Origin: a virus | DNA length: 37,639 nt | Strand: one strand, 5' to 3' | Virus record (IMG/VR): IMGVR_UViG_3300009285_007532 | Location: 1 to 37,639 of that record | Shown: in pieces, positions 1 to 37,639 of the stretch | Numbering within the stretch: the first letter of the stretch is position 1 | Layout of the letters: every line of letters starts with the position of its first letter | Position numbers and translations under genes: made by a program | The notes under the pieces: generated by a model | The model's database searches: none | Seen by the model: only the letters and a program-made list of their open reading frames with translations | Told to the model about the DNA's origin: nothing

Positions 1-1
1 G

Positions 2-148
2 GTCAAAGCGAGGCCCGATAAGCGTGAATTTTTCTGTTTGAAATTTGGAGGTTCGCGGGTTAGAACTCTGATCATTTGGTTGGCGTCGCTTACTTGGGGG
101 ATTGCCGACCAATTCGTGATTGGGGGTTTTACGGGTTCAGTCTGGTAG
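2..148 (+). CDS. Small junction-spanning protein, 3' part
   Basis: This is the 3' part of a reading frame that begins at 37622 if the molecule is circular, since bases 1-13 equal the last 13 bases of the window. Joined, it encodes about 50 residues: a basic start (MRVKARPDKR), then a hydrophobic stretch (TLIIWLASLTWGIADQF), ending at TAG 146-148. The start has a very strong Shine-Dalgarno sequence (GGAGGGGG, 37606-37613) eight bases before its ATG. It lies just upstream of the terminase genes. The function is unknown; one membrane-associated segment is possible. The open frame across the join supports circularity. Confidence 0.5.
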   Translation, partial: VKARPDKREFFCLKFGGSRVRTLIIWLASLTWGIADQFVIGGFTGSVW

Positions 149-169
149 CTGATATAGGTCTTGGATTAA

Positions 170-180
170 GGACTGAGTCC
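170..180. repeat. Short palindrome upstream of terminase
   Basis: GGACT-g-AGTCC is an 11-bp perfect inverted repeat in the non-coding stretch 149-291 before the terminase genes. This stretch also holds a run of 11 A at 207-217. It is where a packaging (cos or pac) site would be expected, but nothing in the sequence proves one. No convincing sigma70 promoter is seen here. Confidence 0.3.
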
Positions 181-291
181 ACATAAGGCTTGTTGTGCCG
201 TTGAGCAAAAAAAAAAACCACGAAACCGACCAAGACAGCCAGACTAGAAAAAGCGCCGCCTGCTCACGGCCGCTGGCCAAAGCGGCAGGGA

Positions 292-924
292 TTGCCGAAA
301 CGTGTATCAGTACAGGCAACAAAGGCGGATGCTGATCACGGGCGAAAGGGGTTAGTCAGCAATGTAATTGATGATGCCAAAAATAAGCCGGCGACGGGCA
401 AAAATACAAAATTGGGTTCGCAACCTGAAATATTTGCTAAAAGTATCCGCCGGCTTGCCCGTCACCTTGGCAGATCAGATACGGCGGTCCGTAAATGGAT
501 GAAGCGAGAGGACTGGCCTTTTCCACGAACTCCGCCCTGGGATATCAAACAGGTACAGGCCTGGGCGGAGATAAACTTGCGGCCCGATCCGGGCAAGGCC
601 TACCAGCAAAAGCTGGCCTCGCTCCGCAACGGCAGCGGTGCATATGGCGAGATCGGGGCTCTGACCAGGGCCAAAATACAGGTCACCCTCGAGAGGGCTA
701 TGTGGATTCGTCAGAGGAGGCTGGTGGAGGCTGGCAAATTGATCGATGCAGAGGAGGCCCAGCGGTACCGACTCAGACAAATTCAAGCAGCCAAAAGTTT
801 ATTGGTTACCCTGCCCCGATCAGTAGCCAATGCCTTAGTTGGACAAGACCGCAATGCAATTGAGCAGATATTGAACAAAAGAATAGAGGAACTTCTGGAT
901 GAATTCGCCGATAGTACTAGATAA
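292..924 (+). CDS. Terminase small subunit (putative)
   Basis: It probably recognises phage DNA and recruits the large terminase during packaging. The 210-residue frame carries a helix-turn-helix-like segment near residues 50-75 (SIRRLARHLGRSDTAVRKW followed by EDWPF), as in Nu1-type small subunits. The middle is charged and helical, and the C-terminus ends in an acidic helix. It overlaps the large terminase by 26 bases, the usual arrangement. The start is uncertain: TTG at 292 has no well-spaced ribosome binding site. The frame is open back to 205 without an ATG, through a run of 11 A where a slip or sequence error could hide the true start. TTG at 412 is another option. The assignment rests on position and the HTH. 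Confidence 0.7.
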   Translation: MPKRVSVQATKADADHGRKGLVSNVIDDAKNKPATGKNTKLGSQPEIFAKSIRRLARHLGRSDTAVRKWMKREDWPFPRTPPWDIKQVQAWAEINLRPDPGKAYQQKLASLRNGSGAYGEIGALTRAKIQVTLERAMWIRQRRLVEAGKLIDAEEAQRYRLRQIQAAKSLLVTLPRSVANALVGQDRNAIEQILNKRIEELLDEFADSTR

Positions 925-2941
925 CCCCGCGACAAGCCATGAGGTTTGGAACGAAAGGGAACGCGAAGCTTGGCGAATCCCAAAGCCAATACGCCCCAGT
1001 GAGTGGGCAGAAAAATACCGCTATCTCTTCAAATCCAGTATTCCCGGTCCTTATCGCAATGCCAACGCCCCCTATTTGCGGGGCATTATGGATATTTCCT
1101 CGAGGCCTGGCTGTGTTCAGGTCAACATCATGAAGGCCGCACAGATCGGGGTCTCAGAAGCCGGCCGTAACTTGTTAGGTTATTGGGCCCATATGGACCC
1201 GGACCCAGTTGGTTTAACTTTGCCGGATCGGATCAAGGGCCGCAAGATTATCAAAAGTGATATCTTGCCTCTGTTTAAGCAGACTCCAGTTCTACGGAAA
1301 CGCCTGGATAGTGAGGCCCGCGATGCTTTGATAGAAACCATTAGTCTCAACAATGGATTTCAGCTCGATCTGATGTGGTCGGGTTCTGCTACCTCTACCG
1401 CGAGTAATCCGGAACGGCGAATTATCAACGATGAAGTAGATAAGTTCAAACCTTGGGCTGGCGATGAGCCGGACCCGGTAGCCCGAACATGGAAACGAAT
1501 GAGGACTTATGGAGATCGCCGTTTACAGTTCAACATTTCCACACCAACCACCACCAGCGGACAGATTCACAAGTTGTGCGAGGGATCGACAGTCCAATTG
1601 TATTTCTATGTACCCTGTCCACACTGCGGAAAATTTCAACGCTTGGTATTTCCCCATCTCAAATGGGGTACTTATAGGGAAGCGGAGAATAAGTCCGAGC
1701 TGGTGAAGTTAATCATCCGGGATGGATCTGCATGGTATGAGTGTGAACATTGCCATGAGCGGATTATTGAAGATCAGAAAGCTTTTGTGGTTCGTCAAGG
1801 CTATTGGTCATCCGAAACAGGCAGGGTAATTGATGCGGACAGTATTATGCACCAGAACGCTGAAGAAGTGGAACACTGGCCAACCGGTACACGTATTGCT
1901 ATGCAGATATCTGCACTTTACTGTTTATGGGAATCATGGGCGGAGGTCGCCGCTGAATTCTTACTGGCGGAAGGAGATTTGGAAAAGAGTATCAACTTTC
2001 GGACAGAAACGCTCGGTGAGCCGTTCGAATATCAGATCAGTCGCGTGGAATCAAATGTTTTCAGTCAGAAAAGTATCCACGCTGCATTGCCGGCTGGGCT
2101 AGTACCTAAATGGGCTTGGCTTCTATTGGCCACGATAGACACACAGATAGATCATTTTTACGCTGTTATCCGAGCGTGGGGATCAGGCCGGAAGAGCCAG
2201 CGAATCTGGCATGGGCGATTAATGACTTTTGAGGAGCTGGATAAGTTGATCTTTATGACCAGTTGGCCGGTGGAAGACAATGTATCTGCTCCCATGCTTC
2301 CTGCGTTGGCCTTGATCGATAGTGGTGGAACGGAGGATAAGGTGCTGGGCGTTACTCGAACCATGCAAGTGTATGAATGGGTTGTACCTCGACAAGGGAT
2401 TGTCCGGACCATCAAAGGTGCTTCCCGGCCAGGCCCGGGTTTGTACTGGCCTATGAAAAATCCACTGGGAAAATCTGCTACTCGTAAAGCTCCCGAGGAC
2501 CTCCGGGCCTGGATGGTAGATACTCATCATTGCAATGATCTTTTGGCTGATCTGATTTTGCAGGGAGTGCCAAAGGAAAAAGACCGCTCACGGGGCGAGC
2601 CACCGCTGCCGGAGATTTGGTTATTGAATCAGGATAATGACGAAGAGTACAACCATCATTTGGCGGCAGTACATAAAACCGCCGATCGGACCGGAGCAAA
2701 AATCATCGAAAAATGGAAGCCTGTGCATCGTGGAAGCCGTTTAGATTATCGCGATTGTGAGGCTTATCAGGTAGCAGCTGCCTATATGGCTAATGTGCAT
2801 TTGCTTCCACCTGAAGAAGAACTGATCCAGATGAGAGCCCAGGATACTAAGCAAAGAGAACAGCAGAAGAAACAAAATCAAGAGCGTCGATCAGGCATGG
2901 AGGCCTGGATTCCTCAACCTTTTAAACAGGAGAATGAATAG
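899..2941 (+). CDS. Terminase large subunit, lambda GpA family
   Basis: This is the ATPase/nuclease motor that cuts and packages phage DNA into the prohead. It is 680 residues long, typical of the family. It shows the GpA-type N-terminus (IRPSEWAEKYRYL), a Walker-A-like segment KAAQIGVSEA near residues 79-88, and an acidic Walker-B-like IINDEVDKF near 175-183. A zinc-ribbon insertion follows with CPHC near 240 and CEHC near 282. The C-terminal nuclease part includes DSGGTED and a late DYRDCEAYQVAAAYM segment. A GAGGA site seven bases upstream fixes the ATG at 899. It is the first gene of the lambda-like head order terminase, gpW, portal, protease/capsid. Confidence 0.95.
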   Translation: MNSPIVLDNPATSHEVWNEREREAWRIPKPIRPSEWAEKYRYLFKSSIPGPYRNANAPYLRGIMDISSRPGCVQVNIMKAAQIGVSEAGRNLLGYWAHMDPDPVGLTLPDRIKGRKIIKSDILPLFKQTPVLRKRLDSEARDALIETISLNNGFQLDLMWSGSATSTASNPERRIINDEVDKFKPWAGDEPDPVARTWKRMRTYGDRRLQFNISTPTTTSGQIHKLCEGSTVQLYFYVPCPHCGKFQRLVFPHLKWGTYREAENKSELVKLIIRDGSAWYECEHCHERIIEDQKAFVVRQGYWSSETGRVIDADSIMHQNAEEVEHWPTGTRIAMQISALYCLWESWAEVAAEFLLAEGDLEKSINFRTETLGEPFEYQISRVESNVFSQKSIHAALPAGLVPKWAWLLLATIDTQIDHFYAVIRAWGSGRKSQRIWHGRLMTFEELDKLIFMTSWPVEDNVSAPMLPALALIDSGGTEDKVLGVTRTMQVYEWVVPRQGIVRTIKGASRPGPGLYWPMKNPLGKSATRKAPEDLRAWMVDTHHCNDLLADLILQGVPKEKDRSRGEPPLPEIWLLNQDNDEEYNHHLAAVHKTADRTGAKIIEKWKPVHRGSRLDYRDCEAYQVAAAYMANVHLLPPEEELIQMRAQDTKQREQQKKQNQERRSGMEAWIPQPFKQENE

Positions 2942-2942
2942 C

Positions 2943-3170
2943 ATGGATGCAAAAAAACCGACACCAATTGAAACTACCGAAGCCCTTCGCGAGAAAAAAG
3001 ATGCGGTCAATAAACGATTGGCTATATCCGATCTGCAAAAAAAACTGGGGGAGAAGAAGTGCAGGCATTGTCTGACCGTGGGAAAGTGGAAGATTTATAA
3101 CACTCAAGGTAAAGTTAGATACGTCCATTGTCTTGCTTGCGGCAGGTCAGATAGTGTAATGGTCGATTAA
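2943..3170 (+). CDS. Small zinc-ribbon protein
   Basis: This 75-residue protein has a lysine-rich helical N-terminus and a C-terminal CxxC...CxxC ribbon (CRHC and CLAC). Such a fold could bind zinc and contact DNA or protein, but no specific job can be named. The chosen ATG at 2943 is 10 bases after AGGAG (2928-2932); the in-frame ATG at 2934 is too close to that site. It follows the large terminase directly and is followed by two identical palindromes, so it closes the terminase pair before the connector genes. A role in packaging is only inferred from position. Confidence 0.6.
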   Translation: MDAKKPTPIETTEALREKKDAVNKRLAISDLQKKLGEKKCRHCLTVGKWKIYNTQGKVRYVHCLACGRSDSVMVD

Positions 3171-3171
3171 A

Positions 3172-3188
3172 TTACCACGCTGTGGTAA
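3172..3188. promoter_or_regulatory. 17-bp palindrome, copy 1
   Basis: TTACCAC-GCT-GTGGTAA is a perfect 7-3-7 inverted repeat immediately after the zinc-ribbon gene. An identical copy lies with its centre 42 bp downstream, four helical turns away. The form fits a dimeric repressor operator or a small RNA hairpin; no U-tract follows, so a terminator is unlikely. Confidence 0.6.
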
Positions 3189-3213
3189 GAATTTTCATTT
3201 TTATAGTAAAAAC

Positions 3214-3230
3214 TTACCACGCTGTGGTAA
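3214..3230. promoter_or_regulatory. 17-bp palindrome, copy 2
   Basis: This is an identical second copy of TTACCAC-GCT-GTGGTAA, between the zinc-ribbon gene and the gpW-like gene. An AT-rich spacer separates the two copies. Their helical phasing would put two bound dimers on the same DNA face. Confidence 0.6.
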
Positions 3231-3273
3231 TTACCCCCTTGTTTATTGTTTGTGCCTTTGCGATTTTGGGGGC

Positions 3274-3507
3274 ATGGCGATTACTCTTGCACAAGTTGAT
3301 GCGGCGATTGATGCCGCTTTTGCCGCCTTTACTTTGGGGGAAACGGCTTACACTCTGAACGGGAGGAGAGTGGAATTTCGCAGTTTGACGGAACTCCAAA
3401 ATCATATTGATTGGTTAAGCGCTCAAAAAGTCCAACTAACTGCACAGAACGAAATCGATGCCGGCGGCGGCGGAGCTGCGGTAGTGGTTTTTCAGGAGCC
3501 GAGTTGA
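3274..3507 (+). CDS. gpW-like head-tail connector protein
   Basis: This 77-residue protein matches the size and pattern of the gpW family, which sits under the portal and prepares the head for tail joining. It begins with a helix (LAQVDAAIDAAFAAF), then a short beta hairpin (YTLNGRRVEF), then a second helix (TELQNHIDWLSAQKVQL). The place between terminase and portal is exactly that of lambda W. I chose the ATG at 3274 over an upstream TTG because the family begins there, although the G-rich site upstream is close. The stop TGA shares a base with the portal ATG, so the two are probably translationally coupled. Confidence 0.75.
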   Translation: MAITLAQVDAAIDAAFAAFTLGETAYTLNGRRVEFRSLTELQNHIDWLSAQKVQLTAQNEIDAGGGGAAVVVFQEPS

Positions 3508-5144
3508 TGGGTAAGCTTTTAGAAAAATCAGCTGTTGCCATCGGGCAATTCATTGTTCGGGTACAAGAGGCATCAAAATCAATAGGCTTAGCACATTATG
3601 ATGCTGCAAAAAAGGACCGTACTAATAGAGACTGGCGAACTGTTCTCACCTCAGCCGATTCGGCGATTCTGAACGATTTGGATACTTTGCTGGCTCGTAG
3701 CCGGGCAACTATCCGTAATGATGGATATGCTGCCAGCGCCCAGGCGGGCTATCAGCGGTATGTGGTAGGGAGTGGAATTACCGCCCGGGCATCTGCTAGA
3801 CATCCGGAATCCGGCGAAATGCTCGATGGGTTCAATCAGAAAGTTGATCTTCTTTGGGATGATTGGTCCAACACTCCGGAGTTTTGTGATGTTGAAAGAA
3901 CCAAAACCTTGGCCGAAAAGCAACGTCTGTGGATGAATGAATTATTCGCCGCCGGCGGATTATTTATTATCGAGAATTATCGCCAGCGAGATAAAAGTGT
4001 AGGTTTGATTCTGCAGGAAGTTGAATATGAGCAGGCGGATACCACTAAAATCGAGCATGAAGGTCGGCAAGTTCGTGGAGGAATAGAGATTGATGAATAT
4101 GGTGCGCCTATAGCTTATCACTTGAATACCATTAAACATCCTTTGAATGATTGGAGTACTCAAAGCAGTCGCATCGAGGCCTCGCGGGTTATCCATCTTT
4201 TTCGCCAGGATAGGATTCGTCAGAAACGCGGCGTCCCTTGGATGTCGGCCATTTTACCAAGCATACGCAATCTGGCGATGTACGAAACATATACACAGCT
4301 CAAAGCCCGAAATGAGGCGGCTTATACCGGGTTTGTCGAACAGGAGCAGCCGGGCAATGCTTTTACCCCCTTGCAGATAGCGAAGACTGTCGGGGCGGCT
4401 ACACCTAGCGGAGAATCTGACAGCACCAACGAGTTGCAGGTAAGAATTGAGCCGGGACTGTTCCCCTTTCTCAAGCCAGGGCAGAGGGTTACTTTTCCGC
4501 CGCCACAGACTCCCAATACCCAATACCCGCCTTTTGTGCTCGAGCAACTCAAGCGAATAGCTGCCGGCACAGGTCTGGACTTGGCTACCATGGTTCGTTG
4601 GTACGCGGATGGTAATTTTTCCAGCCAGCGGCAAGCCAAGCTGGAAATCTATGCTGAGACCGATCCTATTCAACAGATTTATTTCATCAATAAAACGATG
4701 CGAAGAATTCGCAGGCGATTTATCGAACAGTGTATTTTGGAAGGTCGGCTTGAGGCTTCTGGTTATTTTGAAAACGAGCGCTGGCGGAATGCCTATTTAC
4801 GAACCAACTGGAAGGGTCCGCCTAAACCTTCGATCGATCGGGCCAAGGACGCGGCCGGAACTAAGCTGCTGATGTCTATGGGACTATTGAGCCCGCAGGA
4901 TTGGGCCAACGAGCAAGGGCTGGAGATACGCGACATTTATGCAGAAATCGCAGAAGCTCGACAAATGCGCAAAGATTTCGGCATAGATGATTTGATCGAT
5001 CCCACATTTGGCAAGGTTGATCCTCGTGAACCTCGACCGGATAAGAAACATCCGGGCGATAACGGGGACGATAACTGGGACCTGAGTCGGTTAATTACCG
5101 AGCCGGTGCTTAGTGATTCAATTTTCTCGCAAGGAGTTCGCTAA
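3507..5144 (+). CDS. Portal protein, lambda gpB family
   Basis: It forms the dodecameric ring at the unique head vertex through which DNA enters and leaves, and to which the connector binds. The protein has 545 residues, usual for this family. It contains the characteristic segments: the early NPTARAAI-equivalent region with tyrosine-rich RYVVGSGIT, the HLFRQDRIRQKRGVPW motif near the middle, and the late LDLATMVRWYADGNFSSQRQ stretch. The ATG at 3507 has AGGAG nine to ten bases before it and overlaps the previous stop by one base. The frame is open further upstream, but that part only overlaps the gpW-like gene. Its own stop overlaps the next ATG (TAATG). Confidence 0.93.
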   Translation: MGKLLEKSAVAIGQFIVRVQEASKSIGLAHYDAAKKDRTNRDWRTVLTSADSAILNDLDTLLARSRATIRNDGYAASAQAGYQRYVVGSGITARASARHPESGEMLDGFNQKVDLLWDDWSNTPEFCDVERTKTLAEKQRLWMNELFAAGGLFIIENYRQRDKSVGLILQEVEYEQADTTKIEHEGRQVRGGIEIDEYGAPIAYHLNTIKHPLNDWSTQSSRIEASRVIHLFRQDRIRQKRGVPWMSAILPSIRNLAMYETYTQLKARNEAAYTGFVEQEQPGNAFTPLQIAKTVGAATPSGESDSTNELQVRIEPGLFPFLKPGQRVTFPPPQTPNTQYPPFVLEQLKRIAAGTGLDLATMVRWYADGNFSSQRQAKLEIYAETDPIQQIYFINKTMRRIRRRFIEQCILEGRLEASGYFENERWRNAYLRTNWKGPPKPSIDRAKDAAGTKLLMSMGLLSPQDWANEQGLEIRDIYAEIAEARQMRKDFGIDDLIDPTFGKVDPREPRPDKKHPGDNGDDNWDLSRLITEPVLSDSIFSQGVR

Positions 5145-7429
5145 TGGCAAATCGCAGACGGCACAAACAACAAGTAAAAAATAGGGCGTTGACTGCGGCA
5201 CTCGATACAGCCATAAGGCTTTCTACTGTTAAGGCTTTGGTGGCTGGTGAGTTTGAAGTTGATATAGAGAAAGGGGTGCTTAGCAATGTTTCAATTATTA
5301 CCAGAGGTCCGGCAATAGGTCACGGCTTTGATGTGGACGATGTGATGCTCAAACAGGTGGCCGAGGCGATCAATGGACACACCAAAGGCGTTAAGTGTCG
5401 ACTGACTCATCCGAAAAATTCGGGGGGAATGTTTGGTGGTGGAACAGATCCGATCGAAGTCATGTTGGGGCGGGCCAAGAATGCTCGTGTTGATGATTAT
5501 CAGGTACGTGGCGACATTCAATTTGGCAATTATGCAGCAGACGGTCCGAATGGGGACCTTAGAAAATACCTGATGGGAATCGCTCAGGAAGACCCTGAAG
5601 TGATCGGCCTTTCCATTGTTTTCATCCCAGATGATTACGAACCCCGCACCGATGAAAATGATCAATCTTTGCCGCCGGCCGGCAGAGTTAAGGATGTTTT
5701 AGCTGTGGATTTTGTTGGAGACCCAGGGGCTAACCCAGGGGGTCTCTTGTCTAGCAACAGTAGCGATGAAGGACCATCGCTCACATTTTTGAAGGAGTGT
5801 ATTATGAATAAGAAATTGAGGACCTATTTGGAAAGTGTCGGCTTAGCGGCTGATGCCAGTCTGGAAACCGCCATCCTTTTCTGGAAAGGATTAAGCGGCG
5901 ATCAGAAGGCTGCAGCGGATGCCCTTTCTGATGGTGAAAGCAAGGGTGCCGGCAAGAATACCGATACCGCTCACTCAGGAACGGTCGTAGCCGATGAAGT
6001 GGGCACCGTCGGTGAAGAGATCATGGCGGGCGAAGCCGCAGCGAAGGCTCTGGTGGCTGACCGCACCCGGCGTGAAGGCATTATGGCGTTAGCCAAACTA
6101 AACGCTTTGGATACTGCCTGGGCTCAAGGCCTTTGCGATCGCGGCGTGACGTTGGCTCATGCTACAGAACTGGTGGAGTTGGCTAAAACCCATCAACCAC
6201 TGCCGGTAGGCGCTGGCCCGCGGATTGGCGTGGGCGAGGATCTCAACCGCTCCACGCTGGCAGATGGTATCACCGATGCCATCATACTTCGTTCCGGAGC
6301 GCGAATGATCGAACTGGACAAGGATACCGGCATTGCCGTCCGCGATACCGCCGGCAAAACTGTTGTCCGCCAGCCCCACGAACGGGCTCTACAGTTCCGC
6401 AAGCTCTCCCTGCTGGACATGGGCCGTCATTACCTGGCTGCTCTTGGCGTGCCGGGAGTGGACTACATGGGCCGGGTTCAAATCGCTGAATTGTTGCTCA
6501 ATCCGCACAAGCTGCAGGGGCAGTACGGCATAGTGGCCTTAGCCCAGGGGACCAGCGATTTTCCGTATATCCTGGCCAATGCCCTGAATAAAAACCTTCG
6601 AGCGGCTTACGCCGAAGCTCCTACTCAGTGGCCGATGTTCTGTTCCAGACTCTTGGTTCCGGATTATAAGCAATTCTCTCTGGTATCTTTGAGCGAGGCT
6701 CCTGACTTGGTGGAGCGAGACGAGGGTGGCCCGGTCGAATACGGAACCCTGACGGAAAATCGAGAAGTGGCAACTCTCGCTGAGTTCGCTAAAGGGATTC
6801 GGATCACTCGCCGGACCATGGTGAATGACGATCTGAATGCCTTCAGTCGACTGCCCCAGATGCTGGGACCCGCGGCCAAGCGAAAAGAGGACGATGTGGC
6901 TTTTGCTATTTTGACGGCTAATGCCGCCTTGGGTCAGGATAGCATTGCCCTCTTCGATGCGGCCACGCACAAAAACTACATCACTGCCGGTGCCGTTCCC
7001 AGTGTTGCTACTCTGAATGTCGGGGCTGCGGCCATGGGTGTACAGAAGGGTATTGGTGGAGCCTCTTATCTGGATATTCAGCCCAAGAGTATCCTCTGTC
7101 CTATCGCTCTTTCCGGAACGGTGAAGCAGTTGATTGCTTCTGTGGTTGATCCATCCAAGAACAACGCCGCTGAAAATATTTGGCGCAACAGACTTGAGGT
7201 TGTCGCCAACGCTCGGCTGGATGCGGCCAATGCCAATGGTTGGTATTTGGCGGCTGATCCCAGCCTGGTAGATACCATCGTGGTGGCGTTCCTCGAAGAA
7301 GAGCAAACCCCTGTTACCCAGTCGGAGACGGACTTCGACACCGGCGATCTGAAGATTTCAGTTCGCCATAGCGTTGTTGCCAAGGCTATCGATTATCGTG
7401 GCCTGTTTTACAACGATGGTGTCACCTAA
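5144..7429 (+). CDS. Prohead protease/major capsid protein fusion
   Basis: This 761-residue protein joins three parts. Residues about 40-200 look like an S78-type prohead protease, with a candidate catalytic His in RLTHP (H89) and Ser in GLSIVF (S157). Residues about 220-330 are Ala/Glu-rich and scaffold-like. Residues about 380-761 are a Mu-like/HK97-fold major capsid protein. Known fused protease-capsid proteins have this plan: the protease matures the shell and removes the scaffold. An internal ATG at 5804 (M221) follows a strong GAAGGAG site, so a separate 541-residue scaffold-capsid product is likely. The gene overlaps the portal stop (TAATG) and is followed by structured RNA. Confidence 0.9.
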   Translation: MANRRRHKQQVKNRALTAALDTAIRLSTVKALVAGEFEVDIEKGVLSNVSIITRGPAIGHGFDVDDVMLKQVAEAINGHTKGVKCRLTHPKNSGGMFGGGTDPIEVMLGRAKNARVDDYQVRGDIQFGNYAADGPNGDLRKYLMGIAQEDPEVIGLSIVFIPDDYEPRTDENDQSLPPAGRVKDVLAVDFVGDPGANPGGLLSSNSSDEGPSLTFLKECIMNKKLRTYLESVGLAADASLETAILFWKGLSGDQKAAADALSDGESKGAGKNTDTAHSGTVVADEVGTVGEEIMAGEAAAKALVADRTRREGIMALAKLNALDTAWAQGLCDRGVTLAHATELVELAKTHQPLPVGAGPRIGVGEDLNRSTLADGITDAIILRSGARMIELDKDTGIAVRDTAGKTVVRQPHERALQFRKLSLLDMGRHYLAALGVPGVDYMGRVQIAELLLNPHKLQGQYGIVALAQGTSDFPYILANALNKNLRAAYAEAPTQWPMFCSRLLVPDYKQFSLVSLSEAPDLVERDEGGPVEYGTLTENREVATLAEFAKGIRITRRTMVNDDLNAFSRLPQMLGPAAKRKEDDVAFAILTANAALGQDSIALFDAATHKNYITAGAVPSVATLNVGAAAMGVQKGIGGASYLDIQPKSILCPIALSGTVKQLIASVVDPSKNNAAENIWRNRLEVVANARLDAANANGWYLAADPSLVDTIVVAFLEEEQTPVTQSETDFDTGDLKISVRHSVVAKAIDYRGLFYNDGVT
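5790..5806 (+). promoter_or_regulatory. Internal ribosome binding site and start in capsid fusion
   Basis: GAAGGAGTG followed by ATG at 5804 lies in frame inside the protease-capsid gene, at the border between the protease and the scaffold-like part. It resembles the nested start of lambda Nu3 within C, except that here the capsid domain is included. It would let the phage make many capsid subunits with few protease copies. Confidence 0.6.
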
Positions 7430-7446
7430 TAGTTGAATCAGATAAG

Positions 7447-7498
7447 CGGCGACGGCTAAGACCGGCCAGCCGTCGCCGTTGGCTGATAATGGCCGGTC
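7447..7498 (+). ncRNA. Predicted H-type RNA pseudoknot between capsid and decoration genes
   Basis: Stem 1 is an 11-bp perfect helix, 7447-7457 with 7468-7478. Eight of the ten loop bases, GACCGGCC (7460-7467), pair perfectly with GGCCGGTC (7491-7498) downstream. The connecting loops are 2, 0 and 12 nt, the geometry of a classical H-type pseudoknot. The same bases could instead form mutually exclusive hairpins, the second followed by GTTTT like a weak terminator. It sits 18 nt after the capsid stop, so it may control read-through, stability or translation of the decoration gene. Confidence 0.6.
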
Positions 7499-7539
7499 GT
7501 TTTGGAAACCTAGTGGTTAGGGATGACTGATAAACTTTG

Positions 7540-7578
7540 CTCGTCAGGGCGAAGAGCCTTGCCGTAGCACGAAAGGAG
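7540..7578 (+). promoter_or_regulatory. Conserved leader hairpin, copy 1
   Basis: CTCGTCAGGGCGAAG...GCCTTGCC...TAGCACGAAAGGAG contains a six-pair hairpin (CAGGGC with GCCTTG, one G-U pair) and ends in the ribosome binding site of the decoration gene. A closely similar copy precedes the gene at 15902. The loop and one pair differ while pairing is kept. Confidence 0.55.
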
Positions 7579-7584
7579 TCAATT

Positions 7585-8499
7585 ATGAATACTTATCGAG
7601 GCGAAGGTAAACTTATTAGGTGGTACAACGGAACCGGTTTGGCTGTTTCATCCGGCGCCGTCGTCAATCTTGGCGGCGTTTATGGTATTGCTGTGACAGA
7701 CATTGCCTCAACGGCTTATGGTGCGCTGATGATCAGCGGCGTTCACAGCCTGGCAAAGTTGTCTACGGATACCTTTACCGCCGGCCAGAATCTGTACTGG
7801 GATTCGGGAAATAGTCGTTTGACCGAAACAGTGATTGCCGGTGCCCTGATCGGTGTTTCCGAGAAAATTTATGGCAACGGCACTACCACGGCCACCGTCA
7901 TTCTGAATACCGGTGCCGGCGGCGAGGGCGGTGAAACCGCGGCCAATGTCGCGGCTATGGGCGCTCAAACCCAAGATGCTGTTACCGACAATACTACTGG
8001 TACGGCAGGAACCACACTGGCCGTAGGTCCGACTGCAACCCAAGATGTTGTTACTGACAACACCACCGGGACAGCAGGAACCACGCTAGCCGTAGGTCCA
8101 ACTGCAACCCAAGGCATACTGGTTAACAGCACTGGTGGAGCGGCAGACTTGACTTTTGATGCGGTAACGCAACAGGCGGGCGGAGCCGGTGTTGAATTGA
8201 CTGATGGTGATGCGGCCAAGATCAACAACAACTTCACCGAGTGTGTTACCGAACTGAATCGGGCGAAGGCCGACATTTTGGCTCTCAATGAATGGGCTGA
8301 AGATTTGGTTGCATCTTTGGCCGCTCAAGATGCCAAAGTCAAGGCCGACATTTTGGCTCTTAACGAATGGGTTGAAGATTTGGTTGCATCTTTGGCCGCT
8401 CAAGATGCCAAGGTCAAAGTTGACGTTGCGGCTGCCAGAACTACGCTGAATGCAGAGATTGCTGCCATAAAAGCTGCTGGCCTACAAGCCTCTAGCTAA
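7585..8499 (+). CDS. Capsid decoration protein, DUF2190-like N-terminus with coiled-coil tail
   Basis: Residues 1-110 fit DUF2190-type capsid decoration proteins (short beta domain with GVYGIAVTDIAS and LYWDSGNSRLT segments), which cap and stabilise the expanded head. The rest is a low-complexity extension. It has two exact-period 23-residue repeats (69 bp, 7969-8037 and 8038-8106), a helical region with two near-identical 25-residue repeats (75 bp, 8266-8340 and 8341-8415), and an alpha-helical end. The tail may form a trimeric stalk or fibre on the head surface. The ATG at 7585 follows GAAAGGAG by six bases. Tandem duplications suggest recent length change. Confidence 0.75.
   Translation: MNTYRGEGKLIRWYNGTGLAVSSGAVVNLGGVYGIAVTDIASTAYGALMISGVHSLAKLSTDTFTAGQNLYWDSGNSRLTETVIAGALIGVSEKIYGNGTTTATVILNTGAGGEGGETAANVAAMGAQTQDAVTDNTTGTAGTTLAVGPTATQDVVTDNTTGTAGTTLAVGPTATQGILVNSTGGAADLTFDAVTQQAGGAGVELTDGDAAKINNNFTECVTELNRAKADILALNEWAEDLVASLAAQDAKVKADILALNEWVEDLVASLAAQDAKVKVDVAAARTTLNAEIAAIKAAGLQASS
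7969..8106 (+). repeat. Two tandem 69-bp coding repeats
   Basis: The unit encodes TQD(A/V)VTDNTTGTAGTTLAVGPTA and is repeated twice, with a third partial start at 8107. Differences are mostly synonymous. Confidence 0.85.
8266..8415 (+). repeat. Two tandem 75-bp coding repeats
   Basis: The unit encodes KADILALNEW(A/V)EDLVASLAAQ followed by DAKV. The copies differ at only a few bases, pointing to recent duplication of a coiled-coil module in the decoration protein. Confidence 0.85.
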
Positions 8500-8512
8500 G
8501 GGGCAATGATCC

Positions 8513-8839
8513 ATGAGCGCCTTGGCTGAGCGAATGATGGCGAAATTTAATGGTCTCGGGCAGACCGAGGATGTTGTCTATCGGCCTGCCCAAGGCTCCC
8601 CTCGCCAGATCACAGCTTTAGTTGATAGGCAAGCTCCCGAAGGAGTCATGAATAGCACCGTTTTTCCTTTACGGGTTACGGTGCTCAATGACCAATTCAA
8701 AGGCATTGATCCTGCCCAAATGGATCGTGGAACCGACAGGTTGGATGTAGCTGAACGAATAGGTGGTGAACTCAGCACACGGGCAATTCAACGAATTGTT
8801 GATCAGGATAGTGAATTTGCGACTTTGGAAGTTATTTGA
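8513..8839 (+). CDS. Head-tail joining protein (putative, lambda FII-like position)
   Basis: This 108-residue protein lies between the decoration protein and the tail block, where lambda FII and related joiners are found. It is predicted mostly beta, with a central TVLNDQFKGIDPAQMDRGTDRLDVAERIGG stretch typical of such adaptors (AEFINGxxP-like proteins bind the portal side and accept the tail). The name rests mainly on size and position. A GGGG site upstream supports the ATG at 8513. Confidence 0.55.
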   Translation: MSALAERMMAKFNGLGQTEDVVYRPAQGSPRQITALVDRQAPEGVMNSTVFPLRVTVLNDQFKGIDPAQMDRGTDRLDVAERIGGELSTRAIQRIVDQDSEFATLEVI

Positions 8840-8937
8840 TTTTACTGAACAGGAATGAGTGGTGGTACGAACGCGGAGAGATATGCGAAGATTGGTTTAA
8901 GAGGTGAAAACACGGAGGATTTGTAGGAGATTGATTT

Positions 8938-9285
8938 ATGTTCAATGGAGTGCCGCAAACTTTTATCTTATCGGTTTTGGGGTTATTTATTTTTGGAATT
9001 TTGTCTGTTTTTTCCACAGGCACGGTTGGGCAGAGCACACCGGAAGGTATGTTTTTACAATTTGGTGGTTTTGGTTTGTGCGCCTATATGGTTTTTCAGA
9101 ATTACCGGGCACAGAAGAACTCTATTGCAGAATTTGCAATACAGAGAAAGGAGTTACTTGAGGTTATTAGAATTCAACAAGCGAAGGTAGATGAGAAGGA
9201 TTTAAAACTTGAAAAGAGAGATGAGAAGTTGGAAAAGTTGCACAATGAAACCATTAATGTAATCAGGAAATGTACGAAGGTTTGA
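8938..9285 (+). CDS. Small two-helix membrane protein with coiled coil (holin candidate)
   Basis: Two hydrophobic segments (about residues 8-28 and 38-56) are followed by a highly charged coiled coil (about 60-110, KVDEKDLKLEKRDEKLEKL). The size (115 residues) and the two membrane passes fit a class II holin. The next gene is a spanin-like lipoprotein, so together they could be a lysis cassette inserted between head and tail genes. No endolysin lies nearby, so the holin call is only an inference. GTAGGAG about eight bases upstream supports the ATG at 8938. Confidence 0.5.
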   Translation: MFNGVPQTFILSVLGLFIFGILSVFSTGTVGQSTPEGMFLQFGGFGLCAYMVFQNYRAQKNSIAEFAIQRKELLEVIRIQQAKVDEKDLKLEKRDEKLEKLHNETINVIRKCTKV

Positions 9286-9340
9286 GAATAGGATTCGAAA
9301 GTGTGAAGCAGTTGATTGTCATAAGTCAAGGAGGACTAAA

Positions 9341-9991
9341 ATGAAAAAGTTATGGATTCTAATTCTATTAACTGTGTTGCTGGTGGGATGCAACGGTTTT
9401 CAATGGGGGACTTCTGAACAACGAATTGCCAATCTAGAAAAAGCAGTGGCTACTAGTCAGGCCGCTGTTGCCAATATGGACAAAGACGTGGCTACGTTGC
9501 AGGACATCATTACCCGCAGCCAAACTTATTTAGCAACTGCCGGACTGGATGCCGATACCACGGCCAAACTTACAAAGATTCTAACCGATGCCCAGAATAT
9601 TTTGGCTAATACTTTGGCTAAAAAAATGCAAGTGCAAACTGACCTTACAAGTTATCAGCAACAAATTCTGGCAGTACAATCTGGGGAGCAAGGACTTGGC
9701 CAGGAATTACAGCTGTACGGACAGGGCATCCAAAAAATTGGAGGCTATGTACCGCAGCCTATAGGCCCCTGGGTTGGTCTGGGTGGTACGGGCCTGGCAT
9801 TGATAGGCTCCATAATTGTTAGTTTGCAGAAGCTCAAGAAGAAAGACGCTACCACAACCAATATTGTGGAATCTGTCGATGCTCTGCTCAAATCTTTAAG
9901 CGAGGCTGAAGCTGCTAAGGCCAAACTAGTTCTGAAAGATTCCCAGACTCCGGAAGCCAGAGCAGTGGTGATGGAAGTGCATAATACTTGA
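9341..9991 (+). CDS. Lipoprotein with C-terminal membrane segment (spanin-like)
   Basis: The 216-residue protein starts with a signal peptide ending in a lipobox (LLVGC, Cys17), so it should be anchored in a membrane by lipid. A long coiled coil follows (about 25-125), then a membrane segment (about 143-163, PWVGLGGTGLALIGSIIVSL) and a helical charged tail of about 50 residues. A lipid anchor at one end and a transmembrane helix near the other is the layout of unimolecular spanins, which fuse inner and outer membranes at the end of lysis. The extra tail is longer than usual. GGAGG six bases upstream fixes the start. It could instead be a prophage surface protein. Confidence 0.6.
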   Translation: MKKLWILILLTVLLVGCNGFQWGTSEQRIANLEKAVATSQAAVANMDKDVATLQDIITRSQTYLATAGLDADTTAKLTKILTDAQNILANTLAKKMQVQTDLTSYQQQILAVQSGEQGLGQELQLYGQGIQKIGGYVPQPIGPWVGLGGTGLALIGSIIVSLQKLKKKDATTTNIVESVDALLKSLSEAEAAKAKLVLKDSQTPEARAVVMEVHNT

Positions 9992-10039
9992 CAGATATGA
10001 AAAAGTTATAGATGTAATGAACGATTTGCTCTCAACGAA

Positions 10040-10258
10040 TTGCTGCCGGAAAATGTTAGTTATATGCGTTTGTGTTTGCACGGCAAAGCGGCTCGAAACT
10101 GTCGGCACCAGGTTCCTTATGTCAAGGGCTTTTATGGTTGTACAAACGTAGAGAGAAATCTGCTGGAAGTGGAATGGTGCGGTAGTCGGCCTAAAGAATG
10201 TAAAGGTTGGGAACAGGCTCGTATAACTGAAATAGAAAATGGAAATACCCGTTCATAA
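10040..10258 (+). CDS. Small cysteine-containing protein (uncertain start)
   Basis: This is a frame of up to 72 residues with several Cys (CLHGKAARNC, YGCTN, EWCG, KECKGW), likely zinc or disulphide bound. It overlaps the start of the fibre gene by 20 bases, which favours a real gene. The start is unclear: TTG at 10040 or ATG at 10064. A competing frame from ATG 10017 exists but is less convincing. No function can be given. Confidence 0.45.
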   Translation: MLPENVSYMRLCLHGKAARNCRHQVPYVKGFYGCTNVERNLLEVEWCGSRPKECKGWEQARITEIENGNTRS

Positions 10259-11495
10259 CATTACCGCCGCCGAAATCGCCGCTGCTGCTACGCAGACTAT
10301 CAGTGCCAGCAACTTCACCATCCAGCATAATAACCAGCCGGTGGTGCTGATTACGCTTACTGGAACGTTTCAAACCCGTACCAGCGATGCCACTACGGCC
10401 ATTGCTGACGGGGTTAAAGACGGTCAGATATTAACTCTGGTACTCAAAGATATTGGTAACGGAAATTCAATAATAATTAAGGACAATGCTAATACTGCTC
10501 TCCGGGGAGATTGGTATAGGGCTGTCGTTGAAACTTGGTTGAAATTGTCCTGGGACCAGACGGCCTCTCAATGGATTGAAACAGGCGCAAATGACGGCAC
10601 CGGTACGGCCAGCGGCATTAATTCTCATGCTGAAGGTACGGGTACAATAGCTAGCGGTGAATCTTCTCACGCTGAAGGCAATGCCACAACGGCCAGCGGC
10701 ATTCGTTCTCATGCTGAAGGCAATCTTACAGTGGCTAGTCAGACTTCTGCTCACGCTGAAGGCGACACTACAACAGCCAGTGGTATTCGTTCCCATGCTG
10801 AAGGTACATCTACAACAGCTAATAACGAGAATGCTCATGCTGAAGGCTTATTCGGAATAGCCAGCGGTGCTGGTGCTCATGCCGAAGGTAGATATACAAC
10901 AGCTAGCGGTGAATCTGCTCATGCCGAAGGTTATGGTGCAACAGCCACTGGCACTCGTTCCCATGCCGAAGGCAACGGCACATTAGCCAACGGTTTCGGT
11001 TCTCATGCCGAAGGTGGGGCTTCTTCAACCAGGCTCATAACCTATTTGTTCGCCACGGCCTCCGGATATTTTTCAGCAGGGGGAGATGCCCAATTTACCC
11101 GTGTTGTTATGCGTCGCCAAATAACGCATAGCAGTAGTGTGGCGACTTGGTACAGTCTTTTTATTGATGGAGTTACGGCCACAGAACTATTCAAAATCCC
11201 TGCGAATACGGTTATCAATTTCAGGGTTATGATTGTTGGTAAAACAGATGACGACAGCAAACGATTTGCTTACAATATCACGGGAGCTATTGCTAGAAAT
11301 GGAGCCAATTCTACCGTGATTCTCGGAACACCAACAATAACAAATGTGTATGAGGCTGACGATACGGATTATGAAGTTCAGGCCATTGCCGATAATAACA
11401 ATGAGGCTCTTGATATACAGGTTCGAGATACTACCTTTGCAGGAGATACTGTTCGTTGGGTAGCCGTGATTGAAGCCCTTGAGGTTGGATATTGA
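10239..11495 (+). CDS. Tail fibre/spike with SHAEG repeats
   Basis: The 418-residue protein has a beta-rich N-terminal domain (about 1-120). Ten copies of a 14-residue (S/A)HAEG repeat follow, spanning about residues 130-263. The C-terminal domain (about 275-418, with the GDAQFTRVV and VRWVAVIEALEV borders) is common at the end of phage fibres. The repeats resemble the trimeric left-handed beta-roll of YadA-type heads and of phage spikes. It is therefore probably a trimeric receptor-binding or head fibre. It lies before the tail Z-U-V block rather than after the tape measure, which is unusual for a tail fibre and may mean a head or neck fibre. Confidence 0.8.
   Translation: MEIPVHNITAAEIAAAATQTISASNFTIQHNNQPVVLITLTGTFQTRTSDATTAIADGVKDGQILTLVLKDIGNGNSIIIKDNANTALRGDWYRAVVETWLKLSWDQTASQWIETGANDGTGTASGINSHAEGTGTIASGESSHAEGNATTASGIRSHAEGNLTVASQTSAHAEGDTTTASGIRSHAEGTSTTANNENAHAEGLFGIASGAGAHAEGRYTTASGESAHAEGYGATATGTRSHAEGNGTLANGFGSHAEGGASSTRLITYLFATASGYFSAGGDAQFTRVVMRRQITHSSSVATWYSLFIDGVTATELFKIPANTVINFRVMIVGKTDDDSKRFAYNITGAIARNGANSTVILGTPTITNVYEADDTDYEVQAIADNNNEALDIQVRDTTFAGDTVRWVAVIEALEVGY
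10624..11030 (+). repeat. 42-bp (14-residue) SHAEG repeats, ten units
   Basis: The period is 42 bp. Each unit begins with a Ser/Ala-His-Ala-Glu-Gly codon block (TCTCATGCTGAAGGT-like) and continues with a variable TTASG part. Third-position changes between units show the array is older than the decoration-gene duplications. Confidence 0.85.
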
Positions 11496-11506
11496 AATAG
11501 ACTTTA

Positions 11507-11552
11507 GACTTTGGGCTTTAGATGCCTACAGTCCAAAGTCCATAGCCCAAAG
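11507..11552 (+). promoter_or_regulatory. Two overlapping alternative hairpins
   Basis: The 5' segment 11507-11517 can pair either as GACTTTGG (11507-11514) with 11533-11540, or as CTTTGGGCT (11509-11517) with 11544-11552. The two hairpins exclude each other. The element lies between the fibre gene and the next gene, just before a GAAAGGAG site. Confidence 0.4.
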
Positions 11553-11574
11553 CCCGATTGAAAGGAGTAAATTG

Positions 11575-11829
11575 ATGGCTCTAACCGATGTTGCTGAAAA
11601 AACAATAACCATAGCTGACGAGACTATCGAAATCCGTAAAAAGATTTCCCAGGTAGTAAGTTTTGCGGAGATTCGGCTGGCCGAGATTCGCAGCATCGTC
11701 AAACTCCGCAGCCGCACAGCCATTGCTGCCCAACTCGGCACCGATGCTGCGGCTATGCTCACGGTCTATACCAAGCTCAAAGAGGCTATCGAAGTTGCCA
11801 AAAACATTACCGTTGAGGCTCTACCATAA
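11575..11829 (+). CDS. Small helical structural-region protein
   Basis: This protein has 84 residues, mostly amphipathic helix (KTITIADETIEIRKKISQVVSFAEIRLAEI), with no Cys and no membrane segment. A GAAAGGAG site eight bases upstream fixes the ATG at 11575. Its stop TAA shares its last base with the next ATG (TAATG). Expression should be coupled to the baseplate-like protein that follows, so a chaperone or minor structural role is possible. The family is not recognised. Confidence 0.65.
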   Translation: MALTDVAEKTITIADETIEIRKKISQVVSFAEIRLAEIRSIVKLRSRTAIAAQLGTDAAAMLTVYTKLKEAIEVAKNITVEALP

Positions 11830-13199
11830 TGGCTAATGAAATCAGAGCTACATATAACACCGGAGCAAACCTATACACCCTGGTTTTTAATGCCGCCGGC
11901 CAAGTATATTATCCTGTGGGCGGTGCTTTTGAAACTTATGGCACAGGCGGACATGTACAAGACGATTATGATATTGTCTTATCCGAAGTAGGAACCACTG
12001 GACAATATCGAGGCACGTTCCCTGTAGTAGCTGCCGGAGTTTATAGTGTTGTAATGTTTTTGAGAATTGGGGCCTCTCCCGCCTCTACGGATACCATCAT
12101 CGGCTCGACAGGCGAAATGCACTGGGATGGTGCTGCGGAGATTGACGCCTCGGCTTTACACACTCACGAAACAACTATCGAAGGCTACACGGATATTCTG
12201 GACGATGCGACCAACGGCAACGCCGCTATCAAGGCCGAGGTGGAAGGCATTGGTGGAGTAGCTATGCGAGGCACAGATGGCGCGGCCTTGGCTACGGTTT
12301 GCACTGAAGCTCGTCTGGCAGAACTGGACGCGGGAACGCCTGGTAAGGCTGCTGCTGAAATTGATATTATGAAAGTGGACGTTGCGGGCTTAGATGGGGC
12401 GGCTATGCGAGGCACAGACAATGCTGCTCTAGCCAGTGTGTGTACTGAAATCAGACTCGGCAAGCTCGATGCTACTATCTCCAGCCGCAGCACGCCCGCC
12501 GAGATAACCACCGCCGAAGGTAACATACGCGGGGCGGATAGCGATACGCTTAAGACGCTCAGCGACCAGGCGGACTTGCAAGGCACGCTGGCCAACCAGA
12601 CTACGCTCCTGGCTCGCATAGGCGCGTTTACCGTTACGGGCGCAAATACCATATTTGGATTCCTCAAGGGCCTGATGAGCAAGGCGGCCAGCACACCGTC
12701 TGACGTGGGCGGTACATTCAGCGCGGCTACTGACTCGACAGAAGCGATCCAAGAGAAATTAGCTACTGTGGAGACCTATGTACAGCGGATCGGCACAGCC
12801 AGCGTCAACGTAGTGGCTCCTGTGGCCAGCGACGGGGACATTACCATTATCCAGGGTGATGATTATCTGGATGCTGATAGCCGGGCTCTGGAATGGCAGA
12901 ACGAGAACTGGACTACCCCCAGTTTGGTAGGGGCCACGGGCAAACTTCGCTTGGTGGTGCAAGAAGATTATGACGTGGGCGACAACACAAAGGACCTCGA
13001 AGTCAGCGTCGCGGTTTCTATGGATGGCACCACTGCAGTTTTCAAGGTCGATCTAACCGCAGCCCAGACGGCGGCTCTGGCTGGGAGTCCCCCGGGCGAT
13101 AAATACAATTACACCTATCAGCTCCAGGTAATCACTTCCGGCGGCAAAAAGCTGACCATCGCTATTGGTAGTTGTTATGTGCAGCAGGAGGTGGCCTGA
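11829..13199 (+). CDS. Baseplate/fibre-like structural protein with internal repeats
   Basis: The 456-residue protein has a beta-sandwich N-terminal domain (about 1-100, RATYNTGANLYTLVFNAAGQ). A helical middle follows with two AMRGTD.AAL repeats (about 145 and 190), a pattern common in phage fibres and baseplate proteins. Residues about 335-456 form a C-terminal beta domain (IIQGDDYLDAD...ATGKLRLVV) resembling the BppU-type upper-baseplate domain. It may present fibres or bind the fibre encoded upstream. Coupling to the previous gene is shown by the TAATG overlap. Confidence 0.6.
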   Translation: MANEIRATYNTGANLYTLVFNAAGQVYYPVGGAFETYGTGGHVQDDYDIVLSEVGTTGQYRGTFPVVAAGVYSVVMFLRIGASPASTDTIIGSTGEMHWDGAAEIDASALHTHETTIEGYTDILDDATNGNAAIKAEVEGIGGVAMRGTDGAALATVCTEARLAELDAGTPGKAAAEIDIMKVDVAGLDGAAMRGTDNAALASVCTEIRLGKLDATISSRSTPAEITTAEGNIRGADSDTLKTLSDQADLQGTLANQTTLLARIGAFTVTGANTIFGFLKGLMSKAASTPSDVGGTFSAATDSTEAIQEKLATVETYVQRIGTASVNVVAPVASDGDITIIQGDDYLDADSRALEWQNENWTTPSLVGATGKLRLVVQEDYDVGDNTKDLEVSVAVSMDGTTAVFKVDLTAAQTAALAGSPPGDKYNYTYQLQVITSGGKKLTIAIGSCYVQQEVA

Positions 13200-13200
13200 G

Positions 13201-13806
13201 ATGATTGAGATTACGGTCAATCGCCGGCAGATGCGAGAGCTCAAGGCTTTTTTCGCCGAGGCCCCAAGAGAACTGCAGACTGTTCTTAGCAGAGCAATCA
13301 ACAAAGTTGGGGTAACTGCGAGAAAGAGAATCATTGATATTATAGCTCAGCAGATTGCTGTAAAAAAAAGTGATTTACGGAACAGAAATGTTACTTTGCG
13401 GAGGGCTACTTATCGTGATTTGATGGCCAATATAGTTATCAGTGGCCGGCGAATTCCTATATTTAACTTTGGAGCCAGGCAAACAAAGAAGGGAGTAACG
13501 TATCGTATAAGTCGCAGTGGTGGCCGAAAAACAGCGCTAGGCGCTTTTATGGAGTCTTATGCGAGCGGAACTCCGATACAAATGAGAAGCGGACACCGTG
13601 GAGTGTTTCGGCGCAGGCAGCTCGAGGGACATGAGCTTGCTCGATTGCCAATTGAAGAAATATTTGGCCCATCCGTACCTGTAGCAGCAGAGAATATATC
13701 CGCACTGACTGAGGCCTCCCTGAATAACGTCATCGGCTCGCGGCTCGAAAAAGAGATAACTACCCAGGTAGGCGTGATACTCCAGAGACATCGGAGGTCT
13801 GCATAA
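13201..13806 (+). CDS. Minor tail protein Z family (gpZ-like)
   Basis: This 201-residue basic protein fits the prophage minor tail protein Z family, which helps finish the tail end that joins the head. Visible hallmarks are an N-terminal helix pair with ELQTVLSRAINKVGVTARKR, the NVTLRRA segment, an arginine-rich GVFRRR loop and a late IEEIFGPSVP segment. The start at 13201 follows AGGAGG by about nine bases. It opens the lambda-type order Z-U-V-G-T-H in this window. Confidence 0.8.
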   Translation: MIEITVNRRQMRELKAFFAEAPRELQTVLSRAINKVGVTARKRIIDIIAQQIAVKKSDLRNRNVTLRRATYRDLMANIVISGRRIPIFNFGARQTKKGVTYRISRSGGRKTALGAFMESYASGTPIQMRSGHRGVFRRRQLEGHELARLPIEEIFGPSVPVAAENISALTEASLNNVIGSRLEKEITTQVGVILQRHRRSA

Positions 13807-13807
13807 A

Positions 13808-14284
13808 ATGGCCGAATCAATTATCGAACAGATCGCTCAAGCCATCGTCACCAAGCTGAAGACGATTACCGCAGCCAACGGTTATGCGAATACCGTCTCG
13901 GAAGTAGTGAGGCCCCGGCGTACTGGAGAAAATTTTCACCCTGCGGATAAGGGTATTTCCGTCTTGCAGGATAACGCCGAGCGGGAGACGAGCGAGGATA
14001 TAGTCGGCAACCCGCCGGCTATCGGCTGGCGTCAGCCATTCACTATTGATTTATTTTTAAGACATAGCGAAAAGAATACGGTGCCTATGGATCAGGCCTT
14101 GAATAGCTTTATTGCCGATGTCCAAAAGGCTCTGATGGCTGATGTTCAGTGGGGCGGACTGGCTATTCGTAGTGATCTCGGTTCTGTCGACTATGCCGAG
14201 CCTAGCAGAGGCTTTGAGGGCGCTACTGTTTGGATCGAGGTAATTTATCGGGTTGCTGAAAACGATCCCTACCTGAGAATCTAA
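13808..14284 (+). CDS. Tail terminator/minor tail protein U-like
   Basis: This 158-residue alpha/beta protein lies directly after gpZ, with a single base between stop and start. Lambda U occupies the same place and forms the ring ending tail-tube growth. It has an N-terminal helix (IIEQIAQAIVTKLKTI), a central QPFTIDLFLRH strand and a final beta strand (WIEVIYRVAENDP), consistent with the gpU fold. Identification is by position and fold pattern. Confidence 0.6.
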   Translation: MAESIIEQIAQAIVTKLKTITAANGYANTVSEVVRPRRTGENFHPADKGISVLQDNAERETSEDIVGNPPAIGWRQPFTIDLFLRHSEKNTVPMDQALNSFIADVQKALMADVQWGGLAIRSDLGSVDYAEPSRGFEGATVWIEVIYRVAENDPYLRI

Positions 14285-14294
14285 GGAGTGAAAA

Positions 14295-14816
14295 ATGTCA
14301 GTTTCACGCATATACGGCGATTTTACTTTTCTAGGTACGGTAACTTTTATCGGCTCGCTCGTTCTACCGGATGGAACAGTCGACAATGACGCGATAGCTG
14401 CTGGGGCGGCTATCGTAACCAGTAAGATGATACATCGATATGCTATTCATTATAAACAGGACGATGGGACTGACGTGGTCGCAGCTATTGTACCGATTCA
14501 CACGGTTCGCGGAGCAACGGCTACAATTCTGGCTATCGAAGTTGCCTGTGTTGATTCTCCCAGCGGTGGCGATAAGGCCTTCACAGTCGATCTTAAAAAG
14601 GCGGATCAAGATGTACCGACTCCGGCAACCGTCCTCAGCGGAGTTATTAATTACAGTAGCACCCAAGCCGACTGTGAGGTCGAAACCGGCACCATCAGCT
14701 CCTCCAGTTTGGTGGCCGGAGATAGCCTACTGGCCGTGATAGCTGTCAGTGGATCGACAGGTGTTCAGGGGCAAGGTCTGATTGTAACGGTTTGGGTCGA
14801 TGAAACTCCGTCATAA
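14295..14816 (+). CDS. Virion-associated beta protein, unknown
   Basis: This 173-residue protein is rich in beta strands and has no membrane segment. Its N-terminal part (FTFLGTVTFIGSLVLPDGTV) resembles attachment modules of phage structural proteins. The remainder looks like a beta-sandwich (AIHYKQDDGTDVVAAIVPIHTVRG). It sits between the U-like and tail-tube genes, so a tail decoration role is plausible. GGAG seven bases upstream supports the start. Confidence 0.6.
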   Translation: MSVSRIYGDFTFLGTVTFIGSLVLPDGTVDNDAIAAGAAIVTSKMIHRYAIHYKQDDGTDVVAAIVPIHTVRGATATILAIEVACVDSPSGGDKAFTVDLKKADQDVPTPATVLSGVINYSSTQADCEVETGTISSSSLVAGDSLLAVIAVSGSTGVQGQGLIVTVWVDETPS

Positions 14817-14848
14817 AGAAGGCATAATTTTATTGAAAGGAAACAAAA

Positions 14849-15811
14849 ATGGCAAATGCGGCAACAAAACTCGGTAGAGTTAAAGTTTTACAAGTGTCGC
14901 TGGAAACAGAAAAGGGTACATTGGTAGCCGGAGCTACCCATGTTTTGGCTTTTGAGCCGGTTATGCAATTGACTGATAGTACGCAATCACGAGAACCTTC
15001 GGGCGCAGCTTTGGGTCATTTCCCTGCTGTTTCCGGAGAACGAGTTGGAACCTGTACTTTCCGAACCGAATTGCGCGCTGTTTCCGGCGCTGCCACGGCA
15101 GCCATAGACGCGGGGTTGGCCATTCTTTTGCAAGCTTGTGGTTTTGGCTTAACTGCTGGGCCTCCGAATGTTTTCGCGCCGGTAAGTTCCGTCGCCGCTA
15201 TGAAAACTATTACTATCGGTATGCACGAAGGCGGCGGGGATAATCCAAACAGCATGTATAAGCAACTGCATGGTTGTATGGGTAACGTACGGATCAGCGG
15301 TGAATTCGGCAAGCCGGTTTTTTTTGAATTTGATTTTAGCGGAGTATGGAATCCACCTACCACGGTTGCTGTGCCGACAGCTACCATAAATACCCAATTG
15401 CCTATCAGAGCAGCCGCGGTTACTTTCACCATCGGTTCTTACAATCCTCTGATTTCTACTTTCAATTTGGACATGGGCAACAAAATCACACCGGTGGAAG
15501 ATATTCAAAAAGCCCAGGGAGTGACTTTTTATGTGATCACTGGACGTGATCCGGTGATCACCATGGATGCCTTGGCTGAATTAATTGCTTACTATGACGC
15601 TTATGGATTATGGTTGGTTGGAACTGAAGCCGCCTTGAGCATGGCTTTTACTAATGGCACTCGTGGTCTGACCCTGGCTGCTCCTAAGTTACAGCATCGG
15701 GCACCGCAAGAAGGCGATCGGGACGGTAAATTGACTGAGGAGATCACGGCCCAATTGAATGTAAGCGATCATGACACCGGCAATGACGAGCTGACCTTGA
15801 CGGCAACTTAA
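14849..15811 (+). CDS. Major tail tube protein (V-like)
   Basis: The protein has 320 residues. It begins with a GRVKVLQVSLETEKGT strand pair followed by a long beta-rich region, as in siphovirus tube subunits. An immunoglobulin-like or extra C-terminal part is possible. It sits between the U-like gene and the chaperone pair, exactly as lambda V. The many copies needed agree with the GAAAGGAA ribosome site seven bases upstream. It should form the hexameric rings through which DNA passes. Confidence 0.75.
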   Translation: MANAATKLGRVKVLQVSLETEKGTLVAGATHVLAFEPVMQLTDSTQSREPSGAALGHFPAVSGERVGTCTFRTELRAVSGAATAAIDAGLAILLQACGFGLTAGPPNVFAPVSSVAAMKTITIGMHEGGGDNPNSMYKQLHGCMGNVRISGEFGKPVFFEFDFSGVWNPPTTVAVPTATINTQLPIRAAAVTFTIGSYNPLISTFNLDMGNKITPVEDIQKAQGVTFYVITGRDPVITMDALAELIAYYDAYGLWLVGTEAALSMAFTNGTRGLTLAAPKLQHRAPQEGDRDGKLTEEITAQLNVSDHDTGNDELTLTAT

Positions 15812-15856
15812 TCATCCTGATGCAGTTACTTATTCTGTTAGGCTCTGAAAGATGAA

Positions 15857-15894
15857 CTCGTCAGGGCGTAGGCCCTGCCATAGCATGAAAGGAG
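15857..15894 (+). promoter_or_regulatory. Conserved leader hairpin, copy 2
   Basis: CTCGTCAGGGCGTAG...CCCTGCC...TAGCATGAAAGGAG repeats the leader found at 7540. Here the hairpin CAGGGC/GCCCTG has six Watson-Crick pairs and a four-base loop. It ends in the ribosome site of the GTG-start gene at 15902. Confidence 0.55.
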
Positions 15895-15901
15895 AATGAC
15901 T

Positions 15902-16075
15902 GTGGAAAACATATCTAAAATCAGAGAGGCCGTTCGCAAACATCACGGTGGCTTTGAACAAGCCACCGATTTACAGATACAGCGTGTCTGGGATTCGCTG
16001 CCCGCCGAAGTGCAGCAGCGATACCTGGACGGTTTGGCGGAGTCTAAAAAGATTGTCGATAAGGAGAAAAACTAA
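15902..16075 (+). CDS. Small tail-region protein, GTG start
   Basis: This 57-residue gene starts with GTG at 15902, seven bases after a strong GAAAGGAG. Its TAA overlaps the next ATG (TAATG), so it belongs to the chaperone operon. The protein is helical (VENISKIREAVRKHHGGFEQ ... PAEVQQRYLDGL) and resembles small proteins found between tube and tape-measure genes. It could be an extra chaperone or tape-measure partner. Good signals at both ends make it a convincing gene despite its length. Confidence 0.75.
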   Translation: MENISKIREAVRKHHGGFEQATDLQIQRVWDSLPAEVQQRYLDGLAESKKIVDKEKN

Positions 16076-16494
16076 TGCCCTTACCTTTGAGTACCGAGGA
16101 TAGATTCAGTCTGGTCCTGCGCACCGATGAAAAATTACCCCAGGAAAAACAGCCCCGGTTTTTCTTTCGGTTTTTGAGCGGGCGTGAACAACGCAGACAG
16201 GCCGAGAAGTTCGACGAACTGGAGCGGCTTAATAGCTCTGTACAGCGGATCGATAAATTATTTGCTATCCTCAAAAACGTTCTAGTGGGATGGGAAAACA
16301 TGCCCAATGGCTTGGCTTATGACCTCGAGCGTGTTGAGGACGTCCTGCAATTCAGCGAAGCTCAGGAATTAATTTACCGGGCCTGGTCCTACAGTCCCAG
16401 AATTGAGGACCTAAAAAACTTAGAATCGCAGTCGCCTATTCCTTCGGGCAAATCTGCCGGCCCGGAAAATGCAACACCTGTAAAGACCCCGTAA
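16075..16494 (+). CDS. Tail assembly chaperone, G-like
   Basis: This 139-residue protein lies between tube and tape-measure genes, like lambda gpG, which coats the tape measure during tube assembly. It has a basic FFFRFLSGREQRR segment, a helical core (ELERLNSSVQRIDKLFAIL) and a second helix pair (DLERVEDVLQFSEAQELI). Near its end it carries a canonical slippery heptamer A AAA AAC in the correct phase. A fraction of ribosomes should enter the overlapping frame and make a longer G-T protein. The last 24 codons overlap that frame. Confidence 0.7.
   Translation: MPLPLSTEDRFSLVLRTDEKLPQEKQPRFFFRFLSGREQRRQAEKFDELERLNSSVQRIDKLFAILKNVLVGWENMPNGLAYDLERVEDVLQFSEAQELIYRAWSYSPRIEDLKNLESQSPIPSGKSAGPENATPVKTP
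16413..16419 (+). promoter_or_regulatory. Programmed -1 frameshift site A AAA AAC
   Basis: The heptamer lies as CT A AAA AAC in the G-like frame, the exact X XXY YYZ arrangement. The -1 frame is open from 16407 to 16766. A possible weak hairpin (TTCGGGC/GCCCGGA, 16443-16466) lies 23 nt downstream, too far to be a classical stimulator. Lambda G-T needs no strong structure. Confidence 0.8.
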
Positions 16495-16766
16495 GCGAGC
16501 AGTCGCCTTATGAGTACGAGTGTCCGCTGTGCAGCGGGTTCGGCTGCGATGGTTGTAAACAAACGGGGCGTTTCTCGTTGAAGCAATGTCCCAGAAAAAG
16601 CATACCGGCAGAGGTTTGGGAATTTATGGATTACGCCGACCTATACGAAAAGGGCTTGCCGCCGGTAGCCGGCGGAGCCTTGGACCAGGCTCAGGCGTTC
16701 TTGAGCTATTGTCGATTCGTCTGGGCGGAGAAGGCTCGCCACCAAGCGAGATTGGGTGGATTATAA
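16419..16766 (+). CDS. T-like extension of tail chaperone by -1 frameshift, zinc-binding
   Basis: Reading shifts at 16413-16419 and continues for 115 codons from CTT at 16419, giving a fused protein of about 230 residues (115 + 115). The extension is cysteine-rich (CRPGKCNTC, CPLCSGFGCDGC), the pattern of a zinc-ribbon or DnaJ-like cluster, followed by a helical end (DQAQAFLSYCRFVWAEKARH). No ATG with a ribosome site begins this frame, so it is not an independent gene. Its stop is one base before the tape-measure ATG. The T-part of lambda gpGT binds tube subunits, and this domain may do the same. Confidence 0.75.
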   Translation, partial: LRIAVAYSFGQICRPGKCNTCKDPVSEQSPYEYECPLCSGFGCDGCKQTGRFSLKQCPRKSIPAEVWEFMDYADLYEKGLPPVAGGALDQAQAFLSYCRFVWAEKARHQARLGGL

Positions 16767-16767
16767 A

Positions 16768-18468
16768 ATGGCTAAGCGTCAACTGGATGTTGTTATAGCT
16801 GCACAGAATCAGACGCCGCGGGCCTTTGCCTCCGTGGGGCAGGGGCTTAGCGGTCTGAGCCAGCAATTAACCAGCATGCGTAATTTAGCGCTAGGGGGAT
16901 TGGGCATATACGCCTTAGTCAATCTGGTCCGGGAATCCATAACTGCTTTTGGCAAGCAAGAACAAGCAGTTCGTAATCTATCTGATGCCTTGAATCTGTT
17001 AGGCGCCGGCGGGCAAGCTGCCGTTGATGATATGAAAAAGTTTGCTGCTGGAATCCAGAAACAAACGATTATAGACGATGAGGTTGTTCTGGGAATAATG
17101 GCTCTGGGAGCGAGTATGGGCAAACTCTCCGGCCAGCAGCTGCAGGACGCCACAGTTGCGGCCATCGGGCTTTCCCGGGCGTATAAGATGGACCTAGAGG
17201 CATCTATGCGATTAGTGGCCAAGGCTGCAATGGGAAATACATCTCAGCTCAAACGTTTCGGCATAGTTCTTGCTGAGACGCTGAGTCCCCAGGAAAAATT
17301 CAATGCTTTGCTGCGTATTGGTGCCGATAATTTTAGCCTGGCCACCGGGGAAGCTCAAACCGACAGCGGTAAATTGGAGCAATTTAAAAATACCATTGGC
17401 GACCTAAAGGAAACATTGGGCGATCAATTAATGCCCGTAGTCGTGGAATTCACGGACTGGATCAAAAAGGATTCAGAGGCTCTAACTAATTCTCTTCAGA
17501 TCGTTGGTATTCTTGCCAAGGGATTTTTGTATTTAGGCCGGGGTATTTATTGGACTGGCGAACATCTAGGTTGGCTGGCAAACAAAGCTATATATGCGAA
17601 CGCAAAATTGATGGATTTTCTTACCCTTGGATTAATAGGTTATGAAGAAAGACTGGACCAGCTCAGCACCAGAGAATCGCTGGTAAGTGACGAGCGGCTA
17701 TTAGCCGGTCTGTTCGCGGGCGGACCATCAGGGCCGCAGACGCCACCGCCGGGCAAATCAGACTCGGAGGCCTCGGCGAAAGAGGCAGTGCATTTACGTG
17801 ATCTGGAACAACTAAAAATTAAGATTTTGAAAGAAGGGATGGAGGAAGAAGAAGAAACCGTCAAACTAAAATATAAAAATCAAATTGAGGCGGCTGAGGA
17901 GGCCGGTGACAATACCAAGATATTAGAAGAGATGCTCCAATGGGAGCTGTATGGTATCCGTAAAAAATATGCCGATAAGGAACAAGACGAACAGCGTAAG
18001 CAGACGGAAGCCCTGGCCAAGGAACGGCTGGACAGCACCAAAGGTCTTTTCGGCGAGATCAGCAATCTGTGGATTAATATAACCAAAACCGGCCTCGATA
18101 AAGAGTTGGCATTATTAGCTGTAGAATATCAAGAGGCCATGATTGAGGCCCAACGGTTAGGCTCTGAGGTGATGGAAGCGACTCAACTGAAGTTCGCTTT
18201 GAAGCAGCAGCAAATAATTAGCGACCAAGCGGAGACCGCCGCTCCGGCAGATAGATTTAGTGAACTTCGAGCAACGGAATCCCGGATGATGTCCAGGGCC
18301 CCTGGCTATTCTGATCCTTACGCACAGTTGCATAAGGACAATCAGGATCAAATAAAACTCCAGGATGGAAATCTTAAGATCACCGAGCAGGTAAAAGAAG
18401 TACTGGAAAGAATGTATGCCAAGATGGGAAGCGGCGAAGGTACAAGCGTTTTGACTCTTGCGGAATAA
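16768..18468 (+). CDS. Tape measure protein (H-like)
   Basis: The 566-residue protein sets tail length; at about 0.15 nm per residue it predicts a short tail of roughly 85 nm. The N-terminal part has amphipathic helices and a hydrophobic stretch (NLALGGLGIYALVNLV). The TMP-type core follows (MRLVAKAAMGNTSQLKRFGI...GKLEQFKNTIGDLKETLG), near residues 140-220. The second half is a long charged coiled coil (about 360-470). The ATG at 16768 is chosen because it follows the frameshift-frame stop and a GGGTGG site; an ATG four codons upstream overlaps that gene. It follows the chaperones, as expected. Confidence 0.9.
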   Translation: MAKRQLDVVIAAQNQTPRAFASVGQGLSGLSQQLTSMRNLALGGLGIYALVNLVRESITAFGKQEQAVRNLSDALNLLGAGGQAAVDDMKKFAAGIQKQTIIDDEVVLGIMALGASMGKLSGQQLQDATVAAIGLSRAYKMDLEASMRLVAKAAMGNTSQLKRFGIVLAETLSPQEKFNALLRIGADNFSLATGEAQTDSGKLEQFKNTIGDLKETLGDQLMPVVVEFTDWIKKDSEALTNSLQIVGILAKGFLYLGRGIYWTGEHLGWLANKAIYANAKLMDFLTLGLIGYEERLDQLSTRESLVSDERLLAGLFAGGPSGPQTPPPGKSDSEASAKEAVHLRDLEQLKIKILKEGMEEEEETVKLKYKNQIEAAEEAGDNTKILEEMLQWELYGIRKKYADKEQDEQRKQTEALAKERLDSTKGLFGEISNLWINITKTGLDKELALLAVEYQEAMIEAQRLGSEVMEATQLKFALKQQQIISDQAETAAPADRFSELRATESRMMSRAPGYSDPYAQLHKDNQDQIKLQDGNLKITEQVKEVLERMYAKMGSGEGTSVLTLAE

Positions 18469-18473
18469 CAGCC

Positions 18474-19409
18474 ATGGCTATAGTCAGTATAAGAGAAGGT
18501 TTTAGAGGTCATTCGGCCGGCGGAGAAGCCGACAATAAAACATCGGTGAGATGTTTTTCCCTGATTACCGATAGTGTTGCCGATGATGCTCGATTCTTAT
18601 GGCCACAGTCTGATCCCCTAACCCCGTCTATTATAATTCCTGCTCCCGGAACATTCTATCCCGGATGGACGACTCTGCGGTCTAAAGAACCACAGGTAAC
18701 AAAGGTATCGCCGACTTTTTTCAATGTCGTGGTGAATTATGGCGGCAGCGTAAATGAGGGTGGTAAGCAAGAGGAAGAAGGTGCGGCAGATCCATTAAAT
18801 CAGCCGGCGGAAGAATCATGGGATACAGTCACCACTACCGAAAAGGTGGATGTCGATGCGGATGGCTATTCATATATAAACAAACTTGGCGAACCCATTG
18901 AGGTCGATGAGGAAATTCCAGATCAAGTTTTGACTATTGTCAGGAATGAAGCCGCTTTTGATGAGTCTGTAGCTTTCGACTGGCATTTTTCGGTTAATGC
19001 GGTTCCGTTTCGTGGGGCTCCTCGCGGGCGGGCCTTGATTCGCCGGCTTAGGGTGGAACACGTGAAAAATTCGGCCGGGGAAATTTTATACAGTAAGGTA
19101 AATTATGAAATTTACTTCCGCTGGAAAATTGCGCCTATCAGATATGAGTATTGTTATCGCGTTATAAACAATGGAGCCAATTTTGAGCTCATACCTGCGG
19201 GCAAAGAAGATGAGTATGCTTGGTATCGCAGATATGCTCATCAAGGAAATCATTACTATAACCCGGCGACAGGGAAATTCCCCCTTGCGCCTGATGGTGT
19301 GCCGGTTTATATCAGTGTTGTCGATGGCACGATAATAACTGATTATTCAAAGGTACACTGGGTCTATCAAAAACGATACCCCTTTGTTCAATGGGCGGGA
19401 CTTGCATGA
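18474..19409 (+). CDS. Tail-tip structural protein, unknown
   Basis: This 311-residue beta-rich acidic protein lies directly after the tape measure, where lambda M/L or distal tail proteins are found. The first half (about 1-110) ends in a VVNYGG strand and a glycine/glutamate-rich linker. The second half has aromatic and repeated tyrosines (RYEYCYRVINNGANFEL, WYRRYAHQGNHYY). A distal tail role is inferred from position only. Its stop overlaps the next ATG (ATGA), so the two are coupled. Confidence 0.6.
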   Translation: MAIVSIREGFRGHSAGGEADNKTSVRCFSLITDSVADDARFLWPQSDPLTPSIIIPAPGTFYPGWTTLRSKEPQVTKVSPTFFNVVVNYGGSVNEGGKQEEEGAADPLNQPAEESWDTVTTTEKVDVDADGYSYINKLGEPIEVDEEIPDQVLTIVRNEAAFDESVAFDWHFSVNAVPFRGAPRGRALIRRLRVEHVKNSAGEILYSKVNYEIYFRWKIAPIRYEYCYRVINNGANFELIPAGKEDEYAWYRRYAHQGNHYYNPATGKFPLAPDGVPVYISVVDGTIITDYSKVHWVYQKRYPFVQWAGLA

Positions 19410-20146
19410 GGTACGTTATAGACAGCAAAGCCGCTCGGATTCTTAACGAAGCCGTCAAATATATCAGCGAGCAAAAAAGGCATCACGGCCCGCTGGGAGT
19501 TATTAGAAAATCAATCTCTTTTGCCGCTCAAACGGCTACTTCTTCTATCCGGCCTGGCCAAATAAAGGAAGTTGCTATAAATGAAGGTCCGCCAACTAGC
19601 CATAAATACGGCGGTCTCTACGTTGATCCCGTTAGTATCAGTGATGCTCTATCGGTATTAGGTACTGGTGATGGCACGGCTTACACAGTACAGGTAACAG
19701 CCGGGGCTGTCATCTTGGTAAAAACGGGCGGTACGGGACCAGGCACTTCTACCTTGCTATTTAGCGTCTATACTACGCTAACTACGATGGTAGCTGCCAT
19801 TAATGCTTTAGCGGGTGGTTATGCAGCTAGCGTTCTAGGCGTTGGTGCGGCGGACAGTTCGAACCTATTTGTTATCTCAGCGACAAATTGTAAAGCGGTT
19901 GCAGTTACATTGGAATATTTCTCTGAGGTATGGGGAGGCTATTCTCTAGACCCGCTTTTGAGTACGGTATCCACAAATGGGCTTCGAGTACAAACAAGTC
20001 AAGACGGAAATGTTGTTTATATCTCCATGTCTGTGGACCAATATTGTGGAGTTATTCTTGCATGGGATAAGTTAACAAATTCAATAATCGAGGCTGGCAT
20101 TCTCGGTGGAGAATCTCTTAAGGTTATCGTTTGTTCCTGTACCTAA
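19406..20146 (+). CDS. Tail-tip protein, unknown
   Basis: This protein has 246 residues. The N-terminal part is helical and basic (RILNEAVKYISEQKRHHGP), and the middle is a glycine-alanine-rich beta region (LGTGDGTAYTVQVTAGAVILVKTGGTGPGT) typical of fibre-like folds. The C-terminus ends in a short Cys-X-Cys motif. The ATG at 19406 overlaps the previous TGA by three bases. It is not assigned to a family; a tail-tip or fibre-attachment role is inferred from neighbours. Confidence 0.6.
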   Translation: MRYVIDSKAARILNEAVKYISEQKRHHGPLGVIRKSISFAAQTATSSIRPGQIKEVAINEGPPTSHKYGGLYVDPVSISDALSVLGTGDGTAYTVQVTAGAVILVKTGGTGPGTSTLLFSVYTTLTTMVAAINALAGGYAASVLGVGAADSSNLFVISATNCKAVAVTLEYFSEVWGGYSLDPLLSTVSTNGLRVQTSQDGNVVYISMSVDQYCGVILAWDKLTNSIIEAGILGGESLKVIVCSCT

Positions 20147-20163
20147 AACCTGCCTAGATGAGT

Positions 20164-20196
20164 CGGCGAGGCCTGTGGCTTCGCCCCGAGGCGAGC
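20164..20196 (+). repeat. REP-like hairpin repeat supplying a ribosome site
   Basis: CGGCGAGGCCTGTGGCTTCG followed by CCCCGAGGCGAGC is a copy of the palindromic repeat seen in dense clusters at 26.1-26.9 and 29.7 kb. Stem TCGCC/GGCGA with loop CCGA. Its GAGG lies nine bases before the ATG at 20201 and appears to act as Shine-Dalgarno sequence. Confidence 0.6.
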
Positions 20197-20200
20197 TGGT

Positions 20201-21385
20201 ATGTCTGATTATTATACATCTTATGCGGTGGCGACTTGGGAACAGTACGTTGCCGCTGGCGACCCAAAGGAATGCGGAGACCCCCTCACACCGCCGGAAA
20301 ACGATTATTATTACCGCATGTTCGCCAGGCATTGCGATACGCCTAACCAGACGAAAGCCAAACGGGGATGTCAAGGAACAAGAACCTGTTGTGAGCAGTG
20401 TTCCAGATGCCTTTGTGCCTGTAGCGGTATAGATCAAGGCGGGATAAGTGAAAACATAACCATAACTTTTTCTGACGTGATAGTTTGTAGTGGGTATCCT
20501 GCTTGTTTTGCTGAGGTGAATAATACCTGGACACTGCCTTTGGTTTCTGAGACTAACTGCATCTGGTCAGCCGAATTTCCGATATGTTCAGGCAGTAATA
20601 CTTTATTTCTTTCCGGCTCTCTTTTAGGACCGTCGGCTACAAGAGAGTTATTAATAAGTGCAGGAGCTTCAGGCGGAGGAGCGGGTCTCTTTACTGCTGG
20701 ATATGCCCCTGGAACGGCATACGAAATTACACCCGCTTGGTGTGAGGCTGGAAGTACATCGGCCATACCCAATGATAATATCGTTACCGGCTGTGGTTTT
20801 CCTTTCGGAAACAGCGGATATGATGGTTCTGCGATTGTTGCCTGGAGCCATCTTGGAGTAACTCCCCGATACTATACGGCTGTTTTTTCCGGCACTATAA
20901 CTCCTTGCGGGAATTGCACTGAGCAAGCGGTAGTTGCCGCAGCTATAGAAGAACTCAAAAACCCCGCAGGCTGGATTTTGATACCCACGCTCGGCAACTC
21001 TTGTATGTGGAACACACCCAAGTTTGGCGTTCCAGGGTATCCTGGTTGGTACTGGTATGCGACTTTGCAGCTAGTAGCCAACGGCACTGATACTCAATGG
21101 GTCGTATGGGCAGTTATCATAGATTATCGGCATACGCGCCCTATTCTTTCTGAACCCGGCCTTAGTTTAGGCCAAAAATATGCTTGTGATTACGACTGGA
21201 ATACTCATTTATTTTTTTATGCCGTTGAAGATACTGCTAGGTATCAATGCAACAGCCCGCCAACCTTGGCAAATGATTTAGCTTGCAACGGACATGTCAA
21301 TTCTGGTGGCGGCGGTTCTTACGATGCCAAACAGTATAGTCCTTGTGCCGAGGGAGGCAGTTGCGAACTGACGCCGACATGGTAA
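20201..21385 (+). CDS. Cysteine-rich tail protein
   Basis: This 394-residue protein is unusually rich in Cys. A cluster of eight near residues 50-75 (GCQGTRTCCEQCSRCLCACSG) is followed by many isolated Cys in a beta-rich, Tyr/Trp-rich body (YPGWYWYATLQL). The pattern suggests a zinc cluster at the N-terminus and disulphides later, if the protein is exposed outside the cell. It lies near the end of the tail block, so it may be the receptor-binding tip. The family is not recognised. Its ribosome site is provided by a REP-like repeat, which is odd. Confidence 0.55.
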   Translation: MSDYYTSYAVATWEQYVAAGDPKECGDPLTPPENDYYYRMFARHCDTPNQTKAKRGCQGTRTCCEQCSRCLCACSGIDQGGISENITITFSDVIVCSGYPACFAEVNNTWTLPLVSETNCIWSAEFPICSGSNTLFLSGSLLGPSATRELLISAGASGGGAGLFTAGYAPGTAYEITPAWCEAGSTSAIPNDNIVTGCGFPFGNSGYDGSAIVAWSHLGVTPRYYTAVFSGTITPCGNCTEQAVVAAAIEELKNPAGWILIPTLGNSCMWNTPKFGVPGYPGWYWYATLQLVANGTDTQWVVWAVIIDYRHTRPILSEPGLSLGQKYACDYDWNTHLFFYAVEDTARYQCNSPPTLANDLACNGHVNSGGGGSYDAKQYSPCAEGGSCELTPTW

Positions 21386-21816
21386 CTCAATGTATATTCT
21401 TAGGACAGCAAGGGAAGTACCCCTGGTGTAAGAAACATGAGGCTTATACCAGTGCCGTCTTTTGCGGATTATGTGCGGAGCAGGGACCGGATTACATTGG
21501 CGATCTGTTTGCCCGGCGAGATGGAAAAAAAGACAAGAGTTTTTCTCAAAAGATCATACATCGAACCTCTCAAGCTCTGGGCCGTGTAGCAGGGGGAGGG
21601 ATTGTTTCTGCAGTAGTATTGCAGCGACGCCAGGAAGTTTGTTTCAAATGCGAACTGCTGACGAAGGATGAAATGGGTTTTTGGTGTGGCAAACCTATAA
21701 CTCAGGAATTAAGATTGGGAGGAGAAAAAAAAGGCTGTGGTTGTCTATTGGAATCTAAATGGAAGTATAAAAACTTTGAATGTCCAAGGAAGCTTTGGCC
21801 TGTGATAGCATCATAG
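21379..21816 (+). CDS. Cysteine-rich zinc-binding protein
   Basis: This 145-residue protein has repeated Cys pairs (PWCKKH, FCGLCAEQG, VCFKCELL, WCGKP, GCGC, FECPRKLW), suggesting two zinc-ribbon units around a basic helix (QKIIHRTSQALGRVAG). The ATG at 21379 overlaps the previous gene by seven bases. It is the last gene of the rightward late block. It may be a tail-tip or tail-associated factor with the previous Cys-rich protein. Function unknown. Confidence 0.55.
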   Translation: MVTQCIFLGQQGKYPWCKKHEAYTSAVFCGLCAEQGPDYIGDLFARRDGKKDKSFSQKIIHRTSQALGRVAGGGIVSAVVLQRRQEVCFKCELLTKDEMGFWCGKPITQELRLGGEKKGCGCLLESKWKYKNFECPRKLWPVIAS

Positions 21817-22154
<338 letters not shown>

Positions 22155-23315
22155 ATGGCAAAATCGCAATCCAAGCCGCCCGGATGCATATACGCTAACA
22201 ATGGCCGGCTCTGGTGGCGAGGCAAGCTGCCTGGGGAGGACAAGCAAAAATATCGACCCATCCGGCCTCCGGGGGCAAGACACGCCCTCCTGGACTCGCC
22301 TGACAACCGTAAAGCTGCTGTGTATATCGTCCGTAATTGGTGGGAGACCGCAGCCAGAAAACATAGTGGCGGAAAGGTTACAACTGTATCTGACCTGGTT
22401 GCTGCCTATATTGCGCATGCCCAGATATACTACCGCCGTCAAGATGGTACGCTCACAGGTGAGGCAAAAAGGATTATTTGGGGAATCAGGCTGGTTAGCG
22501 AACATTACGGATCGTTGCCGGCCGATGCGGTAACACAGACGGAAATCAAGGCGATTCGTCAAAAGATGATCGATGACAATCTGGCCCGGACGACCATCAA
22601 TGCCAAGATCAATATCGTCAAACGCATGTATTACTGGGCCGCCGATGAACAAATAGTGCCTCCATCAACGTGGCATGCGGTCCAGGTCGTCCGTAATCTC
22701 CAACGCGGCCGCTCAGGGGCCCGTGAAACCGCTATAGTACGCCCAATTGACGAGAAACAGGTGAGAGCCGTCCTGCCCTACATGCCTGCTACGTTGCAAT
22801 CTATGGTCCAGCTACAGCTCTTGACAGGTATGCGTAGCACAGAGGTCTGCTTACTGAGACCCCAGAATATTGACCGTTCAGGGACGGTGTGGATTTACCG
22901 GCCGGAGCAGCATAAGACCGAGCACCTGGGACATACCCGGCACGTGGCGATCGGGCCTCAAAGTCAAAAGATTCTAAGGCCTTTTCTGGAGCGAAAGCCT
23001 GATCAATATTGCTTTACTCCTGATGACTCTATGGCCCAGCGTGGGCGGTCCCGGCAGGCTATGCGGCCCTTGTACGATCGGCGGACCTACTACCGTGCTA
23101 TTTGGTACGCCATCAAGACAGCCAGGCGTGATGGGCTTCAGGTGGAATGCTGGGGGCCGCACCGATTGCGGCACACCTTCCTGACCAACATCCGCAAACA
23201 CTTCGATATAGAAACGGCCCGCATCGCCGGCGGGCACTCCAACATGTCGTCCACGGAGATCTACGCCGAGCGGGACCTGGCCCGGGCCGAAGAAGTAGCT
23301 AGGCAGTTAGGTTAA
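22155..23315 (+). CDS. int: Tyrosine integrase
   Basis: The 386-residue protein integrates the phage into the host at the tRNA-like attP just upstream. An N-terminal arm-binding region (to about 75) and a core-binding SAM-like domain (about 75-175) precede the catalytic domain. Catalytic residues are visible as Arg227 (TGMRSTEV), His336-x-x-Arg339 (HRLRHT), His361 (GGHSN) and nucleophile Tyr370 (TEIYAERD). ATG 22155 is chosen; upstream codons give no better start and the ribosome site is weak. The RHTF...GGHS...IYAERD style is common in Planctomycetota. Confidence 0.93.
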   Translation: MAKSQSKPPGCIYANNGRLWWRGKLPGEDKQKYRPIRPPGARHALLDSPDNRKAAVYIVRNWWETAARKHSGGKVTTVSDLVAAYIAHAQIYYRRQDGTLTGEAKRIIWGIRLVSEHYGSLPADAVTQTEIKAIRQKMIDDNLARTTINAKINIVKRMYYWAADEQIVPPSTWHAVQVVRNLQRGRSGARETAIVRPIDEKQVRAVLPYMPATLQSMVQLQLLTGMRSTEVCLLRPQNIDRSGTVWIYRPEQHKTEHLGHTRHVAIGPQSQKILRPFLERKPDQYCFTPDDSMAQRGRSRQAMRPLYDRRTYYRAIWYAIKTARRDGLQVECWGPHRLRHTFLTNIRKHFDIETARIAGGHSNMSSTEIYAERDLARAEEVARQLG

Positions 23316-23797
23316 TCGGTTTTAGATTGGACTTGAGATTCTGTGTGCTGTAAATTCTGTGATTGCCGCAGCTCTTTAATTGCCTGGACCGTATCTCGGT
23401 TATAAATAGCAATGTCTCGCAAACAGCTCAGCACGAGACCTATGGCTATAGGCAGGATCGATACAGCTGCGAACATCAGTCCAGCTACTATACTCAGTTC
23501 GTTAGATTCTGTCCGAGATATTATCCATGATCCAAGCCACACGCCGAACAAACCGACAAGAACAAAGATCACAGACATTATATTTAATCCGATATATAAT
23601 CTACTGGATGGTTGTCCAGAAGGCTTATAATGTACGGGCAAAATGGATTGTTTAAAAATTGGTTTTGTCGGCGAAACCTGGTTAGTTTTCACTTCTCGTA
23701 ATCCCTGCTGGCACGTGGGGCAGACATGCTCTCCAGAATCTATTTGCCGGAGGTTCTCCGGCGATGTAGCCAACCCGCAAAGTTCGCAGCGATCCAT
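23312..23797 (-). CDS. Zinc-ribbon two-helix membrane protein (lysogeny block)
   Basis: This 161-residue protein begins with a zinc ribbon (Cys4, Cys7, Cys26, Cys29). A linker and two membrane helices (about 66-93 and 100-125) follow, then a charged C-terminal helix. AGGGAG six bases before the ATG at 23797 fixes the start. It is one of two leftward genes between integrase and repressor, so it is likely expressed in the prophage. Genes in this place often alter the host cell or exclude other phages; that is an inference. Its stop overlaps the integrase end by four bases, tail to tail. Confidence 0.6.
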   Translation of the reverse strand: MDRCELCGLATSPENLRQIDSGEHVCPTCQQGLREVKTNQVSPTKPIFKQSILPVHYKPSGQPSSRLYIGLNIMSVIFVLVGLFGVWLGSWIISRTESNELSIVAGLMFAAVSILPIAIGLVLSCLRDIAIYNRDTVQAIKELRQSQNLQHTESQVQSKTD

Positions 23798-23819
23798 ATC
23801 AGGCTCCCTTTGCTGAAAC

Positions 23820-24632
23820 TCAACTACTTGTTCTAAGCAAAAACATAACAATCAATATCAGTATTATTACTCCAATTACGGTCGCACAACCAGTCGGATT
23901 GTTTTTTTTCTCCACCAGGGGGATAAATTCATCTCTGAGATTGCGCATTGGAGCAGGCCGTTCTTGTATTCCAAGTTTTTTTCGGATTAATCCTGCTGTG
24001 GTCATATAAGCAATGGTTTTCTTGCTGCCGCCTACGTGAACCGTACCATCGCTATCCGTTTTCTCGCCGAAACTGATCAATTCAAACCCGCTATATCGCT
24101 TAATAGAACTGATAACTTTCTCATCCTCGGTAAGCTCCGAGGAAATGTTTTGGACAAAGGTTTTGTCAAACCCGCTGTCAGCAGGATGATACCAATTGGC
24201 GTGTTGAAATTCACGAAGGACCATATAGGTGAACCACAGAGCCAAATCTTTTTCTCTACCCGGTTCTTTAAGGGCTTCTGTTATCCGCTCGAATAGTGCG
24301 ACTTTCCCACTATAATCACTGCAAAGCACGCCCAAGTCCCTCGCCCAATTACACAATCTTGCTGGAGACGGTTCATCTTCCGATTCATACCTAGTGAGTA
24401 AATCGCTCATTTCCTGTTTAGTTATATCAGATGGAAAGGCTAAGCCTATGCCACGAGCATAAACAATTTGTCGTTCAGTTGCTGGTTCATCGGGAAGCTG
24501 TTCTATCCTTTCGACAATTGTTCCATCTTCGCCTGCTTTGAGAATGGCTTCTTTTTCATCTTTGGCCTTGTAAGTTCGCTTACGTCTTTGCCCCGAATCC
24601 CGGCCATAACCGTGGACTTGAAATTGTAGCAT
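23820..24632 (-). CDS. Tail-anchored protein, possible superinfection-exclusion factor
   Basis: This 270-residue protein has a small N-terminal beta/alpha segment (about 1-45). A helical SAP-like piece follows (ATERQIVYARGIGLAFPSDITKQEMSDLL, about 50-82), then a larger cytoplasmic domain and a single C-terminal membrane helix (about 249-265, VIGVIILILIVMFLL). It should be anchored in the inner membrane facing the cytoplasm. GGGGG lies five bases before the ATG. Two direct CTAACATT repeats (24667-24685) lie in its upstream region. As a leftward gene downstream of the repressor it is probably expressed in lysogeny. Confidence 0.6.
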   Translation of the reverse strand: MLQFQVHGYGRDSGQRRKRTYKAKDEKEAILKAGEDGTIVERIEQLPDEPATERQIVYARGIGLAFPSDITKQEMSDLLTRYESEDEPSPARLCNWARDLGVLCSDYSGKVALFERITEALKEPGREKDLALWFTYMVLREFQHANWYHPADSGFDKTFVQNISSELTEDEKVISSIKRYSGFELISFGEKTDSDGTVHVGGSKKTIAYMTTAGLIRKKLGIQERPAPMRNLRDEFIPLVEKKNNPTGCATVIGVIILILIVMFLLRTSS

Positions 24633-24666
24633 ATTTACCCCCTGAAATTTTCTTTTTGACTTGCCA

Positions 24667-24685
24667 CTAACATTTACCTAACATT
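24667..24685. promoter_or_regulatory. Direct repeat CTAACATT x2 upstream of leftward gene
   Basis: CTAACATT-tac-CTAACATT, with an 11-bp period of one helical turn, lies 35-53 bp before the start of the tail-anchored protein gene. It may be an activator or repressor site. Confidence 0.35.
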
Positions 24686-24825
24686 CCCCCACCCGGCGAA
24701 TCCCGCCCCCAGATCAAGATAGGGGGCCGACCGGGCAAATCAGGGGTACACCATGATAGCAAAGAGACAACCACGGGGGCATAGGAATGCTGTCCATGTT
24801 GAGGCCCGCTTCTTGATCGATTCAC

Positions 24826-25284
24826 TTAGCCCGCAGACTTTGAGCGTTTGCTTGCCGACTCTACGGAAGCTCGCCGGGTATCCTGCACTGCCTGATAGCC
24901 CCTTGCCATATCAATCGCCTCCTGTTGTGTTTCGCCTTTCTCGGCCTGAGTGAGATTCAGGGTCAAGGCATTGACGAAGTCCCTAAAACTCGCTGGGAGT
25001 CGCCTGTAGGCGTCCAGTAGCTCCCGTTCGTCCGGGGATAGCCCAGAGGTCGATATGGGAGAGATAGTCGATCCTGGGGGCAGGTAGAGCGATTCAGGGG
25101 CTATACAGAGCGTCTTTGCTATTTTCTCTGCAAGCCCCATTCCGGGAGGTGTTTTGCCGTTCTCGATGCGGCTTATATGATCAGCACTACAGCCTACTCT
25201 TTGGGCCAATATCTTGGCAAATATGCACTTCTTTCGCCTAATCTCCCGCATACGAATATGATCGAAGGTTAATCGGGTATCTAC
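24826..25284 (-). CDS. XRE-family phage repressor (CI-like)
   Basis: This 152-residue protein has an N-terminal HTH (about 10-70: FAKILAQRVGCSADHISRIENGKTPP, with IAKTLCIAPESLY) of the lambda-repressor/Cro type. The short helical C-terminal region lacks a LexA-like peptidase domain, so induction would not use RecA cleavage. It is transcribed leftward from a good promoter (25297-25325). ATG 25284 fits the domain start; no strong ribosome site is visible, and a near-leaderless mRNA (start about 5 bases beyond the -10 region) is possible. It should bind the palindromes between it and the rightward gene. Confidence 0.85.
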   Translation of the reverse strand, partial: VDTRLTFDHIRMREIRRKKCIFAKILAQRVGCSADHISRIENGKTPPGMGLAEKIAKTLCIAPESLYLPPGSTISPISTSGLSPDERELLDAYRRLPASFRDFVNALTLNLTQAEKGETQQEAIDMARGYQAVQDTRRASVESASKRSKSAG

Positions 25285-25296
25285 CATAATAAGTAG

Positions 25297-25325
25297 AAAA
25301 TACAATTTTTTGTAAAAAAAGTCAA
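25297..25325 (-). promoter_or_regulatory. Leftward promoter for the repressor
   Basis: On the minus strand, TTGACT (25325-25320), a 17-base spacer and TATTTT (25302-25297) form a good sigma70-type promoter. The transcript would start very near the repressor ATG at 25284. The spacer includes the inverted repeat TACAA-tttt-TTGTA (25301-25314), a plausible autoregulatory operator. Confidence 0.6.
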
Positions 25326-25354
25326 GATTTTTATATCTTTGTATTTCAGATACT

Positions 25355-25373
25355 TATATCAAGCGTTGATATA
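25355..25373. promoter_or_regulatory. 19-bp perfect operator palindrome
   Basis: TATATCAA-GCG-TTGATATA is an 8-3-8 perfect inverted repeat between the divergent repressor and ribbon-helix-helix genes. It overlaps the -35 of the rightward promoter, so a bound repressor would block early transcription. It shares only the 3-nt-centre layout with the TTACCAC palindromes at 3.2 kb. Confidence 0.7.
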
Positions 25374-25394
25374 TTTCTACCATCTATTGATAAT
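25366..25394 (+). promoter_or_regulatory. Rightward early promoter
   Basis: TTGATA (25366-25371), a 17-base spacer and GATAAT (25389-25394) give a strong sigma70-type promoter reading into the genes from 25438 onward. Its -35 lies within the 19-bp palindrome. Confidence 0.65.
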
Positions 25395-25437
25395 TTTATA
25401 CTTGACGAAAATCAAGAAGTTGTCGATACTTGCCACC

Positions 25438-25689
25438 ATGAGCATTACCCCTAAACCAGGAACCAAGATTAGCATGAGTGAGACTCCAGAAATCCAAACA
25501 GTACGACTAGCCGCTGATTTTGGCCCGGAAGAGGTGGCCCGGATCGACTATGTGGCGGCTCTGAATGACCCTACCAAACCTAATCGAAGCAGTACCCTGC
25601 GGCTTTTGGTGCGCAAGGGCTACGACAGATTCATACAAGAACGAGCAGAGCAAAATGCAACCCCTGCACCAGCAGTCGCAGACCAATAA
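25438..25689 (+). CDS. Ribbon-helix-helix DNA-binding protein (Cro-position)
   Basis: This 83-residue protein has one strand (QTVRLAADF) followed by helices containing SSTLRLLVRKGYDRFI, the ribbon-helix-helix pattern of Arc/CopG proteins. It is the first gene of the rightward early transcript, facing the XRE repressor, and so takes the place of Cro in the genetic switch. No clear ribosome site precedes ATG 25438; an ATG at 25474 is possible and would keep the domain. Confidence 0.65.
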   Translation: MSITPKPGTKISMSETPEIQTVRLAADFGPEEVARIDYVAALNDPTKPNRSSTLRLLVRKGYDRFIQERAEQNATPAPAVADQ

Positions 25690-25693
25690 AAAA

Positions 25694-25720
25694 GGCCACG
25701 GAATAAACCCATCCGTGGCC
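25694..25720 (-). terminator. Minus-strand terminator-like hairpin
   Basis: GGCCACGGA (25694-25702) pairs with TCCGTGGCC (25712-25720), nine pairs with a nine-base loop. On the minus strand it is followed by TTTTTTA, a good intrinsic terminator for leftward transcription. All nearby genes run rightward, so it would stop antisense reading toward the switch. A similar hairpin lies at 26718. Confidence 0.65.
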
Positions 25721-25810
25721 AGGGAACCTAGCAAGATGATGAAGTCTAGCACAAATCAGATGTTGGGTCAAGAAAAAAAGCTGAGCAAATCCTAGTGCAA
25801 GGAGGCATCT

Positions 25811-26008
25811 GTGCCTGAACGATTATTGACACCTGAGCAAGTTGCAGAGCAATTAGGAATCTCACGCAGTCAATTTTATCGGCTCAAGCCGGCTCTGATT
25901 GCCAAGGGGATGCGGACAGTGGTAGTCGGCCGGCGGCGGAAATTCATCGAATCCAGCTTAGACCGAGTAATTCAAACGGCCTCAGAAAAAGAAATGGCCC
26001 TTTGTTGA
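25811..26008 (+). CDS. Excisionase-like HTH protein
   Basis: This 65-residue protein has a MerR/HTH_17-type winged helix (LLTPEQVAEQLGISRSQFYRL) followed by the wing (VGRRRKFIESSLDRVI), as in excisionases and small phage regulators. It starts with GTG at 25811, six bases after AAGGAGG. Its place after the Cro-position gene fits either an excisionase for the integrase or a second early regulator. Confidence 0.7.
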   Translation: MPERLLTPEQVAEQLGISRSQFYRLKPALIAKGMRTVVVGRRRKFIESSLDRVIQTASEKEMALC

Positions 26009-26362
26009 AGAGAATAATGGCAAGGACGCTGAAACGACATTTCATTCAGGCTACGGCTGGGTGCTCCGCCCAGACGAGTCGTTCTTTCTCTCCTTCTCTC
26101 AGGCCCGTGGCTTCCCTCGGCCCGCAGGCTTCGCCTTCGAGGCTGAGCTTCGTCCACCTCGGCCCGTGGCTTCGCCCCGAGGCGAGCGTGAGACGGGCCG
26201 AGAGGCGAGCACCCGCATCGATGAGTCCGCGAGGCGTGCCCCGAGGCGAGCGTGGATTACTCCGGTCCATGCCTGGCAATCATTTGTCCATGTACCAGGG
26301 GTGGATGGTCTTTTGGCTTGCTTTCCCATCCACCCCGCAATTTTGTAAGCTGAGGTAAACAC
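26009..26362. other. REP-rich non-coding stretch
   Basis: Between the excisionase-like gene and the membrane-protein fragment there is no convincing full gene. A short frame begins at ATG 26016 (MARTLKRHFIQATAG) and runs into repeats. The stretch is filled by GC-rich palindromic repeats of the TTCGCCCCGAGGCGA family from about 26100 to 26255. Confidence 0.6.
26104..26206. repeat. 103-bp exact direct repeat, copy 1 (REP cluster)
   Basis: This segment is identical to 26480-26582, as far as I can read base by base. It contains palindromes such as GGCTTCGCCCCGAGGCGAGC, able to form short stable hairpins. The lack of any difference suggests a recent duplication or gene conversion. Confidence 0.85.
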
Positions 26363-26479
26363 ATGCATATATTGGGAATCATCCTGCTTTGCGTGATTTA
26401 TAGCCTGCCAATCATTGCCGTACTGTTAGCTGACTCGCGTATTGGCCGGGAGGCTGGAGTGAAATTGAACCAGGTTGAC
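26363..26479 (+). pseudogene. Small membrane protein interrupted by REP repeat
   Basis: ATG 26363, with GAGG upstream, begins a 39-residue native part with one membrane helix (ILGIILLCVIYSLPIIAVLLA) and a charged end. At 26480 the frame enters the 103-bp repeat and reads on through repeat and tRNA sequence to 26710. The original C-terminus is therefore lost or replaced. The helix may still be made with an artificial tail. The function is unknown; it might have been a holin-like or small regulatory membrane protein. Confidence 0.5.
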
Positions 26480-26602
26480 CCCGTGGCTTCCCTCGGCCCG
26501 CAGGCTTCGCCTTCGAGGCTGAGCTTCGTCCACCTCGGCCCGTGGCTTCGCCCCGAGGCGAGCGTGAGACGGGCCGAGAGGCTTCGCCCCGAGGCGAGCC
26601 CG
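26480..26602. repeat. 103-bp exact direct repeat, copy 2, plus extra REP unit
   Basis: 26480-26582 repeats 26104-26206 exactly, 376 bp away. A further GCTTCGCCCCGAGGCGAGCC unit follows at 26581-26600. The block lies directly before the tRNA gene. Confidence 0.85.
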
Positions 26603-26632
26603 TGCCTGGGTATAAAAAAAACGGGGTTAGGC

Positions 26633-26705
26633 TGCGGGGTAGAGCAGCAGGTAGCTCGTGTGGCTCATAACCACAAGGTCCCAGGTTCAAATCCTGGCCC
26701 CGCCA
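26633..26705 (+). tRNA. tRNA-Met(CAT), initiator-like
   Basis: A full cloverleaf of 73 nt. Acceptor TGCGGGG/CCCCGCC has a 1:72 mismatch (T.C). D stem GAGC/GCTC has an 8-base loop, anticodon stem TGTGG/CCACA has loop CTCATAA (anticodon CAT), the variable loop is AGGTC, and T stem CCAGG/CCTGG has loop TTCAAAT. CCA is not encoded. The unpaired 1:72 position and the A11-T24 pair are marks of initiator tRNA, but the usual three G-C pairs of the anticodon stem are not complete (29:41 is T-A). It is probably a phage-borne initiator derivative. Confidence 0.88.
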
Positions 26706-26717
26706 TTTAGAAAAAAT

Positions 26718-26754
26718 GGCCACGGCAGTCGGAGAAGAAAGACTATCCGTGGCC
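26718..26754 (-). terminator. Second minus-strand terminator-like hairpin
   Basis: GGCCACGG (26718-26725) pairs with CCGTGGCC (26747-26754). An inner AGTC/GACT pair extends the structure. On the minus strand it is followed by ATTTTTT. The stem is the same as at 25694. It lies just after the tRNA and could also shape its 3' processing on the + strand. Confidence 0.6.
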
Positions 26755-26847
26755 AAAACAAAACAAGAGGCGAGTGCATGAATAGCAGAAAACATATTGC
26801 TCGTCAAGAACAATCCGTTCGACAGGCTCACGGCGAGCGGAGTCGAG

Positions 26848-26914
26848 CCCGTGGCCCTCAGCTTCGTCCACCTCGGCGTGAGACGGGCCGAGAGGCGAGC
26901 TTCGCCCCGAGGCG
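26848..26914. repeat. Partial REP cluster with TCGAC-type palindrome
   Basis: Partial copies of the repeats seen at 26.1 and 26.5 kb. They are preceded (26818-26846) by TTCGACAGGCTCACGGCGAG...GTCGAG, the form of a widespread bacterial REP family. They interrupt a frame starting at ATG 26778 (MNSRKHIARQEQS). From 26755 to 27082 I see no other convincing gene. Confidence 0.65.
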
Positions 26915-27082
26915 AGCCGTTGCCACCGAGCCCCGCACGAACGGCCAGCGCCAAGGAGGGTTGCAGGCTGGGCGGCAGGAGGCATATGCCCGTTTGGCGT
27001 GCGGGGTTTTATTTACTACCAGACTGGGGCGGGCTGTTTTGGGACTGCTCCCGGCCCGCCTCCCGTTTTATATGGAGACGCC

Positions 27083-27283
27083 ATGAACGGATGTCTAATC
27101 AATAAGAAGGCTGTGCGAAATTTTATCCTAGGCCAAGCCAAAGTGATGAGGCCGGGATGGAAATGCCGGCGGGTCAGCGCTCAATCCCTGGACGAAATCG
27201 ATGCTCTGCTGCGTTTCAAGCTGACCAGGATGGTTCATATGCATCCGAGTCGAGGAGTTACCTTCAAAGAGGTTCAAACGTGA
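27083..27283 (+). CDS. Small helical basic protein
   Basis: This 66-residue protein is rich in Lys/Arg helices (KKAVRNFILGQAKVMRPGW, SLDEIDALLRFKLTRMVHMHPS). The pattern somewhat resembles a minimal histone-fold protein, but this is a guess. GGAGA four to eight bases upstream supports ATG 27083. Its TGA overlaps the next GTG (GTGA), so the pair is coupled. Confidence 0.6.
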   Translation: MNGCLINKKAVRNFILGQAKVMRPGWKCRRVSAQSLDEIDALLRFKLTRMVHMHPSRGVTFKEVQT

Positions 27284-27807
27284 AGATTGTCGATTGGGCC
27301 ATTTTGGGAGTTGTTGTCGGTGCCTCTATCTTTTCGGCCATTCGGCTAGCTCATGGTGAGTGGAATCGAACCACAGCGCATAAACAATCCGAGCGTGGGG
27401 CCCGCTGCGAGGAGTATCCCCCCACCCCTCCAGCCCCACGCCCGGATCATATTGACCCTGTAATACAAACTGAGCGGCTCATTTGGACCCACGAATCTGT
27501 GGGAGGCACGCAGATGAGCGGGGATGGCGGTCTGGCCCAGGGGTATCAGCAGCACCACCAAGCAACCTGGAACGATGCGCTTGAAATGCTTGGATTGCGG
27601 GATGATCCGGATTGGCAATGGCCCGGAGCAACCCGCGATCTATGGCGATGCTATGTAGTCACCATAGCTCACTGGCAGAGGTACTGTCCGGAGGCTTTGA
27701 AATCTGCTGACGTAGAATTGTTGGTGCGAACTCATCGGCTTCCAACTCTGCCATATCGAAAAGACAACAATAAATATCTGGAACTTGTTTTGAGAGGAGA
27801 AAATTAG
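27280..27807 (+). CDS. Membrane-anchored protein, GTG start
   Basis: This 175-residue protein starts with GTG at 27280, overlapping the previous stop and preceded by AGAGG. An N-terminal membrane helix (IVDWAILGVVVGASIFSAIRLA) is followed by a proline-rich linker and a cytoplasmic or periplasmic domain rich in Trp and His (about 95-175). Function unknown. Structured element A begins within its last codon. Confidence 0.55.
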   Translation: MKIVDWAILGVVVGASIFSAIRLAHGEWNRTTAHKQSERGARCEEYPPTPPAPRPDHIDPVIQTERLIWTHESVGGTQMSGDGGLAQGYQQHHQATWNDALEMLGLRDDPDWQWPGATRDLWRCYVVTIAHWQRYCPEALKSADVELLVRTHRLPTLPYRKDNNKYLELVLRGEN

Positions 27808-27906
27808 CCCTACAGCGGTCAGATGGCCGTGAAGGTTGTCCACACTATAGCCAGCTATCGAAGCTCGTAGAGCGATTAAGGATTAATCCTGCTGGCCCGT
27901 AGGGCT
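27806..27906 (+). ncRNA. TIR-closed structured element A
   Basis: AGCCCTAC (27806-27813) pairs with GTAGGGCT (27899-27906), followed by TTTATT. Inside are a hairpin CGGTC/GGCCG and a palindrome AGGATTAATCCT just before GGCCCGTAGGG. Elements B and C have the same ends but CCCTGCGG/CCGCAGGG, so the closing stem co-varies (T-A here, G-C there). It may be a small RNA, a leader for the next gene, or a miniature element. Confidence 0.5.
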
Positions 27907-27925
27907 TTTATTGGGAAGCAAGGTT

Positions 27926-28153
27926 ATGAATGTTGTTTTAGTGGATCAACGCGTTGGCCTACCAGAGTTGCTAGAAGGCGAATCGTGTCGACAGTGCGGA
28001 ATAGTTGTCGTCACAGAACTGCATTGTAAGGATCGGGGAAATGGTTCATTGGTATCGGCGACTGTCGACGGCAATATCTACTGGATTTCGCCGGTCATCG
28101 GTCCGTTTTGTTCAGTGCCGTGTGCACTACGGTATATGGAGATAAATCTGTAA
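27926..28153 (+). CDS. Small protein with two Cys pairs
   Basis: This 75-residue beta-rich protein has CRQCG near residue 23 and FCSVPC near residue 63, likely a single zinc site (treble-clef or rubredoxin-like knuckles). AAGG precedes ATG 27926. It lies between structured elements A and B. Function unknown. Confidence 0.55.
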   Translation: MNVVLVDQRVGLPELLEGESCRQCGIVVVTELHCKDRGNGSLVSATVDGNIYWISPVIGPFCSVPCALRYMEINL

Positions 28154-28160
28154 GGAGATC

Positions 28161-28325
28161 GCCCTGCGGCGGCGTGGTAAGACACGCTGATGACCCTAAG
28201 TGAGAAGCTGCTTAACATCCGCCAGCATTCTGGACTTGATGGAGCAGCGAGAGGGGTTGCTTGCGAGCGTAAGCTATGACCAAGATGGAACTCACAGTAG
28301 CTGGATTGAATCCGGCCCGCAGGGC
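28161..28325 (+). ncRNA. TIR-closed structured element B
   Basis: GCCCTGCGG (28161-28169) pairs perfectly with CCGCAGGGC (28317-28325). Next to the 5' end is CGGCGTGG with hairpin GCGTG/CACGC and GATGAC. Before the 3' end is GGATTGAATCCGGC. The same marks occur in element C. The 165 bp contain only poor short frames. It is not followed by a U-tract. Confidence 0.5.
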
Positions 28326-28392
28326 TTAAAAAACAAAGCGACAATGTGTTGTTTCATTAAGTTTTTTTCACAAATTGGATAGGAGATATGTC

Positions 28393-29232
28393 ATGGAATC
28401 GTCAAATAACTTCGATGTTTTGGAACAATTTCTTCGTCGTGTGGGCAAGGGACAAGAGAACGTCATTGAGATTATCAAAGAAGTTCTTCAGGATGGCAGT
28501 GAAAAAGTAACCATGGCTTTACAAAATCGCCAGCTCCAGCCGGAGCAAAAACCCCATCCGGTGCGTATGGAAAGCCCTGCCCGGGAGCACAAATTTCACG
28601 ACGTGATGGGTTTTGTCAAGTACCTCCAAAAATACGCCAGCGAAGATACCGTAGTTTTTGGAGACTTGGCGAGCCTAAAATTTTCTGCGATTCTGAACGA
28701 CAGGGCGAAAAATGGCTTTGAAATCATCACCTTCAGGCCGGGCCTTTATCCGGTCTATGCAGCCTGGGAAAATGTTCTAGATAAGGAGATCAAGCTCGAA
28801 GAATTCGTCAATTTTCTGATTTCCCATCGGCGAAGTATAAGCGAGCCGGACGGTAAGGAATTGGTATTTACCTTATCCCAAGTCAAGGCCTCGACACATA
28901 TCACTCTGAACAAAGGCAGAGGTAATCACGCCATCAATGGTTTGATGTGCGAAACGTCCATACAAGGGCAAAACAAGAGCGAGCCGGTGGAGTTGCCTGA
29001 AATCATCGTTTTGCAAACGCCCATCTTCGTCAACACCGAAGAGAAACGCATCGAGGTGGACATGGTCCTCAGTGCCAGAGGCCAGGATATTTTTGTTTTG
29101 GCCACTTCATCCGATGTGCTATTAGCCAAGCTGGAGGCCTTCGATAAAATGGCCGCGGTCATCGGTGAAAATGAGAAGTTCATTTTGACCAGCGGCAATC
29201 CGGATTATGGATCATGGGCGTATATAAGCTAA
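28393..29232 (+). CDS. DUF2303 family protein (YfdQ-like)
   Basis: This 279-residue protein matches the DUF2303 pattern seen in early regions of temperate phages: an N-terminal helical part, then VMGFVKYLQKYASEDTVVF, a beta-rich core and a final strand set. Function is unknown in all members; linkage to recombination or plasmid-like genes is common. AGGAG six to ten bases upstream fixes ATG 28393. It precedes a smaller companion gene, as often seen. Confidence 0.75.
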   Translation: MESSNNFDVLEQFLRRVGKGQENVIEIIKEVLQDGSEKVTMALQNRQLQPEQKPHPVRMESPAREHKFHDVMGFVKYLQKYASEDTVVFGDLASLKFSAILNDRAKNGFEIITFRPGLYPVYAAWENVLDKEIKLEEFVNFLISHRRSISEPDGKELVFTLSQVKASTHITLNKGRGNHAINGLMCETSIQGQNKSEPVELPEIIVLQTPIFVNTEEKRIEVDMVLSARGQDIFVLATSSDVLLAKLEAFDKMAAVIGENEKFILTSGNPDYGSWAYIS

Positions 29233-29289
29233 CCCCGGTTAGCAGAAAACCTAAAGGATAAGATAATCCCTCAATTTTAGGAGAACATT

Positions 29290-29676
29290 ATGGCTAAGAA
29301 ATTTAGCCCCTTGAAACTCGAATTGATTGATGAAGGGCGGTTCATGGGACAAGCTGAAGAGGACCTATCCGATCTACAGGCTCAGCTGGCACATTATTGT
29401 GAAGAGCATGGGGAAAAGGCCAAGGGAGCTAAGGCCAAACTTACCATAGAGGTATCTCTGGTCAGCGAAAATCCTGAGCAAGACTTATTCTCTATCAAGG
29501 CCGTAGTTAAAAAACAACTGCCTGGCCGGCCGCCCAGTGTGACGGCTGCCATTGGCAGTGATGACCAGGAAGGCCAACACTGTTTATTCGTCCGCAACTC
29601 CGGATCAACAGAGGACAGTCCTCGCCAGGATGTACTTTTTACGAAGGACGGTAAGACCGTCCCCACTGAGGATTGA
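29290..29676 (+). CDS. DUF2303-companion phage protein
   Basis: This 128-residue protein follows DUF2303, an arrangement I recall from other phages. It has a helical N-terminal half (DLSDLQAQLAHYCEEHGEK) and a beta half (KLTIEVSLVSENPEQDLFSI), a fold like single-strand binding or replication accessory proteins, but no function is known. A GGAG site upstream supports the start. Confidence 0.6.
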   Translation: MAKKFSPLKLELIDEGRFMGQAEEDLSDLQAQLAHYCEEHGEKAKGAKAKLTIEVSLVSENPEQDLFSIKAVVKKQLPGRPPSVTAAIGSDDQEGQHCLFVRNSGSTEDSPRQDVLFTKDGKTVPTED

Positions 29677-29724
29677 CTCTTGTCTCGGCGAAGACCCGAA
29701 CCGCCGTCAGGCCACGGCACGCCT

Positions 29725-29795
29725 GCTCGTCGAGGCGTAGCTCGCCTCGGGGCGAAGCCACGGGCTCGCCTCGGGGCGAAGCCACGGGCTCGCCG
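29725..29795. repeat. REP repeats, tandem 24-bp units
   Basis: CTCGCCTCGGGGCGAAGCCA plus CGGG occurs twice in tandem (29741-29764 and 29765-29788). It is the reverse complement of the units at 26.1-26.6 kb. It sits between the DUF2303 pair and the ParB-like gene, without breaking a gene. Confidence 0.8.
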
Positions 29796-29862
29796 TAGCC
29801 TGGCCGTGCCAGGGTAGCCGGAGCGATCTACCTAAAACCAAAAAAAAGGAGGTTTTTTTGCT

Positions 29863-31359
29863 ATGGGAAAGAAATCAGATATTAGGGATGCTTCGCAAAA
29901 AAAGAACGATGCAACTAGTAGCTTAACCGGGGATATCTCGATCTCATTAATCGACCTGGTGGTGGACAATCACCGTACCAGCATGGATCGGGACAAGCTC
30001 CAGGAGCTGGCTAACAGCATGGCTGAAGTTGGCCTGATGAATGCCATCGGACTTTGCCGGCGAGACAAGCGTTATGTGATGATCTACGGCCATCGCCGGT
30101 TCGAGGCCGCTAAGCTGCTCACGTGGACCAAAATCAAAGCGGACGTCTATAAGAACTTGACCGATCTGCAAATTGCAGAAATGCAATTTATAGAGAATCT
30201 GCAGCGTGAGGATCTCAATCCGATCGATGAGGCTTATGGGATAAAAGCCCTGCTCAATGCCGGTCAATCCGTTGATACCATAGCCAGCCGGATTGAACGC
30301 GGCGTGGCTTTCGTCCGGGCCCGTCTGGATTTGCTCCGATTGCATAAGGACGTTCAACCCCTGGTAGCTTCGGGAAGGATTCCCCTGGCTCATGCCCGGC
30401 TGATAGCTCGTATCGGTGACCAGTCTGTTCAGAAGAATATGGCTTTTGATGTCATCAAGGGGAGTTATGACGACACCACCATGGCCAAGGCCATCCAGGG
30501 TGACTATATCGTGCCTCTGGACTATTTGCGCAAGCGTATTACCTGGCGACTGCAGACCCTGGGGGCCAAGGGCTGGCCCATGGATAGCGAGTACGCCGGC
30601 CAGCGTCCGTGTCTGGGCTGCCCGGACAATACCACCACCGAGCCGGGACTATTCGACGGTATCAATCTGCCAGGCAAATCACCAAAGGGAAACTGCACCA
30701 ACGTGGGATGTTTTAGTATCAAGGCCAAGGCCTGGGATAAAGACCCCATGAGGATCGAGAAGGTCAAGGCCCGCCAAGCCAAGAATAAAAAGGCTGGAGA
30801 AACCAAAAAGACTGAGGATGCCAGCTCCTCAAAAAACAAAGAGCTTAACAAAAAGCGGGAGGCATTTCCATCCAATGAACAAGAGATATTTGCCGTCGAG
30901 CTTTGGCAGTACGGCAAAAATCTGGCAGCCGCGATCGAAGCATTTCTAAAAGAAAAGGAGCTGCCGGCTGACACATTGGTTTGTCTATTCTATCTGAATT
31001 TTGTCATAAACCCATGGAATGGCATAACTATTGATAAAAAGGTTTCATTATCAGAACTGGTTAAGATATTTGGGAAAGAGGGTAATATCGAGATCGAGCA
31101 AGAAATACTAATCGATCAAGAAATACTAATCGATTGCTTAGAAAATATCACAAATACTTTGGATAATTACGAGCCCCATTGGCCAGATTATAAGAACGAA
31201 CCGCAGAATATTCCTCTCAATAAAGATGATGTGCAAGCAATAGATTGCATCGAGGCCCTGGCCAAGCGATGGGGAATCATAATTGATAAAGTCCGTCCAG
31301 TCGAGCCAAAGAAGGCCGAAAAACCCAAGAGCAAAAAACCAGTCAAGAAAGAAGCATAA
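29863..31359 (+). CDS. ParB-like protein with cysteine cluster
   Basis: This 498-residue protein has a ParB N-terminal domain (about 20-120: IDLVVDNHRTSMDRDKLQELANSM, GHRRFEAAK, ENLQREDLNPIDEA) with the residues of the CTP-binding fold. A KorB-like HTH follows (about 125-185). Near 255-285 a Cys cluster (CLGC...CTNVGCF) is seen, then a charged linker and a helical end. No ParA lies in the window, so it may regulate transcription or replication rather than partition. AGGAGG precedes ATG. An 18-bp tandem duplication (31099-31134) encodes repeated QEILID. Confidence 0.85.
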   Translation: MGKKSDIRDASQKKNDATSSLTGDISISLIDLVVDNHRTSMDRDKLQELANSMAEVGLMNAIGLCRRDKRYVMIYGHRRFEAAKLLTWTKIKADVYKNLTDLQIAEMQFIENLQREDLNPIDEAYGIKALLNAGQSVDTIASRIERGVAFVRARLDLLRLHKDVQPLVASGRIPLAHARLIARIGDQSVQKNMAFDVIKGSYDDTTMAKAIQGDYIVPLDYLRKRITWRLQTLGAKGWPMDSEYAGQRPCLGCPDNTTTEPGLFDGINLPGKSPKGNCTNVGCFSIKAKAWDKDPMRIEKVKARQAKNKKAGETKKTEDASSSKNKELNKKREAFPSNEQEIFAVELWQYGKNLAAAIEAFLKEKELPADTLVCLFYLNFVINPWNGITIDKKVSLSELVKIFGKEGNIEIEQEILIDQEILIDCLENITNTLDNYEPHWPDYKNEPQNIPLNKDDVQAIDCIEALAKRWGIIIDKVRPVEPKKAEKPKSKKPVKKEA

Positions 31360-31362
31360 CGC

Positions 31363-31728
31363 ATGGAAGCTGTTGCCATAGAGCTACCGTTCCCGCCGAC
31401 GATAAACCATTATTATCGCCGGAATGGAGCTGCCACCTTTATCAGCGAAGAAGGCCAGATGTACCGTGAAACGGTTTTTGGTTTGTTAGCTGAAGCTGGT
31501 GTGCAAACCTTTAGGGGAAAGGTCTCGCTTACATTGGATTTACATCCTCCGGACAGACGAATTCGCGATATTGATAACTATCAAAAGCCTTTGCTGGACG
31601 CCCTGGAAAAAGGAAGGGCCTACAACAATGACAACCAGGTGAAGCGATTATTGACCATCATGCATGAGCCTGACGGTCGTGGCAGAGTCCTGGTAGCTAT
31701 ATCCAAGCTTGGAAAGCAGCGGTCATGA
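31363..31728 (+). CDS. rusA: RusA-like Holliday junction resolvase
   Basis: This 121-residue protein resolves four-way junctions during replication and recombination. It has the RusA signature PPDRRIRDIDNYQKPLLDAL with acidic residues near Asp69, Asp71 and Asp90 (NNDNQV), the metal-binding set, and starts with the typical LPFPPTINHYYR strand. It begins three bases after the ParB-like stop and overlaps the next gene by four bases, so it is part of the replication operon. Confidence 0.92.
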   Translation: MEAVAIELPFPPTINHYYRRNGAATFISEEGQMYRETVFGLLAEAGVQTFRGKVSLTLDLHPPDRRIRDIDNYQKPLLDALEKGRAYNNDNQVKRLLTIMHEPDGRGRVLVAISKLGKQRS

Positions 31729-32006
31729 CTGAGATTGACGGACAGACTGAGTGGGTATTAACTCAGCTCAAAGCTGGGCGAAAGATCACGCCCCAGGATG
31801 CCATGAACGAACGGGGAATTATGAGGCTGGGAGCCAGGATATGGGACTTGCGTCAAGCCGGCGTGGATATCAAGAGCCGCATCAAAACAGTGCTCAATCG
31901 TTTTGGCAAAAAGTGCCGGGTAGCTGAGTATTATCTGGAGCCTCCCAAATCGAAAGTTCCGCCAGGTTTTCTGTTCGAGACCCGTCAATTAGCACAAGTG
32001 CATTAG
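31725..32006 (+). CDS. Winged helix DNA-binding protein (HTH_39-like)
   Basis: This 93-residue protein has a helix-turn-helix (WVLTQLKAGRKITPQDAMNERGIMRLGARIWDLRQAG) as in small phage proteins placed near replication genes. It overlaps RusA by four bases (ATGA). It may regulate or help load the replication complex; no more can be said. Confidence 0.7.
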   Translation: MTEIDGQTEWVLTQLKAGRKITPQDAMNERGIMRLGARIWDLRQAGVDIKSRIKTVLNRFGKKCRVAEYYLEPPKSKVPPGFLFETRQLAQVH

Positions 32007-32028
32007 TTCGGAATATAACAGGAGATGA

Positions 32029-33063
32029 ATGATGTTCAAAATAGTTGACTGGGTTGATTTATATGAAGTCAACGACCGCGGCGATCCGGCCAAGCCGGGG
32101 GAGTCCCTGCGACGCAAACCATTAGATTACATTCGTCTGCGAAATCACGGGCGGGCGGTAGGCCTTGGCTTTCGCCGGATGCAATCGCTGACCAGAGACA
32201 AGCGGCTCACCTGGGATACCTTCGGGAAGTTTTGCAAGCTGCTGGAGATAGCAGGGGCAGCCCCGGGCAGCCAGCGGGGAATGCTCCTTAACGAGAAGGG
32301 ATTGCCGGCATCTGTTGAGGACCTGGCGTTCCTGTTCGACGTGCCGGTTGATGATATGCAATTTACCATGGACGTGCTCTGTGATCCCCTGGTCCATTGG
32401 GTTCATAACAACGGGCAGTCCCCCTCGCCTGTCAATAACTCTGAAGTTCCCAACAGCTCCGGGAATCTCCGGAAATTTACCGGAAACCCGGAAGATTCCG
32501 GAAAATCTCCGGAAACAGAAAAAAAAACTACAAATCGGTATGAACCTCAAAAACAAGCCAGAAATGGCGTTTCCCGGGAATCTCCGGAAAATCTCCGGAA
32601 AGCTCGGAAAACCCGGGAAAAAATCTGCCGCTTAAATAACCGAACTGAAGTTAAACTGAATAGAATTAAAGAGTCTTCTAACGTTAAGCCTAGCATTAAG
32701 AAGCATTCTTCCTTCCAGTCCTTGTCGGACCGGAATAAAAATCAAACGGGGGAGAAGATCGGTTCGGCACGGCCAGAAACCAGATTGAGCCTTATCTGTC
32801 AGAAGTTCGCCCTGGCAGCCACAGAGATCATCAACAAACGCTGGCCGCGTAAACATGAACAAATCGAGATGGATGCTCAGGACTTGGTTAGCCTAGCTCG
32901 GCACGTGGCCTGCGAATGTCCCGATTCCGAGCGGCTCAAAGACCAATTGGACAAACTGCTCGAGCTGCTCAGAGAGAAAGCCGCGTGCCCCAGGCTAAAC
33001 CCCGGCAGTTTTTTCGCCGCGGCTATGAAACGCTTCCCATCCTGGCGAAAAAGAAAAAAGTAA
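32029..33063 (+). CDS. Replication initiator-like protein (O position)
   Basis: This 344-residue protein has an N-terminal helical, winged-helix-like domain (about 1-130) and a C-terminal helical domain (about 245-344, ICQKFALAATEIINKRW...LVSLARHVACEC). A low-complexity linker lies between them. The DNA of the linker holds an array of about ten CCGGAAA-like units with 10-11 bp spacing. Lambda O likewise carries its iterons inside its gene, so this is the likely initiator and origin. No helicase or loader was recognised nearby. AGGAG upstream; two ATG codons in a row (32029 and 32032). Confidence 0.6.
   Translation: MMFKIVDWVDLYEVNDRGDPAKPGESLRRKPLDYIRLRNHGRAVGLGFRRMQSLTRDKRLTWDTFGKFCKLLEIAGAAPGSQRGMLLNEKGLPASVEDLAFLFDVPVDDMQFTMDVLCDPLVHWVHNNGQSPSPVNNSEVPNSSGNLRKFTGNPEDSGKSPETEKKTTNRYEPQKQARNGVSRESPENLRKARKTREKICRLNNRTEVKLNRIKESSNVKPSIKKHSSFQSLSDRNKNQTGEKIGSARPETRLSLICQKFALAATEIINKRWPRKHEQIEMDAQDLVSLARHVACECPDSERLKDQLDKLLELLREKAACPRLNPGSFFAAAMKRFPSWRKRKK
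32458..32620 (+). repeat. Iteron-like array, candidate replication origin
   Basis: CCGGAAA-type units begin near 32469, 32480, 32488, 32498 and 32509, and again near 32574, 32584, 32595, 32604 and 32613. The spacing is 8-11 bp, about one helical turn. The two blocks flank an A-rich segment from 32516 to 32570, a possible unwinding region. The array lies inside the initiator-like gene. Confidence 0.6.
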
Positions 33064-33081
33064 ATAAGAACGGAGAAAATA

Positions 33082-33258
33082 ATGGTATATATGAAACAAC
33101 ACTTCGAACAATGTTGTTTAAATTGCCGATGGTCGAGCATGACCGAATTGGGGCAAATAGGGTCTTTAGGTTGTAAACATAATCCACGGCCAGAAGGCGT
33201 TAAGGCTGACCGCAAAGTTTCTCCAAACGGCATTTGTGAATATTGGAAAAAAGATTAA
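33082..33258 (+). CDS. Small cysteine-rich protein
   Basis: This 58-residue gene starts at ATG 33082 after GGAGA. The protein has CCLNCRW near the start, GCKHNP in the middle and ICEYW near the end, the pattern of a small phage zinc-finger protein. It lies between the initiator gene and a KOW/SH3-like gene, and its end is before the next start. Function unknown. Confidence 0.7.
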   Translation: MVYMKQHFEQCCLNCRWSSMTELGQIGSLGCKHNPRPEGVKADRKVSPNGICEYWKKD

Positions 33259-33287
33259 TCAACCCCCGCGGAGAAATAGGCAAACAA

Positions 33288-33542
33288 ATGAACCCGACTG
33301 AAGCCATCGTTGGTACGAGGGTAAAAGCCCTGTTCAATTTTGCCGGCGTTCCCAGGAACACTAAAGGCGTTATCGATGAAGATTACGGCACAGGCGTTAT
33401 GGTAGCTTGGAATTTGAAAGATAGACCATTGCCAGAAGGCTATACCTGCTTTGATGGGAAGCCAGCTTGCATAACCGGCATTCTCAGAGACGGCTTCGAC
33501 AAAAACACAGAACTACACTTGCTCGAAAAGATAGCTGGATGA
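33288..33542 (+). CDS. Small SH3-like beta protein
   Basis: This 84-residue protein is mostly beta (VGTRVKALFNFAGVPRNTKGVIDEDYGTGVMVAW), which resembles a KOW or SH3-like barrel. I chose ATG 33288, since an upstream TTG overlaps the previous gene. The ribosome site (AGG, seven bases) is modest. Function unknown. Confidence 0.6.
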   Translation: MNPTEAIVGTRVKALFNFAGVPRNTKGVIDEDYGTGVMVAWNLKDRPLPEGYTCFDGKPACITGILRDGFDKNTELHLLEKIAG

Positions 33543-33566
33543 TCACCGTTATCAAGGAGAATAATA

Positions 33567-33746
33567 ATGAGCCCGGCTACTGTAGAACGAGCGATCTGGA
33601 GAGAATTGCGAGAAATCACATGCAACAAGAAGCTCAGATTGAAGGACATAACGGAATGGAGAACCAGTGAGTTTCAGTCGCAAGAAGGCGAAAAGCTAGT
33701 ATTTTTGCCGGGGTTGAAGGTATGGGTAGCATACAAAGAGAATTAA
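33567..33746 (+). CDS. Small phage protein, unknown
   Basis: This 59-residue gene has a strong AAGGAGA site six bases before ATG 33567. The protein is a helix pair followed by beta strands (CNKKLRLKDITEWRT...VFLPGLKVWVAYK), a type I recall as common and unassigned in phage early regions. Three bases separate it from the DUF4326 gene. Confidence 0.7.
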   Translation: MSPATVERAIWRELREITCNKKLRLKDITEWRTSEFQSQEGEKLVFLPGLKVWVAYKEN

Positions 33747-33749
33747 AGC

Positions 33750-34088
33750 ATGAAAACCACCGTCGTCAATGTCCGCCACCACGAGTTCGATGTCTATATC
33801 GGGCGGAGAATAAATACTCCCCGCTGTCGTTTCATGGCCAGTAAATGGGCGAATCCGCATAAGGTCGGGCCAGGTTGTACCCTGAAACAATCTCTGCAAA
33901 GATACGAAACCGATACCAGGAACAATCCTGTGCTTATGGCCGCCCTACCGGAGCTTGTCGGAAAACGGTTAGGCTGCTGGGATGTAAAAGAGCCGATTAG
34001 CGAAGTACAGGCTAACCCCGTGTGCCACGGCGAAATCCTGTTAAAATTATTACAGGAAATGAAATCCAAGGAGCAAAAAAATGTCTAA
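33750..34088 (+). CDS. DUF4326 family protein
   Basis: This 112-residue protein fits DUF4326: FDVYIGRRINTPRCRFMASK leading to WANPHK at the start, and LPELVGKRLGCWDV with NPVCHGEILLKLL at the end. The conserved Cys and His suggest metal binding. The family is widespread in phages and its function is unknown. It overlaps the next gene by eight bases. Confidence 0.85.
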   Translation: MKTTVVNVRHHEFDVYIGRRINTPRCRFMASKWANPHKVGPGCTLKQSLQRYETDTRNNPVLMAALPELVGKRLGCWDVKEPISEVQANPVCHGEILLKLLQEMKSKEQKNV

Positions 34089-34275
34089 AACAAAAAAACT
34101 TCCCCAACAGGTAATCGTCAGATGGGAGATTGACAACAGTGGAGAGTATTATCTTGAAGTAGTACCATTATCTAATTTAGCTTTAATGGGCCTTCAAGAT
34201 GAGACTTGTATGGTTGGTATCTATAATCTTAGTCGGAAACAAAAGGTAATCAACAGAACAACTTTTGTAGGATAA
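34081..34275 (+). CDS. Small beta protein, unknown
   Basis: This 64-residue protein is mostly beta (VIVRWEIDNSGEYYLEVVPLSNL; VGIYNLSRKQKVI) and starts inside the DUF4326 gene after AAGGAG. It ends just before structured element C. Function unknown. Confidence 0.6.
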   Translation: MSKTKKLPQQVIVRWEIDNSGEYYLEVVPLSNLALMGLQDETCMVGIYNLSRKQKVINRTTFVG

Positions 34276-34281
34276 GAATAA

Positions 34282-34423
34282 CCCCTGCGGCGGCGTGGAC
34301 CGATGACGATAGCCCCCCATGATGCAAGATCCACGGCGTAATCATGGAGGACATACTCACATGCCGGTACAAGAGCTATCTAGTGTTGATTACATTTATG
34401 CGTAAGGAATCCGGCCCGCAGGG
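34282..34423 (+). ncRNA. TIR-closed structured element C
   Basis: CCCTGCGG (34283-34290) pairs with CCGCAGGG (34416-34423). As in element B, CGGCGTGG and GATGAC follow the 5' end and GGAATCCGGCCCGCAGGG forms the 3' end. CGTGGA (34293-34298) can pair with TCCACG (34330-34335), and the interior otherwise differs. No gene with good signals lies inside. Small frames (for example from ATG 34344) were not accepted. Confidence 0.5.
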
Positions 34424-34467
34424 ATGTCTGATTTATCCTGAGCGAAGGTGAAGGAAAGGAATGCTGA

Positions 34468-34728
34468 ATGACAGACGCAGAATTGATTAGAACACTGGCG
34501 GCGGCATTAGGCTGGTGCGTAACTGACGAGGATGGATTCTCAGCAGATTTCAACTACAAAAGTTTACCATCCTGTGCTTTCCTTCAATCTGACCGATGGT
34601 TTATTACCGCCGGAGAAGATTGCGATTACGATGAACCTTTTGAGCCTTTCCATAATCCGAATCACGCTAGATTGGCGATAGAATTGTTACTGGAGAAACT
34701 GCAAGTGGAGCGAAAAAAGAATGGCTGA
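34468..34728 (+). CDS. Small acidic phage protein, unknown
   Basis: This 86-residue protein is acidic (FITAGEDCDYDEPFEPFHNP) with N- and C-terminal helices. It resembles small unassigned phage proteins with a LIRxLAxxLGW start. AAGGAAAGG precedes the ATG, and the gene overlaps the radical SAM start by eight bases, so the two are probably coupled. Confidence 0.65.
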   Translation: MTDAELIRTLAAALGWCVTDEDGFSADFNYKSLPSCAFLQSDRWFITAGEDCDYDEPFEPFHNPNHARLAIELLLEKLQVERKKNG

Positions 34729-35512
34729 TATTAAAATCACCGGAACCAAAGAATGGGCCATGCATAATATCAATTGTTGCCTCGGATGCAGCCACGGATG
34801 TATCTACTGCTATGCCCGGACCAATGCTATGAGGTTCGGCAGAATCAAAAGCGGCGAAGAGTGGACCACTGCGCGAATCAACCAGAAGGCTGTAAACCGT
34901 ACTTATCCTAAGTATAAAGGCACAGTGATGTTCCCGACCACGCATGATATCATACCGACTAATCTGGACGCCTGTATCATCGTCCTGAGAAAGCTACTGG
35001 TAGCCAGCAATCGCGTACTTATTGTCAGCAAACCACATGAGAAGGTCATCAAGTTGCTCTGTCATCTATTCCAAGACTACAAAGCACAGATACTCTTTCG
35101 ATTCACGATCGGAGGATGTATGTCTAGGACTTTGTCGTTTTGGGAACCATACGCACCATCTTTCACGGAACGACAGGCAAGCTTGCAATTCGCATACGAG
35201 CATGGCTATTCCACATCGGTAAGCTGCGAACCATTGCTTGATCCAGATATAGTTGTTTCACTAATCAAAAGAGTAGAATGTTATGTCACCGATTCAATTT
35301 GGATCGGAACGGCAAGGCATCTCCGACAACGCACAAAATGGACATTACCCCCGTGGAACACAGAGCTTCTCAAATTGGAAGCCTGGCAAACCACAGACCG
35401 AATATTTGAAATATATGATGAGCTCAAAGACAACCCGAAGATCCGCTGGAAGGATTCGTACAAGAAGGTACTGGGCTTAGAGCAACCGGAAAAGGCAGGG
35501 ATGGATGTATGA
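34721..35512 (+). CDS. Radical SAM protein, spore photoproduct lyase-like cluster motif
   Basis: The CX3CX2C motif is visible as Cys23, Cys27 and Cys30 (CSHGCIYC), which binds the [4Fe-4S] cluster that cleaves S-adenosylmethionine. The protein has 263 residues, about the size of one partial TIM barrel. The CSHGCIYCYAR form is close to that of spore photoproduct lyase-like and related proteins. The likely substrates are nucleotides, DNA or RNA, but the chemistry is not known. It is coupled to both neighbours by short overlaps. Confidence 0.88.
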   Translation: MADIKITGTKEWAMHNINCCLGCSHGCIYCYARTNAMRFGRIKSGEEWTTARINQKAVNRTYPKYKGTVMFPTTHDIIPTNLDACIIVLRKLLVASNRVLIVSKPHEKVIKLLCHLFQDYKAQILFRFTIGGCMSRTLSFWEPYAPSFTERQASLQFAYEHGYSTSVSCEPLLDPDIVVSLIKRVECYVTDSIWIGTARHLRQRTKWTLPPWNTELLKLEAWQTTDRIFEIYDELKDNPKIRWKDSYKKVLGLEQPEKAGMDV

Positions 35513-35979
35513 GATACGCTTCAAATACAGCAGTTAGCGAGGACCGTAGCCGAGCAGAAATCGAGCAGATGCTTATGAAGTATGGAGCTGATGAGTTCGG
35601 TTACATCACACGGGCAACAGAAGCGATGATAGGTTTCCAATACAAAGGCATTCGCGTACAAATGACTGTTCCTTTACCGAGTTCGACAGACAAACGGTTC
35701 CACGAAACACCGACAGGCCGGCAAGTTCGGTCAGATAATAAAGCCTTCGATGCCTGGCAAAAGGAAATTCGCCGCCGCTGGCGGAGCCTATGCCTGGTAA
35801 TAAAAGCTATGCTGGTTGGAGTGGATGACGGGGTGATGACGTTTGAGCAAGCCTTTATGCCCTATATGGTTTTAGGCAATGGGCAGACAGTTGCTCATTA
35901 TTTTCTGCCAGGGATTCAGAAGGCTATAAAACTAGGAACGGGGCTCGGAAGCATGAAACAGTTGGCAATGCTACCCTAG
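35509..35979 (+). CDS. Widespread phage/plasmid protein, unknown
   Basis: This 156-residue protein starts with YASNTAVSEDRSRAEIEQMLMKYGAD and continues as alpha/beta, a pattern I recall from many phages and plasmids without known function. The ATG overlaps the radical SAM stop (ATGA). It may be a DNA-binding or regulatory factor. Confidence 0.75.
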   Translation: MRYASNTAVSEDRSRAEIEQMLMKYGADEFGYITRATEAMIGFQYKGIRVQMTVPLPSSTDKRFHETPTGRQVRSDNKAFDAWQKEIRRRWRSLCLVIKAMLVGVDDGVMTFEQAFMPYMVLGNGQTVAHYFLPGIQKAIKLGTGLGSMKQLAMLP

Positions 35980-35990
35980 AAAGGAAAGCC

Positions 35991-36173
35991 ATGATAAGTA
36001 TCGATGACAGTAGCCAGCGATGCATAAAATGCGGATGTACTGATGATGATTGTGATCAATGTATTGAGGCTCGGGGTTATCCGTGTTGGTGGGTTGCTCC
36101 AGATAAATGCAGTCGCTGTTTTGACAAAAATGGAAATCCAAAACCAGCCAAAACACCATCGAAAAGCAGTTAG
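35991..36173 (+). CDS. Small zinc-finger protein
   Basis: This 60-residue protein has Cys pairs CIKCGC, CDQC and CSRC around a Trp pair (CWWVAPDKC), a typical small phage zinc knuckle. AAAGGAA precedes the ATG. Function unknown. Confidence 0.7.
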   Translation: MISIDDSSQRCIKCGCTDDDCDQCIEARGYPCWWVAPDKCSRCFDKNGNPKPAKTPSKSS

Positions 36174-36215
36174 AAATATTGCCTGAGAGTGAAAAAGGGT
36201 AAAGGAGTATCCGAA

Positions 36216-36755
36216 ATGACATGTATTGCGGCAGTTATTGATAAAGGAATTGTCTATATGGGGGCTGATTCAGTTGGAGCGGAAGTAGAAACATATCACA
36301 CATTGCCGCGGAAGGACCCCAAGGTCTTTCTACGAAAATCATTTATTTTCGGTTTTACTGATTCCTTTCGGATGGGACAACTCTTAGCTCATAAGCTGGA
36401 GATTCCAAGGTTGCCTGAAGATGGAGTATCTCACAAATGGATGTGTACGGAGTTCATAGATAATGTTCGCACCTGTTTGCAAAAAGGCGGCTGGGAGAAA
36501 AAAAAAGAAGAACGTGAAAGTGGCGGTACTTTTTTAGTTGGCATCGCAGGACATCTCTATGTAATCGAGGCTGATTTCCCGGTTGGCATTCCAAGATATG
36601 AATATGTAGCTGTGGGCTGTGGAAGAGATTGTGCCATGGGTTCCCTGCATTCCACTAAAGGACAACAACCTAAGATCAGAATTAAAAAAGCCCTAGCAGC
36701 GGCTGAAGAGTTTAGCGGTTATGTAAGAGGCCCATTTGTGATTCTAAAAGCCTAA
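36216..36755 (+). CDS. Proteasome beta/HslV-like Ntn hydrolase
   Basis: The 179-residue protein starts MTCIAAVIDKGIVYMGADSV, matching proteasome-fold proteins in which the Thr after the initiator Met becomes the catalytic N-terminal nucleophile (Thr2). GADS and the late VAVGCGRDCAMGSL and RGPFVI segments agree with the beta-sheet core. Related phage proteins form a known but uncharacterised group. AAGGAG nine bases upstream supports ATG 36216; the longer start at 36189 would bury the Thr. It may degrade a host or phage protein or process itself. Confidence 0.72.
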   Translation: MTCIAAVIDKGIVYMGADSVGAEVETYHTLPRKDPKVFLRKSFIFGFTDSFRMGQLLAHKLEIPRLPEDGVSHKWMCTEFIDNVRTCLQKGGWEKKKEERESGGTFLVGIAGHLYVIEADFPVGIPRYEYVAVGCGRDCAMGSLHSTKGQQPKIRIKKALAAAEEFSGYVRGPFVILKA

Positions 36756-36775
36756 AGGTGAAAAGGAAGGCAACA

Positions 36776-37303
36776 ATGAGTTGGATACAAACCTACAGCG
36801 GTAAGCTGATATATCCGCTAAAGCTGACAGATGATCAAGTGGATATAGTGGATATTGCCCATGCCCTAGCAAATCTTTGTCGCTTCAATGGTCACTGCAG
36901 GAAGTTTTATTCTGTTGCTGAACATTGTCTACGGGTTTGTGCGTTACTCCCTGATGATCTGCAACTTTGGGGATTGTTGCATGATGCGGCCGAGGCCTAC
37001 ACCGGGGATATTATCGATCCTATCAAAAGAAGACTGGAGTTGGACAAGCTGCCATATTTTGTATACGAAGATGAGATAATGGTGGTGATAGCACGGCGTT
37101 TTGGCCTTGTTCTTCCTTGCCCTTTAGTAGTCAATCATGTTGATAAGATATTACTTGCCACTGAGACTAGGGACCTGATGAAAAGACCTTCGAATCCCTC
37201 GGAATCATTGCCTGCCCCCTTGGTAGATAAATTATGTGAAATATTGTCGTCAGAACTGGCAGAACAAGCCTTTCTGAAAAGGTTTGAGGAATTGACATCC
37301 TAA
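36776..37303 (+). CDS. HD-domain phosphohydrolase (YfbR-like)
   Basis: The 175-residue protein has the HD motif set: AHALANLCRFNGH, EHCLRV (His50), the LHDAAEAYTGDI box (His69-Asp70) and a later Asp in NHVDKIL. This places it with 5'-nucleotidase YfbR and similar HD hydrolases that act on dNMPs or other phosphates with a metal ion. It could adjust the nucleotide pool during infection. AAAGGAAGG upstream supports ATG 36776. Confidence 0.85.
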   Translation: MSWIQTYSGKLIYPLKLTDDQVDIVDIAHALANLCRFNGHCRKFYSVAEHCLRVCALLPDDLQLWGLLHDAAEAYTGDIIDPIKRRLELDKLPYFVYEDEIMVVIARRFGLVLPCPLVVNHVDKILLATETRDLMKRPSNPSESLPAPLVDKLCEILSSELAEQAFLKRFEELTS

Positions 37304-37327
37304 TGTGGAAAGTATTTTCGAGGAAGT

Positions 37328-37513
37328 ATGGCTGCTTATCCTGAAAAGGAGTTTGGGTGGATATATCTCGGCAAATTGCGACCGTCTCGGAGAGGCCAAC
37401 GCTGCCGGATAATCTGCAAAGCCGGGATCTGGGGTCCGAACGGTATATGCATCGAATTTGAAGATGGATTTTGCATTCTTACATTGATGCACTCGATCGA
37501 GAAAATCAAATGA
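37328..37513 (+). CDS. Small beta protein, unknown
   Basis: This 61-residue protein ends the accessory run. It is beta-rich (YLGKLRPSRRGQRCRIICKAG, ICIEFEDGFCIL). AGGAAG lies close to the ATG. Its stop TGA overlaps an ATG at 37510 (ATGA). Confidence 0.6.
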   Translation: MAAYPEKEFGWIYLGKLRPSRRGQRCRIICKAGIWGPNGICIEFEDGFCILTLMHSIEKIK

Positions 37514-37639
37514 AATCCCTACAGCCAAAAGCAAAAGGCCCCGCGAGTTTATCATCGTTGGCTATCCAGCTCCTGGCCTGTCTGCCAATATGCTTCGGGT
37601 CCTCCGGAGGGGGTAGCCGGTATGCGGGTCAAAGCGAGG
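37510..37639 (+). CDS. Short coupled frame running into the window end (junction)
   Basis: This frame starts by ATGA overlap with the previous gene and remains open to the end. If bases 1-13 are the same as the last 13, it would stop at TAA 19-21 after 45 codons. The sequence (MKSLQPKAKGPAS ... LLACLPIC) has a hydrophobic part and a Cys pair. It contains the start and ribosome site of the other junction frame, so it may be a short coupled leader rather than a protein of its own. Confidence 0.4.
   Translation, partial: MKSLQPKAKGPASLSSLAIQLLACLPICFGSSGGGSRYAGQSE
37622..37639 (+). CDS. Small junction-spanning protein, 5' part
   Basis: ATG 37622 is preceded by GGAGGGGG (37606-37613) with an eight-base spacer, one of the strongest ribosome sites of the window. 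The frame runs off the end and, by the shared 13 bases, continues at 2-148. The upstream palindrome CCTCCGGAGG (37601-37610) could hide the ribosome site in a hairpin. Confidence 0.5.

Follow-up and report, generated by a model that had tools for sequence, protein, structure and literature searches.

Elements in the window phage

The window analysed here is a stretch of 37,639 nucleotides that makes up the whole of the viral record IMGVR_UViG_3300009285_007532. Three elements whose two ends pair with each other lie on its + strand, at 27806-27906 (A), 28161-28325 (B) and 34283-34423 (C). A sequence-only reading had placed them there, and the positions held to within 1-2 bases. In element A, the closing stem P1 (27806-27813 with 27899-27906, AGCCCTAC/GTAGGGCT) encloses a helix P2 (27816-27820 with 27825-27829, CGGTC/GGCCG) and a helix P3 (27850-27854 with 27892-27896, GCCAG/CTGGC). 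In element B, P1 (28161-28169 with 28317-28325, GCCCTGCGG/CCGCAGGGC) is followed by the linker CG, P2 (28172-28176 with 28183-28187, GCGTG/CACGC), a long variable middle arm and P3 (28300-28304 with 28312-28316, GCTGG/CCGGC), which closes the 7-nt loop ATTGAAT. Element C has P1 at 34283-34290 and 34416-34423 (CCCTGCGG/CCGCAGGG), again with the linker CG, and long loops in both P2 (34294-34299 with 34330-34335, CGTGGA/TCCACG) and P3 (34363-34367 with 34411-34415, GCCGG/CCGGC).

The pattern CCCT[GA]C[GA]GC[GA]G...GGCCCG[CT]AGGG, with 50-160 bases allowed between the ends, occurs three times in the window and in none of 300 dinucleotide shuffles. The 11-base 3' motif by itself, with two mismatches allowed, was not in excess of chance in the window.

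The virus is probably temperate and its host is probably a planctomycete, as judged from the matches of its integrase and of a partial tRNA gene. The tyrosine integrase (22122-23315, + strand, PF00589) matched 42 of 294 genomes of the planctomycete phylum at E<=1e-30, with an identity of up to 44%; in 50,697 phage records it had a single, weak match. Because it resembles many proteins of this phylum and hardly any named phage, a planctomycete host is favoured. Just before the integrase gene, at about 21970-22014, the 5' half of a tRNA gene (GGGGCGATTAGCTCAGTTGGTTAGAGCGCTTGCTCGACA) is present on the reverse strand; it has one-mismatch matches in two of 246 planctomycete genomes and is the likely core of the phage attachment site. 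Among the planctomycete genomes sampled, no such prophage turned up. A complete tRNA-Met (CAT) gene, flanked by GC-rich repeats, is located at 26633-26705. GC-rich repeats around GGCTTCGCCCCGAGGCGAGC occupy 26104-26206, 26480-26582, 26580-26607, 26899-26918 and 29740-29789; they include an exact duplicate of 103 bases, as well as copies in inverted orientation at a distance of 3 kb. As a clue to the host, this repeat pattern was sought in 294 planctomycete genomes and occurred in none of them.

Two further members in a second phage

A scan of 2.9 million viral contigs in IMG/VR for the 15-base 3' end matched 54 places. Two of these, 456 bases apart and both with the full 5' end, belong to IMGVR_UViG_3300005663_000285 (L041; the whole record is L138), in which they are located between genes of a different phage. 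The search for further homologues that the earlier reading had proposed thus yielded two elements outside the window, D1 and D2, and both carry compensated changes. Other IMG/VR matches, obtained with single-end or loosened two-end patterns, looked like coding sequence or lacked the fold, and L041 was judged to be the only true relative among the pattern matches.

The two phages have a CopG-like protein in common, with 75% identity, and beyond this protein tblastn of the window ORFs against L138 gave no convincing match. By this comparison, the L138 virus is a distant relative of the window virus with few proteins in common. Since it shares the CopG-like protein and little else, the family is not a by-product of near-identical genomes. 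L138 also contains repeated spacers (GGTGTGGCTAA(C/G)TTAGGA...) at 9639-9679, 10119-10159, 10381-10422 and 10935-10976, which sit immediately ahead of the start codons of several small genes and include a 42-base exact duplicate.

The addition of D1 and D2 showed which of the resemblances first noticed among A, B and C belong to the family. The interiors do differ more than the ends, their longest words in common being 7-8 nt, and the five elements have no reading frame in common. The GGA..ATCC palindrome, proposed as a common feature, is missing in D1 (..TCGAATCC), and its version in C (GGAATCC) is unable to fold into a hairpin; what is conserved in this region is AATCC, adjoining P3. Likewise, GATGAC follows P2 in B, falls within the P2 loop in C and is missing in A, D1 and D2, and its presence in both B and C is probably a coincidence.

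Common fold and covariation

As far as can be read from their sequences, the five members have one fold, which consists of P1, a linker of 0-2 nt, P2, a variable middle and P3, whose 3' strand continues directly into the 3' strand of P1 without a linker. In A, P1 pairs CCCTAC with GTAGGG, and in the other four members it pairs CCCTGCGG with CCGCAGGG. On its outer side it gains one or two further pairs in A, B and D1; in D2 it gains six, and the stem there reaches 14 bp as pairing continues past the conserved end (AGTTTA/TAAACT) into the flank (AGTTTACCCTGCGG/CCGCAGGGTAAACT). The linker between P1 and P2 is CG or CA and is absent in A. Apart from the arms given above for A and C, P2 is GCGTG/CACGC, or GCGTT/AACGC in D2, and P3 pairs GCTGG, GTCGG or GCCGG with CCGGC in all members other than A. 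The loop of P3 is T-loop-sized only in B (ATTGAAT), D1 and D2 (TATCGAAT and TGGAAAT); it is 35-45 nt long in A and C.

When the stems of the five members were concatenated, 92.4% of the cells were paired and both sides had changed in 7 of 21 pairs, spread over P1, P2 and P3; these counts are inflated, as the partners in P2 and P3 were picked in each sequence for their pairing, and they come from five members in two phages only. None of 500 shuffles was as high in either respect, and slid registers paired at only 31-46%. Because of this selection in P2 and P3, the changes in P1 and the unforced folds are cleaner evidence than the pair counts of these two helices. The replacement of G-C by A-U in the closing stem of A, which had been noticed from the three window elements, is genuine, and D1 and D2 supply more compensated changes. 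Six pairs of P1 are the same in all five members. When A, B, C and D1 are folded to minimum energy without constraints, P1, P3 and a P2 helix are all present; D2 favours another fold by 3.7 kcal/mol over the family helices. Compared with shuffles, the folding z was -2.7 to -4.5 for A, B, D1 and D2 (-4.5 for B, against dinucleotide shuffles) and -1.0 for C, which is barely better than a shuffled sequence.

On the + strand, P3 of B, D1 and D2 contains G-U pairs, as does P2 of A; P1 of A has one A-C mismatch, which would be a G-U pair on the opposite strand. Both the + strand G-U pairs and the sense orientation shared by the five members favour an RNA made from the + strand.

These features also bear on the possibility that the elements are DNA sites for a phage protein, either operators or centromere-like sites of a ParB-type protein. 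Such a protein, with ParB_N/HTH_ParB, is indeed encoded between B and C (29863-31359), and the palindrome GGATTAATCC of A recurs once, at 23984. However, what is conserved is two separated half-stems that pair across a variable interior, G-U pairs being present on one strand; B, C, D1 and D2 lack the palindrome, and tblastn of the ParB-type ORF against L138 found no relative. We see only a slight chance that this explanation is correct. The palindrome is held in a 15-base word, GGATTAATCCTGCTG, found at 27880-27894 within A and at 23984-23998, where it falls inside the reverse-strand ORF 23820-24632.

Placement of the elements

Each of the five elements lies on the sense strand behind a stop codon. 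The stop codon of the ORF upstream of A (27157-27807), at 27805-27807, overlaps the first bases of the element, and in B, C, D1 and D2 the closing stem comes 7-15 nt past the upstream stop codon, which makes a range of 0-15 across all five. The start codon of the next gene follows after a longer gap than this.

This placement matters for the suggestion, made in the earlier reading, that the elements might be miniature mobile elements, here taken as inverted-repeat, non-autonomous transposons. Their inverted ends match over 8-9 bp in A, B and C and over 14 bp in D2, there are several copies per genome, and two phages carry copies. However, the flanks, as read, showed a target-site duplication in none of the five copies; the sequence in common is confined to the ends, and the interiors are unrelated; the pairing of the ends of D2 extends 6 bp into the flank; all copies have a single orientation and sit at the ends of cistrons; and transposase was absent among the proteins searched, which were a subset of the ORFs. 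The suggestion is not supported and has a very slim chance. Both the miniature transposon and the protein-binding DNA sites are unlikely explanations.

Another view is that the elements are attenuators or intrinsic terminators between cistrons, with P1 or the small hairpin GGCCC-GYA-GGGCT as the stem. A T-run directly follows P1 in A, D1 and D2, and terminator-like matches occur at 27894-27906 and 27887-27904. However, B has only TT and C lacks a T-run, the region is no richer than shuffles in terminator-like sites, and neither P2 nor a co-varying P3 is required by a terminator, which makes this view improbable.

The T-runs are also compatible with the terminator-closed 3' end of stand-alone, trans-acting small RNAs, in which P1, P2 and P3 would be a common scaffold and the variable middle would be target-specific. 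A kept scaffold with unrelated interiors is what such RNAs would have. Against this, the elements begin at or just past a stop codon, and their own promoter would have to sit in the upstream gene; the region has about as many promoter-like matches as chance would give, and the interiors were not unusually complementary to the flanks or to the rest of the phage. Small RNAs of this type are possible but rather doubtful.

Covariance model and searches for relatives

We built a covariance model (R1) from the core pieces of D1, D2 and B, omitting part of the variable middle. In the window, L138 and 13 other loci, its next-ranked matches were C at 24.5 bits and A at 23.0 bits, and the best other match had 21.1 bits. 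A covariance model of the three window copies had been proposed as a check on the family; run with D1, D2 and B as the training set, it recovered the untrained C and A. A sequence at 7937-8063 of L107 (CCCTGCGGCGGC...CCCGGCCCGCAGGG) scored 21.1 bits, slightly under A and C; it is possibly a remote member or a chance match.

R1 was scanned against overlapping samples of 294, 1, 39 and 392 planctomycete genomes, with strict filters by which divergent members may be missed. The sole matches in the 392 genomes were two tRNA-Pro genes. In 282 kb made up of planctomycete integrase neighbourhoods and relatives, R1 matched only a tRNA-Gln and, next to an integrase, a tRNA 3' fragment. A pattern scan of 84,980 genomes gave seven matches, none of which had the conserved P2 and AATCC features. 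There was no match in blastn searches of B and D2 against phages or of B against plasmids. As search baits, the window ParB protein and a 263-aa protein of L041 led to no new phage; the CopG-like protein led to L136, which is the same phage in another assembly, identical over the shared part, and to a truncated relative, L137.

No Rfam family matched any element, either at the gathering score or at lax thresholds. The hammerhead ribozyme, with its core of CUGANGA and GAAA, was considered and rejected: B contains CTGATGA, but the corresponding bases are CTGAAGT in D1, CTGAGAG in D2 and GTGAAGG in A, and the Rfam search was negative.

Discussion

We suggest, with a probability of roughly 0.8, that the elements represent an undescribed and narrowly distributed family of structured RNAs. 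An undescribed RNA family was one of two readings first put forward for the window elements, and it is the one that gained from the homologues outside the window, the compensatory changes in P1, P2 and P3, the G-U pairs on the sense strand, the absence of an Rfam match and the lack of a common frame.

Among known RNAs, the elements most invite comparison with tRNA (RF00005). Like a tRNA, they have a closing stem that leads through a 2-nt linker to a hairpin resembling the D-arm. A stem of 5 bp also abuts the closing stem, and its loop, in the members where it is short, has 7-8 nt and ends in AAT. The best outside matches of R1 are tRNAs; in these, too, the closing stem carries a stacked 5-bp stem whose loop has AAT or similar at its end, as in the T-arm/acceptor arrangement. 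Unlike tRNAs, however, the elements have no anticodon arm, and their middle varies in length and is unrelated between members; there is no CCA after P1, the closing stem has at least 8 bp, and the T-loop bases are not kept. Compared with the 7-nt TTCRANN loop, the shape of a 5-bp stem with a T-loop-sized loop is present in B, D1 and D2 and absent in A and C. Neither ARAGORN nor the Rfam tRNA model recognised any element. That the elements are tRNA genes was rejected, given the missing anticodon arm and CCA and a P3 loop far too long in A and C. At most, the predicted stack of P1 and P3 imitates the top half of a tRNA.

The c4 antisense RNA of P1/P7-like phages (RF01695), which is processed by RNase P (PMC11143913), is also a small phage RNA inside a longer transcript, but Rfam gives no match for the elements, and their complementarity to the flanks does not exceed that of shuffles. 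The candidate structured RNAs manA, wcaG and GOLLD of phages and metagenomes (PMC2864571, PMC12286853) are likewise families of phage RNAs recognised by comparative genomics, with functions unknown or partly known; the distribution of our elements is far narrower, and they match no Rfam family. Intercistronic RNase P sites in bacterial operon mRNAs were reported by Li and Altman 2003, as far as the work is cited in PMC11143913. The elements resemble such sites in being a structured spacer between the cistrons of what would be a single transcript. To our knowledge, no sequence family with co-varying stems has been described for these sites.

How the phages may use the family can be proposed only tentatively. 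We give somewhat less than an even chance, with the family claim included, to a role in cis, in which the element would serve the early transcript as a module for processing or stability placed behind a cistron. This role is preferred because of the placement of the elements, their T-arm/acceptor shape and the known action of RNase P on phage C4 RNA, intergenic RNAs and operon mRNAs (PMC11143913). Elements of about 100-165 nt in the sense-strand spacers of the early operon would be transcribed within a polycistronic early mRNA and would act in cis. Each would fold immediately behind the upstream stop codon, and in this way the upstream cistron would have its 3' end marked or protected and would be set apart from the next one. 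The most likely route would be that P3 stacked on P1 forms a T-arm/acceptor-like helix offered to nucleases of the host that process tRNAs, of the type of RNase P or RNase Z/E; alternatively, the element may simply block exonucleases. The variable middle would be a free spacer.

A more far-reaching idea is that tRNA-like RNAs with exchangeable middle arms are freed from early mRNAs by the tRNA-processing enzymes of the host and are tRNA mimics. Acting as decoys, they might for example divert defence enzymes that cut tRNAs or host proteins that bind them. Both the mimicry and such a use seem to us highly improbable.

If the family is confirmed, the role in cis being one of its possible uses, it would be a new RNA family with several copies per genome, in phages probably of Planctomycetes. 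The RNA biology of phages in this probably planctomycete group looks little explored, and the recurrent placement of the elements behind stop codons would offer a handle on whether phages use tRNA-like folds to cut or stabilise the transcripts of their early operons.
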